DNA of 64,000 nucleotides. It comes from Fluviicola sp. XM-24bin1 (GTDB taxonomy: Bacteria > Bacteroidota > Bacteroidia > Flavobacteriales_D > Crocinitomicaceae). The notes beneath the pieces are model-generated. The model was not told where the DNA came from. It ran no database searches and saw nothing but the letters and a program-made list of their open reading frames with translations. The translations under genes and the position numbers were made by a program. Position 1 is the stretch's first letter. Each line of letters starts with the position of its first letter. Below, piece after piece: positions 1 to 64,000 of this stretch. Location: NCBI GenBank assembly GCA_003149635.1, contig QCWI01000007.1, positions 62,001 through 126,000 on the forward strand. Reading direction: 5' to 3'.

Positions 1-1
1 A

Positions 2-949
2 TCCGGAAATGATTTTGCCATCGATGATATCTCTTTCGGACCGATTTGTATTGTATCCGATACGATTGTTGTAGATCATCAGACGCCTTCGCAAACTACA
101 TCTGTGGTGGATTTATCTTGTCAAGGGGCTTCCGATGCCGAGATTCATGTGGATAATGCTCTGGCAACAGAGTACAGCATGGACAATGGTGTTACTTGGC
201 AGGTTGATTCGTTTTTCTTGAATTTGTCTGCGGGAACCCACGAGATTTGCTCCAGAACAGCCTTAGGTTGTGATGTTTGCGAAACCGTTACAATTATTGA
301 TCCTGCACCTGTTGCAGTATCAGTAAGTCCAGATGTTACCATTTGTCAGAATGGAAGTACGACACTCACGGCAACCGGAGCTGGTGGTACCATTTTCGAT
401 TATCATTGGGACTTCACAGCCGATTTATCCGCGTCGCAAACGGTGACGCCTCCGACATCTTCAGGTCAGGCTACTTACAGCTATACCGTATATGTGGAGA
501 ATGAAAACGGATGTATTTCAGCGACTGAAACCGTCAATGTTACCGTGCTTCCACCATTGTCAGCTACCATTACACCGGCGCAAAGTATTTGTCCGGGAGG
601 ATCAGCTACCATCGACGTTGTCGCTACAGGCGGTGACGGTGGGCCATATACGTATGCATGGAGTTCGGGCCAATCTACGGATCAAATTACCGTTTCGCCT
701 ACTGATACTACGACTTATACCGTGTTAATTGACGATGGCTGTGAAACGACACCTATTTCTGTTTCGACAGTAGTGAATGTGGCTCCGAATCCTGAGCCTT
801 CGTTCCAGATTATAAGTCCATTGCAGTGTGAAACCGGGATCTTCGAAATCATTAATACTACAGATCCGAATTTGACGGATGCGATTGTTTGGACTGTGAA
901 TGGAACGGAAATTTTCATCAATCAGGAGACCATTATTACGCAAGCATAA
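2..949 (+). CDS. Adhesin-like Ig/SprB-repeat protein, 3' portion upstream of an in-frame stop (5' end outside window)
   Basis: The frame is open from base 2, so the gene starts before the window. It encodes extracellular repeat modules: a jelly-roll-type end (GNDFAIDDISFGPIC), a SprB-like module with paired Cys, and at least two Ig/PKD-like modules (ICQNGSTTLTATG, ICPGGSATIDVVATGG). Such modules form long stalks of secreted or cell-surface proteins in Bacteroidota. The frame ends at TAA 947-949, but the same frame continues without another stop into the T9SS sorting domain that ends at 1582, so this and the next entry were probably one gene. No catalytic domain is visible. The binding target cannot be told from the sequence. 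Confidence 0.75.
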   Translation, partial: SGNDFAIDDISFGPICIVSDTIVVDHQTPSQTTSVVDLSCQGASDAEIHVDNALATEYSMDNGVTWQVDSFFLNLSAGTHEICSRTALGCDVCETVTIIDPAPVAVSVSPDVTICQNGSTTLTATGAGGTIFDYHWDFTADLSASQTVTPPTSSGQATYSYTVYVENENGCISATETVNVTVLPPLSATITPAQSICPGGSATIDVVATGGDGGPYTYAWSSGQSTDQITVSPTDTTTYTVLIDDGCETTPISVSTVVNVAPNPEPSFQIISPLQCETGIFEIINTTDPNLTDAIVWTVNGTEIFINQETIITQA

Positions 950-967
950 GACGCTGGTTCCTACGAT

Positions 968-1582
968 TTGGAATTGACGGTAACTTCTCCTGAAGGTTGT
1001 ACTGCTACAACGCTATTCCCAAGCGCATTATACGCAGCTCCGGCACCAATCGCGAATTTTACCTTCAGCCCAAACCCACCAACGATGTTCAACACGCAGG
1101 TGCTCTTCAATAATGGTTCGGTCGGGGCGAATTCCTACGAGTGGACGTTTGAGCAAGGAGTTCCAGCGACCTCAACCATGGAAAATCCAACTACTTTGTT
1201 TCCTGATGGGCAAGTTGGATTGTACGAAACTTCGCTGATCGCCATTTCTGATTTGGGATGTCGTGATACTATGACGGTAGAAATTCAGGTGTATCCGGAG
1301 GTGATTTTGTATGCTCCGAACACCTTTACGCCTGAAGGAGATGAATTCAATCAGACATGGAACGTATTCATTGAAGGAGTGGATATCTACGATTTTCAAT
1401 TAACGATATTTAATCGTTGGGGACAAGTTGTTTGGGAGACTAGCGATCCGAATATGGGCTGGGATGCCACATATAATGGCAATATGGTTCAGGATGGAAC
1501 CTACACTTGGTTCATTACAACACGAGATATTCTGAACGATAACAAATACGAATTCAACGGACACGTAAACGTGATGCGATAA
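968..1582 (+). CDS. C-terminal part of the same protein: gliding motility-associated (T9SS type B) C-terminal domain
   Basis: This is in the same frame as the preceding segment; the codons between the TAA and the nominal TTG start (DAGSYDLELTVTS) continue the Ig-like fold. A PKD-like module (FNTQVLFNNGSVGANSYEWTF) is followed from about residue 115 by the gliding motility-associated C-terminal domain: YAPNTFTPEGDEFNQTWNV, then FNRWGQVVWE and DGTYTWFI. In this family the domain targets proteins through the type IX secretion system. On its own the fragment has no signal peptide, so it would not reach the surface. It is functional only if the upstream TAA is read through or is a sequencing error. 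Confidence 0.75.
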   Translation: MELTVTSPEGCTATTLFPSALYAAPAPIANFTFSPNPPTMFNTQVLFNNGSVGANSYEWTFEQGVPATSTMENPTTLFPDGQVGLYETSLIAISDLGCRDTMTVEIQVYPEVILYAPNTFTPEGDEFNQTWNVFIEGVDIYDFQLTIFNRWGQVVWETSDPNMGWDATYNGNMVQDGTYTWFITTRDILNDNKYEFNGHVNVMR

Positions 1583-1611
1583 AAAAAGCCCGATTCTTTA
1601 GAATCGAGCTT
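1581..1611 (-). terminator. Rho-independent terminator for the minus-strand gene ending at 1636
   Basis: On the minus strand a CGATTC/GAATCG stem with a 4-nt TAAA loop, extended by AAGC/GCTT, is followed by a seven-T run (A1581-1587 on the plus strand). It lies 25 bp past the minus-strand stop. It may also serve the convergent plus gene. Confidence 0.8.
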
Positions 1612-1635
1612 AGTGAATGCACAGTAGCGTTGCTA

Positions 1636-2886
1636 TTAAAATGCGTATTTCAGTTTCAGTTGAAGTCCTGTTGCCAACGATTGTGTTCTGAATAATTCGC
1701 TTGGTACTTTTGCTCTTCCCTCGAATAAGTTAATTGCTCCTGATTGGATGCGCACATTCGCTCCAGCTCTGAAGTGATTGCCAAGTTGTACTGAAGTTCC
1801 TGCGGTAAGAACTCCTCCGAAATCAAAGTTTCTGTAAGTAAAACCAGTGTAATACGAGTTCGTATTGTTGGATGTCACTAGTGTATTAGACAGCATCGAT
1901 CCGAAGATTCCAGCTCCAAAAGTTAATTCTGGTTTCAATGCAGATGTTTTCGAGAACGGAATAATGCGTTCGTATTGCAATGTAGCCGTTGTGTAGGCCA
2001 ATGTTGTCGTAAGATCTTCAGAAGTCAATGAGGCCCCCTGACTTTTATTATCGTTCAGGAAGAATTCCGCCGTGATCATGTTTTTATTGAATCTTCTTGA
2101 TGCCGAGATTCCGTAAGAAAGATTCATGGAGTTTGCGGTGGCAACATCATCGCGGTACGATAACGGATTCAGCAATTTCGAACTTCCGAAGGTAGCCGTC
2201 GGCCCGATGAACCATTTCTGAGTGGGCGTTTCCACATTTTCATTCGGTTCCGTAAAGCGAATGGCTGCCGTATTTCTTGGCTCCATTCCAAATACTGGAA
2301 GATTTCCTTCCGATAAAACGCTTGCTTTCTTAATGTCAAGAGTTGCAAGACTTACACTTTCATTCGCCGCAGTCGAATTACTTACGTTTTGTGCTAACAA
2401 GGTGTTTGCGTTCGTAAGTGATACATTTGAAATCGCAAAGGTGTTAGGTGCAGCATTTTGAATTGTAGTTGGCAATTCAATTACATTGGATGGGCTAGGA
2501 GTCACAACATTATTCGCTTGAGCAGGAGAATTTCCTTGAATCACTTCAAAATCCGAAAAAGGATTCATGCCAACGTTAGCAATCAACATTGGCAGAAATA
2601 CTAGACCCGCAATGAGAGAAGCGGTTCTGAAGTAGTAATTGCGAAGCGCAACTTTTGCATTGTGCCGCATTGCTAACTGCTCAGAAATGGCTTGCCAGCT
2701 TTGATCGTCTTTTTCCGAATTAATTGCAGCCGCATTTGATTGGTACCAATGTTTTGGCCAATCTTCCATTGTTTTCTCAATGTTTCCCCAGGCTTCGTGC
2801 GGAGGGATGACGTTGAGATCTTTCACTCTGTCTTTATACCACTTTCCTACCGAATCCTTCATATCGTCCAATTTCATCTTCGCCAA
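1636..2886 (-). CDS. Single-pass membrane protein with C-terminal outer-membrane beta-barrel-like domain, downstream of an ECF sigma factor
   Basis: 416 aa. Residues 1-85 are soluble and charged with two W-rich helical repeats (HEAWGNIEKTMEDWPKHW, DDQSWQAISEQL), like cytoplasmic N-termini of anti-sigma proteins. Residues about 88-107 form one membrane helix (TASLIAGLVFLPMLIANVGM). A low-complexity N/S/A-rich linker follows to about 215. The C-terminal 200 residues show alternating beta strands ending in an aromatic residue (LKLKYAF), as in PorT/OmpA-type eight-stranded barrels. The start overlaps the sigma gene by 53 bp; ATG at 2877 (MKLDD) is an alternative. Being co-transcribed with the sigma factor, it may control it, but no anti-sigma domain is firmly recognisable. 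Confidence 0.75.
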   Translation of the reverse strand: MAKMKLDDMKDSVGKWYKDRVKDLNVIPPHEAWGNIEKTMEDWPKHWYQSNAAAINSEKDDQSWQAISEQLAMRHNAKVALRNYYFRTASLIAGLVFLPMLIANVGMNPFSDFEVIQGNSPAQANNVVTPSPSNVIELPTTIQNAAPNTFAISNVSLTNANTLLAQNVSNSTAANESVSLATLDIKKASVLSEGNLPVFGMEPRNTAAIRFTEPNENVETPTQKWFIGPTATFGSSKLLNPLSYRDDVATANSMNLSYGISASRRFNKNMITAEFFLNDNKSQGASLTSEDLTTTLAYTTATLQYERIIPFSKTSALKPELTFGAGIFGSMLSNTLVTSNNTNSYYTGFTYRNFDFGGVLTAGTSVQLGNHFRAGANVRIQSGAINLFEGRAKVPSELFRTQSLATGLQLKLKYAF

Positions 2887-3439
2887 GGTTCTCTAAGAGA
2901 AGATTTCTTAAATATTTTTTCGCTTTAAATAACTGAGACTTCGAAGTTCCTTCCGTGATCTCCAGTTTTGCTGCAATTTCTTTGTGCGTATATCCTTCCA
3001 TATAAAACAGGTTCAAGACCAATGCATAGCCGTCAGGAAGCTGAGCAATAATTTTCAAGAATTCATCTCGATCGTAAATTGTCTCTTCTTCATCCTCTTC
3101 GTGGTTGCGGTATTGAGCACGTTCCGTCTCTTCATCTGTTAGCTCCAACTTGTTCTTCGACCAACTGTCAGAACGGTAATGATCGACACAATTGTGCACA
3201 ATAACAGTTCGAATCCAACCACCTAATGAACCGTGATCTTTCGCTTTGAAAAGGTGAATTTTCTGGAATACTCTTAAAAATCCTTCCTGCAAAAGATCGC
3301 TTGCACCATCGTAATCTTTCGAATACATTAGACATACTTTGAACATATCACTCGCGAAGCGATCGTACAACTCCTTCTGAGCTGCTGGCTTGCCATTACG
3401 ACAACCTTTGAGTAATATTTTCTGCTGTCTGTCTGTCAT
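2834..3439 (-). CDS. ECF-type RNA polymerase sigma factor
   Basis: 201 aa, the usual size for group 4 sigma factors. Region 2 lies at about residues 25-95 (DLLQEGFLRVFQKIHLFK is the typical sigma-2.2/2.3 helix). An acidic linker (EEDEEETIYDRDE) precedes region 4 (LPDGYALVLNLFYMEGYTHKEIAAKLEITEGTSKSQLFKAK), which holds the helix-turn-helix that reads the -35 DNA. It begins directly after the stop of the upstream lipoprotein gene (TAA then ATG) and overlaps the downstream membrane protein, so the three genes form one operon. The activating signal is unknown. The C-terminal 25 residues after region 4 are not conserved in the family as I know it. Confidence 0.93.
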   Translation of the reverse strand: MTDRQQKILLKGCRNGKPAAQKELYDRFASDMFKVCLMYSKDYDGASDLLQEGFLRVFQKIHLFKAKDHGSLGGWIRTVIVHNCVDHYRSDSWSKNKLELTDEETERAQYRNHEEDEEETIYDRDEFLKIIAQLPDGYALVLNLFYMEGYTHKEIAAKLEITEGTSKSQLFKAKKYLRNLLLENLGEDEIGRYEGFGRKVV

Positions 3440-4132
3440 TTATTGAAAACCTACAACAAAGGATTCTCCTATTTTACCACTGATGGCGTTGTAAATGTTT
3501 GTGTTGTTTAATTCGTTCACAGCTATTGTCTGTGCACCATTGTTGTTGGTCACTGCAGCTGCATTCCAAAGTCCGGGGATCAAGTCCGAAAATAGGATCT
3601 CCATATCAAGTTTTAGAGATAAACTTTTCGAGTCGTTTTCTTCTAACAAGATGGTTGTGGAACCGTCTGTATCAAGCAATTGTGAAGTAATGTCCTGATC
3701 GATGTTTAGTGCAATGATTACATCGTATGTGTCTCCATTTCCGCGGTAATACGTTCCATGAATATTTACCGATGGTGCACCGTTCGAAATAACGGCTGTG
3801 TTGAAGTTCATTTCAGGATATGTCCCAACAGGGAATTCCAATTCTTTACCAGCAACTGGGTTTAAAAAATCAGTACTTGCGTTGTCAGCCAAAGTCAGGC
3901 TCATATCACCCGCTTGAATGCTCTCACCAGAGATTTGAATATCGGCAAGATTCAAGGTGATTTGATCCATCACAAAGGGTTGTCCAGCAATCTCCACTTC
4001 ATTACTACTTGCAGCGAAAATCACTGATGACTTTGTTGTTTTGTTCAAATGCTGCTTGTTGCAAGCCGTAAAAGCAAATGCCGCAAACAGTAATAGAACG
4101 GTAGCAAAAGATTTGTATTGAGTTAGTTTCAT
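3440..4132 (-). CDS. Exported lipoprotein of unknown function, first gene of the sigma operon
   Basis: 230 aa. The N-terminus is a lipoprotein signal: a hydrophobic core LLLFAAFAF followed by the lipobox TAC, with Cys24 as the expected lipidated residue. The rest is beta-rich with many T/S/N residues (DQITLNLADIQISGES) and resembles DUF4382-like carbohydrate-binding-type lipoproteins only in general character; I do not assign a family. It leads the operon with the ECF sigma factor and the beta-barrel protein. A -7-like element TATCTTTA (minus strand, about 4171-4164) lies about 32 bp upstream of the ATG. Start chosen because it gives a complete signal peptide. Confidence 0.75.
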   Translation of the reverse strand: MKLTQYKSFATVLLLFAAFAFTACNKQHLNKTTKSSVIFAASSNEVEIAGQPFVMDQITLNLADIQISGESIQAGDMSLTLADNASTDFLNPVAGKELEFPVGTYPEMNFNTAVISNGAPSVNIHGTYYRGNGDTYDVIIALNIDQDITSQLLDTDGSTTILLEENDSKSLSLKLDMEILFSDLIPGLWNAAAVTNNNGAQTIAVNELNNTNIYNAISGKIGESFVVGFQ

Positions 4133-4176
4133 TTGATTAGTCGTTCGTACAGTGCTACAACGTAAAGATAAGGTAA

Positions 4177-4579
4177 AAAGGTTGCCTGACGAAAGAGTAG
4201 GGTTATAAAGTAGGAAAGCCGTTGGAATTCCAACGGCTTTCGACTACTAACTATACCAGATAAATTTGAGTAACCTAACCTTTACTCCGGCGTCTTAAAT
4301 ATTTTGATAAATGCTTATGCTGATCAATGGAGCAATTAACCGCAGGAACTCCGATAACTTCTACTTGAAGTCTACAGGTGTTCCTGCTGCTTCCACGCAT
4401 GTAGTAGTAATGTAGGTTGCAAAGTGGAGCGAGGTTATTGCTTTAAAAGATCTTGCTAGTTGCATTTATTATTATCAGTTGTTTTAAACTTTACTGTGAT
4501 CCTCGCTGAACGAATTAACAACGAATAAGTTAGTGAGTCTCAACCCATCAACGGGTTGAAATTTTGAAAGGTTGCCTGA
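4177..4579. repeat. Gene-free, hairpin-rich stretch flanked by 13-bp direct repeats
   Basis: AAAGGTTGCCTGA occurs at 4177-4189 and again at 4567-4579, in direct orientation, bracketing 377 bp without a credible reading frame. Inside are several inverted repeats: the palindrome 4214-4241, an 8-bp stem GCAGGAAC/GTTCCTGC (4342-4349/4380-4387) enclosing a second hairpin ACTTC/GAAGT (4357-4371), a 7-bp stem AGCGAGG/CCTCGCT (4428-4434/4501-4507), and CAACCC/GGGTTG (4541-4558). The direct repeats look like a target duplication or recombination ends; the folds could equally be a structured RNA. Nothing identifies the family. The remaining 4580-4702 holds only AT-rich sequence with an inverted repeat at 4681-4710. 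Confidence 0.5.
4214..4241. repeat. Perfect 28-bp palindrome
   Basis: A 14-bp arm (GAAAGCCGTTGGAA) is followed with no spacer by its exact reverse complement. Beyond a GA bulge the flanks AGTAG (4209-4213) and CTACT (4244-4248) pair too, so the stem can reach 19 bp. No T-run follows on either strand, so this is not a standard terminator. It lies 80-110 bp upstream of the lipoprotein/sigma operon on the minus strand and could be an operator or part of a structured RNA. Confidence 0.6.
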
Positions 4580-4702
4580 AAAACTGCACTTTTTGTAATT
4601 TCTTCATGAATTAGCTGAATCCTTTGTTGTAGTTGAGTTTTAGAGAGTTTTAAATGGGGTTTTTTGGACTGGATTCTACTTTTTTTGAAAAAATGAATTT
4701 TT

Positions 4703-5149
4703 TCAAAAAATATTTTCGATTACGAGCGTTCCATTCATTTCAACCATATCTCCTTTAGTTTTGTTTAGGATCTTCTGACCGAGAGGACTCCCTGCGGTGA
4801 TGCAAAAAACAGAAACTTCATTTACGGTGATTTGACCTATGCCCACGGAAACGAAAAAATAACCGCGATTGGTTTGAACTAAGCTCCCAAAAGCTACCTC
4901 ATTCATTTCTTTTCCCGGATCGATTTGTTTTAGGCCGTCCAACGATTTTCGTGTTTCGGATAATTGCCGCGATAATTTTTCTTGTTCAAGCTGCGCCATG
5001 GCTCGCCCTGTTTCGTGCTTATCGCCTGCAGAACTTTTTGTTTCTGACATCAATGCTTCCTGCAGCGCATCAAATTCACGCTGAATTCCGTTAAATTTTC
5101 CAGTGATCAATTCTAAAGCAGTTGAATGCACCAATGTTTTATCCAACAT
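4703..5149 (-). CDS. GreA/GreB-like transcription factor family protein
   Basis: 148 aa with a GreA-like plan: an N-terminal coiled coil (residues about 10-75, with the motif SAGDKHETGRAM common in this Bacteroidota family) and a C-terminal FKBP-like beta domain (about 85-148) containing ITAGSPLGQKILNKTKGD. GreA-type proteins bind the RNA polymerase secondary channel; the acidic tip residues in the hairpin are not clearly present, so cleavage activity is uncertain. Homologues are often misnamed 3-oxoacyl-ACP synthase. It overlaps the glycosyltransferase gene upstream by 11 bp and is the last gene of that operon. A second, diverged relative lies at 22775-23218. Confidence 0.75.
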   Translation of the reverse strand: MLDKTLVHSTALELITGKFNGIQREFDALQEALMSETKSSAGDKHETGRAMAQLEQEKLSRQLSETRKSLDGLKQIDPGKEMNEVAFGSLVQTNRGYFFVSVGIGQITVNEVSVFCITAGSPLGQKILNKTKGDMVEMNGTLVIENIF

Positions 5150-6269
5150 ACTTCGCGATTAATTGGTTCCATTGTTCCAAGATGCTTGTGGAATGATATT
5201 GCATCCCCAGTTCTGCGATCTCCGAATAGCCAAAAGTTTTGCCTTCAATAATCGATCGCATTCCTTTTGCCAACGATTCAGGATTGTTCTTGTCTACAGA
5301 TATTTGAGCCTTGTCAGGTATTTCAGGTGCAATTCCGACATGGGTTGTAATTACCGGAGTGCCCGTTGACAGCGACTCAGCAAGAACGATGGAAAACGTT
5401 TCGTAATCGGAATTGAGAATGAATGCATCCGAATTGTGATAAAACTGCGGCATAGCGTCCCATTCTTGTGGGCCTACAAAATCAATACAATCTTGAACTC
5501 CGTTGGCTTGTGCGAATTGTTTCAAGTGCGAATGATCTTCATCGGAGACAATCGTGAGATGGAAAAGGGCTCCTTCTTCTTTTAAAATGGAACATGCGGA
5601 AACAATTCCTTCTGGATTTTTTGTTTTTGGATCCAAGGTTGAAACATGGAGGAATTGTGTTGTTGGATGATTCGATTTCTCTTTAAACGTAAAAAGTGCT
5701 TCATCCACATGATTTCCAATCACCTTGATTTCATTCGAGGCGATTGAGCGTAGCATGTCTTTTCTGAGCGTTTCGGAAACGGCAACAATTTCGGAAGATC
5801 TGGCAACCATACTTCTTCGAATCAATCGCTCTCTAGGCGACCAACGACGTTTGGCATCTCCACGGAAGTAAGAGCCATGTTCCACCCAAATCAGTGGACA
5901 CTTCAAGTTTTTTTGCGCTTGAAGGAACATCCAACCGTGCGGCAATAGCACGTGTCCGATTATAAGATCCACAGCATCCAATTCTTTCAATGCATCCGAG
6001 AATACTCGTGATCGATTTCCGAAACGCGAAAGCTTCGAACTTCCAGAATACCTTGCTTGAATTTCAGTAATACCTTCATCTTCTGCTTTGGACACTGCTT
6101 TCTTCTCAGAGGCATCTGATGCAATCAAGTTAATGACTGTTACACGATACTTGCTCGCCAACAATTGCGCATGGCGGCGTACAAAATTGCCCAAAAAGGG
6201 ATGTTGTTCCGATGGATACCAGGAAGATAATATAAGTATATGCGGTGCTGATTCAGGCATGTGCACCAA
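5139..6269 (-). CDS. Glycosyltransferase family 4 (GT-B fold)
   Basis: 376 aa. The N-terminal Rossmann domain begins with HILILSSWYPSEQHPFLGNF, where the G-N-F loop marks the acceptor side of GT4 enzymes, and has the partner motif HVLLPHGWMFLQ. The C-terminal nucleotide-sugar domain (about 195-376) shows LHVSTLDPKTKNPEGIV and the E-x7-E-like donor site FSIVLAESLSTGTPVITT. The sugar and acceptor are not predictable; cell-surface glycan synthesis is likely. It starts 9 bp after the cysteine desulfurase stop; M4 (6260) is an equally good start. It overlaps the GreA-like gene by 11 bp, so the three genes are probably co-transcribed. Confidence 0.88.
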   Translation of the reverse strand: MVHMPESAPHILILSSWYPSEQHPFLGNFVRRHAQLLASKYRVTVINLIASDASEKKAVSKAEDEGITEIQARYSGSSKLSRFGNRSRVFSDALKELDAVDLIIGHVLLPHGWMFLQAQKNLKCPLIWVEHGSYFRGDAKRRWSPRERLIRRSMVARSSEIVAVSETLRKDMLRSIASNEIKVIGNHVDEALFTFKEKSNHPTTQFLHVSTLDPKTKNPEGIVSACSILKEEGALFHLTIVSDEDHSHLKQFAQANGVQDCIDFVGPQEWDAMPQFYHNSDAFILNSDYETFSIVLAESLSTGTPVITTHVGIAPEIPDKAQISVDKNNPESLAKGMRSIIEGKTFGYSEIAELGMQYHSTSILEQWNQLIAKYVG

Positions 6270-6278
6270 AATACGAAT

Positions 6279-7412
6279 TTACACCAATGTTTTCTCGTAG
6301 CAAGACTTCACTTGTTCTAGCGCAAAGTCAATTTCTTCTTTGGTTGTGTAGCGAGAAAACGAGAATCGTGCATTTGGTCGATTCATATCCGCGTTGATTC
6401 CCTTCAATACGTGCGATCCTGTTGATGCGCCGGATGAACAAGCACTTCCTCCAGAAACTGCTACGCCTTTTAAATCAAGCGTAAACAAAAGCATGCTTGA
6501 TTTTTCATTTGCCGGGAAGCATACATTTAAAACAGTGTACAAGGCGCGCTCAGGATCTGTTTCACCGTGGAATTGAACGTCCTCAAAGTATTCCGTAAGC
6601 TGTTCAATCATGTAGGATTTTATTCCTTGCACGTGATTCTGGTGGGATTCCATATCGTCATGTGCTAGATCCATAGCTTTCGCCAATCCAACAATTCCAG
6701 CTGCATTTTCAGTTCCACCGCGGAATCCACGTTCTTGCGCTCCTCCATGGATGAGAGGTTCTACTTTCACGTTTTTGTTCACGTACAAGAATCCGATACC
6801 CTTCGGCCCGTGGAATTTGTGCGCTGCGCACGTGATAAAATCTATGTCTAAGTCTCGCAAATCAAAGCGATAATGCCCCATAGTTTGCACCGTATCTGAA
6901 TGGAAGTAGGCGTCGTATTGACGACAGAGCGCGCTCACTTTGTAAAGATCGATCTTCGTTCCGATCTCATTGTTCGCATGCATTAAGGAAACCAATGTCT
7001 TTTCACCGGATTGTAATAATTCTTCCAAGTGGTTCAAATCAACATGACCCCTATTACAAACACGCACGTATGATACTTTGACTTTATTCGCCAAGGCTTC
7101 AGCAGTATGTCCCACTGCGTGGTGCTCCAATGCGGAAGTGATGATGTGCTTTACTCCTAATTGACTTGTGGCAGATTGCAAAGCCATGTTATCGGCTTCT
7201 GTACCTCCGGAAGTAAAGATCAATTCTGAGGGTTGGCAGTTCAAGTGTTTTGCGATAGAACGTCTGGAAGTTTCCAAAAGTGCTTTGACTTGTCTTCCGT
7301 AACTATGACTGGAAGAAGGATTTCCAAAACTATCTTTCAACGTGGAGATCATCACGTCTACTACTTCAGGAGCGACAGGTGTAGTCGCAGCATTATCCAA
7401 ATAAACTGCCAT
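6279..7412 (-). CDS. Cysteine desulfurase (NifS/IscS-type, PLP-dependent)
   Basis: 377 aa, full length for the family. It takes sulfur from L-cysteine as an enzyme persulfide for Fe-S clusters or thio-modification. Visible marks: N-terminal YLDNAATTPVAPEV, PLP-binding SGGTEADNMAL, ALEHHAV, the Schiff-base lysine in CAAHKFHGPKG, GGAQERGFRGGTEN, and the catalytic Cys in SGGSACSSGAS. This short-loop arrangement is that of group I (IscS/NifS). No iscU or other isc gene adjoins; the neighbours are a YdeI-like gene and a glycosyltransferase, so it may supply tRNA thiolation. It has its own -7 element at 7434-7441. Confidence 0.95.
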   Translation of the reverse strand: MAVYLDNAATTPVAPEVVDVMISTLKDSFGNPSSSHSYGRQVKALLETSRRSIAKHLNCQPSELIFTSGGTEADNMALQSATSQLGVKHIITSALEHHAVGHTAEALANKVKVSYVRVCNRGHVDLNHLEELLQSGEKTLVSLMHANNEIGTKIDLYKVSALCRQYDAYFHSDTVQTMGHYRFDLRDLDIDFITCAAHKFHGPKGIGFLYVNKNVKVEPLIHGGAQERGFRGGTENAAGIVGLAKAMDLAHDDMESHQNHVQGIKSYMIEQLTEYFEDVQFHGETDPERALYTVLNVCFPANEKSSMLLFTLDLKGVAVSGGSACSSGASTGSHVLKGINADMNRPNARFSFSRYTTKEEIDFALEQVKSCYEKTLV

Positions 7413-7433
7413 AACGTTCGTAATTTAGCGACG

Positions 7434-7441
7434 CAAAGTTA
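7434..7441 (-). promoter_or_regulatory. Bacteroidota -7 promoter element (TAACTTTG) for the cysteine desulfurase
   Basis: Exact match to TAnnTTTG on the minus strand, 22 bp upstream of the ATG at 7412 and inside the gap after the YdeI-like gene. No clear -33 TTTG at the usual 19-21 bp, so this is a prediction from one element. Confidence 0.45.
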
Positions 7442-7449
7442 AAGAGAAT

Positions 7450-7971
7450 TCACGAAGTTTCTTTTCCTAAAATATGGCGCATTGTTTCCTTTCCAACGGG
7501 CGCTTTTTTCAGGTTTTCCATTAAAAATACGGATTTATCAATTCGTTTTTGACTGGATTTTAATTGTGCTACGACATAGATGACTGCTCTCTGAAGTCCC
7601 ATGGTTAGGGATTCGAAGCGTTCTTTGACATGATCATCTTGTCGCAAGAGTTCGGTAAATTCCTCCGGTACATCCATACCGTATTTCGAGGTATCCTTTT
7701 TTAGCTGAACGGAGACAGAATCGCCAAGCTGGACGCCCAGCTGTTTCATGCGTGCCTTTGAAATTGTGATGTAGGCTGTTCTATTACCGAGACAAACAGA
7801 TCCTGCTTTCCAGGAAACATCTCTGTTAATGGTTATTTGAAACCGTTGGTTGAATACAGACCCTTTGTCCGACGATGTTTGATGCTGCATCAATATTTCC
7901 TCCGAAACGGTGATATGATGGAGCTTGAGCTTCTCCAAATATTCAATTTTCGATTCAAAAGATTCAGTCAT
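7450..7971 (-). CDS. YdeI/OmpD-associated family protein with DUF1905-like domain
   Basis: 173 aa. The middle (about residues 40-110) matches DUF1905 in pattern: FQITINRDVSWKAGSVCLG, ITISKARMKQLGVQLGDSVSVQL. The C-terminal third (FESLTMGLQRAVIYVVAQLKSS) matches the YdeI/OmdA helical domain. Members are small cytoplasmic proteins, some linked to peptide or bacteriocin resistance; the biochemical role is not known. No signal peptide. It lies 37 bp upstream of the cysteine desulfurase, which has its own promoter element. The gap to the divergent gene at 8100 is 128 bp. Confidence 0.75.
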   Translation of the reverse strand: MTESFESKIEYLEKLKLHHITVSEEILMQHQTSSDKGSVFNQRFQITINRDVSWKAGSVCLGNRTAYITISKARMKQLGVQLGDSVSVQLKKDTSKYGMDVPEEFTELLRQDDHVKERFESLTMGLQRAVIYVVAQLKSSQKRIDKSVFLMENLKKAPVGKETMRHILGKETS

Positions 7972-8099
7972 GTTCGTGCGCGTTTCAAGAGGTCTTTGTT
8001 GGACTCCTACACGAATGTAAGAAAATTGGGAAGGGGAGGAGGAGGCAAATTTTCGACTTTTTGCTATTTTCGGTATGTAATCACCTATAACCTAAGATC

Positions 8100-8606
8100 A
8101 TGAAGAAGAAGCATTTTCAATTATTTCTGGTAGCTGTTCCCATGTTTGCTATGTTTTTGTTTACTGGATGTTCCGATGAGAGCTCGGATAGTTCAGGAGA
8201 AGATCCGAAAACAGAAGAAGAAACGCCGAAAGAACCGCTTGTAGATCGTGATCCTCAAGTAAAGGAGTATTTCAAGGTGCTCAATGAGATGATTAACGAA
8301 TATCTAACGGTGGGTGAGACGACTTTGGACATTGCCGAAAAATTGGATCAAGGAGACTTGAATTTGTTGGATGCGGCTACAGCGACTGCAGAGTTGATAG
8401 AAGCGATGGAGTCGATTGAGGAGTTGAATGAATCGTTGACGCAGCAAGGAACCATCAAAGAGAATATTGAGAAGAACTTGAATGCTAAGGATATGTTAGA
8501 ATTTAAGGATATGTATTCTGAATCGATGGCGCGTATGGATTCGATTTCGAAGCGCATTGAGGAGATTGATTGGGAGTCGTATATCGAAGGGGTGGACTTG
8601 TTTTAA
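8100..8606 (+). CDS. Small helical lipoprotein of unknown function
   Basis: 168 aa. A lipoprotein signal ends in the lipobox FTGC (Cys24). An acidic, S/E/K/P-rich spacer (SDESSDSSGEDPKTEEETPK) separates it from a mainly helical acidic domain (residues about 55-160) with repeated leucine heptads, probably a helical bundle. It stands alone between divergent and convergent minus genes. A TATTTTCG element (8066-8073, one mismatch to TAnnTTTG) lies 27 bp upstream of the ATG. No family recognised. The following 8607-8744 contains only AT-rich sequence. Confidence 0.75.
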   Translation: MKKKHFQLFLVAVPMFAMFLFTGCSDESSDSSGEDPKTEEETPKEPLVDRDPQVKEYFKVLNEMINEYLTVGETTLDIAEKLDQGDLNLLDAATATAELIEAMESIEELNESLTQQGTIKENIEKNLNAKDMLEFKDMYSESMARMDSISKRIEEIDWESYIEGVDLF

Positions 8607-8744
8607 GAAGTATTTGCCCGGATATTTCTCATTAGTTGCTCAAATTCGACAATTCTCGAATTACATAATTCTCAAATTGTAGAAATTTTACAGTTAACGC
8701 ATCTCGTTAACTTAAGCGTCGATCAGTAAACACTTTCGAGCCAG

Positions 8745-8776
8745 AAAAAAAAACACCCGCATTGCTGCAGGTGTTT
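8745..8776 (-). terminator. Rho-independent terminator for the VWA gene
   Basis: On the minus strand AAACACC (8776-8770) pairs with GGTGTTT (8757-8751) across a loop that itself contains CTGCAG, followed by a nine-T run (A8745-8753 on the plus strand). It lies 27 bp beyond the stop at 8803. Confidence 0.8.
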
Positions 8777-8802
8777 GAAAACATGAAAACATAATTACGT
8801 AG

Positions 8803-9930
8803 TTACTCCACGTCAGGAGTTTCTTTGTCATAACCAATTTCGACTGCTTTTTCCATGAGACTTTTGTTCACGGAAGTTCCGAAATCATCTACTTCGCCTT
8901 CTTCTGCGCGTTTTGCCAATTCATCATCAATGAACTGTTGACGTAGTAAGGCTAATTCTGCAATTTTATCTTGGTAGCGTTGGCGCTCTGCTCGTTTCTC
9001 TTCCAACAAAGCTTGACGCTCCTCTGGAGTTTTTCCTTTAAACTCTTCTGGCAATTCTTCTTCTTTCATTTTCTCAAGGTCTACCGAACCAGATTCCACT
9101 CCATCCAAAAGATCCCAAGAACTGTTGTTATAAACCGCTTTCGATTTTACAATCGCTCGTTCCGTTGCAACCGCTGGGGCTTCCATTTCTGCGTTTGAAT
9201 CCTCAATTGCCTGAGACGACTTACGTGCGGAACCAAATGATCCATAACCGTAGTACGTAGTGTTCAATGAATCGTTGTAGGCTTGAATTTCCTCATCGTA
9301 CGGCGTATCGATATGAACTACGGCCTCGTTCGAGTTAATGTTGAAGTAATCTCCCTCGCTGCATTCGGCGCCTTCTTTCCAAAGTTCGCGAACGCCTTGA
9401 TCGTAGTCACCACAGTAAATAGTGTTGATATAAATGTTGCGCCCAACCGCTTTTTTGCATTCGGCGCGGAAGTCCACTGGTCCTTGATTGAAGGGCTCGT
9501 TTCCTGCAATGTAAATCATTTTTAAATCGTTTGGACTTGATGACCAGCTCAATTCTCCAAGAGATTGGCCGATTACCGCACCGCAGTATTCTTGTCCGCC
9601 GTTCGTTGTCAATCCGAAGAGTTTTTGACTGATCACATCTAAATCTGAGGTGAGGTCTAGAACTTTCTGGATATAGTTATCTTCTGAACTCAATCCATCG
9701 TTTCCATATTGATATAAGGCGAATTCGATATCTGGAGTTTGACCATTGTGCTTCAAGGAACTTACCTCATTGACGATCTTCCAGATACGTGATTTGGCTT
9801 GGTCGATCAAACCGTCCATGCTGTTGGAGGTATCGAATAAAATGGCCACTTGTACTTTACGTGGACTTTGTGCTTGTGCTGCGAAATTGCAAATGAAGAG
9901 CAATGCGAATATTAGGCTGATTTTTCTCAT
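8803..9930 (-). CDS. Exported von Willebrand factor A (VWA) domain protein
   Basis: 375 aa from the ATG at 9930 (MRKISLIFALLFICNFAAQA), chosen because it gives a clean signal peptide; the frame extends upstream to 9957 with no benefit. Residues about 26-215 form a VWA domain beginning VQVAILFDTSNSM, which carries the DxSxS metal-ion (MIDAS) motif as DTSNS. Cys pairs (EYCGA, AECKKA, IYCGDY, AECSEG) suggest periplasmic disulfides. The C-terminal 120 residues are charged and coiled-coil-like (EERQALLEEKRAERQRYQDK). VWA proteins mediate metal-dependent protein binding; the partner is unknown. Monocistronic, with its own terminator. Confidence 0.8.
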   Translation of the reverse strand: MRKISLIFALLFICNFAAQAQSPRKVQVAILFDTSNSMDGLIDQAKSRIWKIVNEVSSLKHNGQTPDIEFALYQYGNDGLSSEDNYIQKVLDLTSDLDVISQKLFGLTTNGGQEYCGAVIGQSLGELSWSSSPNDLKMIYIAGNEPFNQGPVDFRAECKKAVGRNIYINTIYCGDYDQGVRELWKEGAECSEGDYFNINSNEAVVHIDTPYDEEIQAYNDSLNTTYYGYGSFGSARKSSQAIEDSNAEMEAPAVATERAIVKSKAVYNNSSWDLLDGVESGSVDLEKMKEEELPEEFKGKTPEERQALLEEKRAERQRYQDKIAELALLRQQFIDDELAKRAEEGEVDDFGTSVNKSLMEKAVEIGYDKETPDVE

Positions 9931-10018
9931 AACGTGCTGTTGTATGTTCAATAGCAAGTACAGAGGAACCTAAAATGGGTTCAAAAAAGAAAATGAAAAA
10001 AATGTTAATCGTCTGGAA

Positions 10019-10798
10019 TTACTCGTCTTCACAGGCGTCTTTGCTATGACAGCAATCTAGTACGACCTCTGATTTCGGTTGCGTTGGAGTTTGATCTCCT
10101 TCGACTTTTGGAGTTTCCGTTTGGATGGAAACTTTTGGGCTGAGGTACGGAATATTCAAATTCATCCCTCGCAGTATGACAATGACTCCGACAATGGATA
10201 AAATGTAGGGGAGGGCACGTCGGAAAGATTGTTGACGTTCTTTTGAAATTTTACCGATCGCAAAGCTCACGAATAACATCGCTGGAAGTGTTCCGAATCC
10301 GAAAGCAATCATAGCCAAAGAACTGTTGACTGGAGAACCAGCCAGAATGGAATTCAAAAGGGCGGCGTACACCATCCCGCACGGAAACAATCCATTCAAT
10401 GCTCCAAATAGCCATAATTTTCCTGGATTTTTGGACTTTACAATTCTACTTAAAAGTCCATTCAATTTTGTTGCGAAGAAAAAGTTGGGAGCGTGTAAAA
10501 ACGGAATTCTAGCCAAAAGTTTACGCCATGCGAATAGAATCAACAAAATTCCAGCGAAGATACTCGCCCATTGCAGAAATCCAAAGGTGTTTACTGTGAG
10601 TCCGAACAACCCAGCAACTACACCCAAGAGGGCATAGGTGATCGTTCTTCCCAAGTTGTATTGCAAGGCACCAAAAAGAATCGTAGCGTTTGATTTACGA
10701 TTCAACGGCAGCGCCATCGCAATCGGCCCGCACATACCAATACAGTGCAAGCTGGAGGAAATTCCTAGAACAAAACCGGTGATGATGAACGTCCACAT
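10019..10798 (-). CDS. TauE/SafE-like (UreH-type) membrane transporter at the end of the cco operon
   Basis: 259 aa, about six transmembrane helices. The first helix carries LGISSSLHCIGMCGPIAMAL, the HC-x2-MCG signature typical of the UreH/DsbD-like branch of TauE/SafE proteins found with cbb3 genes, where metal (copper) or thiol transport is proposed. The repeated half has NGLFPCGMVYAALL. The C-terminal tail after the last helix ends in a Cys/His cluster (CCHSKDACEDE), which could bind metal. It begins 3 bp after ccoH stops, so it is translated with the cco genes and is likely part of oxidase maturation. Confidence 0.82.
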   Translation of the reverse strand: MWTFIITGFVLGISSSLHCIGMCGPIAMALPLNRKSNATILFGALQYNLGRTITYALLGVVAGLFGLTVNTFGFLQWASIFAGILLILFAWRKLLARIPFLHAPNFFFATKLNGLLSRIVKSKNPGKLWLFGALNGLFPCGMVYAALLNSILAGSPVNSSLAMIAFGFGTLPAMLFVSFAIGKISKERQQSFRRALPYILSIVGVIVILRGMNLNIPYLSPKVSIQTETPKVEGDQTPTQPKSEVVLDCCHSKDACEDE

Positions 10799-10801
10799 AG
10801 T

Positions 10802-11227
10802 TTACTTCTGAATAAATACCGTTGTTTTTTGTTGGCAGGGCTTTCCTTCGAACTCGTAGCGGAGTGCGATGCCGTATTGCCCTTTTTCGAGATCGTTCTT
10901 TTCAATCATGAACATTTTTGTTCCAATGATCTCAAATTGCATATCCTTATCACTGTTGTTCGGACGGCTCAAGTCCAACGTTATCTTCGTGAATTTTCCG
11001 TCAGGAATGTTTACGATGAAATAGTTGTCGTCCTGTGAAAATGTTGGCTTTTCGTCTAGTTTTTTCGCGTTGGATTCCGCTTTGATTTGCGTTTCGTAAT
11101 CAATTTCCTGCTGATAATAATCCTCAGCAACGAGATCTACATTTTGTTTCATGAGAATGACACCTAAACTCACGATAAATCCAATAAACGCAATCAATAC
11201 TATTGTTATTCCTTTTCCCCAATTCAT
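10802..11227 (-). CDS. ccoH: CcoH/FixH family cbb3 oxidase assembly protein
   Basis: 141 aa. One N-terminal membrane helix (about 6-26, ITIVLIAFIGFIVSLGVILM) is followed by the family motif DLVAEDYYQQEIDYETQIKA and a beta-rich periplasmic domain with a Cys near the end (GKPCQQKTTVFIQK). FixH-type proteins join the CcoI copper ATPase and the nascent oxidase during assembly. Position between ccoG (10 bp) and the TauE/SafE-like gene (3 bp) supports the call. Length is typical for the Bacteroidota form. Confidence 0.9.
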   Translation of the reverse strand: MNWGKGITIVLIAFIGFIVSLGVILMKQNVDLVAEDYYQQEIDYETQIKAESNAKKLDEKPTFSQDDNYFIVNIPDGKFTKITLDLSRPNNSDKDMQFEIIGTKMFMIEKNDLEKGQYGIALRYEFEGKPCQQKTTVFIQK

Positions 11228-11237
11228 ACCGTTTCTT

Positions 11238-12656
11238 TTAAATGTGTGGGCCGCTTAGTTTCACGGTTTTCCTACTTATTTCTTTACCATTCCCTAAAAC
11301 TCGGATGGTTACTTTTTTCTTTCCTTTATCGAACTCTTCATACGGAACTACTACCAGGAATCGCTCTTTAATTTCGCGTTCTCCTTTCAAGAGTACCTTT
11401 TCGTTCATCTTGCGGATTTCACCATTTTCAGCGCCAACCAATTCAAAATCGATCTTGTAATTTTTCTTCGTTTTATTGGTGAGTTTCAATGTGTACGTAT
11501 TACTAATCCGTCCGTCTTCCGTCATCAAGAAGATGCTACCACGTTGTTTGAAAATCTCCGTTTCGAAGTCTTTGCGCGTTACTAGCAAAACAACGAGAAC
11601 TGCGACCAATCCAACAAGTAGCGCTGTGTAGGCCTTGATGCGTCGTGTCCAAACGAATCCGTGATTGTTTTTGATACCGTTTTCGGATACAATACGAATC
11701 AAACCTTTCTCCAATCCTACGCCTTCCATCATATGATCACAAGCATCGATACACGCCGTACAGTTGACACATTCGAGTTGTGTTCCGTTTCGAATGTCGA
11801 TTCCCGTGGGACAAACATGCACACATTGGCTACAATCAATACAATCTCCTTTTCCAGCTGCTTTACGATTCTCGTTCTTGCGGAATTTTGCACGACCTTC
11901 ACCACGTTTGTGATCGTACGCCACAACCATGGAATTTGGATCCAGGAGTACTCCCTGCAATCGCCCATAAGGACAAATGGTGGTACATACTTGTTCGCGC
12001 AACTTGGCAAATACAAGGTAAAATACCGTTGTGAAAATGACGATTGCCACCAAGCCTCCAATGTGCTCTTGTACGGGATCTGTTTGAATTTTCCATAACT
12101 CATCGGAACCAATGATGTACGCCAAGAACGTATTTGCAATTAGGAACGATATTCCCCAGAAGATGAGATGCTTGCTCGTTTTCTTGAGAATTTTCTCACG
12201 GTTCCACGGCATCGCTTTCAACTTCTTCTGGTGCGTCCAATCGCCTTCGATCCAGTATTCAATACGTCGGAATACCATTTCCATGAAGATGGTTTGCGGA
12301 CACACCCATCCACAAAAAAGACGTCCGTACACGACTGTGAACAGGGTAATGAAGATGATCATGATGATCGCACCGATGGCAAAAAGGTACAAATCCTGTG
12401 GCCAGAAAACTTTTCCGAAGAGGACGAATTTTCTTTCGAGAATATTGAAGAGGAAGAGCTGCTCTCCTCCAATTTTAATGTGGGGTGCAGCGAAGAGCAG
12501 AATCAGTAGGAAATAGCTGACAACCTTTCTTCGGTTGAACCATTTACCACTAGGTTTCTTTGGGAATATCCAAACACGCTTTCCATCTTCATTGACGGTG
12601 GAAATATGGTCTCTGAATTCCTCTTCGTCTCCTCTTATTTTCTCTTGTTCACTCAT
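11238..12656 (-). CDS. ccoG: CcoG (FixG/RdxA) cytochrome c oxidase accessory ferredoxin
   Basis: 472 aa. Membrane helices near 45-62, 85-108, 160-180, 200-222 and 345-362 surround a polyferredoxin part: CGWCPQTIFMEMVFRR-type motif in FCGWVCPQ, CTTICPYGRLQGVL, then two [4Fe-4S] sites CIDCSQCVHVCPTGID and CVNCTACIDACDHMM. The C-terminal 110 residues form an Ig-like periplasmic domain. CcoG is reported to reduce Cu(II) for cbb3 assembly. It is separated from ccoP by 102 bp holding a large hairpin (12680-12745), so its expression may differ from that of the structural genes. Confidence 0.95.
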   Translation of the reverse strand: MSEQEKIRGDEEEFRDHISTVNEDGKRVWIFPKKPSGKWFNRRKVVSYFLLILLFAAPHIKIGGEQLFLFNILERKFVLFGKVFWPQDLYLFAIGAIIMIIFITLFTVVYGRLFCGWVCPQTIFMEMVFRRIEYWIEGDWTHQKKLKAMPWNREKILKKTSKHLIFWGISFLIANTFLAYIIGSDELWKIQTDPVQEHIGGLVAIVIFTTVFYLVFAKLREQVCTTICPYGRLQGVLLDPNSMVVAYDHKRGEGRAKFRKNENRKAAGKGDCIDCSQCVHVCPTGIDIRNGTQLECVNCTACIDACDHMMEGVGLEKGLIRIVSENGIKNNHGFVWTRRIKAYTALLVGLVAVLVVLLVTRKDFETEIFKQRGSIFLMTEDGRISNTYTLKLTNKTKKNYKIDFELVGAENGEIRKMNEKVLLKGEREIKERFLVVVPYEEFDKGKKKVTIRVLGNGKEISRKTVKLSGPHI

Positions 12657-12679
12657 GATTGCTTAGTTGAGCGAAACGT

Positions 12680-12745
12680 ATGAATAACGCGCATTTCTGG
12701 TCCATCAGAAGCAATGCTTCTTCTTGCTCAATGTGCGTTATTCAT
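12680..12745 (-). repeat. Intercistronic hairpin between ccoP and ccoG
   Basis: A 16-nt arm (12680-12695, ATGAATAACGCGCATT) pairs with 12730-12745 with a single mismatch, and inside it AGAAGC/GCTTCT (12707-12712/12716-12721) forms a second perfect stem with a 3-nt loop. It lies in the 102-bp gap between two same-strand operon genes and has no T-run. It could be an RNA-processing or stability element or a small repeat insertion. Confidence 0.6.
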
Positions 12746-12758
12746 TATTTCTTATTTT

Positions 12759-14195
12759 TTATTCATCATTCTTCTGCGTGCCTTCCTTCTCAATGATCTC
12801 ACCATTCGGTGCTACGCCATCTTTCTGAGGCAATTGAAGGACATATGAAGCGACTTGCTGAATCTGGATCGGTGTGAACTTACTTTTGTGTTCCGGCATT
12901 CCTCCAGGTCGACCTTTTTCGATCGTTGTGAAGACGTCTTTCATTTCATATCCATAAATCCAGTATTTATCCGTTAGGTTCGGGCCAGATCCTTCGATTC
13001 CTTCTCCATCCGGATTGTGACATAACACACAGTTCTGGATGAAGAGCGTTTTCCCCGCATTGATGTCCGAAGCCTCCGTCATGATGGTGGCATCTTCAGC
13101 CGTTACGTTCATTGCCATTTGCTTCAAGTAGGCTTCTACCTTGGCATTTTCACGCTTCATTTCTTTCTTGTAGGCAACTTCCTGCAAATCTCCTGTCCCT
13201 AATATGTGGTAATGGAACAAGTACACGACTGCGAAAGCGATACTACAATAGAATCCCCAAACCCACCATGGTGGCAAGTTATTGTCCAACTCGCGGATTC
13301 CGTCGTATTCGTGATCCATCAAGATGGTGTGCTCTTCTTCGATAGGAACCACATCCGTAAGAATTTGATTCACTTTCTTCATTACGTCTTCTTCTTCAGC
13401 AACTTCCGCTTCCGTTTTCGGAGCTTTGGTCATTTCAAGGAAGGTGTTGAACATGCGACGTACATATAAGAGTACTCCCACAAGGATGACGTTGATGGTC
13501 AACATCACGTACAAGTCCATGTTTTCGATAAGAAGCCACGGTTCGCCTTCTTCTGCTTCACCTGGAGCGTTGAACTCAAGTGCGTATGATGTAGCGCTCA
13601 TTCCAATGAACAATCCAACTAATAGCAGTGTGTTCAAAGTATTGTTTCGCTCGCGTAATTTTTTCTGGAAGAAATCACTTTTGATCATTCTTGTTACGGT
13701 TCCGGACATCACGATGATCGCGATCAAGAGCACAATTGTCAGCGTACACAGAATGTAGAACATGTTGAGGTTCCATGCGTAATTTGCAACATACACAACC
13801 TCTCCATTCTCAGTTGGAGTTCCATTAACCGGTGGTGGCGGTGGAGTCCAGCCGTCAACATAGGTTAGAATTGCATCTACTTCTTCGTTTGTTACTTGCT
13901 GTGGCGTCATATTCGACGGACTAAAGTTCTTCACGGCATTGGCCATAGAACTATTTCCTGCTGCAATCAACTGAGGAGCATTTCTTACCCATTCGTAGAG
14001 AAGATCACTTTCTCCGGCATCTTCCCATTTCGCTTTCGCTCCTTGCAACATCGGCCCAGTGGAATTCTGTTTCAAAGAATGACACGTACTACATTTTGCT
14101 TTGAACAACCCTTCTCCATCTTGCGCAAAGGCTTGCGGTGCGATGGCGATGAGTACGGTAACCATTATTGCTTTTACTGTCTTCATGATGGTCAT
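12759..14195 (-). CDS. ccoP: Cbb3 oxidase subunit CcoP with an extra N-terminal cytochrome c domain
   Basis: 478 aa. After a signal peptide (to about 24), residues 25-115 form a cytochrome c domain with heme motif CSTCH (35-39) and a possible Met ligand in NMTPQQV. A PPPPP linker leads to membrane helices near 135-160, 188-207 and 225-245. Then comes the FixP N-terminal signature (DHEYDGIRELDNNLPPWWVW) with its helix, and a second cytochrome c with CVLCH (389-393) and GRPGGMP. The C-terminal half is the normal Bacteroidota CcoP; the N-terminal half is an addition, giving one heme at each end. CcoP passes electrons to CcoO. M4 (14186) is an alternative start. Confidence 0.9.
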   Translation of the reverse strand: MTIMKTVKAIMVTVLIAIAPQAFAQDGEGLFKAKCSTCHSLKQNSTGPMLQGAKAKWEDAGESDLLYEWVRNAPQLIAAGNSSMANAVKNFSPSNMTPQQVTNEEVDAILTYVDGWTPPPPPVNGTPTENGEVVYVANYAWNLNMFYILCTLTIVLLIAIIVMSGTVTRMIKSDFFQKKLRERNNTLNTLLLVGLFIGMSATSYALEFNAPGEAEEGEPWLLIENMDLYVMLTINVILVGVLLYVRRMFNTFLEMTKAPKTEAEVAEEEDVMKKVNQILTDVVPIEEEHTILMDHEYDGIRELDNNLPPWWVWGFYCSIAFAVVYLFHYHILGTGDLQEVAYKKEMKRENAKVEAYLKQMAMNVTAEDATIMTEASDINAGKTLFIQNCVLCHNPDGEGIEGSGPNLTDKYWIYGYEMKDVFTTIEKGRPGGMPEHKSKFTPIQIQQVASYVLQLPQKDGVAPNGEIIEKEGTQKNDE

Positions 14196-14196
14196 T

Positions 14197-14397
14197 TTAT
14201 TTGTTCGTGGTTTCGTTGAAAAAATCGTTGTCGTCTTCTAATGGGATGGAGCTAACTTCATCCACTTGCGCTTTACTCATTTTGATCACGTAAGTGATTA
14301 CGAATGCGAAAAAGAGCGTGAAAATTAGAAGGGAAAGGATGGGGAAAATTTCGATGCCATCAATTCCTGTCATATTGTGTGAGATAAATCGTAACAT
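14197..14397 (-). CDS. ccoQ: CcoQ-like small cbb3 oxidase subunit
   Basis: 66 aa with one membrane helix (about 17-38, FPILSLLIFTLFFAFVITYV) and a charged cytoplasmic tail (VDEVSSIPLEDDNDFF). CcoQ/FixQ proteins stabilise the assembled oxidase. It sits 5 bp after ccoNO and its stop directly precedes the ccoP start, the conserved position. The sequence itself is poorly conserved, so the call rests on size, topology and place. Confidence 0.85.
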   Translation of the reverse strand: MLRFISHNMTGIDGIEIFPILSLLIFTLFFAFVITYVIKMSKAQVDEVSSIPLEDDNDFFNETTNK

Positions 14398-14402
14398 GGC
14401 TC

Positions 14403-16637
14403 TTATTTTTTAGTTGTATCGGTGTAGAAGTACGATGGATCCTCGGCACCTTTCTCTTTCTTAATATCTGTTCCTAATCGTTGCAAGTAGGCGATCAATG
14501 CGATAACTTCACGCGTTCTTACCTTTTTAATGAGGTCTTCCTTGTTCATCTTTGCACGCTGCTTCTCAGGAATTTTGCCCCATTGATATTCGACCACATT
14601 TGCGGCGATTTCATCGGCTTGTTCCATCGCGTGTTTTTTCGCGTTTTTGATGTACGATTTCTTGTAAGGCACACCCAGCGTGATCATCGCTGCGATTTTG
14701 TCATCGATATTGGATAGATCCAGCGTGTTGTCGTCAAACATCCAAGGATATGCCGGCATGATGGAGTTGTTGGAAACCGATTTCGGATCGTACATGTGGC
14801 GATAGTGCCAAACGTCGTCTCGTTTTCCACCCTCACGGGCTAAATCCGGTCCGGTACGCTTAGATCCCCATTGGAATGGGTGATCGTAAACGAATTCTCC
14901 CGACTTACTGTATTCACCGTAGCGTTCCGTTTCGAATCGCAATGGACGGATCATCTGGGAGTGACAGTTGTAACATCCTTCCTTGATGTACAAGTCGCGT
15001 CCTTCCAATTCCAAGGCCGTGTAAGGTCGAACACTATCAATCGTTTTGATGTTGCTTTCTACCACCATCGTTGGAATGATCTCAACCAAACCTCCGATCG
15101 CTACGAGAACAATACTTACGAGCATCATTCGCACTGGACGTTTCTCAATCGCTCTGTGCCAGTACTGACGTCCTCCTTTTACTTTGGCCGTTTCAGGAAG
15201 TAGTCGTGCGTTCACAGCTTCGGCAGGCTCGTCCGCAAGGAAGTTTCCGCTTTTCGCTGTTTTGATCAAGTTGTAGAACATCATTACCGCACCGATGATG
15301 AATAACAATCCTCCGATCGTTCTCAAGATGTAGTAAGGAGCTAATTCTGTAACTGTTTCCAAAAATTCAGGGTTGGTCAATTGTCCTGTAGGCTCAAATT
15401 TTTGCCACATCAACCCTTGAACGAATCCTGCGATATACATTGGAATTGCGTACAAGATGATACCGAGCGTTGCAATCCAGAAGTGTTGGTTCGCCAATTT
15501 CTTAGAGTACAATTTCACGCGGAACATTTTCGGGAACAACCAGTACAACATTCCGAAGGTCATCATACCGTTCCATCCCAATCCACCGATGTGTACGTGG
15601 GCAATTGTCCAATCCGTAAAGTGAGAGATCATGTTTACGTTTTTCAAGGAAAGCATCGGCCCCTCGAACGTTGCCATACCGTAACAAGTCAAAGCAACTA
15701 CCATGAACTTCAACATTACGTCATCACGAACGCGATCCCAGGCACCACGAAGCGTCAACAACCCGTTCAGCATACCTCCCCAAGAAGGTGCAATCAACAT
15801 GATTGAGAATACCACTCCTAAACTTTGCGCCCAATCAGGTAATGAAGTATAAAGAAGGTGGTGTGGCCCTGCCCAGATATAGATAAAGATGAGTGCCCAG
15901 AAGTGAATGATGGACAATCGGTAGGAGTACACCGGTCGGTTGGCAGCTTTTGGTACAAAGTAGTACATAAGCCCGAGATATGGAGTGGTCAAGAAGAAGG
16001 CTACGGCGTTGTGTCCGTACCACCACTGTACCAAAGCGTCCTGAACCCCGGCGTACCATGAGTAACTTTTCATCATTGAAATCGGCAACTCAAACGAGTT
16101 GAAGATGTGAAGAATGGCTACCGTTACAAATGTTGCGATGTAGAACCAAATGGCTACGTAAAGGTGTTTTACGCGACGATTCAAAATAGTCATGAACATG
16201 TTCAACCCGAAGACTACCCACATCAACGCAATCAAGATATCGATCCACCATTCTAGTTCGGCGTACTCTTTACCTGTCGTAATACCAAAGGGTAGAGTCG
16301 CAACTGCACACAGAATGATGAACTGCCATCCCCAGAAGTTGAGGTAACTAAGTTTGTCGCTCCACATTCGAGTTTTTAGCAGGCGTTGTAAGGAGTAATA
16401 AACTCCCATAAAAATTCCGTTTCCTACGAATGCAAAAATGACCGCGTTGGTGTGAAGCGGTCGGATACGTCCGAAGGATAAGAAACTGAAACCGAGGTAA
16501 TCATTGAAGAAATTCGGAAAGGCCAATTGGGCCGCTGCGATTAATCCAACGAGCATTCCGATAATACCCCAAATAACTGTCGCATAACCGAAATACTTTA
16601 CGACTTTGTTGTCGTAACTAAACTTCTGTACTTCCAT
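14403..16637 (-). CDS. ccoN: Fused cbb3 oxidase catalytic subunit CcoN-CcoO
   Basis: 744 aa from the ATG at 16637 (MEVQKFSYDNKVVKYFG); the frame extends to 16763, but that extension lies inside ccoS and has no homology character. Residues 1-470 are CcoN: about 12 helices with heme b/CuB ligands in WWYGHNAVAFFLT, AGPHHLLYTSLPDW and HVHIGGLGWNGM. The C-terminal part is CcoO: a membrane anchor (MMLVSIVLVAIGGLVEIIP), then one heme c site in EGCYNCHSQMIRPL. Fusion of N and O is normal in Bacteroidota. It reduces oxygen and pumps protons under low oxygen. It overlaps ccoS by 20 bp. Confidence 0.95.
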   Translation of the reverse strand: MEVQKFSYDNKVVKYFGYATVIWGIIGMLVGLIAAAQLAFPNFFNDYLGFSFLSFGRIRPLHTNAVIFAFVGNGIFMGVYYSLQRLLKTRMWSDKLSYLNFWGWQFIILCAVATLPFGITTGKEYAELEWWIDILIALMWVVFGLNMFMTILNRRVKHLYVAIWFYIATFVTVAILHIFNSFELPISMMKSYSWYAGVQDALVQWWYGHNAVAFFLTTPYLGLMYYFVPKAANRPVYSYRLSIIHFWALIFIYIWAGPHHLLYTSLPDWAQSLGVVFSIMLIAPSWGGMLNGLLTLRGAWDRVRDDVMLKFMVVALTCYGMATFEGPMLSLKNVNMISHFTDWTIAHVHIGGLGWNGMMTFGMLYWLFPKMFRVKLYSKKLANQHFWIATLGIILYAIPMYIAGFVQGLMWQKFEPTGQLTNPEFLETVTELAPYYILRTIGGLLFIIGAVMMFYNLIKTAKSGNFLADEPAEAVNARLLPETAKVKGGRQYWHRAIEKRPVRMMLVSIVLVAIGGLVEIIPTMVVESNIKTIDSVRPYTALELEGRDLYIKEGCYNCHSQMIRPLRFETERYGEYSKSGEFVYDHPFQWGSKRTGPDLAREGGKRDDVWHYRHMYDPKSVSNNSIMPAYPWMFDDNTLDLSNIDDKIAAMITLGVPYKKSYIKNAKKHAMEQADEIAANVVEYQWGKIPEKQRAKMNKEDLIKKVRTREVIALIAYLQRLGTDIKKEKGAEDPSYFYTDTTKK

Positions 16638-16803
16638 CTGTTTGTTGATTTTCTGTTGATTGTTTTTCGTCATCGAAGAGAATTCTAACTGATGGAGAAT
16701 AATCGTCGTCGTATTGCCCCGATTTCGCTGCCCAGAAAAAACTGAAGAGGAAGAAAAGCGCAATGGCCAAACTCACGATTAACATCAAATAGATAATTCC
16801 CAT
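16618..16803 (-). CDS. ccoS: CcoS cbb3 oxidase maturation protein
   Basis: 61 aa from ATG 16803 (MGIIYLMLIVSLAIALFFL); the frame is open 17 codons further but without family resemblance. One helix (1-25), then FFWAAKSGQYDDDYSPSVRILFDD, the CcoS pattern with the G-Q-[FY]-D-D motif. CcoS is needed for cofactor insertion into CcoN. It is the first gene of the structural operon, and an FNR-type site lies 58 bp upstream (16861-16874). Confidence 0.92.
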   Translation of the reverse strand: MGIIYLMLIVSLAIALFFLFSFFWAAKSGQYDDDYSPSVRILFDDEKQSTENQQTDGSTEV

Positions 16804-16830
16804 GAAACAAAGGTGCTCACCATTCGCAGT

Positions 16831-16874
16831 TAAAAGAATGACCCCGCGACACATTTAAAATTGACTTTTGTCAT
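16831..16874 (-). promoter_or_regulatory. FNR-type operator with degenerate -7 element upstream of ccoS
   Basis: TTGAC-N4-GTCAT at 16861-16874, centre 16867.5. On the minus strand TTCTTTTA at 16838-16831 (two mismatches to TAnnTTTG) lies at the same 36.5-bp distance seen at three better sites in this window. A further GTCAT half-site lies at 16881-16885. An alternative -7 (CACCTTTG, 16815-16808) would put transcription at the ATG. Confidence 0.55.
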
Positions 16875-16971
16875 GTTTTTGTCATGAAGCTTCTGAAGAC
16901 CCTGGTTTTGTTTAAAAAGGGAGTGGCAGGGATGAACATTTTGGTGAAGATTGAAACGTAAAATGTAGAAA

Positions 16972-17006
16972 GCTGAAAGTAGAAGGGTAATCTTTCTACT
17001 TTCTGC
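16972..17006 (-). terminator. Hairpin between ccoI and ccoS, possible terminator
   Basis: A 10-bp perfect stem GAAAGTAGAA/TTCTACTTTC (16975-16984/16994-17003), extended by a GC/GC pair beyond one mismatch. On the minus strand it follows ccoI by about 32 bp and is followed by T-rich but interrupted sequence, so it is a probable imperfect terminator. Confidence 0.45.
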
Positions 17007-17037
17007 TTTTCACCTTTTACCAACCCAGCACTTCCTT

Positions 17038-19392
17038 CTACCTCGCCTTCAGATGAGCCGAAATAGTGCTGATAAATACAATGGTAATAGAGCTAATCGG
17101 CATTAATATAGCAGCGATTAACGGGGTCAATTCTCCGGAAATGGCAAAGGTTAAACCGACAATATTATATAGGATAGAGAAGGTGTAACAGATGGCTAAA
17201 ATCGTTTTTGAGAAGTTGGATGTAGACAACAAATCAGGCAATTTTTTCAAGGCTTCAGCGTCGATGATTGCGTTAGATCCAGGGGTAAATCGGAAGATGT
17301 CTTCGGAGATGGCAACCCCGACATCGGCCTTTTTAAGAGCACCTGCATCATTAAGCCCGTCGCCAATCATGAGTACTTTATTGCCCTTTTCTTGGAGGTT
17401 GGAAATGTAGGATTTCTTGTCCTCTGGAGATTGACCGAAGTGAAGTTCGTTGATTGTTGGAACGGCAGATTGAATGCGGAGCTTGTCTTTTTCCGAATCG
17501 CCGGATAAAACGTGAATTTCCTTATTAAAAGTCAATTGTTTCAACACATCAAAGATCTCTGAACGGAAGGCGGACTCAATCTGGAATTTTCCGAAATATG
17601 TACCATTTATTTTCAAGTGAACCTCCGTTTCATTGGTATTCGATTCCACGCCAAGGTAGGACGCTTTTCCGGCCTGAATTTCCATTCCACCATACGATCC
17701 AATGATTCCGTTTCCGGAAATTTCTTCGAAGGATTCTGCAACTTCTGGGTGGATTCCCTCGTGTTGCAAGTGGAGCGTAATGGCTCTGGAAAGTGGGTGA
17801 GAGGATGCATTGGTAATCGATGCAATGGCCGTTTTTTGAACTTCACTTAACTCCTTTCCTTCGAAGTGCACCTTACGATCCTTATTCGAGGTCAAAGTTC
17901 CTGTCTTATCAAAAACGATATCCGTGGTTTGATTCAATTGCTCAATCACCTCAACATTTTTGAGATACAACCCCTTTCGTCCTAAGATTCGCGTGATGTT
18001 ACCGTAGGTAAAAGGTTTGGATAGTGCCAATGCGCAGGGACAAGCAACGATTAAGACTGCCACAATAATCTCTACAATGCGATTGGCATCCAGGAAAAAC
18101 CAAAGTACGGACGATATGGCCGCTAAAATGAGTACTCCCGCCAGGAAGTACATGGAAAGTCGATCCGCGTGATTGACATCAGAGCCTTTTTCTTTTGATG
18201 CCGTCTCTCCAAAGTCGTTCCAGATTTGCGTCAACTGACTTCGACTGCTTTCTTTTTCTGCTTTTACGATGGCTGGCTTTCCGACAATTTTCCCACCGGC
18301 GTAAATGAAATCTCCTGTGTGCAATCGAACGGGTTCGGATTCTCCCGTTACGAAACTGTAATCGATGGATACGGTTTCGGAATTCAAGGTCGCATCGCAA
18401 GGAATGATTTCCTCGTTTCGGAGCTTGATGTGATCTCTAATTTCAATTTTATCGATTTCGACAATCTCTTCCTTTTCGTTTTTGACTCGTGTTACCGCAA
18501 CGGGAAAATAGGCGGTGTAATCTCGTTCAAAGGAAAGCGACTCATAGGTTTTGCTCTGGAACCATTTACCAATCAGAAGGAAGAAGACGAATCCCGCGAA
18601 ACTGTCCATATATCCTGTCCCTTGATTGGAAAGAATGGTGTAAACACTTTGTGCGTACAAGGCTAGGATTCCTAGGGAAATGGGTACGTCAAGATTCAAA
18701 CTTCGAAAACGCAACGCTTTATAGGCCGATTTCAGATAGTCGGAAGCGGAATAGAGGAGTACCGGAATAGACACTGCTAATGACAGGTACGCGGTAAACG
18801 TACGAATCTCCGGATTGTCCTCCTCAATTCCCAAATATTCGGGGAACGTCCAAAGCATGATACTTCCAAATGCGAATCCGGCAACCCCCAATTTATACAA
18901 GAACTGATAGTTCCGTTTCTTTTGTAAGGCCTTCTTATCACCAAAATTCGGAGCGTAACCAATACGATCAAGCAACAAGGCGAATTCAGAAAGACTGGCT
19001 TCTTTATTAAGAACGATGGCCGCAGTCTTTTGAACAAAATTGACATTACACGAAGTAACGTTCGGTTCAATTTTCTGAATGTTCTCCAGTAAGTAAATAC
19101 AGCTTGAGCAATGAATCGTAGGAAGGAAAAGCGTGAGATGGACACTTTTTTCGTCTTCGAAACTCACGTATTTCTGGCGAATCTCTGGTACGTCAAGAAA
19201 GGCGTATTTGTGGGTGTTGGCATCTTTCGGTTTTACGCCGGCGCCTTCTTCAATTGCGTAGAAATTATCAAGATTGTTCTCGGATAATAATTGAAATACT
19301 GTTGAACAGCCGCTACAACAAAATTTTTTTTCCTTGTAAACGATCGGTCGGCCGATGATTTTATCTCCGCAATGAAAGCACGATTCGCTCAT
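17038..19392 (-). CDS. ccoI: Copper-translocating P1B-type ATPase CcoI (FixI)
   Basis: 784 aa. N-terminal metal-binding Cys motif (FHCGDKI with FCCSGC), then a heavy-metal-associated domain with HCSSC (about residues 94-98). Catalytic marks: TGES actuator loop, membrane CPCALALSKP (CPC copper site), DKTGTLTSNK with the phosphorylated Asp, SHPLSRA nucleotide site, GDGLNDAGAL. Eight membrane helices are expected. CcoI/FixI exports Cu(I) for the cbb3 active site. It overlaps hemN by 4 bp (ATGA), so the pair is translationally coupled and shares the FNR-type promoter at 20771-20814. Confidence 0.95.
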   Translation of the reverse strand: MSESCFHCGDKIIGRPIVYKEKKFCCSGCSTVFQLLSENNLDNFYAIEEGAGVKPKDANTHKYAFLDVPEIRQKYVSFEDEKSVHLTLFLPTIHCSSCIYLLENIQKIEPNVTSCNVNFVQKTAAIVLNKEASLSEFALLLDRIGYAPNFGDKKALQKKRNYQFLYKLGVAGFAFGSIMLWTFPEYLGIEEDNPEIRTFTAYLSLAVSIPVLLYSASDYLKSAYKALRFRSLNLDVPISLGILALYAQSVYTILSNQGTGYMDSFAGFVFFLLIGKWFQSKTYESLSFERDYTAYFPVAVTRVKNEKEEIVEIDKIEIRDHIKLRNEEIIPCDATLNSETVSIDYSFVTGESEPVRLHTGDFIYAGGKIVGKPAIVKAEKESSRSQLTQIWNDFGETASKEKGSDVNHADRLSMYFLAGVLILAAISSVLWFFLDANRIVEIIVAVLIVACPCALALSKPFTYGNITRILGRKGLYLKNVEVIEQLNQTTDIVFDKTGTLTSNKDRKVHFEGKELSEVQKTAIASITNASSHPLSRAITLHLQHEGIHPEVAESFEEISGNGIIGSYGGMEIQAGKASYLGVESNTNETEVHLKINGTYFGKFQIESAFRSEIFDVLKQLTFNKEIHVLSGDSEKDKLRIQSAVPTINELHFGQSPEDKKSYISNLQEKGNKVLMIGDGLNDAGALKKADVGVAISEDIFRFTPGSNAIIDAEALKKLPDLLSTSNFSKTILAICYTFSILYNIVGLTFAISGELTPLIAAILMPISSITIVFISTISAHLKAR

Positions 19393-20753
19393 ATCGTTTT
19401 GGAGAACATTCCCTCTTTTTTAAGATCGTAGGTTAAATCCTGATCGAAAGCCATGCAAACATTTCGCACGAATGGAATTCCTTCCTCTGTTACGCGAACG
19501 ACGTTCTGTACCACATCCACGAGACCGTCTTCAATCATCGGAATCAACTTTGTTTTGATTTCCGGGAATACGTAAGAATTAGTGCTCGTTTCATTTAGAG
19601 TCGTTTCGAAATGACACATAAGATCTAAGATGTAACCACGGATTTCAAGATCCAAGTTGGATAAGATATGCCCGCGGAAAACCGGAATTTCTCCCTTGGC
19701 AATGCGTTCTTGATATCCTTCCACGGATTTATCGTTTTGCGCGAATCCAAACCAGCTATCCGAAATAGCCGACATTCCGAGACCTAAAAGGAAATCGGTG
19801 CGTTGGGTGGTGTAGCCCATAAAATTTCGGTGCAGCGATTTACTTAGGAAAGCAATCGCCAATGAATCAGTAGGTAAGGCAAAATGATCCATTCCGATTT
19901 CAAGGTATCCGGCTCTCAGCAGCATGGCCTTGGCGATTTCGTACAGCGCTCTTTTTTCGTCGTCTTTAGGAAGATCGTTTTCATCAAACCCACGTTGTCC
20001 ATTCCCTTTGATCCATGGAACGTGCGCATAGCTGTACAAAGAAATCCGATCAGGACGAAGCGAAAGTGTTTTAGCTACAGAATCGATGATATCGGCTTTC
20101 TCTTGTTTGGGCAATCCAAAAACCAAATCATGACTGATGGACGTATATCCAATCTTTCTGGCGTATTCATGCACTTTTGTGACTTGCTCGAAACTCTGAA
20201 TTCGATTGATGGCTTTCTGAACCACTGGACTGTAATCCTGAATTCCTAGACTTAGTCTGCGAAATCCGAATTGGTACAAAGTGTCCAAATGATCATTCGT
20301 AGTATTGTTTGGATGTGCTTCAAATCCCAATTCTACATGATCGGGATTTACGTGTTCCTGTCCAAAAATGGCTTTCAGCAATCGTTCCAGTTGATCGGCT
20401 CCAAAAAATGTGGGAGTTCCACCACCAAAGTGTAATTCGCGAATATCTGGAAAGAACGGCATCACCTCACGGTACAATTCCCATTCTTTGATCACCGCAT
20501 CGATATACGGCGTTTCCACTCCATGATTCTTCGTAATTCGTTTGTGACAACCACAAAAGGTGCACAAGCTCTCGCAAAATGGCAAGTGCACGTACAAACT
20601 CATTTCTTTCGATTGAAAGTGCTCAAAATTTCTTTCGATCGTAGCAAGCCAATCTTTAGCGTCTAATTCTGGATTTTTCCAGAAGGGAACAGTAGGATAT
20701 GAAGTATATCTTGGGCCTGCGACGTTATACTTTTGAACGAGGGTTTGTTTCAT
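19389..20753 (-). CDS. hemN: Oxygen-independent coproporphyrinogen III dehydrogenase (HemN)
   Basis: 454 aa radical-SAM enzyme of anaerobic heme synthesis. The signature begins YNVAGPRYTSYPT and has the [4Fe-4S] motif in HLPFCESLCTFCGCHKR, then FGGGTPTFF, FEAHPNNTT and LSLGIQDY for SAM binding, plus the HemN C-terminal domain (FLSKSLHRNFMGYTTQ). Converts coproporphyrinogen III to protoporphyrinogen IX. Heme supply for the cbb3 oxidase fits its coupling with ccoI. Start at 20753 gives the conserved N-terminus. An FNR-type site sits 48 bp upstream. Confidence 0.96.
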   Translation of the reverse strand: MKQTLVQKYNVAGPRYTSYPTVPFWKNPELDAKDWLATIERNFEHFQSKEMSLYVHLPFCESLCTFCGCHKRITKNHGVETPYIDAVIKEWELYREVMPFFPDIRELHFGGGTPTFFGADQLERLLKAIFGQEHVNPDHVELGFEAHPNNTTNDHLDTLYQFGFRRLSLGIQDYSPVVQKAINRIQSFEQVTKVHEYARKIGYTSISHDLVFGLPKQEKADIIDSVAKTLSLRPDRISLYSYAHVPWIKGNGQRGFDENDLPKDDEKRALYEIAKAMLLRAGYLEIGMDHFALPTDSLAIAFLSKSLHRNFMGYTTQRTDFLLGLGMSAISDSWFGFAQNDKSVEGYQERIAKGEIPVFRGHILSNLDLEIRGYILDLMCHFETTLNETSTNSYVFPEIKTKLIPMIEDGLVDVVQNVVRVTEEGIPFVRNVCMAFDQDLTYDLKKEGMFSKTI

Positions 20754-20770
20754 GCTTAACTAATGAGTTA

Positions 20771-20814
20771 CAAACATAGGGCAACTTCGGATTCGAAAAA
20801 ATGATTTTAATCAT
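20771..20814 (-). promoter_or_regulatory. FNR-type operator and -7 element of the hemN-ccoI promoter
   Basis: Perfect inverted repeat ATGAT-TTTA-ATCAT at 20801-20814 (FNR consensus TTGAT-N4-ATCAA), centre 20807.5. Minus-strand TATGTTTG at 20778-20771 is an exact TAnnTTTG. Centre-to-last-G distance 36.5 bp, which would place the site near -41.5, the class-II activator position. Confidence 0.7.
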
Positions 20815-20901
20815 GTGGTTTTGTCTAGTAATTCGACTATCTGAGTAATCGAATTTTGGAATTTTTATACGTAGTGTAAGTGGTTTTTATGAATGGGTGT
20901 A

Positions 20902-20929
20902 TTGTTCTGCCAATTTTCCCTTATTTTTG
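20902..20929 (+). promoter_or_regulatory. Promoter of the Crp/Fnr gene
   Basis: TTG at 20902-20904, 17 bp, then TATTTTTG (20922-20929), an exact -7 element 20 bp upstream of the ATG. No FNR-type palindrome overlaps this promoter; the hemN site lies more than 85 bp upstream. Confidence 0.5.
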
Positions 20930-20948
20930 TTAGAGACCCTACAGTATT

Positions 20949-21638
20949 ATGCCAGATAAATCACATAAGCATGTCACTTGCGAAAATTGTTTGTCGCGTG
21001 AAAATTCCTTATTCGGGACTTTTTGCGGTGAGCAGGTGAGTGAATTGGACCGCCAGAAATCCTGTTCTTACTTCAAGAGAAATCAGCCTTTGTTCATCGA
21101 AGGTAGCTCTCCGCGTGGTGTGTATTGCATCAACGACGGGAAGGTGAAGATTTTTGCACGAGGAGAAGAAGGAAAGGAGCAGATCATCCATTTGGCGGCA
21201 GCTGGAGAAGTGGTTGGATTCCGTGCTATGTTCAGCGGTGAGCCGTACAAAGTCTCAGCAACGACCTTGGAAGAGAGTAACATCTGCTTTATCGGAAAAT
21301 CGGATTTCCTGAATTTGGTGGATACGAACCCGACGCTTCGTAATGGGATCATGAAAGAGCTTTCGAAGGAATTGGCAGATCGCGCTACGTTTATTACAAA
21401 TATGGCGCAGAAGTCTGTTCGAGAGCGCTTGGCGTTCTCACTTTTGATGCTTCAGGATATCTACAAAGAAGAGATGATCAACCTTTCGCGTGAAGACATG
21501 GCGAACTTCGTTGGTACAGCTACCGAAACGTTAATTCGTCTTTTGAAAGATTTCAAAGAAGAAGAACTCATAGCGACGCATGCGCGCCGCGTAGAGATTC
21601 TTGATCGTGAAGGGTTAATGCGTGTAGCGGGTAATTAG
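20949..21638 (+). CDS. Crp/Fnr family transcriptional regulator (FNR-like)
   Basis: 229 aa. An N-terminal Cys-rich segment has C11-x2-C14, C26 and C39, reminiscent of, but not identical in spacing to, the E. coli FNR iron-sulfur ligands. Residues about 40-140 are the cyclic-nucleotide-binding-type domain (GKVKIFARGEEGKEQI, GEVVGFRAMFSGE), followed by the dimer helix and a C-terminal winged helix (SREDMANFVGTATETLIRLLKDF), whose recognition helix carries E-T-x3-R as in FNR/CRP. It is divergent from hemN, near four matching palindromes in this window, so it is the obvious candidate regulator of cco, hemN and the other sites. Oxygen sensing is inferred, not shown. Confidence 0.92.
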   Translation: MPDKSHKHVTCENCLSRENSLFGTFCGEQVSELDRQKSCSYFKRNQPLFIEGSSPRGVYCINDGKVKIFARGEEGKEQIIHLAAAGEVVGFRAMFSGEPYKVSATTLEESNICFIGKSDFLNLVDTNPTLRNGIMKELSKELADRATFITNMAQKSVRERLAFSLLMLQDIYKEEMINLSREDMANFVGTATETLIRLLKDFKEEELIATHARRVEILDREGLMRVAGN

Positions 21639-21670
21639 AAATTCGCAGAGAGCTTTACGGTGTTTTCTAA

Positions 21671-21700
21671 CACTCTCACTCTCACTCTCACACTCCCACT
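21671..21700. repeat. CACTCT simple-sequence repeat
   Basis: About four imperfect copies of a CACTCT hexamer between the convergent regulator and paaC stops. Low-complexity DNA that may vary in length; no coding overlap. Confidence 0.55.
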
Positions 21701-21704
21701 GAAT

Positions 21705-22460
21705 TTACCATCGTGCATCCGGATACTTGTTCGGAAGAAATTGCATTTCCGAAAGAATGTATCCCATGTGCTCACTGTGACGCCCAGTTTTTCCACCATT
21801 TAATTGGAATTCTCTGTTTTCCGGCTTTCTCAAATGAGCCAGGAAGAAAACTTCATCCACTTTTTGTGTCCACAACTTTTTTAGTTTGTCCTGATCAGCG
21901 TAGACCCCAGTGCCAATGCTGTCAGCGTAACTTGCGTCGCTCTCAAAAAGTTCATCGGTGTAGCGCCACAACCTTTCGATCGCGTCTTGGGCTTTTTCCT
22001 TTGATTTTTCCGTTCCGTTTCCAAACCGAATCATCCATTCCGAGCTACGCTTTAAATGGTACGTTACCTCCTTCAATGATTTATTCGCTAAAGCGGACAA
22101 AAAAGTATCACTCGAAACAGATAATTCGGTAAATAAGTAGTAGTGGTAAGTATCCATGAAAAACTGTCGCGTCATCAAATGAGCGAAGTCTCTGTTTGGC
22201 TGTTCTACCAACAAGCAATTACGGTAGTCAATTTCATCTCTGCGGTAGGCCACGTAATCTCCCGATACATTTTCAGTAGATTGTTTTGCAACTTCATTGT
22301 ACACGGATTCAGCCAATCCAATGAGGTCTAGCGCGACGTTCGTACATGCCAAATCTTCCTCCAGAAAAGGCCCACGACTGCAATTTTCAGCCAAACGATG
22401 GCTTAAAATATGCGCGTTATCAGCGATTTCCAGATAGTAGTGTTTTTTTCCTTGATCCAT
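21705..22460 (-). CDS. paaC: 1,2-phenylacetyl-CoA epoxidase subunit PaaC
   Basis: 251 aa ferritin-like structural subunit that pairs with PaaA in the (AC)2 core of the epoxidase. It shows DNAHILSHRLAENCSRGPFLEEDLA, ALDLIGLAESVYN, FAHLMTRQFFMDTYHYYL and, near the C-terminus, HLRKPENREFQLNGGKTGRHSEHMGYILSEMQ, all typical. PaaC lacks a working di-iron site in known enzymes. The start overlaps the paaB stop (TAATG). It is the last gene of this cluster on the strand; paaD and paaE are not found downstream, where the Crp/Fnr gene lies convergent. Confidence 0.95.
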   Translation of the reverse strand: MDQGKKHYYLEIADNAHILSHRLAENCSRGPFLEEDLACTNVALDLIGLAESVYNEVAKQSTENVSGDYVAYRRDEIDYRNCLLVEQPNRDFAHLMTRQFFMDTYHYYLFTELSVSSDTFLSALANKSLKEVTYHLKRSSEWMIRFGNGTEKSKEKAQDAIERLWRYTDELFESDASYADSIGTGVYADQDKLKKLWTQKVDEVFFLAHLRKPENREFQLNGGKTGRHSEHMGYILSEMQFLPNKYPDARW

Positions 22461-22771
22461 TACATCTGTTTTACGCCTTCTGGCAGATTATAAAATGTTG
22501 GGTGACGGTAAATTTTATCGGATGCTGGCTCGAAGAACGATGCACTTTCCGGAGAACTTACGGCCACAATTTCGTTACTCGGCACCAACCAAAGACTCGT
22601 TCCTTCATTGCGTCGCGTGTACACGTCGCGGGCGTTTTCAATAGCCATTTCTTTATCGAATGCGTGGATGCTTCCAGCGTGTTTGTACGGTTGTCCCGGT
22701 TTTGATTGAATGAATACTTCCCAAAGTGACCCTTGATCTGTATCCAGATTTGTATTGATTGTAGCGCTCAT
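22460..22771 (-). CDS. paaB: 1,2-phenylacetyl-CoA epoxidase subunit PaaB
   Basis: 103 aa, typical length. Small beta-rich bridging subunit: WEVFIQSKPGQPYKHAGSIHAFDKEMAIENARDVYTRR and SLWLVPSNEIVAVSS are characteristic. It is coupled to paaC by a TAATG overlap and follows the GreA-like gene by 3 bp. It is required for activity of the epoxidase on phenylacetyl-CoA. Confidence 0.95.
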   Translation of the reverse strand: MSATINTNLDTDQGSLWEVFIQSKPGQPYKHAGSIHAFDKEMAIENARDVYTRRNEGTSLWLVPSNEIVAVSSPESASFFEPASDKIYRHPTFYNLPEGVKQM

Positions 22772-22774
22772 GAT

Positions 22775-23218
22775 TTAGAAAATTTTAGTGATGTTATACG
22801 TTGTCCCTGAATACTGAAATGAATCGCCGCTACGCTTACCGTTCATGAGCGTGTAAATGGGAGATCCTGCAGAGATTCCTACATATCGTTTGTTTTCCAT
22901 ATCGAACGGAATTGTTGGATAACCAATAAAGAAATTCAGAGAATCTGTTTCAATAATGGCTCCAGTTTCAACTTTGTCCTTTGGAGTGATGTCCAAACTT
23001 GCCAAAACCTCTAATCCTCTCTCGGCACGATTCAACTGTACCTTGAGCATTTGTTCCATTTCTTGTGATTCATATTGATGTGAAAAATCCTCAGGATCAA
23101 TTGTGTCCGACTCATCAATATCCACCATTGTATGAATGGTTTGCGTTTGTTCTTTCAATTCAGCAACCAGCGTCGATTGCTTCTCCAGTAGATAATTTTT
23201 AATGCTTTGCTTGTCCAT
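22775..23218 (-). CDS. GreA/GreB-like protein encoded between paaA and paaB
   Basis: 147 aa. N-terminal helical segment (10-75) with an acidic cluster (DESDTIDPEDFSHQYESQE), then a C-terminal FKBP-like beta domain: KVETGAIIETDSLNFFIG, ISAGSPIYTLMNGKRSGDSF. This is the same two-part plan as the Gre-like protein at 4703-5149 but with a longer C-terminal domain and low direct identity. It lies 11 bp after paaA and 3 bp before paaB, so it is transcribed with the paa genes. It may be a transcription factor acting on RNA polymerase, or a small-molecule-stress protein; no paa-specific role is established that I know of. Confidence 0.7.
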   Translation of the reverse strand: MDKQSIKNYLLEKQSTLVAELKEQTQTIHTMVDIDESDTIDPEDFSHQYESQEMEQMLKVQLNRAERGLEVLASLDITPKDKVETGAIIETDSLNFFIGYPTIPFDMENKRYVGISAGSPIYTLMNGKRSGDSFQYSGTTYNITKIF

Positions 23219-23229
23219 AATTCAAGGTT

Positions 23230-24192
23230 TTATCCGTTCAATGAATTGCTGTTGTTCAAAAATGCTGTCGCGCATTCACGAACCCAGGCTCCATCTTCGT
23301 GTGCTTTGATGTGGTGCTCCAAACGTTGTTGGTTGCAAGGCCCATTCCCATTGACCACTTGCCAGAACTCATCCCAATTGATGTCGCTGTGCTCATACGT
23401 CGGTTCACCGAAGGAATCTGTACCATTAATCTTTAAGTTTGGATCTGGAACTTTCAATCCAGTCAACTCTGCCTGCGGCACTGTTTTGTTGATGAATTTC
23501 TCACGTAAGCGATCGTTTGTCTCGCGCTTGATCTTCCATTTCATTGCATTACCTGTATGTGCAGAATCGCTATCGTGCGGCCCGAACATCATCAGTGCTG
23601 GCCACCACCATCTGTTGATAGCATCTTGCGCCATGCGTTGCTGATCTTTCGTTCCTTCCATCATCTTCCACATGATTTCATAACCTTGGCGTTGGTGGAA
23701 GGATTCTTCTTTACAAATACGCACCATCGCTCTCGAATATGGCCCGTAAGAAGTACGTTGCAACGAAACTTGATTTGTAATGGCTGCTCCATCAACCAAC
23801 CAGCCGATTGCACCAATATCCGCCCAGTTCAACGTTGGGTAATTGAAGACGCTGGCATATTTTGCTTTGCCTTCGTGTAACCATTGTATGTATTGGTCAC
23901 GACTAACACCCAACGTTTCTGCGGCGCTGTATAAATACAGTCCATGTCCTCCCTCATCCTGAATTTTCGCCAGTAGAATTTTTTTCGATCGTAGCGAAGG
24001 GGCACGGGTAATCCAATTGCCTTCAGGTTGCATCCCGATTACTTCGGAGTGGGCATGTTGCGAAATCTGCCGAATCAAGTGCTTTCGATAAGCGTCCGGC
24101 ATCCAATCGCGTGGTTCTATTTTAATTTCAGCGTCTATCTTCGCTTCAAATTCTGCGAGTAGCGTTGCTTCGTCTAAGAGCGTTTCTTCCAT
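23230..24192 (-). CDS. paaA: 1,2-phenylacetyl-CoA epoxidase catalytic subunit PaaA
   Basis: 320 aa from ATG 24192 ([15 protein letters not shown]); an upstream in-frame ATG at 24213 adds seven unlikely residues. Di-iron ferritin-like enzyme: the ligand motifs lie in [49 protein letters not shown] and [13 protein letters not shown]. It epoxidises the ring of phenylacetyl-CoA using O2 and electrons from PaaE. The other Paa steps (ligase, PaaG/Z) are not in this window. A -7-like TTCCTTTG (24218-24211) lies 18 bp upstream. Confidence 0.95.
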
Positions 24193-24299
24193 AATGCATT
24201 GATTATGAAACAAAGGAACGGCACTTTCGTCCTAATTAAAATGATGCAAAAAGGTGTAAAAACATGATAAAAGTCAGTTTCATGAAAAAATGGAGAAAT

Positions 24300-24343
24300 G
24301 TGACCTATGTCACTTTTCGATTGGGCGCATCGCTGTAACTTTG
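24300..24343 (+). promoter_or_regulatory. FNR/CRP-type operator and -7 element of the DUF983 gene
   Basis: Perfect GTGAC-CTAT-GTCAC at 24300-24313, centre 24306.5, and exact TAACTTTG at 24336-24343; centre to last G is 36.5 bp, identical to hemN. The site also lies 108 bp upstream of divergent paaA and might affect it. Confidence 0.68.
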
Positions 24344-24362
24344 TAGTTTAAATGGAAGCGTT

Positions 24363-24782
24363 ATGAAATTATTCGGTAAAGGATCCAAGTTTTACAGCAT
24401 TATGCGAATGCGATGTCCAAGATGTCAGGAAGGGGAGTTTTTCGTTTCCGGCCCGTACGATTTAAAAAATGCCGGAAATACGCACGAGCATTGTCCTAAG
24501 TGTGATTTAAAATATTCTCGCGAACCCGGTTTTTATTACGGAGCGATGTATGTAGCATATGCACTTGGAGTGGCACTTTTCGTAACTTTTTGGGCTTCCT
24601 TTAATTTGTTCTTTCCGCAAGTCGGAGTGGGATGGCAAGTGGGAATAATCTCTTTTGTTTCTATTGTTGCTGCACCGTATAATTACGCGCTCTCTAAAAT
24701 CATTTGGGCCAATTTCTTTATTCGATTTGACAAGAATACCGACAAAAAAGTGACTTCTTCTGAGGCCGTTAGCGGGAGCTGA
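24363..24782 (+). CDS. DUF983 family membrane protein with zinc-ribbon Cys pairs
   Basis: 139 aa. N-terminal cysteine motif MRCPRCQEGEFF with a second pair HCPKCDLKYSREPGFYYGAMYVAYA, the DUF983 signature, then two membrane helices (about 62-85 and 90-112). Function unknown in the family; genes often lie near respiratory loci. Its promoter carries an FNR-type site, which suggests induction with the cbb3 genes and a link to low-oxygen metabolism or heme/copper handling, an inference from regulation only. The C-terminal tail is short and polar. Confidence 0.88.
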   Translation: MKLFGKGSKFYSIMRMRCPRCQEGEFFVSGPYDLKNAGNTHEHCPKCDLKYSREPGFYYGAMYVAYALGVALFVTFWASFNLFFPQVGVGWQVGIISFVSIVAAPYNYALSKIIWANFFIRFDKNTDKKVTSSEAVSGS

Positions 24783-24808
24783 TCGTTTTATAATATCCAG
24801 AAAAGTCG

Positions 24809-24816
24809 TACATTTG
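24809..24816 (+). promoter_or_regulatory. -7 promoter element (TACATTTG) of the sulfotransferase operon
   Basis: Exact TAnnTTTG 26 bp upstream of the ATG at 24843, with a T-rich TTTT at 24786-24789 at about the -33 position. It lies in the 60-bp gap after the DUF983 gene. Confidence 0.5.
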
Positions 24817-24842
24817 GGCGCTTTCAAAAACGCTCGAAAACA

Positions 24843-25400
24843 ATGTCCGAAATTATAGTTGTCACGGGGCTTCCAAGATCAGGAACCTCTCTTATGATGC
24901 AAGTGCTAAACCAAGCTCAAGTGCCCATACTTCAGGATGGAGTGCGAGAAAGTGACATTAGTAATCCTCAGGGATACTACGAATTAGAAGACGTTAAAAA
25001 CATCGTTGCAGATAATTCCTTTTTGGATCATGCTGGAGGAAAAGCGGTGAAAATTGTCGCACCTCTTCCTATTTACGCGAAACCAGAGTTGAAATACAAG
25101 ATGGTTTTCATGCGTCGTGATATCCAGGAGATTTTGCAATCGCAGGAAAAGATGTTGTTGAAGGATCAGACTTCGGAACGCGAAAAATTCCGCACGATCT
25201 ACGAGTTTCATTTGAAGAAAACCTATCGCTTCTTGAAGGAAAATAATATTCCTTTTATCGATATCAATTACAACGAGTTGATGGCAAATCCTTTGAAATC
25301 CATGCAGCAAGTAATTGAGTTTTTGGGATTGTCAAGCAGCCCGGAACAATTGGCAGGAGTTGTGAATCCAGAATTATACCGAAACAGAAATGAAGGATAA
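24843..25400 (+). CDS. Sulfotransferase-family P-loop protein
   Basis: 185 aa, short for the family. Starts with the 5'-phosphosulfate-binding loop VVTGLPRSGTSLMMQVL and has the 3'-phosphate-side helix (YKMVFMRRDIQEILQSQEKML) typical of PAPS-dependent sulfotransferases; the C-terminal part has INYNELMANPLKSMQQVIEFLG, the conserved terminal helix. Substrate unknown. It overlaps the next small gene by 11 bp and heads a three-gene operon with the phosphatase/TPR protein, which suggests joint work on a sulfated or phosphorylated product, an inference from gene order. Confidence 0.85.
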   Translation: MSEIIVVTGLPRSGTSLMMQVLNQAQVPILQDGVRESDISNPQGYYELEDVKNIVADNSFLDHAGGKAVKIVAPLPIYAKPELKYKMVFMRRDIQEILQSQEKMLLKDQTSEREKFRTIYEFHLKKTYRFLKENNIPFIDINYNELMANPLKSMQQVIEFLGLSSSPEQLAGVVNPELYRNRNEG

Positions 25401-25563
25401 GAAAGACGATAACAAACACGTAATTACCTTGAACGGAAAACCGTTCGAAGTTCCACCGGGTGGTACGCTTGGTGTTCTTGCGTTAGGAAATATAGGTGTT
25501 CGCGCATTCAAAGCGGCAAATAAGAAATACAACGAAGAAAAAGAAGATGGCAAAAAAGCGTAA
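25390..25563 (+). CDS. 57-aa conserved-looking small protein between sulfotransferase and phosphatase
   Basis: ATG at 25390 and TAA at 25561-25563. The protein begins MKDKKDDNKHVITLNGKPF, continues EVPPGGTLGVLALGNIGVRA and ends in a basic, K-rich tail. It overlaps the sulfotransferase end by 11 bp and the phosphatase start by 17 bp, the tight packing of a true operon gene, and there is no competing frame. The middle G/L/A-rich segment could be a short amphipathic or membrane-associated helix. No family recognised. Confidence 0.6.
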   Translation: MKDKKDDNKHVITLNGKPFEVPPGGTLGVLALGNIGVRAFKAANKKYNEEKEDGKKA

Positions 25564-27997
25564 AGTGCTATTGGTCGGCTGGGATGCAGCGGATTGGAAA
25601 TTGTGTGATCAGCTCATGGCTGAAGGTTTGATGCCTGCTTTTAAAAGCGTTGTAGATCGCGGAGTTCGCGGAAGACTAGCCACTTTGGATCCACCGTTAT
25701 CACCAATGCTTTGGACTTCCATGGCAACAGGAGTTCGTCCATTCAGACATGGCGTTCTCGGATTCGTTGAAAGCAATGGAGAAGGCGGAATTCGTCCGGT
25801 ATCATCCTACCATAGAAAGGTAAATGCCTTTTGGAATATGTTCACCAAAGAAGGATTGAAATCCAACGTGGTTGCATGGTGGCCTTCAAATCCTGTGGAA
25901 TCTATTAATGGAGTCATGGTCTCGAATCGCTTCCATCAAGAGAAGAAGGGAGCTGAAACTATGGAAGCGGACAATTGGCCGATTGCGCCGGCATCTGTTT
26001 ATCCAGAAGAATTGGCCGAAAGTTTGGCTGAATTGCGCGTTCATCCTCAAGAAATTAGCGGACAGTTGGTAATGCCATTCGTTCCACGTGCACATGAATT
26101 GAACAAAAAGGACAGCGAAGAAACGAAGTTGAAGATCATCGCGAAGTTCTTGGCACACTCGTCTACGGTTCATGCGGTTGGAACGGAGTTGTTAGATACA
26201 ACAGAATGGGATATCACCGCAGTGTACCACGATGCCTTAGACCACTTTTGTCATGGGTTCATGAAATTCCACCCGCCGCGTATGGAAGGGATGGACGAAG
26301 AAGCATTCGAATTATACCAAGGTGTGGTTCGTGGAGCATACGTATGGCACGACATGATGCTAGAACGAATGTTGAATCAGATTGATGAAGATACCACCGT
26401 AATTATCTGTTCAGATCACGGTTTCCATTCGGATCATTTGCGTCCGAAGCGAGTTCCTGATGTACCTTCAGGTCCTGCCATTGAGCACGCTCCGTACGGT
26501 GTTTTCGTAGCAGCCGGCCCAGGAATTAAGAAAGGAGAACAGATTTATGGAGCGAGCGTTTTAGATATCACACCGACCTTATTGACCTTGTATGATCTTC
26601 CTGTAGGACGTGACATGGACGGTAAGCCTCTTTTAGATATCTATGAAGAAATCCCGGAGGTAAAATACATTGATTCTTGGGAAAACGATACGCGATTTGG
26701 AGGGGAATTGGTAGCTGAAGATACAGTGGACGAAGCATCGAATTCAGCGGCTTTACAACAGTTAATCGACCTCGGCTATATCAATGATATGGAATTGAAG
26801 GAAGGGGATGATGAAGCGGAGGTGAGCAAAGAGTATGTTCGTAATACCATTCGAGAAAACAATTTCTACCTCGCCAAATCCTACGCAGCCGGTGGGAAGC
26901 ACGACGAATGTTTGGAGATCATGCTGGAAGTAGAAGATCGCGATAAGCCGGATTTCCGCTACTTGATTGAAATTGTAAACGCTGCCATTAAAACCAAACG
27001 ATTTGCCCTAGCGCAGGAGTATTTAGACTTCGTGAAGAAGAAGAATTTGTTCTCAGATAACTTCGTGAACATGCTTGAGGCGAAGGTTCATATTGGGCTC
27101 AATAATCCAATTGAAGCGTTGAAGGCTTTGGAAGCAGCGACAGCACAATATCCAGAATCGCCAGATGTTTTGGTGGATTTAGGACGTTTGTTGAACATCC
27201 TACGTGAATCGGAAAGAGCCAAAGAAGCCTACGGAAAAGCGCTTGAGTTGGATCCAGATAATGCATATGCTCATTTAGGATATGGTCTCGCGGCGATGTC
27301 TATGGAGGATTATGAAACGGCTTTGGAGTACTTCCTCAATTCAGTAGACCGTTTCTATCACCAACCGTTTGCCCATTTGCATTTGGGAGAAACGCTGGCC
27401 CTCATGAAGGAATACGAAATGGCGAAGCGATCTTTTGAAGTCGTTATTGCTTTGGCGCCTTCGTTACCAAAACCGTATCGTTGGTTGTACGACCTTGCGG
27501 AGTTGACCGAGAACAAAGAGGAAATGGAGAAGTATCGCAAACTTCTCGATGAAATCAACTTGGGAGAAAAAGTTGTGGTGACTGGATTGCCGGGAGGTAA
27601 ATTGGTAGACGTTATGGATCATATTTCCAATGCAGGCAAATCAATTTTCGCAAAAGAGGATTTGTTAGGAGAAGACTTTGATGTGTTCCAAAAAGATTGG
27701 ATGAACAGCATTGAAGAGGACATGATTTATGTTCCCATTGCCAAGTTAGGTAGTATTCCTGCCCGTTATTCATATCGAATCATCTATGTCAACGATGCGA
27801 TAGAGAATGTGTCGATGTATTTGAATGAACGTAAGAAATTCTCAGCGGGTACGTATAATGAGGCACTCATAGAAGCACTTGAACGACAAGAAGGTATTGC
27901 ACGCGTTTGGGTAGGACAGCAGCCTAACCTTGACATTCTCTACATTGACAAAGCAGAGGATATTAATAATGAGTTAATGCAAACTTTCATTTCTTAA
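25547..27997 (+). CDS. Alkaline-phosphatase-superfamily phosphodiesterase with C-terminal TPR domain
   Basis: 816 aa from ATG 25547 (MAKKRKVLLVGWDAADWKL); the frame is open to 25496 but that part lies within the small gene. Residues 1-400 are a type I phosphodiesterase/nucleotide pyrophosphatase domain: metal-binding GWDAADW, nucleophile region PPLSPMLWTSMATG, CSDHGFHSDH and EHAPYGVFVAAGPG. Residues about 425-690 carry tetratricopeptide repeats (YPESPDVLVDLGRLLNILR, NAYAHLGYGLAAMSMEDYETA). No signal peptide, so it is cytoplasmic. Substrate unknown. Operon partner of the sulfotransferase. Confidence 0.88.
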   Translation: MAKKRKVLLVGWDAADWKLCDQLMAEGLMPAFKSVVDRGVRGRLATLDPPLSPMLWTSMATGVRPFRHGVLGFVESNGEGGIRPVSSYHRKVNAFWNMFTKEGLKSNVVAWWPSNPVESINGVMVSNRFHQEKKGAETMEADNWPIAPASVYPEELAESLAELRVHPQEISGQLVMPFVPRAHELNKKDSEETKLKIIAKFLAHSSTVHAVGTELLDTTEWDITAVYHDALDHFCHGFMKFHPPRMEGMDEEAFELYQGVVRGAYVWHDMMLERMLNQIDEDTTVIICSDHGFHSDHLRPKRVPDVPSGPAIEHAPYGVFVAAGPGIKKGEQIYGASVLDITPTLLTLYDLPVGRDMDGKPLLDIYEEIPEVKYIDSWENDTRFGGELVAEDTVDEASNSAALQQLIDLGYINDMELKEGDDEAEVSKEYVRNTIRENNFYLAKSYAAGGKHDECLEIMLEVEDRDKPDFRYLIEIVNAAIKTKRFALAQEYLDFVKKKNLFSDNFVNMLEAKVHIGLNNPIEALKALEAATAQYPESPDVLVDLGRLLNILRESERAKEAYGKALELDPDNAYAHLGYGLAAMSMEDYETALEYFLNSVDRFYHQPFAHLHLGETLALMKEYEMAKRSFEVVIALAPSLPKPYRWLYDLAELTENKEEMEKYRKLLDEINLGEKVVVTGLPGGKLVDVMDHISNAGKSIFAKEDLLGEDFDVFQKDWMNSIEEDMIYVPIAKLGSIPARYSYRIIYVNDAIENVSMYLNERKKFSAGTYNEALIEALERQEGIARVWVGQQPNLDILYIDKAEDINNELMQTFIS

Positions 27998-28072
27998 TAT
28001 TGGAAGCCTATTTTTTGCAATTGAGAAATAATTGATTTAAATTCGGCGAGTTAATTAACTAATAAACTCTCT

Positions 28073-28918
28073 ATGAAGAAAGAATTACAAGACAGATTGT
28101 CCAAGTACACAGCTGCTGCAGCTGCTGTTACTGTTGGGGCAGCAGGAGCGAATGCTCAAATTGTTTACACTGACGTTGATCCTGATTTCTCTCACCCAGG
28201 TGATGAAATCGGATTTGGATTGGACATGAACAACGATGGAAACTTCGATTTCATTATCGCTTCTGGTGATAGTGTTTATGTTGTTTCTGCTGGTACGTTC
28301 CGCGTTCGTAACACAGTTGTTGCTGGATACGGTACACAAGCTGCTAACAACGCAATCGCTGGTGAAACTCCATCTGGATACAACTACGCGTTGGCATTGA
28401 ACATGAACGACATGATCGACAACACGTTGAACTGGATCGCTGCTACAAACACTATGGCGTACAACGTAAACAGCGCTAACCCTTACAACGAGAACTGGAA
28501 CGGAGTAACTGATCGTTACCTTGCATTGCGTTTCAACTCTGGAGGAAATGATTACTACGGATGGGCACGTATGGATGTTCAAGCGGAAGGTGATATCTGG
28601 ACTTTGAAAGATTACGCTTACCAAGCTGGACAAACTGGAATCGAAGCTGGAGCAACTGCTTCAATCGAAGAAGGAACTATGGATCAGTACGTACACTTCG
28701 TAAACCAGTCTAACAATACTGTAATGGTTCGTTTCAACGAAGCTATCACAGGAGCTAACGTAACTGTTGTTTCTGCATCAGGACAAGTTGTTCAAGTTGG
28801 AGCTGTTGAAGGATCAGAGTTCGTAGTAGATATGAACGGACTTGCAGGAGGAATCTACATGATCAATGTAACTTCTGAGCAAGGAACAATCACGAAGAAA
28901 ATGAGCGTAGCACACTAA
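28073..28918 (+). CDS. Secreted protein with T9SS type A C-terminal sorting domain
   Basis: 281 aa. The N-terminus MKKELQDRLSKYTAAAAAV is a signal of the Ala-rich kind seen on Bacteroidota secreted proteins, cleaved near GANAQ. The middle domain is beta-rich with aspartate repeats (DMNNDGNFDF, FG-GAP-like) and an aromatic segment (GGNDYYGWARMDVQAEG). The last 75 residues are a T9SS sorting domain (VRFNEAITGANVTVVSASGQ, GLAGGIYMINVTSEQG). Codon use is strongly biased to GCT, AAC, GGA and CGT, unlike its neighbours, which suggests a highly expressed protein. Strong terminator follows. Confidence 0.85.
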   Translation: MKKELQDRLSKYTAAAAAVTVGAAGANAQIVYTDVDPDFSHPGDEIGFGLDMNNDGNFDFIIASGDSVYVVSAGTFRVRNTVVAGYGTQAANNAIAGETPSGYNYALALNMNDMIDNTLNWIAATNTMAYNVNSANPYNENWNGVTDRYLALRFNSGGNDYYGWARMDVQAEGDIWTLKDYAYQAGQTGIEAGATASIEEGTMDQYVHFVNQSNNTVMVRFNEAITGANVTVVSASGQVVQVGAVEGSEFVVDMNGLAGGIYMINVTSEQGTITKKMSVAH

Positions 28919-28941
28919 GCAACGTTCTTTCGAGATACGGA

Positions 28942-28970
28942 AACCCTGACGGCAACGTCAGGGTTTTTTT
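28942..28970 (+). terminator. Rho-independent terminator of the T9SS protein gene
   Basis: AACCCTGAC (28942-28950), loop GGCAAC, GTCAGGGTT (28957-28965) and a T run to 28970. GC-rich 9-bp stem with a classic tail, 24 bp after the stop. Confidence 0.92.
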
Positions 28971-29051
28971 GTGGTTGATAATTAGGGGCGAAGATGAACT
29001 TGTTGTTAGCAAACGTTCGGAGATTGGTAAAATCGAATAACTGAATCAGCT

Positions 29052-29090
29052 ATTTCGCGAATTCGCTTGTTCGCGAAATGGCGAACAAGC
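29052..29090. repeat. Two overlapping, mutually exclusive perfect hairpins
   Basis: ATTTCGCGAA (29052-29061) pairs with TTCGCGAAAT (29070-29079); GCTTGTTCGC (29065-29074) pairs with GCGAACAAGC (29081-29090). Both stems are 10 bp without mismatch, and they share 29070-29074, so only one can form at a time. The stretch is intergenic between convergent genes and their terminators. Confidence 0.75.
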
Positions 29091-29150
29091 AACTGAAAAT
29101 TTTCTAGTAATTCAAAATAATTGTCGCTAACTTCTATACTTACACTCAAC

Positions 29151-29176
29151 AAAAAAGGAAGCCGAAGCTTTCTTTC
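29151..29176 (-). terminator. Terminator of the aminotransferase gene (UUCG loop)
   Basis: On the minus strand AAAGAAAGC, loop TTCG, GCTTCCTTT then T's (A29151-29156 on plus). The C(UUCG)G tetraloop is unusually stable. About 50 bp past the stop at 29225. Confidence 0.75.
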
Positions 29177-29224
29177 ATTTTTTTAGTGAGCACTGAGGCT
29201 CTCGCCGTGCCACGTCAGTAGGAT

Positions 29225-30424
29225 CTAAACTCTTCCCGGATACACCTTCAGTGCTTCCTCAAGAATTGTAACTGCTTTCTTTAAATCTTCTGTATTCACT
29301 ACATAAGCTATGCGTGCTTCTTGCTCTCCCAATCCGGGTGTCGCATAGAATCCACTAGCCGGTGCCATCATTACTGTTTCGCCTTCGTAGTCGTATGATT
29401 CCAATAGCCATTGACAGAATTTCTCTGTACTGTCAACAGGAAATTTAGCCACACAATAGAATGCACCGCTTGGTTTCGGGCAGAATACACCGTCAATAGC
29501 GTTCAATCCATCTACCATCGTATTTCTGCGTTCTACGTATTCCGAAACAACTTCATCGAAGTACGATTGAGGAGTATTCAAGGCTGCTTCCGAAGCAATT
29601 TGCGCAAGGGTAGGAGGTGACAATCGTGCTTGAGCAAATTTCAATGCCGATGACATTACCTCTTTATTTCTGGATACGATAGCTCCGATTCGCGCTCCAC
29701 ACATAGAGTAACGCTTCGAAACCGAATCAATCATAATTACGTTCTGTTCAATACCAGCAAGATTCATTACTGAAAAAGGCTGAGCTCCGTCGTAACAAAA
29801 TTCACGGTACACTTCATCCGCGAACAAGAACAAATCGTGCTCTTGAACGATATCACGCAATTGTTCCAGCTCTTCCTTGCTGTATAAATATCCCGTTGGA
29901 TTTCCGGGATTACAAATGACAATTGCTTTCGTTTTATCTGTTACCTTTTTCTTGATCTCTTCCACAGGTGGCAGCGCAAATCCATTCTCAATAGATGCAG
30001 TCACAGGTACAACATTCAATCCTGCGGCTACTGCAAAACCATTGTAGTTCGCGTAAAATGGCTCTGGAATGATCACCTCATCTCCCGGATTACACGTAGA
30101 CATGAATCCAAAAGTCAATGCTTCGGAACCACCAGTCGTAATCATCAAATCATCCGAAGAAACATTGATGCCCACACCTTTATAATAGTTGGCAAGATTC
30201 TCACGATATGATGCATAACCAGCCGAGTGACTGTATTCAATTACGCGATCCATACTAATACTCCTAACGGCCTCTAGTGCTTCTTTTGGAGTTTTGATAT
30301 CAGGTTGACCAATGTTCAAGAAATGAACTTTCTTTCCCTGTGCGTTGGCTTTTTCTGCGTAAGGAACCAATTTACGAATTGGCGACTCCGGCATCTGTAA
30401 GGCTTTGCTTGAAATTTTAGGCAT
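29225..30424 (-). CDS. PLP-dependent aminotransferase (class I, aspartate/alanine-type)
   Basis: 399 aa, full length. Fold type I marks: FLNIGQPDIKTP at the substrate loop, MITTGGSEAL for the phosphate, GDEVIIPEPFYANY, VICNPGNPTGYLYSKEEL, FADEVYREFCYDG, and the Schiff-base Lys in IDSVSKRYSMCGARIGAIVS. C-terminal FYCVAKFPVDSTEKFCQWLLE. Transfers amino groups from an amino acid to 2-oxoglutarate; exact amino acid unclear (many Bacteroidota relatives are annotated aspartate aminotransferase). Single gene with a promoter element at 30442-30449. Confidence 0.93.
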   Translation of the reverse strand: MPKISSKALQMPESPIRKLVPYAEKANAQGKKVHFLNIGQPDIKTPKEALEAVRSISMDRVIEYSHSAGYASYRENLANYYKGVGINVSSDDLMITTGGSEALTFGFMSTCNPGDEVIIPEPFYANYNGFAVAAGLNVVPVTASIENGFALPPVEEIKKKVTDKTKAIVICNPGNPTGYLYSKEELEQLRDIVQEHDLFLFADEVYREFCYDGAQPFSVMNLAGIEQNVIMIDSVSKRYSMCGARIGAIVSRNKEVMSSALKFAQARLSPPTLAQIASEAALNTPQSYFDEVVSEYVERRNTMVDGLNAIDGVFCPKPSGAFYCVAKFPVDSTEKFCQWLLESYDYEGETVMMAPASGFYATPGLGEQEARIAYVVNTEDLKKAVTILEEALKVYPGRV

Positions 30425-30441
30425 CGTTCGAAAAATTTTGT

Positions 30442-30449
30442 CAAAAATA
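30442..30449 (-). promoter_or_regulatory. -7 promoter element (TATTTTTG) of the aminotransferase
   Basis: Exact TAnnTTTG on the minus strand, 18 bp upstream of the ATG at 30424. The -33 partner is not clear. Confidence 0.4.
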
Positions 30450-30520
30450 GCGAGAAACTTTCATCTAATAATCCAAGAAATGGGCAATTCTTTCCATCCT
30501 GAATTTCGTATTTTGTCGGC

Positions 30521-31354
30521 ATGCATCGCTCTGGATTTTATCTTCTGATTTGCACGCTTGCACTGTTTTCATGTGGGGAGAAATCCGTGCCAAAGCAAAA
30601 GATAGAGGAACCGATAAAAGAGGAATTGGTTGTGCAACCGGAACCATCGATGTTTACGGATTCATTAAAGACATTGTATAATTCTATTGGATTGGTGGAA
30701 GTAACGGATCCTCGAATCATTGTAGACCTGCGCTATACGACTGAAAGCAATTTTATGGGAATGGTATTATACGATACCCTAGATTGTTTGATGTTGCAGA
30801 AAGAAGTCTCAGAACGATTGTCCTTGTGTCAGGATTTGTTGGATTCTCTTCATCCCGGATATCGATTGAAAGTTTTTGATGGCGTTCGTCCGCTTCAGGT
30901 ACAAAGAGAAATGTGGGAAGCGTTGGATTCTATTCCTCCTTTGAATCGCGGGAAATTTGTTTCAAATCCCATTTTTGGCTCGGTACATAATTTTGGAACG
31001 GCCGTAGATATTACCATCTGCGATTCTTTGGGCAACGAACTGGATATGGGCGCTGGTTACGACGACTTTCGTCCGATTGCTTTTCCATCAAAAGAAGCAT
31101 ATTTCCTCAAAACTGGAGAGCTGACAAAACAACAATATGAAAATCGGAAATTACTCCGCAAGATCATGCGTTCGCAGCGTTTCTACAATATTCCAAGCGA
31201 ATGGTGGCACTTCAACGCCTTTTCGAGATTGACCTGCGAGGCGAAGTTTGAAATCTTGTTGGATGAAACTGGAAACCATCAATGGTGGGTGTCTCCTAAA
31301 ATACCGAAGTCAGATTCTTTAGAGACTCCATCTGATTCCTTACTACAGCCCTAG
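30521..31354 (+). CDS. M15D D-Ala-D-Ala dipeptidase (VanX-like), lipoprotein
   Basis: 277 aa. Lipoprotein signal (FYLLICTLALFSC, lipobox LFSC). The peptidase domain shows VTDPRIIVDLRYTTESNFMG, FDGVRPLQVQREMWE, the zinc motif SVHNFGTAVDITICDSLG (H and D ligands) and SEWWHFNAFSR with the catalytic Glu and third ligand His. VanX-type enzymes cleave D-Ala-D-Ala; chromosomal copies in non-resistant bacteria are thought to act in peptidoglycan recycling. Its 3' end overlaps the convergent Skp-like gene by 12 bp. Confidence 0.92.
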   Translation: MHRSGFYLLICTLALFSCGEKSVPKQKIEEPIKEELVVQPEPSMFTDSLKTLYNSIGLVEVTDPRIIVDLRYTTESNFMGMVLYDTLDCLMLQKEVSERLSLCQDLLDSLHPGYRLKVFDGVRPLQVQREMWEALDSIPPLNRGKFVSNPIFGSVHNFGTAVDITICDSLGNELDMGAGYDDFRPIAFPSKEAYFLKTGELTKQQYENRKLLRKIMRSQRFYNIPSEWWHFNAFSRLTCEAKFEILLDETGNHQWWVSPKIPKSDSLETPSDSLLQP

Positions 31355-31837
31355 TTCTATAAGGACATCTTGCATTAAATCGTGTTCTATCGGACTGAGT
31401 AAGAAATTTCCGGAAGAGGTATCTACAACGTAGTCATAACCACGCTTGTTTGCAACAACCTCAATGGCTTCCATCGCCTTCTCAAGCAAAGGTTGAATTA
31501 GCTCTTGCTCCTTTATCGCGAATTCGGTTTTGGCCATGTATTCCGCTTCTTGAATGGTTTGTTGCAAACGGGATAATTCATTCTTCTTCATTTCAAGAAT
31601 GATGGGAGTCCAGGTGTCACCTATATCCTTAATTTCTTTTGCAAGTGCTGTGTACTTCTCCAATAGTTCACCGAGAAGCGCATCGGTTTCATATGTGAAA
31701 TTGGTCAGTTCTTTCTCTATTACCGCTTTTTCCGGCATTTTGTCAATGAGTTCAACCGTATTGATGTGTCCGGTTTTCTGACTGAAAGAATAGCTCGCAC
31801 CAAGGGTGATTAGTAAGACTAGAAGTATGCGTTTCAT
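31343..31837 (-). CDS. OmpH/Skp-like periplasmic chaperone
   Basis: 164 aa from ATG 31837 (MKRILLVLLITLGASYSFS), which gives a standard signal peptide; the frame opens 7 codons earlier. The mature protein is a long coiled coil (IEKELTNFTYETDALLGELL through LEKAMEAIEVVANKRG) ending in the Skp-like YDYVVDTSSGNFLLSP. Skp chaperones outer-membrane proteins in the periplasm. Sole gene of its transcript, 3' overlapping with the dipeptidase. Confidence 0.88.
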   Translation of the reverse strand: MKRILLVLLITLGASYSFSQKTGHINTVELIDKMPEKAVIEKELTNFTYETDALLGELLEKYTALAKEIKDIGDTWTPIILEMKKNELSRLQQTIQEAEYMAKTEFAIKEQELIQPLLEKAMEAIEVVANKRGYDYVVDTSSGNFLLSPIEHDLMQDVLIELGL

Positions 31838-31962
31838 GGTATAAAGTATGTTTCGCACACAATATAAATGCTCCGCGCCAGCCTACCCGTCTCATTTAAG
31901 ACATCTTAACAATCACTTGCTTTTATTAACGAATGGGGGAATTAGAATAAAGATAGAAAGAG

Positions 31963-31985
31963 ACCGTGCCTGCGGCAGGCAGGAA
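31963..31985. repeat. Short GC-rich palindrome of the dispersed CCGTGCC family
   Basis: CCGTGCCTGCGGCAGGCAGG with GCCTG/CAGGC arms, in the gene-free 31859-32051. It shares the CCGTGCC core with sequences near 29208 and 40635. Nothing else is seen in this gap. Confidence 0.45.
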
Positions 31986-32051
31986 AGAAGAAAGACAAGG
32001 TAGAATGTGATTGTCCGAAGGCGGAATGCACTTTCTTCTATTTGAAAGATT

Positions 32052-32405
32052 TTATTCAGAATGGCCTTCCTCTATATCCTGCTCTATAGTGGGAGATGAA
32101 TTTGCTTTTATAAAAATGTCATCTTGAGACCAAACATAAAATAGGATGCCGATGTTTCCCATGAAAACGATGAACCAGATCCAATTCCACTTAGATTTAC
32201 TTTCAATGTTTTTGAAGGACAAGATTCTTCGGATCATGAAGACATCGACACTGATCAAAATGATCCAATAGATGAACACGTAGTTGTTAAAGTATTCATG
32301 AAACCCAATTTCTGAGTCCGCGGGAATTAAATCGAAAGCAACTAGCATCACAAGTAACTGTAAGAAAGCAGGAATCGTTAGCAATATCTTAATCCCATTA
32401 CTCAT
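32052..32405 (-). CDS. Small three-helix membrane protein
   Basis: 117 aa with helices at about 7-25, 41-60 and 76-95 (YVFIYWIILISVDVFMIRRI, WNWIWFIVFMGNIGILFYVW) and a short acidic tail (DIEEGHSE). The last two helices resemble the phospholipase D-type N-terminal membrane region found alone in many small bacterial proteins. No catalytic residues. Just upstream of the ATG lies a 5-copy heptamer repeat. Confidence 0.65.
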   Translation of the reverse strand: MSNGIKILLTIPAFLQLLVMLVAFDLIPADSEIGFHEYFNNYVFIYWIILISVDVFMIRRILSFKNIESKSKWNWIWFIVFMGNIGILFYVWSQDDIFIKANSSPTIEQDIEEGHSE

Positions 32406-32425
32406 GATTCAATATTTCTTATCCT

Positions 32426-32464
32426 TCATAACTCATAACTCATAACTCATAACTCATAACTCAT
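32426..32464. repeat. Heptanucleotide tandem repeat (TCATAAC)5
   Basis: Five exact TCATAAC units plus TCAT, 21-59 bp upstream of the ATG at 32405 in the gap to the GNAT gene. Seven is not a multiple of three, but the repeat is not coding. Copy-number change would alter the distance between any promoter and the small membrane gene. Confidence 0.85.
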
Positions 32465-32471
32465 CATTCCC

Positions 32472-32909
32472 TCACCTCACCTTACTTTTATCCAAAATAT
32501 TGATAAAGTGAAATCCTCTTGGAACGAATTTCTGCTCGTAGAAGAAGCGGTGTGCATCAAAATTATCCGTGTACGAATCTAATGCCAACATGGTGCATCC
32601 AAGTTCTTTGGCCCAAGCCTCCATGTGATCGAAGAGCTTTTGTCCAATCCCTTGACGTCTGTATTTCGACGAAACGACAACATTGTCCAATTCCATGTAT
32701 TTTCCGCACCAAAGCTTGGAACCAATCCAGTATCCGGTCAATCCGGCGCAGGCATCACCATCGTAAACCGCTACCTGACCGTAATTGTGGGGCAACATAA
32801 TATCCAATTCGTTGCTGTATTCCTCAAGTGTGATTGACGGATACATCTCGTGAATCAACTGGAAATTTTGCAACATTTCTTCCTTCGTCTTCAGTTCTCT
32901 CAACTCCAT
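32472..32909 (-). CDS. GNAT family N-acetyltransferase
   Basis: 145 aa. Acetyl-CoA-binding motif A: MELDNVVVSSKYRRQGIGQKL, with R-R-Q-G-I-G as the pyrophosphate loop, then LDSYTDNFDAHRFFYEQKFVPRGFHF, the motif B region. Substrate unknown. The ATG overlaps the stop of the S9 peptidase gene (TAATG), so it is translated from the same transcript. Confidence 0.9.
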   Translation of the reverse strand: MELRELKTKEEMLQNFQLIHEMYPSITLEEYSNELDIMLPHNYGQVAVYDGDACAGLTGYWIGSKLWCGKYMELDNVVVSSKYRRQGIGQKLFDHMEAWAKELGCTMLALDSYTDNFDAHRFFYEQKFVPRGFHFINILDKSKVR

Positions 32910-35275
32910 TATTCTCCCTTCTTTAAAATCAATTCGTCCATAAATAGTTCATAGATGCGTCGATACTCATCTGCCCAGGAATAGCCTTTTTTGAAACTGT
33001 GTGCCTCTACGGGAAATACGGCCAACTCCCAATTGTCTTTCCCCAATTCGATGAAGCGCTGTGACAATCGCACAACATCTTGAAATTGGACGTTGTCATC
33101 CACCATTCCATGCAACATTACCAAACGATCTTGCAGATTTTCCGCAAAATAAATTGGCGAACTTCTTTCATACGCTAAAGTATCGGTGGTTGGATAGTTC
33201 AATATATTACTGGTGTATTCATGATTGTAATGATACCAATCCGTCACGGATCGAAGGGCCGCGCCTCCTTGAAATTTACCTGGCTCGGTTAACAATGCCA
33301 TCAGTGTGATGAATCCACCGTAAGATCCTCCGTAAATTCCAACTTTGTCAGGATCGATTCCCAAATAATCAATTAGCCATTGACGACCGTCTACTTGATC
33401 GGAAAGATCTTTCCCGCCCATGTGTCGGTAAATTGCCGTTCGATGATCTCTTCCGTAACCTGCGCTCGCCCGGTAATCTATATCGAGAACAGTGATTCCA
33501 TTATCACGCAACAAATTGTGGAACATGTATTCTCGGAAGTAAGAACTCCACCAGTTGTGCGCATTTTGAAGATATCCGGCACCGTGGACGAAAATCACAG
33601 CCGCATCCGTTTTCTTACTTTCCTCTGGCTCATACAAACGAGCTTGAACCATAATTCCGTCGGAGGCTTTGAATTGCATCACTTTTGGATCATACCACGA
33701 ATAGCTCCCGAACATATCGGTCGTGGAAGTGGTGATTTGCTCCATGGATGCACCTGCTTTGTTCGGTGCGAGATACACCTCCCAAGGTTTGTTTTTGTAC
33801 GAATAACGCACAGCCAACCATTTCTCGTCGGGTGAAACGGATACGTCATGCGATCCTGAATTGGTCAAGATGGGCGTGCGTTTCTTGGTTTTTACATCGA
33901 TATGATAGAAGCCTTTATCACCCGGATGCGTCTCGTTGGTGGTTACGTAATACGTCGATCCATCATTGCTCAATCCCACATTTTGAACCTCCCATTTTCC
34001 GGAGGTGATGGCCGTCTTGTTTCCATTGGAGATATTGAGGTGGTACAAGTGTGAATACCCCGTTTCCTCCGATTGGAAATAGAACGTCTGATTGTCTTTC
34101 AACCATCCAAGCGTTCCAGAAACCATGTTCCAACTGGAAATCCCTGGGCCTCCGATCCAAGCTTCATCGTGTTGATGCTCACGTTGTTCAATGGCTCCAG
34201 TTTCCAAATTAATGGACACAATCCAGCGGTCCTTGTTGTCATAACTACGCACATCGAGAACATTGGTATTCGTGGTTCCGGCATAGATTACTCGGTGCAT
34301 CACGATATGACGATCTGCTTCGTAATTCTCTTCTGTATCGCCGTATTCTCTGAGGTACGCTGGCTTTTTGCGGATGTCTTTCAAAGTTGAAAAATTGACA
34401 AAGTAGGTCGTATCGCGATCGAAATCGTGAATGGCCAATCGGTTGTTGGGGTCGTTGTCGTGAACTTTAGCACGCGCATCTCTAGTATACGTGTGTCCGT
34501 CTTTCGAAATGTGATGCTCCACATGCGTTTTTTCCGTATCGGCTTTTGTATAGAGGCGGAAAGTGAGATAGCGACCATCAGGTGAGAATTGAACATTGCT
34601 AACCGATTCTTGTCCCTTGTAATAAGACGGAATCTTGTGCTCCCACATTTCCCGCTTTTCCTTGCGCCACGCTTTGGTCTCTTCCTGTTCTTGAATGAAC
34701 TGAAACAACTCTCGCTCTTCCTTTTGCCAATGTGTTTCATTCGACTTCGCCGTATTTGGCTTGCTCCCATCCTTAAACACAAAAATAGTTTCGATGCATT
34801 GATCGTTTATGCAATACGCTTTGATTTGATCACCCTCTTGGAAGTACACGTAATCGCTTCCTTCACGGAATTGAACATTGTAGATTCCTGTGGCAGACCG
34901 ATAGATAAGCTTCGCTTCCTGTGTCTTGAAGTTGAATTTAAAAAGGGCGCCATTCTCATTGAAATACTGGTATTCGGAAGGGGAACCACCCCAATAATCC
35001 GTGTTGTTTTGGTAGAATTTCGGTGCGATCATTTCCGTCTTTTTCGCCTTGACATCGTAGGCATACGTGCTATTCCCCGGACTAGATTCTGGATTCCAAT
35101 CGAATAAAATGTGATCTCCCGTTAAACTCCAGTGAACGTTTTCAGGCAGGTGACCGAAAAAGTCGTTGCCTTGCATGATTTCACGTAAATCAAGTTGGGA
35201 GGCATTGGGATAATCTTGAGCCAGGACGCTGATGCACAGCAATGAAAGTCCTAAAAGAGAGAAGTATTTCAGCAT
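32909..35275 (-). CDS. S9 family (prolyl oligopeptidase/DPP IV-like) secreted peptidase
   Basis: 788 aa from ATG 35275 (MLKYFSLLGLSLLCISVLA), a signal peptide. Residues about 40-530 are the beta-propeller (WSLTGDHILFDWNPES, VQFSPDGRYLTFRLY, VSPDEKWLAVRYSY). The C-terminal alpha/beta hydrolase has HGAGYLQNAHNW (oxyanion side), nucleophile Ser in GIYGGSYGGFITLM, Asp in HGMVDDNVQ and His in FPVEAHSFKKG. Cleaves peptides, typically after Pro, in the periplasm. Operon with the GNAT gene. Confidence 0.93.
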   Translation of the reverse strand: MLKYFSLLGLSLLCISVLAQDYPNASQLDLREIMQGNDFFGHLPENVHWSLTGDHILFDWNPESSPGNSTYAYDVKAKKTEMIAPKFYQNNTDYWGGSPSEYQYFNENGALFKFNFKTQEAKLIYRSATGIYNVQFREGSDYVYFQEGDQIKAYCINDQCIETIFVFKDGSKPNTAKSNETHWQKEERELFQFIQEQEETKAWRKEKREMWEHKIPSYYKGQESVSNVQFSPDGRYLTFRLYTKADTEKTHVEHHISKDGHTYTRDARAKVHDNDPNNRLAIHDFDRDTTYFVNFSTLKDIRKKPAYLREYGDTEENYEADRHIVMHRVIYAGTTNTNVLDVRSYDNKDRWIVSINLETGAIEQREHQHDEAWIGGPGISSWNMVSGTLGWLKDNQTFYFQSEETGYSHLYHLNISNGNKTAITSGKWEVQNVGLSNDGSTYYVTTNETHPGDKGFYHIDVKTKKRTPILTNSGSHDVSVSPDEKWLAVRYSYKNKPWEVYLAPNKAGASMEQITTSTTDMFGSYSWYDPKVMQFKASDGIMVQARLYEPEESKKTDAAVIFVHGAGYLQNAHNWWSSYFREYMFHNLLRDNGITVLDIDYRASAGYGRDHRTAIYRHMGGKDLSDQVDGRQWLIDYLGIDPDKVGIYGGSYGGFITLMALLTEPGKFQGGAALRSVTDWYHYNHEYTSNILNYPTTDTLAYERSSPIYFAENLQDRLVMLHGMVDDNVQFQDVVRLSQRFIELGKDNWELAVFPVEAHSFKKGYSWADEYRRIYELFMDELILKKGE

Positions 35276-35319
35276 TGTCAATAAATTCTATGCTGAAAAT
35301 AGTAAGTCCGCGGAAAATA

Positions 35320-35637
35320 TCAGAAGCCAACCGCGGATTTCATTGGGGCTTTGTGATGAACGGCTTCGTCGTACCCACCTTTTTGCTGAAATACTTTGCC
35401 GCGTGAACTGAGCTCGAATACAATGGCTTGATCCCAAAGGTCGGTGCTAATATTCTTCTGCTTGCCTAAACTCCGCATGAAGATATTGATATACCCATCG
35501 CGATTTAATTGTTTAATCGCCGCATCGAACTGAGATCTTGGGATGTTCAAATGTTTCAACATATACGACTTCGATTTTACGCGATGCCCTGATCTATGGC
35601 GGAGGTAGGAGAGAACTGTATTGAGTTGCTGGGTCAT
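35320..35637 (-). CDS. Small winged-helix-like protein
   Basis: 105 aa from ATG 35637 (MTQQLNTVLSYLRHRSGH). The frame is open to 35763, but that part overlaps the next gene upstream. A helix-turn-helix-like arrangement is visible: SKSYMLKHLNIPRSQFDAAIKQLNRDGYINIF. It could bind DNA, but no family is assigned. The C-terminus is polar and includes KVFQQKGGYDEA. An inverted repeat TCCGCGG/CCGCGGA (35307-35337) spans its stop. Confidence 0.55.
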   Translation of the reverse strand: MTQQLNTVLSYLRHRSGHRVKSKSYMLKHLNIPRSQFDAAIKQLNRDGYINIFMRSLGKQKNISTDLWDQAIVFELSSRGKVFQQKGGYDEAVHHKAPMKSAVGF

Positions 35638-35657
35638 TTGGGATGGATTTGAAAGGA

Positions 35658-35795
35658 TTAAACATTCATGGAAATGAAGATGATACTGCCTCCATACATG
35701 AAGAGTAGAAGCAGCGTGACGAATTGGCGCGTTTTGAAATCGAACTCCTTGTTTTGATAGCATTTGTGGAATATGGTATCGACAATCTTTTTCAT
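35658..35795 (-). CDS. 45-aa single-helix membrane protein
   Basis: ATG at 35795: MKKIVDTIFHKCYQNKEFDF, then one hydrophobic helix (FVTLLLLFMYGGSIIFISM). The frame is open to 36038 but the extra 81 residues run into the rpsP promoter and look random. Its basic N-terminus and helix suggest an inner-membrane microprotein. 20 bp upstream of the winged-helix-like gene. No family known to me. Confidence 0.5.
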   Translation of the reverse strand: MKKIVDTIFHKCYQNKEFDFKTRQFVTLLLLFMYGGSIIFISMNV

Positions 35796-35912
35796 GTTTT
35801 TTCTTTTCAATTTGCTCGAATTGAATCTGAAATCGAAGTAGAAGCTTCCAAACGTTAGGGATTGGTTTCCGACTGAAGCGCTAAATCCGTGGGAATTAAT
35901 TCTTTCACAGGG

Positions 35913-35942
35913 TTTGAAAGTTTGAGAAAACGTGTATCTTTG
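35913..35942 (+). promoter_or_regulatory. Ribosomal protein promoter (TTTG-N18-TATCTTTG)
   Basis: TTTG at 35913-35916, 18 bp, TATCTTTG at 35935-35942: both Bacteroidota elements exact. Transcription would start near 35948, giving a leader of about 60 nt before rpsP that contains the hairpin at 35978-35992. Confidence 0.75.
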
Positions 35943-35977
35943 CGCTCCCGTCTCGTGAAGGCGGATTATTATTAACA

Positions 35978-35992
35978 GGGGTTTCGTACCCC
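35978..35992 (+). repeat. Leader hairpin before rpsP
   Basis: GGGGT-TTCGT-ACCCC, a 5-bp GC stem ending 16 nt before the ATG, close enough to affect ribosome loading. Possible autoregulatory site, unproven. Confidence 0.5.
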
Positions 35993-36008
35993 AAAACAAT
36001 AAACAATT

Positions 36009-36716
36009 ATGGCAACTCGAATCAGATTGCAAAGACACGGTTCAAAAGGGAAACCGTTTTACCACATCGTATCTGCAGACAGCAGAGCAAAGCGTGACGG
36101 ACGTTTCATTGAGAAACTAGGAACGTACAATCCAAACACCAATCCAGCAACTATCGATTTGAATTTCGATCGTGCATTGCACTGGGTGGCAACTGGAGCT
36201 GAAATGTCAGATACAGCACGTGCAATCCTCTCTTACAAAGGAGTATTGTACAAAAACCACTTGATCAAAGGGGTTGCAAAAGGAGCTTTGACTGAAGCAC
36301 AAGTTGAAGAGCGTTTTGCTAAATGGCTAGAAGAAAAAGAAGCAAAAGTAGCTGCGAAATCGGATAAGTTGGCAAAAGATGCTGACAAAGCAAAAGCGGA
36401 TCGTTTGAAAGCGGAAGCTGAAGTAAGCGCTGCTCGTGCGAAAGAAATCGAAGCGAAAAATACTCCAGAAGTTGAAGAAGCTCCAGCGGAAGCTCCTGCA
36501 GCAGAAGGAGAAGAAGCACCAGCGGCTGAAGCAGCTGAGGCTCCAGCAGAAGAAGCACCGGCGGCAGAGGAAACTCCTGCAGCAGAGGAGGCACCGGCTG
36601 AAGAACCAGCAACGGAAGAAGCTCCAGCTGAAGAGCCAAAAGCGGAGGAAGCTCCGGCTGAAGACGCGTCTGCCGAAGCGGAGGCTAAGGAAGAAGAAAA
36701 GAAAGAAGCAGAATAA
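36009..36716 (+). CDS. rpsP: 30S ribosomal protein S16 with long acidic C-terminal extension
   Basis: 235 aa. Residues 1-80 are S16 ([38 protein letters not shown]). A conserved Bacteroidota spacer ([19 protein letters not shown]) and a K-rich helix (90-150) follow, then about 85 residues of E/A/P repeats ([20 protein letters not shown]). The extension exists in relatives but is long here; its role is unknown. S16 assembles the 30S body. Operon rpsP-rimM-trmN. Confidence 0.96.
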
Positions 36717-36726
36717 TTCAGCTTCC

Positions 36727-37257
36727 ATGAATAAAGCAGATTGCTTTTATTTAGGATATGTAGCGAAACTTCACGGATTTAAAGGTGAAGTTTCGCTGTT
36801 TTTGGACGTTACGAATCCGGCCGACTACGCCAGTTTAGACGCCGTATTTATCGATATTAACGACCAGCTCACTCCCTTTTTTGTCGAATCACTCAAATTG
36901 AAAAACAATGGTTTTGCAGCCGTGCGATTTGAAGGACTGAACGACGAACACAACGCAAAAAAACTACTGCGCAAACAACTCTACCTTCCCGCGCAGGTCT
37001 TACCCAAATTGGAAGGAAAGAATTTTTACGACCACGAAGTTGTCGGTTTCAAAGTCATCGATGCCAACTACGGCGAGGTAGGTGTATTGGAGCAAGTGGT
37101 AGACTTCAAAGTAAATCCGTTACTTCAGGTAATGAATGGAGAAAAGGAAGTGCTCATTCCTCTCCTGGATGACACCGTTCAAAAGGTAGATCGTGACAGC
37201 AAAGAACTACACGTTGTTGCGCCGGAAGGGTTGATCGCCTTATATTTGGAGGACTAA
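36727..37257 (+). CDS. rimM: Ribosome maturation factor RimM
   Basis: 176 aa from ATG 36727, 10 bp after rpsP; the frame is open far upstream inside rpsP but that part is a shadow. N-terminal domain CFYLGYVAKLHGFKGEVSLF, C-terminal PRC-barrel YDHEVVGFKVIDANYGEVG, VLIPLLDDTVQKVDRDSKEL. RimM binds S19 and helps 30S head assembly; the rpsP-rimM order is widespread. Stop overlaps the next ATG (TAATG). Confidence 0.96.
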   Translation: MNKADCFYLGYVAKLHGFKGEVSLFLDVTNPADYASLDAVFIDINDQLTPFFVESLKLKNNGFAAVRFEGLNDEHNAKKLLRKQLYLPAQVLPKLEGKNFYDHEVVGFKVIDANYGEVGVLEQVVDFKVNPLLQVMNGEKEVLIPLLDDTVQKVDRDSKELHVVAPEGLIALYLED

Positions 37258-37988
37258 TGTCTGTCTTCCGTTTCAAAGAATTTTCTGTCAAGCAAGAATC
37301 CAGTGCCATGAAAGTGGGAACGGATGCAATGTTGTTGGGTACCGTGGTGAACACCTATCACGACAAACGAATTCTGGATATTGGCACGGGGACTGGGGTG
37401 ATTGCCTTGATGATGGCGCAGCGCTATTCGAAATCAGAGATTTCTGCCATTGAGGTAGATGAGGCTTCAGCATTCGAGGCGATGGAAAATTTTCAAAACT
37501 CTCCCTGGAGCGATCGCTTGTCGGTCATTCATGCAGATTTTTTGGAGCATTCTTTTGATCAGAAATTTGACTTGATAGTTTCCAACCCTCCGTACTTTCA
37601 GACACGACTGGAGAATAACGATCCTAGGAAATCTCAAGCGCGCCATGAATCGGCCTTACCCATGAAAGCAATGTTGAAGAAAGTATCTCAAATGCTGACG
37701 AAATTCGGTTATTTCTGGGTGATTGTTCCGTTTGAAGTCCGAGGCATTTGGACGGAAACTGCGGAGGAATTTGGTCTGCAATGTGTTGAGCGACGCGATA
37801 TTTTTGGAAAAAGAGGAGGATCTGCCAAACGCATTATTTTGGGATTTGCGTCTTCAGAATTGGAGTTTGATCCGCAGGACTTATTGTACACATCTCTGAA
37901 TCAAATCTGCATTCGCAATGAAGAAGGGAAATACACGAGGCAGTACGTCGAACTCACCGAGGCCTTTCATTTTAATAAGTTGAATTAA
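37257..37988 (+). CDS. trmN: tRNA1(Val) (adenine(37)-N6)-methyltransferase TrmN6
   Basis: 243 aa class I SAM methyltransferase of the YfiC type. SAM motif ILDIGTGTGVIALMMAQRY, acidic loop SAIEVDEASA, catalytic DLIVSNPPYFQ (NPPY for N6-adenine). Start FRFKEFSVKQESSAMKVGTDAML is typical of the family. Coupled to rimM by TAATG; in most phyla trmD sits here. Confidence 0.92.
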   Translation: MSVFRFKEFSVKQESSAMKVGTDAMLLGTVVNTYHDKRILDIGTGTGVIALMMAQRYSKSEISAIEVDEASAFEAMENFQNSPWSDRLSVIHADFLEHSFDQKFDLIVSNPPYFQTRLENNDPRKSQARHESALPMKAMLKKVSQMLTKFGYFWVIVPFEVRGIWTETAEEFGLQCVERRDIFGKRGGSAKRIILGFASSELEFDPQDLLYTSLNQICIRNEEGKYTRQYVELTEAFHFNKLN

Positions 37989-38079
37989 TCGTCCCTAATT
38001 CCCAAGTTCATTCTTTTAGAATTAAACCAATGAGTTGGCAGGATTCTTGCTGCTTCATCAGTAGAAAAATTCTACTACA

Positions 38080-38523
38080 ATGAAATATCTACTCTTCCTT
38101 GTACTTCCCATTTTAGCGTCATGTTCTGTGGAAAAGATGCAGTCCAGAATGTTGGAGCGTCAAGAGAAACAGATGAGCAACATGCTCGAACAACAACGTC
38201 AAGTAATGGACAATGCCACTCGAATGATGGATGAACAAATGAAGATCGCGGAAGAGTCCATGGAATTCATGATGGATAGTACCGATTTCGGAAGGCAATT
38301 TGATCAAGCACGTCAGGCAGATGTGAGCAAAATGGATTCGCTGGTCGGTAAAACGCAGAACGTAGTGTACATGGCGTATGGAATTCCGACAGAAATAATG
38401 TCTGACGGTGGAGATGGACAGATTTTGGTGTACAATTATTATCGTGACCAACCTTCATTGATTGTGGATCGCAATCAAAACAGAACAACAATTACGGAGC
38501 CTGTTCAACGTGCATCGTATTAA
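38080..38523 (+). CDS. Small lipoprotein with Met-rich coiled coil
   Basis: 147 aa. Lipobox ILASC (Cys15). A Q/M/E-rich coiled coil (residues 20-75: LERQEKQMSNMLEQQRQVMD) with 14 methionines, then a polar globular part (QNVVYMAYGIPTEIMSDG, DGQILVYNYYRDQPSL) similar to small outer-membrane BamE-like lipoproteins in the phrase Y-G-x-P-T; that link is weak. A GTAGAA/TTCTAC hairpin lies at 38061-38075, 5 nt before the ATG. Confidence 0.7.
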   Translation: MKYLLFLVLPILASCSVEKMQSRMLERQEKQMSNMLEQQRQVMDNATRMMDEQMKIAEESMEFMMDSTDFGRQFDQARQADVSKMDSLVGKTQNVVYMAYGIPTEIMSDGGDGQILVYNYYRDQPSLIVDRNQNRTTITEPVQRASY

Positions 38524-38590
38524 AGGATGTTTTTCCTGACTGCCGATGGAGTGGTTTACTTTTGGCGGGAAGAATCTGGCAGAGCCCAAT

Positions 38591-38622
38591 AAAAAAGCCC
38601 CGATCCAAAATAGATCGGAGCT
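38591..38622 (-). terminator. Terminator of the thioredoxin gene
   Basis: On the minus strand GCTCCGATC, loop TATTTTG, GATCGGGGC then six T's (A38591-38596). 17 bp beyond the stop at 38639. Confidence 0.88.
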
Positions 38623-38638
38623 CCTTCACTAAGAAAAC

Positions 38639-38956
38639 TTAAGCTGCGTATGCACTTAATTTTGAGTCCAATACTCCTTTCGGTTGCAGTCCTACCAAAT
38701 GTTCTTTGATTTCCCCCTTCTTTATAAAGAAAAGTGAAGGAATGCTGGGAACGCCAAACTCACGAGCCAATTCACGCTGATTATCAATGTTCACCTTCAC
38801 GATTTCTACTTCACCATCGTATTTATCTGACAATTCATCGACAATTGGTAACATCGTTTGACAAGGCCCACACCAATCTGCATAGAAATCAATGAGTATG
38901 GGTTTGTCTCCATTCTTTAGTTGCTCCAGTTCTGAAGCGCTTGTTATTTCTTTCAT
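38639..38956 (-). CDS. trxA: Thioredoxin
   Basis: 105 aa, full-length cytoplasmic thioredoxin. Active site WCGPC in FYADWCGPCQTMLPIVDEL; conserved cis-Pro in GVPSIPSLFFIKKGE; no signal peptide. General protein disulfide reductant. It lies downstream of the AhpD-like gene on the same strand, with a large hairpin between them, so the two may share a transcript only in part. Confidence 0.96.
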   Translation of the reverse strand: MKEITSASELEQLKNGDKPILIDFYADWCGPCQTMLPIVDELSDKYDGEVEIVKVNIDNQRELAREFGVPSIPSLFFIKKGEIKEHLVGLQPKGVLDSKLSAYAA

Positions 38957-38990
38957 GATAATGTGTTTTAGTTCTAATTTGACTCTTGGA

Positions 38991-39031
38991 TTGGACGGAT
39001 TAGATTTATTTCAACTCTAATCCGTCCAATA
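38991..39031 (-). repeat. Strong 15-bp inverted repeat between AhpD-like gene and thioredoxin
   Basis: ATTGGACGGATTAGA (38991-39005) and its exact reverse complement (39017-39031) with an 11-nt loop. On the minus strand no T-run follows, so it is either a weak terminator of the AhpD-like gene or a leader structure of trxA. Confidence 0.75.
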
Positions 39032-39071
39032 AATCAAGTTCATGCAATCTATCTAATCCTTCAACTACTAA

Positions 39072-39611
39072 CTACCCAACCTTCGAAAAATCCACTGGGA
39101 TCTCCGTCAATCCGTACACGTAATTGGTAAATGTCACTGCGATGACAACGGAAACGAAATCAATCAATGCCTTTTCATCGTATCCGGCATCAAAGAAACG
39201 TTGGCGGCTTTCCTCACTCACGCGTCCTGCATTCTCGCTCACTTCGCGCGCCAACGTTGCCAAAACGTTTAATTTTTCGTCTTCAATGGAAGCTTTGCGT
39301 AATTTCAGTGCTTCTTCGTCTGAGAATCCGTTCATCTTCGCCATCGCCGTATGTGCTGCTTTACAGTAAGCACATTCATTCGCATCCGATACTGCCAATT
39401 TGATGGCTTCCACTTCTCTTTTCGAGAATGTCCCTTTCCCCGCATTTCCGTTAAAGGCCAAATAGTTCGAAAGTGTGTCACTCGAATACCCAATTGTGGC
39501 GTACATATTTGGGACGAATCCTAATTGACTTTCCAATTGATTAAAAATCGCTTGACTTTCTGCGTTTACTTGATCTTTTGTTGGTACTGAAATATTCGTT
39601 ACTGTTTCCAT
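39072..39611 (-). CDS. AhpD/carboxymuconolactone decarboxylase family protein
   Basis: 179 aa from ATG 39611 (METVTNISVPTKDQVN); the frame opens 19 codons earlier without support. The peroxidase-type core has KLAVSDANECAYCKAAHTAMAK, with the CxxC redox pair and downstream His of AhpD-like proteins. Members are alkylhydroperoxidases or redox-active carboxymuconolactone decarboxylases; the CxxCxxxH makes redox function more likely. An exact -7 TACCTTTG lies 38 bp upstream. The AraC regulator is the next gene upstream on this strand. Confidence 0.9.
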   Translation of the reverse strand: METVTNISVPTKDQVNAESQAIFNQLESQLGFVPNMYATIGYSSDTLSNYLAFNGNAGKGTFSKREVEAIKLAVSDANECAYCKAAHTAMAKMNGFSDEEALKLRKASIEDEKLNVLATLAREVSENAGRVSEESRQRFFDAGYDEKALIDFVSVVIAVTFTNYVYGLTEIPVDFSKVG

Positions 39612-39648
39612 TTTATACTGTTTTTTGATTAACAATTCGATTACAGTA

Positions 39649-39656
39649 CAAAGGTA
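39649..39656 (-). promoter_or_regulatory. -7 promoter element (TACCTTTG) of the AhpD-like gene
   Basis: Exact TAnnTTTG on the minus strand, 38 bp upstream of the ATG at 39611, in the 91-bp gap after the AraC gene. No clear -33. Confidence 0.45.
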
Positions 39657-39702
39657 TGGCAGCTTCAAGCCCTTTTGTTAGGCACGATTACCCGGTCATT
39701 TG

Positions 39703-40527
39703 TCAATTTTTCCCTTCGCGGAAATTTTGAGGGGAAACTCCTTCATTTTTCTTGAAAAAACGACTGAAAACGTGGATATCCGAAAAGCCAAGATCGTAGG
39801 TAATGTCTGAAATAGATCGATCGGAGTAGGTGAGGAGTCGTTTGGCCTCAATCATAATTCTGTTGTGAATGAATTGCAGGGGAGAAGTGTCACCCAGTTT
39901 CTTGAACAGGTTCGAAAGCGTCTTCGGAGATTTAAAAAGTAAATCGGCGTATTCTTTAACTGTATGCTTTTCGCGAAAGTGTTTCTCAACCAAAAAATTG
40001 TATTCGCGAATGATGTCATTATTCTGATCCGTTGCTTTCAGTTGCATCTGAGCTTTGTACATGCGCGTAACGAGAATCAAGATGCGTTTCAACATCATTT
40101 GCAGCATTTCCATTTGAAGGTTATCGGCGGACTGCATTTCCAGACGGAACATATCAAAGACCGTTTTCAGAATTTGAAGATCGCTCTCCTGAGGATGGAT
40201 TACAGGGACATTAGACGATCCAAAAAACAGGATTCCCTTACAACTTACTTCAACGTCATTATCAATGATACAATAGAACGAACGCGCCCAACGGAGCAGT
40301 TGCACTTCTTTAATTTCGACCACTTCAATTTGATGGAACTCGGTAAGACTTACGATGTCGTTGGTGTTGAAGGTATATTCAACTGTATCAATTTTCAATC
40401 GATTCCCATCCGATTGGAACCAAAGTAAGGTGAGTTCACTTTTCCTGGAAGTCTTCAGTACTTGGCAATTCTCCTTCGTGATCGTAAGAAGTTCAATGTA
40501 CTCATCGTTTTGTCCAAGAAATTTCAT
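39703..40527 (-). CDS. AraC family transcriptional regulator
   Basis: 274 aa. C-terminal double helix-turn-helix (about 180-272): KEYADLLFKSPKTLSNLFKK, then ISDITYDLGFSDIHVFSRFFKKNEGVSPQNFR, the AraC signature. The N-terminal 150 residues are a cupin-like sensor region of unknown ligand (LTLLWFQSDGNRLKID). Upstream of and on the same strand as the AhpD-like gene, which it may control. Confidence 0.93.
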   Translation of the reverse strand: MKFLGQNDEYIELLTITKENCQVLKTSRKSELTLLWFQSDGNRLKIDTVEYTFNTNDIVSLTEFHQIEVVEIKEVQLLRWARSFYCIIDNDVEVSCKGILFFGSSNVPVIHPQESDLQILKTVFDMFRLEMQSADNLQMEMLQMMLKRILILVTRMYKAQMQLKATDQNNDIIREYNFLVEKHFREKHTVKEYADLLFKSPKTLSNLFKKLGDTSPLQFIHNRIMIEAKRLLTYSDRSISDITYDLGFSDIHVFSRFFKKNEGVSPQNFREGKN

Positions 40528-40616
40528 CTGCGGCGGTTTGCCGTATTAGACGGAGAAACAAATGAATCCTTAAAAGTTCATTATTTATTTTCGTACCGAT
40601 GAATTGCACCGGCTGA

Positions 40617-40655
40617 GGCTGCTGAGGTTCTCGCCGTGCCTGACGGTAGACAGGA
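40617..40655. repeat. Dispersed repeat copy (GAGGTTCTCGCCGTGCC core)
   Basis: Shares GCTGAGG(C/T)TCTCGCCGTGCC with 29194-29212 (18 of 20 bases), followed by an imperfect CCTGACGGTAGACAGG palindrome. Gene-free; otherwise the 150 bp between the AraC gene and the next gene hold nothing evident. Confidence 0.5.
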
Positions 40656-40676
40656 AGTACCGAAGCCAATCAAAAA

Positions 40677-41096
40677 TTATCTCCTCTTCTTAAACAAACT
40701 CTTCGCCATGACAGCGCCTAGCAGTGCCATTGGGATATAGGCTACAACCAAATCCATTGCGATGAACCACATTGGAGCAGGAATCAAGAATGAAACCATA
40801 ATTCCACCAATGAAGAACAATCCTCCGATGATGAGCGCCACTCCCATTTTTTGGTTTTTGGAGAACAAGGCCGCAGTAAAGGCACCCGCAAGTGTTCCTA
40901 AAGCATGCGCTATGAATGGGAAAATGAAATATTTCATGTCAGCTTCCTCCATGAATTTGGCCAATGCCTTCATGTCATTCACATCTACGTCCGGCGTGAA
41001 AACGGAATATCCCACTTGTACCAAGCCCATATTCACCACATTTCCAACTATTAGTCCGAGGACAACTGCAATTATATTTCTTACGATAGGTTTCAT
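40677..41096 (-). CDS. Four-helix membrane protein of unknown function
   Basis: 139 aa, helices near 8-28, 58-78, 86-106 and 112-132 (NIIAVVLGLIVGNVVNMGLV, AHALGTLAGAFTAALFSK, LIIGGLFFIGGIMVSFLI). Contains a repeated small-residue pattern typical of the DUF-type integral membrane proteins of Bacteroidota. No motif for transport or catalysis. Ends in a basic KSLFKKRR. Divergent from the ECF sigma gene. Confidence 0.75.
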   Translation of the reverse strand: MKPIVRNIIAVVLGLIVGNVVNMGLVQVGYSVFTPDVDVNDMKALAKFMEEADMKYFIFPFIAHALGTLAGAFTAALFSKNQKMGVALIIGGLFFIGGIMVSFLIPAPMWFIAMDLVVAYIPMALLGAVMAKSLFKKRR

Positions 41097-41198
41097 AACG
41101 TTTGTTTAATTCCTTGCAAAATAACGATTTGAAGAAACTCTTCCGCGGGATGTAACTTATTTTCGTTAGACGACACTTATCTAGTTGAGAGGCAATTT

Positions 41199-41729
41199 AT
41201 GAGAAAGAAACAAAAAGAATTCCTTGCGCTATACGAGCCGATTCACGATGACTTCGAAAGATTCTGTCGTGCTCGCGTGTACGGTTACATGGATTTCCGC
41301 GATTTGATGAACGAGACCTTGCTCAAGGCCTTTGAAAAGTTCGAAGAATTGCGATCGAAAGAGGCGTTTCTCTCTTATTTATTGAGTATCAGCGTACGTA
41401 TTTTGGCCAATAACAAACGCAAAAGAAAAGAAGAGTCCGACTCTTATGAACTGGTTGCCATCAGAGCGCAAGATGCCAATGCAAATACGGAAAACAGAGC
41501 AAATTCGTATTTCCTGCATCAAGCCCTCGCGCAATTGCCCGAAGAACAACGAGAAAGCATTATTCTTTTTGAAATCACTGGGTTTAGCATTAAAGAAATT
41601 GCAGCCATTCAAAATGCTACGGAATCTTCTGTAAAACAACGTTTGCGCAGAGGACGCATGCGATTACGAGAAATATTAACCTTCGAAGCGAAAAATTCGG
41701 GATCGATAACAAAATCGGAAGTATCATGA
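41199..41729 (+). CDS. ECF-type RNA polymerase sigma factor (second in window)
   Basis: 176 aa. Region 2: YMDFRDLMNETLLKAFEKFEEL; region 4: LPEEQRESIILFEITGFSIKEIAAIQNATESSVKQRLRRGR. The stop overlaps the next start (ATGA, 41726-41729), the layout of a sigma factor with its regulator. A TATTTTCG element (41158-41165, one mismatch) lies 34 bp upstream. It likely responds to a signal passed by the following membrane protein. Confidence 0.93.
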   Translation: MRKKQKEFLALYEPIHDDFERFCRARVYGYMDFRDLMNETLLKAFEKFEELRSKEAFLSYLLSISVRILANNKRKRKEESDSYELVAIRAQDANANTENRANSYFLHQALAQLPEEQRESIILFEITGFSIKEIAAIQNATESSVKQRLRRGRMRLREILTFEAKNSGSITKSEVS

Positions 41730-42247
41730 ATTTAAGTAACAACGAACTGGATCAGCTTTTTGAGACTGTACGTAAGGAAAAACCTGTGGCGTCTTACGAA
41801 GAAACGCAGCGCGCTTTTATCGCTGCTACCATCGCTACGGCAGGAGGTGTTCTCGCAACTAAAGGTCTCCTCAAATTATTCACATTTAAACAATGGATCA
41901 TGATGATAAGTGTATTGTCAGCAGCAACGGTTGGAACGTTATTGGTTACCACTTCTGCAGCACCCGAAAATTCGAACAAAACAGCGCTTTCTGAAATGGA
42001 AGGCGATTCAAAAAAAGCGATTGAGATTTCTAAATCAGATGAAGTAATTGCAGACAATTCTGCTGAGAATTCAGTGACGATTAAATTGAGTCCAGAGCTA
42101 CCAGAAATGGAAATTGTCACACAAGCTGGACGTCCGCCTATTATGGTGCGCGCCTATCTGAAAGATGACGGAACGTACCATTTCGAGTACTTCATTACTC
42201 AAGAAACGACAGAAGCAGATTTGAAAAAAATTGCAGGCAGAAGCTAA
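41726..42247 (+). CDS. Membrane protein downstream of sigma factor, N-terminal fragment (frameshifted at an A7 tract)
   Basis: 173 aa as encoded. A short cytoplasmic part (1-45), one membrane helix (about 52-74, FKQWIMMISVLSAATVGTLLV) and a periplasmic part with MVRAYLKDDGTYHFEYFITQETTEADLKKI. It ends soon after A7 at 42224-42230; skipping one A restores ...ADLKKLQAEAKAAGFEL in the next frame, a seamless helix and strand seen in M56/BlaR-like C-terminal domains of Bacteroidota. So this is the first part of a split 449-residue gene. Probably the sigma-factor-associated membrane regulator. Confidence 0.65.
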   Translation: MNLSNNELDQLFETVRKEKPVASYEETQRAFIAATIATAGGVLATKGLLKLFTFKQWIMMISVLSAATVGTLLVTTSAAPENSNKTALSEMEGDSKKAIEISKSDEVIADNSAENSVTIKLSPELPEMEIVTQAGRPPIMVRAYLKDDGTYHFEYFITQETTEADLKKIAGRS

Positions 42248-42881
42248 AGCGGCCGGATTTGAACTCAAGTATGAGTCAACTTTTAATGATGACAAATTAA
42301 CCCGATTGAATCTGAATATCGTTCAAATTAAAGAGAACGGACAGCGACAGAATATCCAAATTTCCGATATCGATTTAGAAGACAGTCCGAATTATAAAGT
42401 TGCGTGGAATGTTAACGATGAAGGCAATGCAACTGACATCGCCTGCGGGGAGGAATTGAAATTGAGAGAAGCAGATCAGCAAGCGTTGGACGAACTCATG
42501 GCATCTTTGGAAATCGATGAACTGATGGAAGAAATGGAGGCGATCAACATGGATGAATTGACGGCTGAAATGGAGAAGTTGCAAGAAAATCTGGCGAATG
42601 AATTGGATGAACTGAATATCGCGACGGATGTTCAACTTGCGGATCTTCAAGAATTGATTCGTGCAGAAGAACTCTTAGCCATGGTGGATTTCGAAGAGCT
42701 TTTGGAAGACCTGGATGATCTTGACGAAGAAGAATTGGAGGAGATTCGCGTAGAAGTGGAGACAGCTTTGGCGGAAGCACAAAGAGAAGTGGAGGAAAGC
42801 ATCAGCGAATGCAAGGAAGCAAGAAGAGAATGTAAAACGCAGGCGAAGAAATGCAAGGATGGGAGCAAAAAAAATCCTTGA
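42231..42881 (+). CDS. Middle fragment of the same split gene, acidic coiled coil
   Basis: Encodes QAEAKAAGFELKYESTFNDD and ISDIDLEDSPNYKVAW, continuing the preceding fragment's domain, then a long acidic coiled coil (about 80-190: ELMASLEIDELMEEMEAINM, LLEDLDDLDEEELEEIRVEV) and a Cys/Lys-rich tail (ECKEARRECKTQAKKCKDG). The nominal start is a TTG immediately after the A7 tract, so it is unlikely to be translated alone. It meets a second A tract (A8, 42867-42874), after which the frame stops. Confidence 0.6.
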   Translation: MQAEAKAAGFELKYESTFNDDKLTRLNLNIVQIKENGQRQNIQISDIDLEDSPNYKVAWNVNDEGNATDIACGEELKLREADQQALDELMASLEIDELMEEMEAINMDELTAEMEKLQENLANELDELNIATDVQLADLQELIRAEELLAMVDFEELLEDLDDLDEEELEEIRVEVETALAEAQREVEESISECKEARRECKTQAKKCKDGSKKNP

Positions 42882-43077
42882 TGAACTAGAAAATGACGGG
42901 TTGATTAAAGAGCGTAGCAAGCGCGTGAAAATGACTGCGTCAAACGGAAAGTTAAAAGTCAACGGAAAAGAACTTCCAAAAGAACTCCGTAATAAGTACG
43001 AAGCCCTTGTGATGGAGTACTTTGAAGTGGATGTCAACAACAAAGGCATGCAGTGGCAGTGGACGCACGACGAATAA
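42859..43077 (+). CDS. C-terminal fragment of the same split gene
   Basis: In the third frame: KKILDELENDGLIKERSKRV, KLKVNGKELPKELRNKYEAL. This is the usual C-terminal end of the M56/BlaR-like domain family (a short helix, a strand with the phrase VNGK, a final helix). A one-base skip at A8 (42867-42874) joins it to the middle fragment. With both skips the whole gene is one 449-residue reading frame from 41726 to 43077. Confidence 0.6.
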   Translation: MGAKKILDELENDGLIKERSKRVKMTASNGKLKVNGKELPKELRNKYEALVMEYFEVDVNNKGMQWQWTHDE

Positions 43078-43098
43078 GAAATTGAAAATGATGGTTTC

Positions 43099-43134
43099 AC
43101 CGGGGGATGTTCTATGAGCGTTCCCCGGTTTTGG
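43099..43134. terminator. Terminator between convergent genes
   Basis: ACCGGGG (43099-43105) and CCCCGGT (43123-43129) around a 17-nt loop, followed by TTTTGGTTTA on the plus strand. Serves the split gene and possibly the convergent thioredoxin-fold gene. Confidence 0.65.
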
Positions 43135-43135
43135 T

Positions 43136-43696
43136 TTATACCTTAACCCCGCTAAATAGTTCGTTCAATTCCTCTTGAATCAAAGTGGATTCATTTTTAT
43201 TGTACCAATTTTGAATCACCTTGTGAACAGCTTCATAAGGTTCCTCCTTGTTTTTCATGTCCATCACAATGGTCTGCGCTTCTTCCGGACGTGGCCCCCA
43301 ATCGAACAAATCGTTCCCGTTTTGGTCACGAACCACCAATTTTGGAATAGATTTCCCTCCGTTTGTCAAGTACGAGTCGATCAAATCGGAGCTGTCGCGC
43401 AACACGATTTCCAATTCAATATTCGGATTCAATTCTGAGAGTAAATAAACGATCGGTGTTGAATGCGCAGCGTCTCCGCACCAAGGTTCTGTGATTAAAA
43501 TCCACTTCTGAGGAGTGTCGATGCTTTTCATTGCTTTCATCGACGCTTCACTAATTGGGTTCTGCTTCAACCAGCGCATCGTTCGCGCTTTGTTCATGCG
43601 CACGTAATTCCAATATTCCTCCTTATCGTAAGGAGCTTCCGTTAGTCGCTTATCAAGGATTTCATCAAACAATCCTAAATATGTATTCCAATCCAT
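43136..43696 (-). CDS. Thioredoxin-fold protein with WCGDA active site
   Basis: 186 aa cytoplasmic protein of the Thioredoxin_9-like group. The thioredoxin motif reads ILITEPWCGDAAHSTPI, so the second catalytic Cys is replaced and only the nucleophile Cys remains; cis-Pro in SIPKLVVRDQNG. Monothiol chemistry or bacillithiol/glutathione-type reactions are possible, but known members are uncharacterised. Its promoter carries an FNR-type GTGAC-N4-GTCAC site, linking it to the respiratory regulon. Confidence 0.85.
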   Translation of the reverse strand: MDWNTYLGLFDEILDKRLTEAPYDKEEYWNYVRMNKARTMRWLKQNPISEASMKAMKSIDTPQKWILITEPWCGDAAHSTPIVYLLSELNPNIELEIVLRDSSDLIDSYLTNGGKSIPKLVVRDQNGNDLFDWGPRPEEAQTIVMDMKNKEEPYEAVHKVIQNWYNKNESTLIQEELNELFSGVKV

Positions 43697-43727
43697 CGCC
43701 TCTCATCTTTTGTTTCTAATTAGACGA

Positions 43728-43771
43728 TAAAGGTAGGGAAAGCTTTCAGTACAAAAAGTGACTTTGGTCAC
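43728..43771 (-). promoter_or_regulatory. FNR/CRP-type operator and -7 element of the thioredoxin-fold gene
   Basis: Perfect GTGAC-TTTG-GTCAC at 43758-43771, centre 43764.5. On the minus strand TACCTTTA (43735-43728, one mismatch to TAnnTTTG). Centre to last base 36.5 bp, the same as at hemN and the DUF983 gene. Confidence 0.68.
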
Positions 43772-43795
43772 CGAATGGCGAAATGTTGAAAGTAT

Positions 43796-43810
43796 AAGGC
43801 AAAAAGCCTT
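43796..43810 (-). terminator. Weak terminator hairpin after the E1 dehydrogenase gene
   Basis: AAGGC-AAAAA-GCCTT, a 5-bp stem followed on the minus strand by ATACTTTC. Thin support. Confidence 0.4.
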
Positions 43811-43852
43811 CAGTCTTGCGCTTTTTACCTTCTACCAACAGTATTTGTCCTC

Positions 43853-46297
43853 TTAATAAATCGCCGGATATGCCTCTGGATCAGCTTCGTGCATTATACC
43901 ATACGCTGTTTCCACGATATCCTCAATACTCGGCTTCGAGAAGTAATCTCCATCAGAACCGTAAGCTGGTCGGTGATCTTTCGACGTCAATGTCGCTGGA
44001 GCAGAATCTAAATGATAGTATCCTTTTTGCTCTACGAGAATCTTATCCAACATGTAGGCAACGGCTCCACTGCTCACATCTTCGTCCACAATCATCAAAC
44101 GATTCGTTTTCTCCAAAGAGTCCGCAATCGTGTGTTCAATATCGAATGGAAGCAAGGTTTGAACGTCGATCAATTCTACAGAAATTCCAAGCTCTGTCAA
44201 TTGTTTCGCAGCGACTTCACAAAGGTTGAATGTTGATCCGTATGAAACCAAAGTCAAATCAGTTCCTTCCACAACCACTTCTGGCACTCCCAAAGGCTCA
44301 CGGAACTCGCCAAGGTTTGTTGGCATAGGTTCTTTGGTACGATATCCATTCAATGGTTCAACAACCAATGCTGGCTCATCGGCGGCCATTAGAGTATTGT
44401 AGAATCCAGCTGCTTTCGTCATGTTACGAGGGACACAAACGTGCATTCCGCGCAGTGAGTTGATGATCATTCCCATTGGAGATCCACTGTGCCAGATTCC
44501 TTCTAAACGGTGTCCACGTGTACTTACAATCAATGGCGCTTTTTGTCCACCTTTTGTACGGTACTGCACCGTCGATAAATCATCAGAGAGTACTTGAATG
44601 GCGTACAACAAGTAATCGAGGTATTGGATTTCAGCAATGGGGCGCAGTCCACGCATTGCCATTCCAATTCCCTGACCGATAATCGTTGCTTCACGGATTC
44701 CCGTATCCGAAACGCGTAAATCGCCGTATTTTTCTTGCATGCCTTCCAGCGTCTGGTTTACACCTCCAATCTTTCCGGCATCTTCTCCGAAAACAAGCGC
44801 TTCCGGATGGTTTTCTAAAATTTTATCATAGTTGTCACGCAAGATGATTCGTCCATCTTCCATGTCACCTGATCCATCGTACTCAGGAGCCACAGGATCG
44901 ATATTCAACGCTGATTGTGCCGATTCTGAATGCAAATGACTTGAGTAACGATCGAAGTTCACTTGAATTTGCTGACGAATCCATGCTGATAAAGCCTGAC
45001 GGGATGCTCCGCCTTCTCCACGTGTTAGTCGCAACGCTTTACGAGTCGCACTCAATACATCCTTACGAATGGGATCCATGGCTTTCTCCAATTCGTCTGC
45101 CAATTTTCCGATAAGTGCTCCGTTGCTACTTTCTTCCGCCAAGGCACGAATCAAGCCAACCGCTTCGTTTTTATCTTGCGTCAAAACGTCTGTGAAAGCT
45201 TTCCAAGCGGCCTTCTGCGAGTTTCGAACTTCTTTCTTCGTTTCTTTTCGAATGGCTTCCAATTCCTCTTTCGTCGCAATGGTCAATCCATCAGCGTCGA
45301 AGTTGGCAATCCACTCCTCAAATTTGTTCACACAGTCGAATTCAACCTCCCACTTCAATCGCTCTTCCGATTTGTAACGTTCGTGAGATCCACTAGTAGA
45401 GTGTCCTTGCGGCTGATTCACCTCTTTTACGTGCACCAAAACTGGAACGTGCTCTTCACGTGCCAATTTCACCGCTTTCTCGTACGTTTCGCACAAGTGG
45501 GCGTAATCCCAACCTTTGGTTACAAAGATTTCGTAACCTGGCTTATCTTTCGTGCGCTGCATTCCTGCCAACGCTTCTGAAATACTGTCTTTGGTAGTTT
45601 GATGTTCACGAGAAACGGAAATTCCATAACCGTCATCCCAAACGGACATCACCATTGGTACCTGCAATACACCCGCTGCGTTAATCGTCTCCCAGAATGG
45701 GCCTTCAGAAGTGGAAGCATCTCCAATAGTTCCGAAAGCAACTTCGTTTCCTCCGTTTGTAAACTTCTTGAATGCCTCTAAATCTTTCAATTCCGGATGA
45801 TTGCGGTAAATTTTGGATGCCAAAGCCAACCCAAGCAATCTCGGCATTTGTCCCGCAGTTGGAGAAATGTCGGCAGAACTGTTTTTCTGCTCCATCAAAT
45901 TTTTCCAATCACCGTTCTCGTCCAAGTTTCGCGTTGCGAAGTGTCCGCCCATCTGACGTCCAGCAGATTGAGGTTCAATCTCTACATCAGTATGAGCATA
46001 CAATCCAGCGAAATACTGTTGAATGTCCAATTGCTCAATCGCAAGCATGATCGTTTGATCTCGGTAGTACCCAGAGCGAAAATCTCCATCACGGAATTGC
46101 TTGGCCAACGCGATTTGCGCCAACTCTTTTCCATCACCGAAGATTCCGAATTTTGCTTTCCCCGTCAATACCTCACGACGGCCCAACAAAGAGGCTTCAC
46201 GTGAAAGACTCGCTAGGCGAAAGTCTTCAAGTACTTGGGTTTTAAAAGCTTCGAAATCGACATTAGTGGCAGTTTCCGTAATAGAATCTTTGGACAT
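43853..46297 (-). CDS. Fused alpha-beta 2-oxoacid dehydrogenase E1 component (branched-chain/pyruvate type)
   Basis: 814 aa from ATG 46297 (MSKDSITETATNVDFEAF); the frame opens 35 codons upstream into the promoter region. N-terminal half is E1 alpha: GRREVLTGKAKFGIFGDGKE, the thiamine diphosphate motif GDASTSEGPFWETINAAGV (GDG-like, ends N), MSVWDDGYGISVS and HGHSTSGSHE-like GHSTSGSH phosphorylation loop. C-terminal half is E1 beta: VFGEDAGKIGGVNQTLEGMQ, AIIGQGIGMAMRGLRPIAE-like IGQGIGMAMRG, VCVPRNMTKAAGF. Decarboxylates 2-oxoacids for the E2 lipoyl complex; E2/E3 are not nearby. Confidence 0.93.
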   Translation of the reverse strand: MSKDSITETATNVDFEAFKTQVLEDFRLASLSREASLLGRREVLTGKAKFGIFGDGKELAQIALAKQFRDGDFRSGYYRDQTIMLAIEQLDIQQYFAGLYAHTDVEIEPQSAGRQMGGHFATRNLDENGDWKNLMEQKNSSADISPTAGQMPRLLGLALASKIYRNHPELKDLEAFKKFTNGGNEVAFGTIGDASTSEGPFWETINAAGVLQVPMVMSVWDDGYGISVSREHQTTKDSISEALAGMQRTKDKPGYEIFVTKGWDYAHLCETYEKAVKLAREEHVPVLVHVKEVNQPQGHSTSGSHERYKSEERLKWEVEFDCVNKFEEWIANFDADGLTIATKEELEAIRKETKKEVRNSQKAAWKAFTDVLTQDKNEAVGLIRALAEESSNGALIGKLADELEKAMDPIRKDVLSATRKALRLTRGEGGASRQALSAWIRQQIQVNFDRYSSHLHSESAQSALNIDPVAPEYDGSGDMEDGRIILRDNYDKILENHPEALVFGEDAGKIGGVNQTLEGMQEKYGDLRVSDTGIREATIIGQGIGMAMRGLRPIAEIQYLDYLLYAIQVLSDDLSTVQYRTKGGQKAPLIVSTRGHRLEGIWHSGSPMGMIINSLRGMHVCVPRNMTKAAGFYNTLMAADEPALVVEPLNGYRTKEPMPTNLGEFREPLGVPEVVVEGTDLTLVSYGSTFNLCEVAAKQLTELGISVELIDVQTLLPFDIEHTIADSLEKTNRLMIVDEDVSSGAVAYMLDKILVEQKGYYHLDSAPATLTSKDHRPAYGSDGDYFSKPSIEDIVETAYGIMHEADPEAYPAIY

Positions 46298-46437
46298 AAG
46301 CTCAAATTTAAGGCGGCACAAAAATAGGAAAACTTTAGCCAATTTCCAAGTGAAAATGACCCGCAAATACAAGCGGAATGCGGAAAGTCGAAATATCCCC
46401 ATTCACTCAATTATCCCTACCGTTCCGTCGTTCGTTG

Positions 46438-46445
46438 TATCTTTG
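46438..46445 (+). promoter_or_regulatory. -7 promoter element (TATCTTTG) upstream of the small ORF and the T9SS protein
   Basis: Exact TAnnTTTG. Start of transcription is expected near 46451, on or just after the ATG of the 35-aa ORF, so it either makes a leaderless message or drives the gene at 46603. Confidence 0.5.
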
Positions 46446-46449
46446 TTTC

Positions 46450-46557
46450 ATGAAATTAAAAGAGGCTTGGAAGCGGTATTCGCCCTATTTTGTGGATGTC
46501 TGGCAATACATTGTCATCATTTTGATCTTCATCCTCGCCTCAATTTTCATTTTATAA
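46450..46557 (+). CDS. Possible 35-aa single-pass membrane microprotein
   Basis: MKLKEAWKRYSPYFVDVWQY followed by one strongly hydrophobic helix (IVIILIFILASIFIL) and TAA. The sharp amphipathic basic start plus helix is typical of real microproteins and unlikely in random DNA, but the promoter lies only 4 nt upstream of the ATG. Translation would need leaderless initiation or another start site. Confidence 0.4.
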   Translation: MKLKEAWKRYSPYFVDVWQYIVIILIFILASIFIL

Positions 46558-46602
46558 ACCCTTCACTTATCCGTATCTTGCAGGTACGAAAAGCGATTAC
46601 TT

Positions 46603-48930
46603 ATGTGGAAACCACTCTCAATGCTGTGTCTTTGTTTGCTAACAGGGACTTCATTCGCCCAATTGAACCTAGACTCCGTCGGACATATTGATCTGCACAC
46701 GATGCACAATCAACGTTTGAATGATATCTGGGGATATACAGACGAATTGGGCAATGAGTACGCGCTAGTTGGAGGAACAAAAGGAACCAGCGTTGTAGAT
46801 ATTTCTGATCCTACAAATCCGGTTGAGCTTTTTTATGAGCCTGGTCTAGAATCGACTTGGCGCGATTTAAAAACAGTGGGTGATTACGCCTACGTAACAA
46901 CAGAAGCTTCGAATGGATTGTTGATAATCGACTTGTCTCCACTTCCACAATCAACTGCACTTCCAGTGGCATATTACAACGGTGATTTTACCAATGGGAT
47001 TTGGAATTCAGCTCATAACATTTATGCAGATGACAACGGATACGCATACATTTTTGGGGCCGATCGTGGCAACGGAGGTGTAATCATTTTGGATTGTTTA
47101 ACCGATCCCATGAATCCAATAGAGGTTGGACAATTCGATAACTGGTATGTGCATGACGGCTACGTGGAAAACGACACCATGTATCTGGGACATATTTTCG
47201 ATGGTTTTTTCAGCATAGTTGATGTTACGGACAAGGCGAATCCTGTATTGTTGGGAACACAAGGAACGCCAAGTTCATTTACGCACAACGTATGGACACG
47301 TCAAGGAGGATACGCCTTCACAACGGATGAGGTGACGGATGCTTATTTGGCAGCTTATGATATTTCCGATCCAGCGAATATTGTGGAAGTGGATCGAATT
47401 CAAAGTTCTCCGGGAGCTGGAGTAATTCCACATAATGCCCACGTCTTGGGTAACTATTTGATCACGAGTTATTATTCAGACGGAGTAGTGGTGCACGATA
47501 TCACGCATCCGTACAACATGGTGGAAGTAGGGAACTTTGATACCTATCCTTTCCAAACGACTGGTTACGACGGTTGTTGGGGAGTTTATCCATATTTCTC
47601 TTCGGGTTTAATGGTGGCGTCGGATCGCGATTATGGAATGTTCGTTTTGAATCCAACGTACATGCAAGCAGCTTATTTAGAAGGGATTGTCACAGATACT
47701 CAAACTTCGAATCCCGTACAGGATGTATTGGTAGAGATAAGCGGGAGTACGCAAACCGAGAATACAAGCACAGCCGGATTTTACGCCACAGGAATGGCGG
47801 CCGCGGGAAATTACAGCGTTACGTACAGCAAGGTGGGGTATTATCCACAGACAGTTTCAGTAAACATTTCCAACGGACAGATCACCGTTCAGGATATCCA
47901 GTTAACGCCCATCCCACCATTTTTCCTTAATGTGACTGTTTTGGAACAAGGAACGAACAACCCAATTGAGAATGTAGAAATCCGTTTGGAAGGAAGTTTG
48001 GCCGATTTCCTTGGTACGACCAACGCTTTGGGTGAGGAAACGATGACCCTGTACTACGAAGAACAATACAAAACCTATTTCGGAAAATGGGGACATGTAA
48101 CGCACTGCGAATGGATGGATATCGATGCGAATACCGGATCAATTACCATCTATTTGGAACCCGGTTATTACGACGATTTCGTTTTCGACTTCAACTGGTC
48201 GATTTCCGGTTCTGCATCATCAGGTCAGTTCGAGCGTGTTATTCCTTACGGCACTGCGAGCAGCCCAGGAGCCGATTCACCGAACGATTGTTCCGATTGG
48301 TGCTACATCACTGAGAATGTGGAATCGCAAGATTTTGCTTTGGGTACGGTGAATGATGGTACGGTGAATTTACAATCTCCGATGATGGATTTGACAAGTT
48401 ATACTGATCCTTACGTGCATTTTGAACGCTGGTTCTTCTGTGATTTTGGTCAAAACCCAAATGATTCACTCGAAATTTTCATGAGCAACGGAACGACTAT
48501 CGAACGAATTGATGTACAATTGAGAGATACCGCTACTCATGGCTCGTGGATTTTACGCGACATCCGCATTCTTGATTACATTTCCTTATCACCGACCATG
48601 CAGTTCAGCGTAAGAACTTCGGATTTCGGCCCAGACTTTAATGCAACGGAAGCAGCGATTGATGATTTCTACGTGATCGAAGCGCAATTCGTTGATCTAC
48701 TGGAAGAAGAGATTTCTTCTTGGCAATTACAACCCAATCCATCAACAGGGATTATTCATGTGGCAGGTTTAGACCAAATGGCGTTCTATGAAGTGCGCTC
48801 TGTGAGTGGAAAGCACGTGCATTCTGGAATGTTGAATCCAGGTGAGGTGATCGACGGTTCTCTCTGGGATTCCGGCGTCTATTTCGTGAAAATAAACGAC
48901 GAAATACAAAAGATTGTTATTGCCCGATAA
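46603..48930 (+). CDS. Choice-of-anchor B beta-propeller protein with T9SS type A sorting domain
   Basis: 775 aa. Signal peptide (MLCLCLLTGTSFAQ). Residues about 30-360 hold LVIVD-type propeller repeats of the choice-of-anchor B family (SVVDISDPTNPVELFY, HIFDGFFSIVDVTDKANPVL, FTTDEVTDAYLAAYDISDP). Two carboxypeptidase-regulatory-like Ig domains (about 365-510: VQDVLVEISGSTQTENT, IENVEIRLEGSLADF), a jelly-roll-like region, and a C-terminal T9SS domain (WQLQPNPSTGIIHVAGLD). Function in the wild type unknown; it is probably surface-exposed. Confidence 0.9.
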   Translation: MWKPLSMLCLCLLTGTSFAQLNLDSVGHIDLHTMHNQRLNDIWGYTDELGNEYALVGGTKGTSVVDISDPTNPVELFYEPGLESTWRDLKTVGDYAYVTTEASNGLLIIDLSPLPQSTALPVAYYNGDFTNGIWNSAHNIYADDNGYAYIFGADRGNGGVIILDCLTDPMNPIEVGQFDNWYVHDGYVENDTMYLGHIFDGFFSIVDVTDKANPVLLGTQGTPSSFTHNVWTRQGGYAFTTDEVTDAYLAAYDISDPANIVEVDRIQSSPGAGVIPHNAHVLGNYLITSYYSDGVVVHDITHPYNMVEVGNFDTYPFQTTGYDGCWGVYPYFSSGLMVASDRDYGMFVLNPTYMQAAYLEGIVTDTQTSNPVQDVLVEISGSTQTENTSTAGFYATGMAAAGNYSVTYSKVGYYPQTVSVNISNGQITVQDIQLTPIPPFFLNVTVLEQGTNNPIENVEIRLEGSLADFLGTTNALGEETMTLYYEEQYKTYFGKWGHVTHCEWMDIDANTGSITIYLEPGYYDDFVFDFNWSISGSASSGQFERVIPYGTASSPGADSPNDCSDWCYITENVESQDFALGTVNDGTVNLQSPMMDLTSYTDPYVHFERWFFCDFGQNPNDSLEIFMSNGTTIERIDVQLRDTATHGSWILRDIRILDYISLSPTMQFSVRTSDFGPDFNATEAAIDDFYVIEAQFVDLLEEEISSWQLQPNPSTGIIHVAGLDQMAFYEVRSVSGKHVHSGMLNPGEVIDGSLWDSGVYFVKINDEIQKIVIAR

Positions 48931-48975
48931 TCACTGTCGCAATTGCTTATATTTGTCAGCAACAAAGCCGTTGAT

Positions 48976-49938
48976 TTGACGAATAAGCTAAATATTTCTG
49001 TTGTTGTCCCTCTTTATAACGAGGACGAATCATTGCCAGAATTGAGCGAATGGATCGCGAAAGTGATGGATGAGAATTCCTTCACCTACGAAGTGCTGTT
49101 CGTTGACGATGGAAGTAAAGACAATTCTTGGGTGGTAATCGAAGAGCTTTCTGCTAAAAATCCGTCATTTAAAGGAATTAAGTTTCAACGCAATTACGGT
49201 AAATCAGCAGCGCTCCAGAAAGGATTCGAAGCAGCACAAGGGTCTGTGGTAATCACCATGGATGCTGATCTTCAGGATTCGCCAGACGAAATTCCTGAGT
49301 TGTATCGAATGATTACAGAGGATGATTTCGATGTGGTATCCGGATGGAAAAAGAAACGCCATGATCCGATTTCAAAAACAATTCCGACGAAGTTGTACAA
49401 CTGGGCCGCACGAGTAATCACGGGCATCAAATTGCATGATTTCAACTGCGGATTGAAGGCCTACAAATTAGCGGTAGTCAAGAGCATTGAAGTGTATGGT
49501 GACATGCACCGTTACATTCCACCATTGGCAAAATATGCCGGATTCAACAAAATTGGAGAAAAGGTAGTGCAACATCAGGCACGAAAATACGGTGTCACCA
49601 AATTCGGATTGAACCGATTCGTTAATGGCCCGCTGGATTTGATGACCGTTGCCTTCATGGGGAAATTTGGTAAAAAACCAATGCATTTCTTCGGAGTAAT
49701 CGGCATGTTGATGTTCTTCATCGGTTTCTGCATTTTTATGTATCTCGGAATCGTGAAATTATTCATTGACAACGACGCCAGATTGATTGCAGATCGAACA
49801 GAATTCTACCTTGCTCTCGCGGCCATGGTCTTCGGAGTGCAATTCTTCCTCGCAGGATTTATTGGAGAAATGATCGGTAGAAACTCGTCCACGAGAAACG
49901 TCTACCTAATCGAAAAAGAGCTGAATATCGATGAGTGA
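48976..49938 (+). CDS. Glycosyltransferase family 2 (DPM1/GtrB-like) with two C-terminal helices
   Basis: 320 aa. Start placed at TTG 48976 because the TATATTTG -7 element (48948-48955) puts transcription near 48960, past the earlier TTG codon at 48943; no ATG is available. GT-A motifs: ISVVVPLYNEDESLPEL, VDDGSKDNSWVVIEEL, ITMDADLQDSPDEIPEL with the DxD-like metal site, GLKAYKLAVVKSIEVYG. C-terminal helices near 230-252 and 266-288 anchor it. Typical reaction: transfer of sugar to polyprenyl phosphate. Start confidence is low. First gene of a cluster of surface-glycan genes. Confidence 0.85.
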   Translation: MTNKLNISVVVPLYNEDESLPELSEWIAKVMDENSFTYEVLFVDDGSKDNSWVVIEELSAKNPSFKGIKFQRNYGKSAALQKGFEAAQGSVVITMDADLQDSPDEIPELYRMITEDDFDVVSGWKKKRHDPISKTIPTKLYNWAARVITGIKLHDFNCGLKAYKLAVVKSIEVYGDMHRYIPPLAKYAGFNKIGEKVVQHQARKYGVTKFGLNRFVNGPLDLMTVAFMGKFGKKPMHFFGVIGMLMFFIGFCIFMYLGIVKLFIDNDARLIADRTEFYLALAAMVFGVQFFLAGFIGEMIGRNSSTRNVYLIEKELNIDE

Positions 49939-50479
49939 TTGGGGCGTAGATGCTACCTGGACGTTGTTTCTGGATCGCGATGGCGTGATCAATAAGCGCA
50001 ATTTTGATGGCTATATCACCGAAGTAGAATCCTTTGAATTTTTACCCGGTGTTCCTAATGCAATTGCCTCATTATCAAAAATCTTTCATAGAGTTATCGT
50101 AGTGACCAATCAACAAGGTATTGGCAAAGGATTGATGACGGAACGTAACCTCCTCGAGATTCATACTTATATGACTAACGAGGTTTACACCGCAGGTGGG
50201 AAGATTGACAAATGTTACTTTGCTCCCAATCTGAAAGGTGCTGAAGACGACATGAGAAAACCAGGCCCCGCGATGGCAGAATTAGCCAAAATTGAATTCC
50301 CTGAAATTGAATTTTCGCGTTGCGTAATGGTCGGAGATACAGACTCTGACATACTCTTTGGCAAGAATCTTGGTATGAAAACAGTGAGGGTGCTCTCAAA
50401 AGAAAAAGTAGAGGTTCCCGCAGATATGGAGGTAGAAGGATTACATGAACTGGTAACCAAATTGACACATGAAAAGTAG
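49931..50479 (+). CDS. HAD-IIIA phosphatase, D-glycero-D-manno-heptose 1,7-bisphosphate phosphatase-like
   Basis: 182 aa, overlaps the GT2 gene by 8 bp. HAD motif I FLDRDGVINKR, motif II VVTNQQGIGKG, zinc/substrate loop KCYFAPNLKGAEDDMRKPGP and motif IV MVGDTDSDILFGKNLG. The C-x-F/H arrangement is only partly like GmhB (the usual CxH zinc knuckle is not complete), so a histidinol-phosphatase-like activity is also possible. Belongs with the LPS/heptose-type enzymes that follow. Confidence 0.82.
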   Translation: MSDWGVDATWTLFLDRDGVINKRNFDGYITEVESFEFLPGVPNAIASLSKIFHRVIVVTNQQGIGKGLMTERNLLEIHTYMTNEVYTAGGKIDKCYFAPNLKGAEDDMRKPGPAMAELAKIEFPEIEFSRCVMVGDTDSDILFGKNLGMKTVRVLSKEKVEVPADMEVEGLHELVTKLTHEK

Positions 50480-51239
50480 ATTGACATTATTGGTAGTATT
50501 ATTAGCTGGCTTTGCTTTCGGGCAGATCAATCAAGTAGATTCACAAGGTCGCAAGCAAGGAAAATGGGAGAAAACCTACGAGGGTTCTGCCGTGTATCAA
50601 TATCGTGGTCAATTCAAAGATGATAAACCAGTAGGAAAATTCATTTTCTACTACGAATCATCGAAAGTCAAAGCTGTCATTAAGCACAACGAAGTGGAGA
50701 AAGGGCGTTCGCTTGCATTTTTCTATCACGAGAACGGCGAGGTAATGAGTGCAGGGATCTACCGGAATATGAAAAAAGACAGCATCTGGGTCAATTTTAC
50801 ACCAGGTGGAAAACTCAGTACCAAAGAAGAATTCAAGAACGATAAGCTAAATGGAGTGACACTCGTGTATTTCGTTTCGGAAGATATAGCCAGTCCAAAT
50901 CCAGTGGTTGCGACCAGAAAGATTTATAAGAATGGAATCTTGGATGGGGATTACTACGAATACTTCGTGAATGGAAAGACAAAAATGCGCGGAAAGTACG
51001 TGAACAACAAGCAGCACGGGCCTTGGGAAGAATTTCATCTGAATGGAAATCGTGCTATTACCTACCGATATAACAATGGGAAAAAGCATGGGTATCAAAT
51101 TGCCTATGATGAAGGAGGTAAGCGCTTGGGTGAAGTCTTTTATTACAACGGACACCTAATTGAAGGCGAGCGTTTGAAGGCTTTGTTGAAAGATCTTGAG
51201 GCAAAAGGTATTAACCCTTATACCATGACAACCAAATAA
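50469..51239 (+). CDS. YwqK-type MORN-variant repeat protein, exported
   Basis: 256 aa. Signal peptide (RLTLLVVLLAGFAFGQ). At least seven MORN-like repeats of the form G-x2-x-G-x-W (RKQGKWEKTYEGS, KPVGKFIFYYES, MKKDSIWVNFTPGGKLSTKE, KQHGPWEEFHLNGN, KKHGYQIAYDEGG). Annotated elsewhere as YwqK antitoxin, but no toxin partner is present here and this label should not be trusted. It probably binds protein or membrane. Overlaps the phosphatase gene by 11 bp. Confidence 0.82.
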   Translation: MKSRLTLLVVLLAGFAFGQINQVDSQGRKQGKWEKTYEGSAVYQYRGQFKDDKPVGKFIFYYESSKVKAVIKHNEVEKGRSLAFFYHENGEVMSAGIYRNMKKDSIWVNFTPGGKLSTKEEFKNDKLNGVTLVYFVSEDIASPNPVVATRKIYKNGILDGDYYEYFVNGKTKMRGKYVNNKQHGPWEEFHLNGNRAITYRYNNGKKHGYQIAYDEGGKRLGEVFYYNGHLIEGERLKALLKDLEAKGINPYTMTTK

Positions 51240-51261
51240 ATGGTATTTTCGTTATAGTAAT

Positions 51262-51936
51262 ATGGCGAAGAAAGCACTAATCGGAATCTTTACGTTGGCA
51301 TTTGTATTGTTGGGTTGTAAAAAACCAACAACGCCCAACTTCCACAAAGAATATTTTGGCCTGCAAACAGGGCGATACGTGATCTATGATGTAACGGAAA
51401 TCACGCACGATACAGCGTTGAATCCAGCACACGACACCATTACTTATCAACTCAAAACTGTTTGGTCTGCTGAATACATTGATAACGAAGGTCGCACTGC
51501 GAGTGAATTCCGCAGATACACAAGAGCAACAGCGAACGATCCGTGGGTACTTTCGGATATCTGGACTGGAATTATTGACGGCATTCGAGCAGAGCTTATC
51601 GAAGAAAATCAGCGCATGGTGAAATTGGTTTTTGCACCAACTTTAAGCAAAGAGTGGGATATCAATGCCTACAATACAATGCCAGAGATGAATGCTTATT
51701 ATTCCGATGTTCACATCGATACAACGATCAACGGTACTACATTCGATTCAACCATTTGGGTAGATCAAGAACGCTTCAACAGCTTGATTGATACTGTTCG
51801 TTCCTTTGAGGTGTACGCTAAGCATGTCGGGCTCATTCGCAAGTTCGAAAAGAACAATCAATACAATTTCGCTGATTCTGAACCACAAACAGGAAGAGAA
51901 GTCTACTACAATTATGTAGAACACGGTTTTGAGTAG
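51262..51936 (+). CDS. Lipoprotein of unknown function
   Basis: 224 aa. Lipobox VLLGC (Cys19). Mature part is beta-rich with aspartate/threonine patches (DVTEITHDTALNPAHDTI, DVHIDTTINGTTFDSTIWVD). No domain recognised. TATTTTCG (51244-51251) 10 bp upstream is the same one-mismatch promoter element as at 8066 and 41158. Between the MORN-repeat gene and the glycosyltransferase 9 gene in the glycan cluster. Confidence 0.75.
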   Translation: MAKKALIGIFTLAFVLLGCKKPTTPNFHKEYFGLQTGRYVIYDVTEITHDTALNPAHDTITYQLKTVWSAEYIDNEGRTASEFRRYTRATANDPWVLSDIWTGIIDGIRAELIEENQRMVKLVFAPTLSKEWDINAYNTMPEMNAYYSDVHIDTTINGTTFDSTIWVDQERFNSLIDTVRSFEVYAKHVGLIRKFEKNNQYNFADSEPQTGREVYYNYVEHGFE

Positions 51937-51999
51937 TCTCCCTGATTTGATTCCTACCAAATTATTTGCACCTTTGGGTGATCTTTTTAAATGTAATTA

Positions 52000-53091
52000 A
52001 TGCACCTTTCTGACATTAAGTTTGATTGTCGTCATTTTCGAACTGGAATACCTTGTAAACCCAACAAAGAGTTTGATGCGGAGTGTCCATCATGTACACA
52101 TTACGACCCCATCAAAAAGCGCTTGTTGATTATCAAGTTAGGAGCCTTGGGAGATGTTATTCGTACTACACCCTTGCTTCAAAAATTCAAGTCAGAACAC
52201 GAAGGATTGCATATTACGTGGTTGACACTTTCTCCAGCCATTCTTCCTCAAGATAGCATCGATCAAATTTACCGATGGGATGAAACGTCATTGTACATCC
52301 TAAGGAATACAAAGTTTGATATTGCCATCAACCTTGATAAAGATGTGGAAGCATGCATGCTCTTGAGTGAAGTTTCTGCAGAAACCAAATACGGTTTTTC
52401 TTGGGAAGATGGACATATCGCTGCGGCAACTCCAAATGCGGTACACAAACTTATCACTGGATTTTTCGACGGTCGATCGAAGGAAAACACCAAAAGTTAC
52501 CTAGAAGAAATCTTTGAAATCTGCCATTTCGAGTTCGGAATGGAAGACTATGAGATCAACCTTAATAAGGATCTAGCGGCGAAGTGGAGAGAACGCTTGA
52601 AGGCTATGGCGGGCGATAAGAAAATTGTCGGCTTGAACACCGGTTGCGGCCCTCGCTGGAAAACACGTTTGTGGTCGGAAGCGCAATGGGAAGCATTGGC
52701 TACGCAACTGAAAGAAAATGGCTATTTCCCGGTATTTCTCGGTGGACAGTTGGAAGATGAGAAGAACGCTCGAATGTCCAAAAATACTGGAGAACATTAT
52801 CCAGGACATTTCTCTTTGGAAGAGTTTATCAGTCTCACTGATTCCTGCGACATCATCGTAACGCAAGTATCCATGATGATGCACATTGCTACAGCCTTGA
52901 AAAAGAAACTTGTTCTGTGCAATACCATTTTCAATAAATACGAATTTGAATTGTACAACCGTGGAGTGCTAGTTGAGCCAACAACGGGTTGTGAATGCTA
53001 CTTCGGAAATTCTTGCGTGCGCAATCACGCTTGTATGTTGGATATTACGCCGGAACAATTATTATCTGCAGTGAAATCTTTGGATGCATGA
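52000..53091 (+). CDS. Glycosyltransferase family 9 (ADP-heptosyltransferase-like) with Cys-rich ends
   Basis: 363 aa. GT9 motifs: LLIIKLGALGDVIRTTPLLQ at the start of the Rossmann core, then VGLNTGCGPRWKTRLWSEAQ and the C-terminal ITQVSMMMHIATALKK-type motif (VTQVSMMMHIATALKK). Odd features: an N-terminal C-x7-C-x10-C-x2-C cluster (residues 10-32) and a C-terminal Cys/His stretch (CECYFGNSCVRNHACML), perhaps a metal site or disulfide-like knuckle, not in standard heptosyltransferases. Likely adds a sugar to LPS core. Overlaps the next gene (ATGA). Confidence 0.87.
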   Translation: MHLSDIKFDCRHFRTGIPCKPNKEFDAECPSCTHYDPIKKRLLIIKLGALGDVIRTTPLLQKFKSEHEGLHITWLTLSPAILPQDSIDQIYRWDETSLYILRNTKFDIAINLDKDVEACMLLSEVSAETKYGFSWEDGHIAAATPNAVHKLITGFFDGRSKENTKSYLEEIFEICHFEFGMEDYEINLNKDLAAKWRERLKAMAGDKKIVGLNTGCGPRWKTRLWSEAQWEALATQLKENGYFPVFLGGQLEDEKNARMSKNTGEHYPGHFSLEEFISLTDSCDIIVTQVSMMMHIATALKKKLVLCNTIFNKYEFELYNRGVLVEPTTGCECYFGNSCVRNHACMLDITPEQLLSAVKSLDA

Positions 53092-54203
53092 AAGTAGCGA
53101 TCCTCTCAACAGCCTATCCGCTTCGAGGTGGAATTGCGCAATTCAATGGATTATTATACCGAGAATTCGAGAAGGATCACGAGGTGAAGATGTTCACCTT
53201 TAAGCGACAGTACCCCAATTTTCTTTTTCCGGGAGAAACGCAATACGTAACTGAGGATGACGACGCAGATCCGATCCCATCAACGGAGATTCTGGACACT
53301 GTCAATCCTTTTTCTTATTGGAAAACAGCGAAAGAAATAAACAAGTACAATCCAGATGTGTTGATCACCAAATACTGGATGACCTTCTTCGCGCCTTCAC
53401 TAGGAACGGTTTTGAAACGCTCGAAAAACGCCAAGCGCATTAGCATCTTGGATAATGTTATTCCGCACGAAAAGCGCTTTTTTGACGCTCCTGCCAATCG
53501 ATATTTCTTGAAGCACAACGATGGTTTTGTGGTGATGAGTGATGTGGTGATGAACGATTTGCTCTCCATCAAACCCGATGCGAAGTATTTGCGAATTGAT
53601 CATCCGGTGTACAATCAGTTTGGAGCATCGATTCCGAAAGACGAAGCCATTGCCGCATTAAACTTGCCGAAAGGAAAGAAGTTCTTGCTGTTTTTTGGTT
53701 TTATTCGAAAATACAAAGGCTTGGATCTTCTCATTGAATCATTGAATTCCTTGGATGAAGATTACCATGTGATTGTTGCAGGGGAGGTGTACGGTTCATT
53801 TGACGACTATCAAGCGTTAATTGACAAGCACGGATTACAGGATCGTGTCCACAAATTCAATCAGTACATTTCCGATGAGGAAGTAAAAACGTATTTCTCG
53901 GCAGCAGATGTTTGTATGCTTCCATATAAAAGTGCTACGCAAAGTGGAATTACCGCAATCGCGCACCATTTTGAAATGCCGATTATTGCAACGGATGTCG
54001 GAGGCTTGAAAGAAAGTATCGAACATCAAACGACTGGTTTGATTGTTGACAAAGCAGATCCGGTTGAGATTGCATCATCCGTGAAGGCCTTCTTCAATGA
54101 TTTCGATCCTAAAGCTATGCGAACAGCCATTCGGAAAACGAACGAAGAGAACACCTGGGAGAAATTCTCAAAGCGAATTATAGAGTTCGCTGAAACCTTG
54201 TAA
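53088..54203 (+). CDS. Glycosyltransferase family 4
   Basis: 371 aa from ATG 53088 (MKVAILSTAYPLRGGIAQFN); the frame opens at 52995 inside the GT9 gene. N-terminal GGIAQFNGLL acceptor loop, then FFGFIRKYKGLDLLIESLNS and the E-x7-E-like donor part SAADVCMLPYKSATQSGITAIAHHF, ATDVGGLKESI. Coupled to GT9 by the ATGA overlap. Acts in surface polysaccharide/LPS synthesis. Confidence 0.92.
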   Translation: MKVAILSTAYPLRGGIAQFNGLLYREFEKDHEVKMFTFKRQYPNFLFPGETQYVTEDDDADPIPSTEILDTVNPFSYWKTAKEINKYNPDVLITKYWMTFFAPSLGTVLKRSKNAKRISILDNVIPHEKRFFDAPANRYFLKHNDGFVVMSDVVMNDLLSIKPDAKYLRIDHPVYNQFGASIPKDEAIAALNLPKGKKFLLFFGFIRKYKGLDLLIESLNSLDEDYHVIVAGEVYGSFDDYQALIDKHGLQDRVHKFNQYISDEEVKTYFSAADVCMLPYKSATQSGITAIAHHFEMPIIATDVGGLKESIEHQTTGLIVDKADPVEIASSVKAFFNDFDPKAMRTAIRKTNEENTWEKFSKRIIEFAETL

Positions 54204-54204
54204 A

Positions 54205-54636
54205 ATGCTCAGACTTCTCTTCTCAATCCTCGCGCTCACATCTGTTATTGTTGGTTGTTCGCCTGACGCCGACAAAGAGATTGTTTTAAAAGTAGATTAT
54301 TCTCCAGTTCTGGAGCGCATGGCCCGACCCAATGATTCAAAATTCAAGGAAGTTTTGGAAGCAACGCTGAATCAGGGATCGAAGGAACATCTTGTCGATG
54401 CTTTTTTTAAGAATGCGAAGCGTCTGTATCCGAGCGTTGCATATCGCTATTACTTCAAGTGGGAGGAGGGCATTAAGGCGGGAACCAAGAATAAGAAAGT
54501 CAAGCAAATCGTCCGAGATCGATGCGATGAGATGATGAATCACATGACGGATAATATGAATGAAACGCTTCCAGCCAAATTGGTGGTGGTTGACGTAGAG
54601 CAGTTGAATCATTCAAAACTCAAAATTTACGTATAA
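54205..54636 (+). CDS. SecD-like P1 lipoprotein, N-terminal part before an in-frame stop
   Basis: 143 aa as encoded. Lipobox VIVGC (Cys18). The mature part resembles the periplasmic start of Bacteroidota SecDF: EIVLKVDYSPVLERMARPND (SecDF: ITMEISIPGMIENYGRDIDP) and KEVLEATLNQGSKEHLVDAFF. No membrane helix follows, unlike SecD. It ends at TAA 54634-54636 right after LKIYV, where the real SecDF reads RIYVELPGVQDEKTVAEK; the codon in the stop position corresponds to its Glu. The frame continues open into the next entry. Starts one base after the glycosyltransferase stop. Confidence 0.75.
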   Translation: MLRLLFSILALTSVIVGCSPDADKEIVLKVDYSPVLERMARPNDSKFKEVLEATLNQGSKEHLVDAFFKNAKRLYPSVAYRYYFKWEEGIKAGTKNKKVKQIVRDRCDEMMNHMTDNMNETLPAKLVVVDVEQLNHSKLKIYV

Positions 54637-54768
54637 ACAAAATTAAAAGACGAACACATTCGCGAAATTTTTGAAAATCATCTGGATCTTCATATTTATG
54701 AGACCTACGGATTATCAGAGCTTCAGGATCTTAGAGATCACCTTCATGAAGAGCTAAATCCCTTTCTT

Positions 54769-55353
54769 GTGGCTAATGCGGAGGGAGATGATCAAGATTC
54801 AATGAGCCTTAGTAATGTATATGTCCCCAAAGAAAGTGTATGGAGTGAATTTCAATTCGATGCACGTTTTGGTTCCGAGATGTTCATAGCTGGGCATCTA
54901 GCCAGGGAATTAATGGATTCCTTGAATCAACCGCAGTTCACAGGCAATGGAAAGATTAAGTTTATAGCCCATGAAAATCCTCGTGTCGCACCGGGAATGG
55001 TGAGCATACACGCATGCAATATTGATCCAATTCAAGAGCGTACCATAACAAAAGAGCATATCGAAGGAGCTATTAGTTACTCAAATCAAGGTCAATTCGT
55101 AATTGATTTGCAATTAGATCAAATTGGAAGCGAACGATCCGGGCGCCTAAGTTTGGAAAATATCGGACGAACGCTAGCAATCGTTATCAACGGAAGGATA
55201 ATTATGGCTCCCGTAGTAAATGATTGCATCAGAGATGGCCGCATTCAGATCTCTGGAGACTTTACCGAAAGCGAGGCGGAAGAATTGGCATCGATCCTAA
55301 GCAGAGGCACCGCTACATTACCCCGTAAAGTCCTTTCCATTAAAGCGATATAA
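54769..55353 (+). CDS. SecD-like P1 lipoprotein, C-terminal part (same frame as preceding)
   Basis: 194 aa from the nominal GTG; the frame is in fact open from 54637 (TKLKDEHIREIFENHLDLHI, YETYGLSELQDLRDHL). LSLENIGRTLAIVINGRIIM and APVVNDCIRDGRIQISGDFT match, residue for residue in outline, the SecDF P1-head strand in this window (NAGRQVAITLDDVVYSAPNV, NEPIRGGNTQISGGFSIEEA). Lacking a signal of its own, this part is useful only as part of the whole. Together the two parts would be a 382-residue lipoprotein with the P1 region of SecD and none of its six membrane helices. Confidence 0.72.
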   Translation: MANAEGDDQDSMSLSNVYVPKESVWSEFQFDARFGSEMFIAGHLARELMDSLNQPQFTGNGKIKFIAHENPRVAPGMVSIHACNIDPIQERTITKEHIEGAISYSNQGQFVIDLQLDQIGSERSGRLSLENIGRTLAIVINGRIIMAPVVNDCIRDGRIQISGDFTESEAEELASILSRGTATLPRKVLSIKAI

Positions 55354-55391
55354 TCGTTATATTCGTGCTTCCGTTTACGGAAACGACTAAG

Positions 55392-55928
55392 ATGTTGAAG
55401 ATCACAAGCATAGTATCCTCGCTAATTTTCCTACTCTTCGTAGGTTCAGGTTCGTATGCACGCACATTTGCGAAGCAAGCTCAGCAACAGAAAACGGACG
55501 CGTCCGCCGAAGCTACTGTGAAGGAGGAAGCGAAAGGAAAGCAAGACAAAGAAGAAGAGTCCTCAGAGGAGAACGAAGTAGATGGTAAGCCCTTCGAAAC
55601 GGTAGTTCAATTGGACGTTTTTCAAGCCATTTCTTTGGTAAATGCGCAACTCCGTTGGAAAGATTACCATGCCGAGAACTCTCGTCAAGCGCGAAGCTTC
55701 TTTTCCAAAAAGCAAAATCTAGAGGTTGGTCAATCTGAAGATGTAACAGAATTTTTCAACCTTCAATCGGTAGCTCTTGGGCTTCCCGAGATTGAACAAA
55801 CCTTCATTTTCAGTATCTGGCCAACTATGGCTGCTCCCATTTCGGATATTGAAGGAAGCCGAAATGCTCAAGATCTAACGATCGCATTCATTCTTAATTG
55901 CGGTACATATCCACATCTTCAGTCCTAA
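55392..55928 (+). CDS. Exported protein of unknown function upstream of secDF
   Basis: 178 aa from ATG 55392 (MLKITSIVSSLIFLLFVGSG), a good signal peptide; GTG 55365 in the same frame adds nine residues. A K/E/A-rich charged spacer (KEEAKGKQDKEEESSEENEV) is followed by a compact domain (KPFETVVQLDVFQAISLVNA to the end). No family recognised. 39 bp after the SecD-like gene and 175 bp before secDF; could serve the same export process. Confidence 0.65.
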   Translation: MLKITSIVSSLIFLLFVGSGSYARTFAKQAQQQKTDASAEATVKEEAKGKQDKEEESSEENEVDGKPFETVVQLDVFQAISLVNAQLRWKDYHAENSRQARSFFSKKQNLEVGQSEDVTEFFNLQSVALGLPEIEQTFIFSIWPTMAAPISDIEGSRNAQDLTIAFILNCGTYPHLQS

Positions 55929-56006
55929 GACCGGATTGAATTTCTTTCTATTTCCCGTCCGTGCGCTAGCATGTTATTTCAGAAGGAATACTCAATAGGA
56001 AATCTA

Positions 56007-56037
56007 TTGATTTTAAAAAAGGTATCGCCTATATTTG
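56007..56037 (+). promoter_or_regulatory. Promoter of secDF (TTG-N20-TATATTTG)
   Basis: TTG at 56007-56009 and exact -7 TATATTTG at 56030-56037, spacing 20 bp. Start near 56043, leader about 60 nt. The rest of the 175-bp gap shows nothing else. Confidence 0.7.
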
Positions 56038-56103
56038 CGCCTTGCTAAAACCAGCATTGGCTCGTGTAGGCAGAGTTAAACAGTTAAATAAAAATTTACG
56101 AAA

Positions 56104-59100
56104 ATGCGTAACAAAGGATTTTTTTGGTTTTTGACAATCTTGATGACAGTCATTTGTCTCTACCAATTATCATTCACATTCGTAGCAAACGGTATTGAGA
56201 AAGATGCCGAGAAAAAAGCAGACAAGAAAGTAGAAGAGTTGTTTGCCAATGCGGAAGCGAATGGTCAGGACAGCGTTGTCTTAACATACAGTGGAGTTAA
56301 GATTGCAGTAGCGAGCCCTGAATCAAGAGAAATTGCGAAAGCAGATTTCATCAACGGAATTCTTTCCGAGAAAAACGAGGACGAAGTGTACCCGGTTCTT
56401 GGAACGAAATTCAAAGATGTTAAGAAACAAAGTTTGGCACTCGGACTTGACCTCGTAGGGGGAATGAGTATCACTATGGAAATTTCCATTCCTGGTATGA
56501 TTGAAAACTACGGTCGTGACATCGATCCGAAATTCCGTCGAGTTAAGGAAGCTGCCGATAAAGAATATAAGAACGGAGGAGATTACATTGAAATCTTCCT
56601 TGCGAAGAATGCTGAACTCAACAAGAAAGCTCCAGTTGCTAAAATCATGGCGACGCACAAGATGGAAAACATCGGGCGTCAGTCAAGCGATGAAGAAGTG
56701 GAAGAGTTCTTGCGCAAGATTGAAAGTTCTGCAATGGATGGAGTTGAGGAAATCATCAACCGTCGTATCAACCAGTTCGGTGTGGCTCAGCCAAACATTC
56801 AGTTGGACAAAGAGCAAAACCGAATCTATGTAGAACTTCCAGGGGTTCAGGATGAGAAAACAGTAGCCGAGAAAATTGGTAGTGTAGCGAACCTTGAATT
56901 TTACGAAACATGGCAGTTGGGAGAAATCGCAGCGCAGTGGAACGAAGTATTGACAAAATCTCAAACACCACTTGGTGAAGATGGAGATGAGGTAATCGCA
57001 GTAAACGATTCAACGGATGCTAGCGGTACAGATACTACAATGACTGATGGAAATGACATCGTTGAAGCAGGAGCTGAGGCTGATTCACTAGATTCATTGG
57101 ATAATGAATTCTCAGAAGATGAATTGACACTGGACGATCCAGTGGATGGAGAAAGTGCTGACCCAACCAATCCAAATCAAGGGCCAGAGACATTGATCCA
57201 GTTGATCATTCCTTTGAACGATGCACAAGCAGCACAAGTAGCTTATGTTGCACCGGCAAACAAAGCGAAAGTAAAAGACATCTTAAGTCGAAGCGATTTG
57301 ACGATTGCAGGTGTGAAGTTCATGTTCTCTGAGCAGACGTACGAAATCAAAACGAACGACGGACGTAAAGAGCAAATGCACTTTATGTATGCAATTAAAG
57401 TTCCTCAAGATGGAGCGAAATTGACTGGTAAAGACATCGCAACTGCATCAGACGGATTCGACGCTGAGAGCGGAGAAATCACTGTAAACCTTCAGATGAC
57501 TGACGAAGGTGCTGAGAAGTGGGCACAGATGACTACTGAAAACGCAGGACGTCAGGTTGCCATTACGTTGGATGACGTTGTATATAGCGCGCCAAACGTA
57601 AACGAGCCAATTCGTGGAGGTAACACTCAAATTTCCGGAGGATTCTCTATCGAAGAAGCACAAGCATTGTCTGGACTATTGAACGCAGGGGCACTTCCAG
57701 CACCGTGTGAGATCATTGAGCAGTCGCGTGTAGGTCCTACAATTGGGGCAGAGAACTCGCAAGCTGGTTTGATGTCATTCATCATCGCATTGCTTTTGGT
57801 ATTCGTGTACATGATTTTCTACTACGGTAAAGCAGGAATCATTGCAGATATCGCCTTGTTCGCGAACATCTTGTTCATCTTTGGTTCATTAGCATCATTC
57901 GGAGCGGTATTAACGCTAGCGGGTATTGCCGGTATCGTACTTACGATTGGTATGGCCGTGGATGCGAACGTACTAATCTTCGAACGTGTCCGAGAGGAAC
58001 AAGCAGCTGGTAAAGATCTCAAGTTGGCAATTGACACTGGATTTAAGAAAGCCTTGTCTTCGATCATCGATGCGAACGTTACAACAATGTTGACAGCGAT
58101 CGTATTGAAGTCATTCGGACAGGGGCCAATCGAATCATTCGCTACAACTTTGATCATTGGTATCTTCACTTCCGTATTTGCTGCCTTGGTAATTACACGT
58201 TTGTTCATGAACTGGTGGATGAACCGTGGAAACGCGATCAACTTCGAATCGAAAATGACGAAGGGCGCATTCAAGAACTTCAACATCAACTTCGTTGACC
58301 GTCGTAAAACGTTCTACATGATCTCAGCAGTTTTGGTTGTTGGAAGTATCGCGATGATTGCCATGCGTGGATTCAGCGAAAGTGTGGAATTCTCAGGAGG
58401 TCGTACCTACGGTGTGAAGTTCGAGAAAGAAGCTGAATCGCACATCGATGCACTGGAAGCCAACTTGAAAGATGTATTGGTTGACGCGGACGGAAAAAAA
58501 GCGTCTGTGGAGATCAAGAAGAAAGACAACAGTCTCTTCCTTGAAATTTCAACAAACTACTTGTTGGATGAAACAGGAGCAGAAATTGCAGACTCCGTAA
58601 AACGCCAAATCTCAAGAGGTTTGACAGCATCTTCTGAATTGGTTGGAACGCACGAATTCATCGATAGCCGTTCCGTATCGAATAAATTGAAGGAAGAGTT
58701 GGCAAGTTCATCAACAATTGCGATTATCCTATCATTGATCATCATCTTCGGATACATCTTGATGCGATTCGGTAGATGGCAGTACTCAACTGGAGCGATC
58801 ATCGCGATGATGCACGACGTAACAATCGTACTTGGTATCTTCGCAGCCCTCCACGGAATCATGCCGTTTAATATGGATATCGATCAGGCCTTCATTGCCG
58901 CCATTCTAACGGTAATTGGATATTCGATTAACGATACCGTAATTGTATTCGACCGTATTCGTGAAAACCTTGGATTGCATAAATCAGACAACGAGCAGAA
59001 TCAGATCAACCGATCGTTGAACTCTACCTTGTCTCGTACGATTAACACGTCCATGACAACATTCATCGTATTGTTGATCATCTTCATCTTCGGTGGAGCA

Positions 59101-59256
59101 GCCATTAAAGGCTTCATCTTCGCCTTGATGATTGGTGTGATTGTCGGGACATACTCTTCTGTATGTATTGCAACGCCAGTATTGATTGACTTCTCAGGAA
59201 TGAGAAAGTCGAAAAAATCGGCTGAAAAGAAAGAAGTTGCTGCCGCAGACGCATAA
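56104..59256 (+). CDS. secD: Fused protein translocase subunit SecDF
   Basis: 1050 aa, the Bacteroidota SecD-SecF fusion. N-terminal helix, large periplasmic P1 (about 120-560, with an acidic D/E/T-rich insert near 300-355), SecD membrane half with [26 protein letters not shown] (helix 4, D for proton use). SecF part from about 720: [18 protein letters not shown] and [24 protein letters not shown], the conserved motif. Uses proton motive force to pull proteins out of the Sec channel. Own promoter and terminator. Confidence 0.97.
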   Translation: [1050 protein letters not shown]

Positions 59257-59279
59257 ACAACCGATTCCATAATTTTAAA

Positions 59280-59312
59280 AACCTCTCGTCTATTCGGCGG
59301 GAGGTTTTTTTA
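59280..59312 (+). terminator. Terminator of secDF
   Basis: ACCTCTCG and CGGGAGGT around a loop, followed by seven T's (59305-59311). 24 bp past the stop. Confidence 0.88.
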
Positions 59313-59313
59313 T

Positions 59314-59734
59314 GTTCTTTTGGCTTGATCCAAAAGAACGAAAAGGTCAAGAGGTGTTTTAAGCCATTCGGCGCACGCACAGAAAAACTGAATCTAACGA
59401 AGTGGTGGATTATCATCCAAACGACAAGCGCCTTCGAATATTCAGTAATTTTCTGCGCTTTGCTTCTTCCGAATTTCGCAAAACACCTCGGTATTTCGGA
59501 ATAACAATTAGTGCCTCCTTAAATATCTATATAAGTCTAAAATTTAGAGAGCGCCTAGCAGGTTCTTGCGTATTTGGGTGCGAAAAAGTCTTTGAACGAA
59601 GCCATGTTTGAGCCTGACATTTATTGGCAGGCGAGTTTGGCGGATGTGAATAGAGTTTGAGCTTTCCAAAAGCAAGGTTCTGCAGCGCTAAGCGTCCTTT
59701 TTGCTCAACTTTTTTGACGCCCAAAAAAAGTTGA
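59314..59734. repeat. Intergenic repeat-like element with terminal hairpins
   Basis: Left end: GTTCTTTTGG-CTTGAT-CCAAAAGAAC (59314-59339), perfect 10-bp arms. Right end: TCAACTTTTTTG (59705-59716) and CAAAAAAAGTTGA (59722-59734), arms differing by one A. The 365 bp between have no credible gene. Hairpins of this wording recur between genes in Bacteroidota genomes as I recall, which suggests a non-coding mobile or repetitive unit. Confidence 0.5.
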
Positions 59735-59765
59735 AATCCAACGGTATGGATTTTGCATACGTTAT

Positions 59766-59855
59766 ATGTATAAGAGAGAGAAAATGATTGTACTTGTAGG
59801 CATAGTGGTAGTAATGATTGTGGGGAATTGGCTCCTCGGAATCTACGTGAACTAA
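59766..59855 (+). CDS. Possible 29-aa membrane microprotein
   Basis: ATG 59766: MYKREKMIVLVGIVVVMIVG then NWLLGIYVN and TAA. Basic N-terminus plus one helix ending in a charged or polar tail. An inner in-frame ATG at 59784 exists. Chance is not excluded at this size, though the hydrophobic run is uninterrupted for 19 residues. Confidence 0.35.
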   Translation: MYKREKMIVLVGIVVVMIVGNWLLGIYVN

Positions 59856-59953
59856 ATACTATTCCTCTGATTCTTTCGTTTTCAGAATAACAACGCACTT
59901 ACTTTCTTCAAACGCCGTCTTCCGATTTAACACTTTTTTAGTTAATTTGGTTT

Positions 59954-62398
59954 ATGCGCTTCCTTTGCCTCAACGAAAGAGTTGCTCTTTGCACTCTTGC
60001 TTTCTTATTTCTAACTACTTATACGTCCGTCGCTCAAATGGAGCAAATGGACAGCACCATGCAAATCAAGCGGTTCTCGTATGAAGACTTAAACAGCGAA
60101 CGCTTCGAGAAATACAAAAAATCCTCTTCCACCAACCGATTGGCGGAGAATCCAGATGATTTGACGCAGGAAGTAATCATTATCGATGGAGAAGAAATCC
60201 GGAAGTTTGGCCATACCACTTTGGTGGATGTATTGAAGACCATTCCTGGATTCCGTACATCGCAACCCGGAAATGCCATTGAAGGTGAAACTTTCTTAAT
60301 GCGCGGATTGTTGGGGAACGATCACACAAAAATTCTAATCAATGGGATTCCGATCAAACCGGAAGCCGTGAAATCCATGCCGATTTCTGCGCAATTGCCC
60401 ATTCGACATGCCGAGTACATTGAAATTGTGCAAGGGCCATCTTCCGCAGCTTATGGTTCTGATGCTATGGCTGGGGTAATCAACATTGTATTGCCTGAAG
60501 TAGACCGTCCCGTATTTGCTTGGGCGGATGTAAGCGGTGTTACGCCGGCAACTACAGACATCAACCTAACTCTGGGCGGAATGGCAGGTAAAGGAAAGAA
60601 TATTTTAAACTATCAAATTTTCGCATCCAGTCAGACGGCGGCAAATTTGAACATACGTTTCAGACGCGATGAAATTTTGATTGACAGAGATACTTTGAAT
60701 CCTTGGGAACAAATCTATTTCTTACAGGATAAAGATGATAGTTTGGTTCCTGAAGTCAATAGTTTATACAAAGGAAGCCGACTTATTGGAGGAAATTTCC
60801 AATTCAGAGGATTTGAGTTGTTCGCTATGAACATGTATCGCGAGGAGCATTCGGCTTTAGGTGCGGATCCTCTAGCAATTTCATACTCTGACCCTACCAC
60901 AACGATAGGTGAGAGTATCAACTCTATTGGTTTGCGTCACATCTTCGATAATCGGAAACGTTACAGCCAGCGAGTTTCGGTTTCAGCTATGTACTATCAG
61001 ACTTTGGAGAATTCATCGTACATCGCGATTCGCGATTCGTTATCGTCGGGTCAAAACTTCATTTTTGGACGCTCTTTGGATCTCAGGGCAGACTATCAAG
61101 GGATTGTGCGCCTGAATGATCAATTTAAAATGGCATTTGGTACAACAGGTCAATACAGCGTTTCCAACCCGTGGACAAGTTACTTAGGTCGACGTTTTCA
61201 TTTAGAAGGAAACTCGTTCGATTTCACTGGCATGGATTTGAACCCAGAAACTCCAGCCGCTTTGGAGACGGCGTCAGATACCAATAGTGCCATAGGTGAT
61301 AACAACTGGATTCCAAAGCATACGGTTGCGAATCTTGCTGGATTTTCACATTTCCTATACAAGGCCAAGGGAGGCAAATTGAGCTTAGAAGGAGCAGCAC
61401 GAATTGACTTCAATACGGAAGATGGGATTCACTTTACACCGCAAGTAGGGATGGTATATCGTCCAGTAGAGAAATTGAAGTTGGTGGTGAATTATGGCCG
61501 TGGTCACCGTGCACCAAGGTCGTATCATATTTACAGTAGATATACGCAACCTTATGCCGAGATTCGTCAAGATGCAATAGCTGCTGGACCTCCGCCACCT
61601 CCACCACCCGCTATTCCAGCAATACCCAATCAACAGTTTTTCTCAGCAATGGAATTACGAAGAGAACGTGATACCTTACGAACAGAATTCTTGCAAGGAG
61701 GAGAAGTGAGAGCGGTATGGAAAGCTTCACCAAGCTTACGCGTTTCCGCACGATATTATTTGCATTTTATGGAAAATCGTTTGACGCGTTTCGCAGCAAT
61801 TACAGAGCCTCCGATTAATCAAGGGCCGATAGGTGAATTCCAATTTGCACCGGATTCCATACCAGTGGGATATGGATACTATAACAACCGAACTTCTGGA
61901 GCGTATTCATTCTTACAAGCTGGGATGGTAACCATCGACTATGTTAAAAACTGGAGAGAATTGTCTCTTCGCGCAATGGGATCTTATGAATTCGCTGCAG
62001 GTTACGAAGAAATTGAGGGAGAGGAAAACCAGCAAGAGTCTGTTGAGCGTTCAGCCGATTATAGATACATGCCAGTGCACTCCATTAAAGCGAATGTAAG
62101 TTTGGCATATAAAGGATTTACATTTTCAATACACAACAACTTGATCGGTTACTTTACCTCAGATATTGTTGTGAATGGGAAAAGAGTATTGTACGAAGAA
62201 TTCGAAGGATGGAATCACAATCTTGATATTCTCGTTCACAAAGATTTGTTCCGACAATTAAGTTTGTTTGTTGGTGCCTACAACGTTTTAAATTCAATCC
62301 AATCAGGTATTGAAAGCTCCACCTTGTCAAATACATGGAATTACAATCCGCAGTATGGGCGCTTGTTTAAATTTGGACTAAACTTCCGATTGAATTGA
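59954..62398 (+). CDS. TonB-dependent outer-membrane receptor
   Basis: 814 aa. Signal peptide (LCTLAFLFLTTYTSVAQ). Plug domain (about 65-180): VLKTIPGFRTSQPGNAIEGE, ILINGIPIKPEAVKSM, IEIVQGPSSAAYGSDAMAGVI. The rest is a 22-strand barrel ending in RLFKFGLNFRLN. It lacks the N-terminal CarboxypepD-like domain and carries a proline-rich loop (GPPPPPPPAIPAIPNQQ). Imports an unknown ligand (metal chelate or vitamin) with TonB energy. The following gene begins inside its stop. Confidence 0.93.
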   Translation: MRFLCLNERVALCTLAFLFLTTYTSVAQMEQMDSTMQIKRFSYEDLNSERFEKYKKSSSTNRLAENPDDLTQEVIIIDGEEIRKFGHTTLVDVLKTIPGFRTSQPGNAIEGETFLMRGLLGNDHTKILINGIPIKPEAVKSMPISAQLPIRHAEYIEIVQGPSSAAYGSDAMAGVINIVLPEVDRPVFAWADVSGVTPATTDINLTLGGMAGKGKNILNYQIFASSQTAANLNIRFRRDEILIDRDTLNPWEQIYFLQDKDDSLVPEVNSLYKGSRLIGGNFQFRGFELFAMNMYREEHSALGADPLAISYSDPTTTIGESINSIGLRHIFDNRKRYSQRVSVSAMYYQTLENSSYIAIRDSLSSGQNFIFGRSLDLRADYQGIVRLNDQFKMAFGTTGQYSVSNPWTSYLGRRFHLEGNSFDFTGMDLNPETPAALETASDTNSAIGDNNWIPKHTVANLAGFSHFLYKAKGGKLSLEGAARIDFNTEDGIHFTPQVGMVYRPVEKLKLVVNYGRGHRAPRSYHIYSRYTQPYAEIRQDAIAAGPPPPPPPAIPAIPNQQFFSAMELRRERDTLRTEFLQGGEVRAVWKASPSLRVSARYYLHFMENRLTRFAAITEPPINQGPIGEFQFAPDSIPVGYGYYNNRTSGAYSFLQAGMVTIDYVKNWRELSLRAMGSYEFAAGYEEIEGEENQQESVERSADYRYMPVHSIKANVSLAYKGFTFSIHNNLIGYFTSDIVVNGKRVLYEEFEGWNHNLDILVHKDLFRQLSLFVGAYNVLNSIQSGIESSTLSNTWNYNPQYGRLFKFGLNFRLN

Positions 62399-64000
62399 GA
62401 ATACTCATCGTCATAGCGTTCATTATTGGAGCACAATTAGCTTGGTCGCAGGATTTCCGAATCAATGAGTCGGAGAGAACGATCGCGAATGTCGATAGAT
62501 ACAACCAGAAAGCGAAGAACAGTTCCAACAGAGATACGACTTTCTTCTGTTACTACCGAGCGGTCGAAATTGCCCGGTCTATGTTGTATTACGAAGGGGA
62601 ATTGTTCGCTTGTCAAGGATTGGCAGAGTATCATAAAAACGACGTGGTTTTTGACAGTCGTTTGGAGTACACATACAGAATTGTTCAGATTCAAGAAAAG
62701 CGTGGCTCAGCAGAAGAGAAAGCGGCTGCGTATCAGCAATTAGGTTTGTTGTATTTCGATGAGAAAATCTACAAGAAGGCATTAGAAAATTTCAGTCAAG
62801 GTTTTGAATTGGCAGGAATTTCCATGCGTTCGAAATACGATGCCGGAATTTGGCTCACGCGCTCTTTTCAGTATGCGGATCAAGTGGATAGTGCTTTGAT
62901 AATTGCGGCAAAACTGGAAGCGGAGGAGAATCGTCTTTCCGATTTTCAGCGCATTGCCTTATACAAGGAGAAGGCTGAGATTTACCATAATTTGGGCGCT
63001 TATCCTCAGGAATTAGGGACGTATCAGGAGATCGTGAAGATTGCTTCTGGTACAGCGTACAGCGAATTTGTTCCCATTGCGTGGAACAATATCGGATTTG
63101 TAAACAAGTTCCTGTACAATGAGAAACAGGCAAAAAGTGCATTTCTGAATACCATCAGGACAGCAGGATCGAAAGATACAGAACTAAAAGCTGCCGCTAA
63201 TTATAACCTGGGGTTGATCCTACACAATGAAGGAAAATCGGATTCGGCGATGGTCTGTTTCAAGGAGGCCTATAAAATGTACCGAGACCTCACAGATTGG
63301 AAATCGCTAGCAAGTTGTCAGAACATGATGTCCTTGAGCTATTTCCACAGCAGCGATCCTTTCAATGCGCAACAAGCGTTGAATGCCGCATTTGATCTCG
63401 AAAGAAAGTACGGTCTGAGAGCGGAAGAGGCCAAAAGTCATGAGATTCAATCCATGTACTACGAAGACCAATTCGATTACGAAAGCAGTCTCGCGAGTTA
63501 CAAAAAATACCTTTCCATAAGGGACTCTCTTTTAACGCTAGAACGAACAGAGGAAGATCGATTAAAGTCGTATCAATATCGGGCAGAGCAACTTGAAAAG
63601 CAATTGAGAGTTGTTTGGGCAAAGAATGAGATTGATATCATTAGTTTGGCGGAAGAACGCGCCAGAATGGCTGCCGAAAGAGAACGCGCGGATAGAAGAG
63701 AAAAAGAGCAACAATTGAAATTTTCTCAGGAGCAAGCTAAGGCTCGGTTGTATCGTTTGCAACAGGAACAAGCCCAACGAGAGCTGAAAGAACGAGAGTT
63801 GCAATTGGCGCTGAACGAGAATAAATTGAAGCAACTCGCGCTAGAGGCAGAGCAGAATGAAAGGAAACGAATTGAGGACGAAAAGAAGTTCTTGGAAGAG
63901 AGAGCAGAACGTGAAAGGCTCTTGCGTGAAGCAGAAGAGCAACGACGTAGTGCAGAGCAGCGCGAATTCCGTAACAGATTGCAATTAATCTTTGGGGTAT
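62395..64000 (+). CDS. TPR/coiled-coil sensor-like protein, 3' end outside window
   Basis: The frame opens at TTG 62395 overlapping the receptor stop (TTGA) and runs to the window end, 535 codons. A signal peptide follows the TTG directly (LRILIVIAFIIGAQLAWSQ), which supports this start over ATG 62581. Residues about 70-370 are tetratricopeptide repeats (YQQLGLLYFDEKIYKKALEN, YNLGLILHNEGKSDSAMVC); about 375-530 form a charged coiled coil (ERADRREKEQQLKFSQEQ); the last residues RLQLIFGV begin a membrane helix. In Bacteroidota this plan precedes a histidine kinase, SpoIIE phosphatase or cyclase domain; which one is not visible. Confidence 0.85.
   Translation, partial: MRILIVIAFIIGAQLAWSQDFRINESERTIANVDRYNQKAKNSSNRDTTFFCYYRAVEIARSMLYYEGELFACQGLAEYHKNDVVFDSRLEYTYRIVQIQEKRGSAEEKAAAYQQLGLLYFDEKIYKKALENFSQGFELAGISMRSKYDAGIWLTRSFQYADQVDSALIIAAKLEAEENRLSDFQRIALYKEKAEIYHNLGAYPQELGTYQEIVKIASGTAYSEFVPIAWNNIGFVNKFLYNEKQAKSAFLNTIRTAGSKDTELKAAANYNLGLILHNEGKSDSAMVCFKEAYKMYRDLTDWKSLASCQNMMSLSYFHSSDPFNAQQALNAAFDLERKYGLRAEEAKSHEIQSMYYEDQFDYESSLASYKKYLSIRDSLLTLERTEEDRLKSYQYRAEQLEKQLRVVWAKNEIDIISLAEERARMAAERERADRREKEQQLKFSQEQAKARLYRLQQEQAQRELKERELQLALNENKLKQLALEAEQNERKRIEDEKKFLEERAERERLLREAEEQRRSAEQREFRNRLQLIFGV

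Follow-up and report, generated by a model that had tools for sequence, protein, structure and literature searches.

The window (the whole stretch of 64,000 nucleotides that was analysed; G000 in the surveys below) belongs to a host genome of 3.63 Mb in 19 contigs that is 99.86% complete. It contains an intact secDF gene and, upstream of this, a frame that resembles the P1 domain of SecDF and is interrupted by a stop codon. The features of the locus are as follows.

53088..54203, plus strand: glycosyltransferase gene (Pfam Glycos_transf_1), whose stop lies 1 bp before the ATG of the P1 gene
54205..54636, plus strand: first part (ORF1) of the broken gene for a SecD-P1-like lipoprotein; 143 aa, with signal peptide, lipobox, and the N-terminal part of the P1 base
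54256..54258, plus strand: codon of the lipobox cysteine (Cys18 of VIVGC), assigned by pattern under the lipobox rule as generally known
54634..54636, plus strand: in-frame TAA; a sense codon stands at the matching place in the intact relative G010
54637..55353, plus strand: second part of the broken P1 gene; 238 codons, covering the remainder of the base together with the head of P1
55039..55308, plus strand: match to SecDF_P1_head (PF22599; Pfam, E 5.1e-19)
55392..55928, plus strand: 178-aa gene between the broken P1 gene and secDF
56104..59256, plus strand: secDF, intact, 1050 aa, the source of the P1 homology

The broken frame and its relation to SecDF

The two parts of the broken gene share one reading frame. 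ORF1 begins with a signal peptide and lipobox (MLRLLFSILALTSVIVGC), followed by SPDADKE. The second part is open for 238 codons after the TAA, up to the stop codon at 55351-55353, and carries no signal peptide of its own. Its first GTG is at 54769 and its first ATG at 54802. A reading as two separate proteins was rejected, since both starts lie within the fold and neither supplies a signal peptide. The secDF gene starts at 56104, 750 bp downstream of the broken gene. In a genome-wide search, the second frame matched only itself and SecDF. The same glycosyltransferase gene also precedes the P1 gene in three relatives, G010, G004, and G014.

The relationship to P1 is clearest in the second frame. 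It matches PF22599 with 68.7 bits (cut-off 27), PDB entry 3aqo with E 3.2e-10, the SecDF of its own genome with 34% over 85 aa (E 9e-15), and a P1 profile with Prob 98.3 in hhalign. The first frame alone has no significant match in Pfam or BLASTP (E 0.097 against its own SecDF in BLASTP), and its hhalign match to 27 SecDF P1 sequences is weak (Prob 8.7, E 0.004). With two stand-alone relatives added to the alignment, this match rises to Prob 91 and E 1e-6. When the TAA is read through, the joined product is colinear from end to end with P1 sequences taken from SecDF only (336 columns, Prob 98.6, E 1e-15). The first-pass annotation had described two frames, split only by the TAA at 54634-54636, that line up with SecDF P1. 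This profile comparison of the joined translation bears the description out, and the three pairings quoted in support of it reappear in the alignment.

Further evidence is provided by G010, which encodes an intact protein of 377 aa that matches the joined product over 380 columns (22.6% identity, E 1e-21). This match shows that the window frames were once one gene; they make up a single P1-derived gene with a lipobox. Structure prediction, carried out on the intact G010 copy, keeps the whole P1 fold. The topology of the P1 base is seen in the structure models only, and both models were built on alignments consisting mostly of SecDF P1, which biases them towards the P1 fold.

An ordinary lipoprotein unrelated to SecD would be in keeping with the first frame, which lacks a significant Pfam match and aligns weakly with SecDF-only P1. 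The probability of this reading is close to nil, because it is refuted by the matches of the second frame to PF22599, 3aqo, and its own SecDF, by the hhalign matches including that of the joined product, and by the G010 model. A codon-usage score of the two frames was dropped, as it did not separate known coding frames from others.

It had also been noted that a lipobox replaces the first helix of SecD and that none of the other helices is present. The lipobox is a pattern match, and by eye no further hydrophobic stretch follows the signal peptide in the joined product. In Pfam, SecD_SecF_C matches neither window frame, and there is no room for helices behind P1. SecD_1st (PF21760) likewise has no Pfam match in the window frames; among seven stand-alone relatives it falls below the cut-off in two (G010 and G535) and is unmatched in the other five. 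PF22599 is above its cut-off in all seven, and in both of two further relatives tested. The NCBIfam secD model TIGR01129, with a cut-off of 244.4 bits, gives 59.6 for the second frame and 87.5 for G010. Scores against the NCBIfam SecDF models are also far below cut-off, and none of five stand-alone relatives tested reaches an NCBIfam cut-off.

The 178-aa gene that separates the broken gene from secDF has homologues in 10 of the 31 genus genomes read, and in all ten it is the last gene before secDF. Among 150 family genomes, eight have a homologue, every one of them from this genus. Its product has an N-terminal signal (by eye), a block LDFFGAFSLVNIQLQWRDL, a variable linker, and a nearly invariant C-terminus, IA(F/Y)I(L/Q)NCGTYP followed by 3-4 residues. 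Secretion-monitor arrest peptides are described upstream of secDF, and Bacteroidota have ones that end in proline (PMC10987492). The layout of the 178-aa gene resembles that of such peptides. Against an arrest-peptide reading stand promoter-like sites before both the 178-aa gene and secDF and a weak terminator-like site at the end of the 178-aa gene, in a scan that barely exceeds shuffled sequence (6 versus 3.7, and 4 versus 1.7).

Stand-alone P1 proteins in the family and beyond

Within the genus, 34 genomes were searched and 33 gave a match. Six have a P1 copy adjoining secDF. The copy of G000, in the window, is broken by the TAA. That of G010 is intact, has a lipobox, and sits in the same place as the window copy. 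That of G004 is intact as well, with a SecD-like helix in place of the lipobox. The remaining three are a copy with a stop near its 5' end, a frameshift near its 3' end, and no start found (G003), a copy broken by a frameshift (G014), and a C-terminal remnant (G012). Several of these six genomes are fragmented, so that some breaks may be assembly errors. G005 may hold a further fragment of P1, but its matches are weak (E 0.003 in tblastn, and E 2e-4 over 26 aa in blastp) and it is excluded from the count of six. No clear P1 frame lies between the upstream gene and secDF in 25 of the 31 genus genomes read.

Stand-alone P1-like frames also occur in the wider family. Among 150 genomes searched, 33 of them examined in detail, at least 27 carry such a frame of less than 480 aa, some of them head-only, in 10 of 24 genera. 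This count includes the broken copies of G000 and G012 and leaves out G490, G491, and G579, which have two or more matches; G568 has contig-end fragments only. In seven carriers (G000, G010, G012, G036, G472, G478, and G505), the copy directly precedes secDF or is separated from it by no more than the small gene. A lipoprotein P1 gene next to secDF, as first proposed for this locus, is a real arrangement with intact relatives and represents one form of a wider set (7 of at least 27 carriers).

The order survey covered 249 genomes, and the 32 outside the family with two or more matches were examined. G584 encodes a lipobox P1 protein of 420 aa, 210 bp before secDF, and G597 encodes one of 345 aa away from secDF. 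Lipobox P1 genes adjoining secDF include those of G010, G036, G472, and G584. In the phylum survey of 395 genomes, 11 had two P1-head matches among the matches listed. The second frame measures 143-348 aa in ten of these; in G390, one of the eleven, the two matches look like a single gene split in two. At least 4 of 80 named secDF loci have a P1 neighbour (L120, L123, L129, and L158), a lower bound because some of the loci come with little upstream DNA; the four are again genomes G014, G004, G010, and G012. When plasmids were searched with the Fluviicola-type protein described below, the named features among 30 of 38 records were SecD or SecDF.

Some proteins contain little beyond the P1 head. 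Those of L094, L205, L206, L207, L223, L225, and L230 are about 150-180 aa long; several have a lipobox, and their hosts are Crocinitomicaceae and other Bacteroidota. A lipobox protein at 2532-3452 on the plus strand of L208 (G565) has a P1-like part that, by eye, seems to be flanked by YxxG-NGK-type repeats, and is possibly a fusion. A protein of 306 aa at 941-1858 on the minus strand of L093 (G028) has an N-terminal hydrophobic stretch and matches positions 4-263 of the profile, not the head part.

The lipoprotein status of these proteins is predicted by pattern. Under a fixed rule, a lipobox was assigned to 25 of 34 stand-alone frames and to 36 of 179 frames of at least 140 aa from 26 of the same loci, a comparison set that includes P1 frames. 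The count leaves out G003 and G012, which have no N-terminus, as well as G584, G597, and G610, in which a lipobox is seen by eye. The second copy of G459 and the G530 protein fail the rule and look lipobox-like by eye. A SecD-like helix stands in place of the lipobox in G478 and G505, as in G004.

In Bacteroidota, the surface-lipoprotein signal (LES) is described as K-(D/E)2, SDDDD, or an SDDFE-like run directly after the cysteine (PMC5080379). K-(D/E)2 is present in 1 of 11 mature starts (CSNKEEDT of G497), one place later than the optimum; export signals particular to Crocinitomicaceae may differ from the published ones. The window (CSPDADKE) and G010 (CGRAGDKY) lack K-(D/E)2 after the cysteine.

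In genus g199, 9 of the 14 genomes in the family sample have a stand-alone P1 frame. This Fluviicola-type lipoprotein is 234-253 aa long and lacks the first part of P1. In the eight loci read, its gene is near the methionyl-tRNA synthetase gene (metG) and not near secDF. In five of the eight, the gene for the exonuclease VII large subunit is on the other side; the remaining stretches are too short or cut. Pairwise dN/dS is 0.137-0.208 in five pairs, with a sixth saturated. These values indicate that the branch is a maintained protein family under purifying selection. The record CP034120.1 (L185) bears the name of a gammaproteobacterium, Glaciecola amylolytica, but in the tree its SecDF falls with Fluviicola, so it is probably misnamed.

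Gene conversion, and probable duplication and decay

A tree of P1 was built from 67 rows, 24 of them stand-alone; small and far-diverged stand-alone proteins were left out. In G003 and G004, the copy is sister to the SecDF of the same genome, and the G478 and G505 copies group with the SecDF of these two genomes; support is starred in all cases. The other P1 lipoproteins are on long branches, the longest being that of the window copy with 4.9 changes per column. The tree program warns that long branches meet (G000 with G535, and G036 with G472) and that the letter make-up of G000 and G535 is odd. Taken alone, the pattern would suggest repeated births. A count of independent duplications from the tree was rejected as unsafe: gene conversion draws copies towards their own SecDF, and the G478 copy has been overwritten by secDF.

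In G478 (L106), the stand-alone P1 gene lies at 3445-4836 and secDF at 129-3254, both on the minus strand. At the DNA level, identity to secDF is 51-66% in the first part of the copy and 98-100% in much of its last half, with long runs of identical codons next to strongly diverged stretches. This is gene conversion, by which a tandem P1 copy was partly overwritten. The SecDF of G478 compares with those of G515 and G545 at 0.81 and 0.80 in the converted part, and at 0.80 and 0.81 in the other part. Because the converted part is as close to relatives as the rest, the direction is from secDF to the copy. In another reading, the tandem copy would serve as a donor cassette from which gene conversion diversifies the SecDF P1 head. 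This is very improbable: exchange between copies is real in G478, but in this one case tested it runs the opposite way.

In G014 (L027, minus strand, between 1969 and 1745), a 46-bp repeat of the 3' end of the glycosyltransferase gene, 98% identical, lies between the P1 copy and secDF. A tandem duplication or recombination at that 3' end would leave such a repeat. Elsewhere, matches to the same 3' end are weak, with E 0.004 to 3e-4 in G013 and E 0.77 in G010 for a very small database.

Stand-alone P1 genes may arise when secDF is partially duplicated over its 5' half. Some copies would keep the SecD-like helix (G004, G478, G505), older ones would have a lipobox in its place, and many would decay.

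In an alternative reading, all P1 copies adjoining secDF are functionless, neutral debris of recurrent tandem duplication of the secDF 5' half, with lipoboxes arising by chance. Four of the six genus copies are broken, copies are close to their own SecDF, and the G478 conversion and the repeat behind the G014 copy are consistent with such turnover. Debris of this kind is nevertheless an unlikely account of every copy, given that G010, G036, G472, and G584 are intact despite far divergence, that the G010 copy keeps the full fold in its model, and that lipoboxes are found in 25/34 frames compared to 36/179. The purifying selection in the Fluviicola-type group also argues against it, though that group is located elsewhere in the genome.

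In the preferred reading, the window contains a gene for a stand-alone P1 domain of SecD, anchored by a lipid, and this copy of the gene is decaying. As the best explanation of the whole, this is given a probability of about 0.7. The nearest relatives by SecDF in the tree set, G025 and G018, keep the glycosyltransferase gene, the small gene, and secDF, and have no P1 frame. G018 still carries 31 bp from the 3' end of the P1 gene (26/31 identical, above all 500 shuffles). A longer match of 51 bp in G018 reaches past the stop codon, into bases possibly conserved as a promoter for the gene that follows. No remnant above chance was found in G025 (172/500 shuffles), and a match of 20 bp between the lipobox region and the G018 gap was rejected as explicable by chance (59/2000 shuffles). 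The TAA and the loss of P1 in G018 and G025 together suggest that the gene is on its way out in the window's clade. Of 87 invariant SecDF P1 residues, the window copy keeps 28 and G010 44; for the 38 in the C-terminal half, the numbers are 16 and 25. If the decay is real, it would be recent, because 238 codons are open after the TAA and those 28 residues are kept.

Because the intact genes of G010, G004, and G584 show persistence, the window stop may stem from an error in sequencing or assembly, or from a fresh mutation in one strain. The first-pass annotation suggested that a membrane-tethered extra P1 could hold or hand over emerging proteins or lipoproteins. In this reading, a working lipid-anchored P1 would assist SecDF in the host, and the stop would be an error, be read through, or have arisen recently in a single strain. 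A single stop in 382 codons, the intact G010 gene with the same place and lipobox, and lipobox P1 genes adjoining secDF in G036, G472, and G584 speak for this. It is quite unlikely, however, since the gene is lost in both nearest relatives examined, the end branch of the window copy is so long, the second part has no signal peptide for export, and 25/31 genus genomes lack a clear P1 frame at this place. In the decaying-copy reading, the window gene is most likely a pseudogene that very probably does nothing now in its host.

Proposed role and relation to known systems

The P1 domain of SecD has two parts, a base and a head that contains a substrate pocket. It is believed to pull chains through movements powered by the influx of cations, and its head reportedly makes contact with PpiD, a chaperone anchored in the membrane (PMC11470409). 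Models place SurA on the SecDF P1 head (PMC9987972). An intact stand-alone P1 would be a passive module, tethered by its lipid at the periplasmic side of the inner or outer membrane. Its head would bind unfolded exported polypeptides or periplasmic chaperones, as proposed for SecD P1. Because the other helices are missing, cation-driven movement would be lacking, so that binding would be possible and pulling would not. We therefore propose that the intact lipoproteins bind chains or chaperones passively.

Stand-alone proteins share with the P1 of SecD and SecDF (PF21760 and PF22599; PDB 3aqo, 3aqp, and 5yhf) the whole, colinear fold of base and head, the head being significant by sequence. They differ in carrying a lipobox instead of the first helix and in lacking SecD_SecF_C, hence the helices through which the cation gradient is coupled to movement of P1. 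To our knowledge, P1 has been split from the cation-driven helices only in engineered constructs. The E. coli translocon helpers PpiD and YfgM are alike in proposed role only, as tethered periplasmic proteins near emerging chains; they are anchored by a helix and unrelated in sequence to the P1 lipoproteins. Partial tandem secDF paralogues are closer: the copies of G003, G004, G478, and G505 are still recognizable 5' parts of SecDF, whereas in diverged copies a lipobox takes the position of the helix, and Fluviicola-type proteins lack the first part of P1 and are encoded near metG rather than secDF.

The stand-alone, lipid-anchored P1 proteins form a real group, and apparently an undescribed one. 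As in the first-pass annotation, no described family of this plan was found: titles and abstract openings of the literature on the SecDF P1 domain mention none (the papers behind subscription are mostly outside this set), and the five stand-alone relatives tested stay below the NCBIfam cut-offs. Databases may well label such proteins by their Pfam domain.

A wider generalization is tentative and less likely than not. Flavobacteriales, and above all Crocinitomicaceae, may repeatedly turn the P1 of SecDF into free, lipid-anchored modules, uncoupled from energy. On the way from the translocon to the outer membrane, these modules would take charge of exported polypeptides or chaperones. Copies adjoining secDF would be the nursery of such modules, and Fluviicola-type proteins their settled members.

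The P1 loci show partial duplication, gene conversion, the change from a helix to a lipid anchor, and decay around an export gene. A natural lipid-anchored P1 would separate binding from pulling, and would allow one to ask directly what P1 binds.
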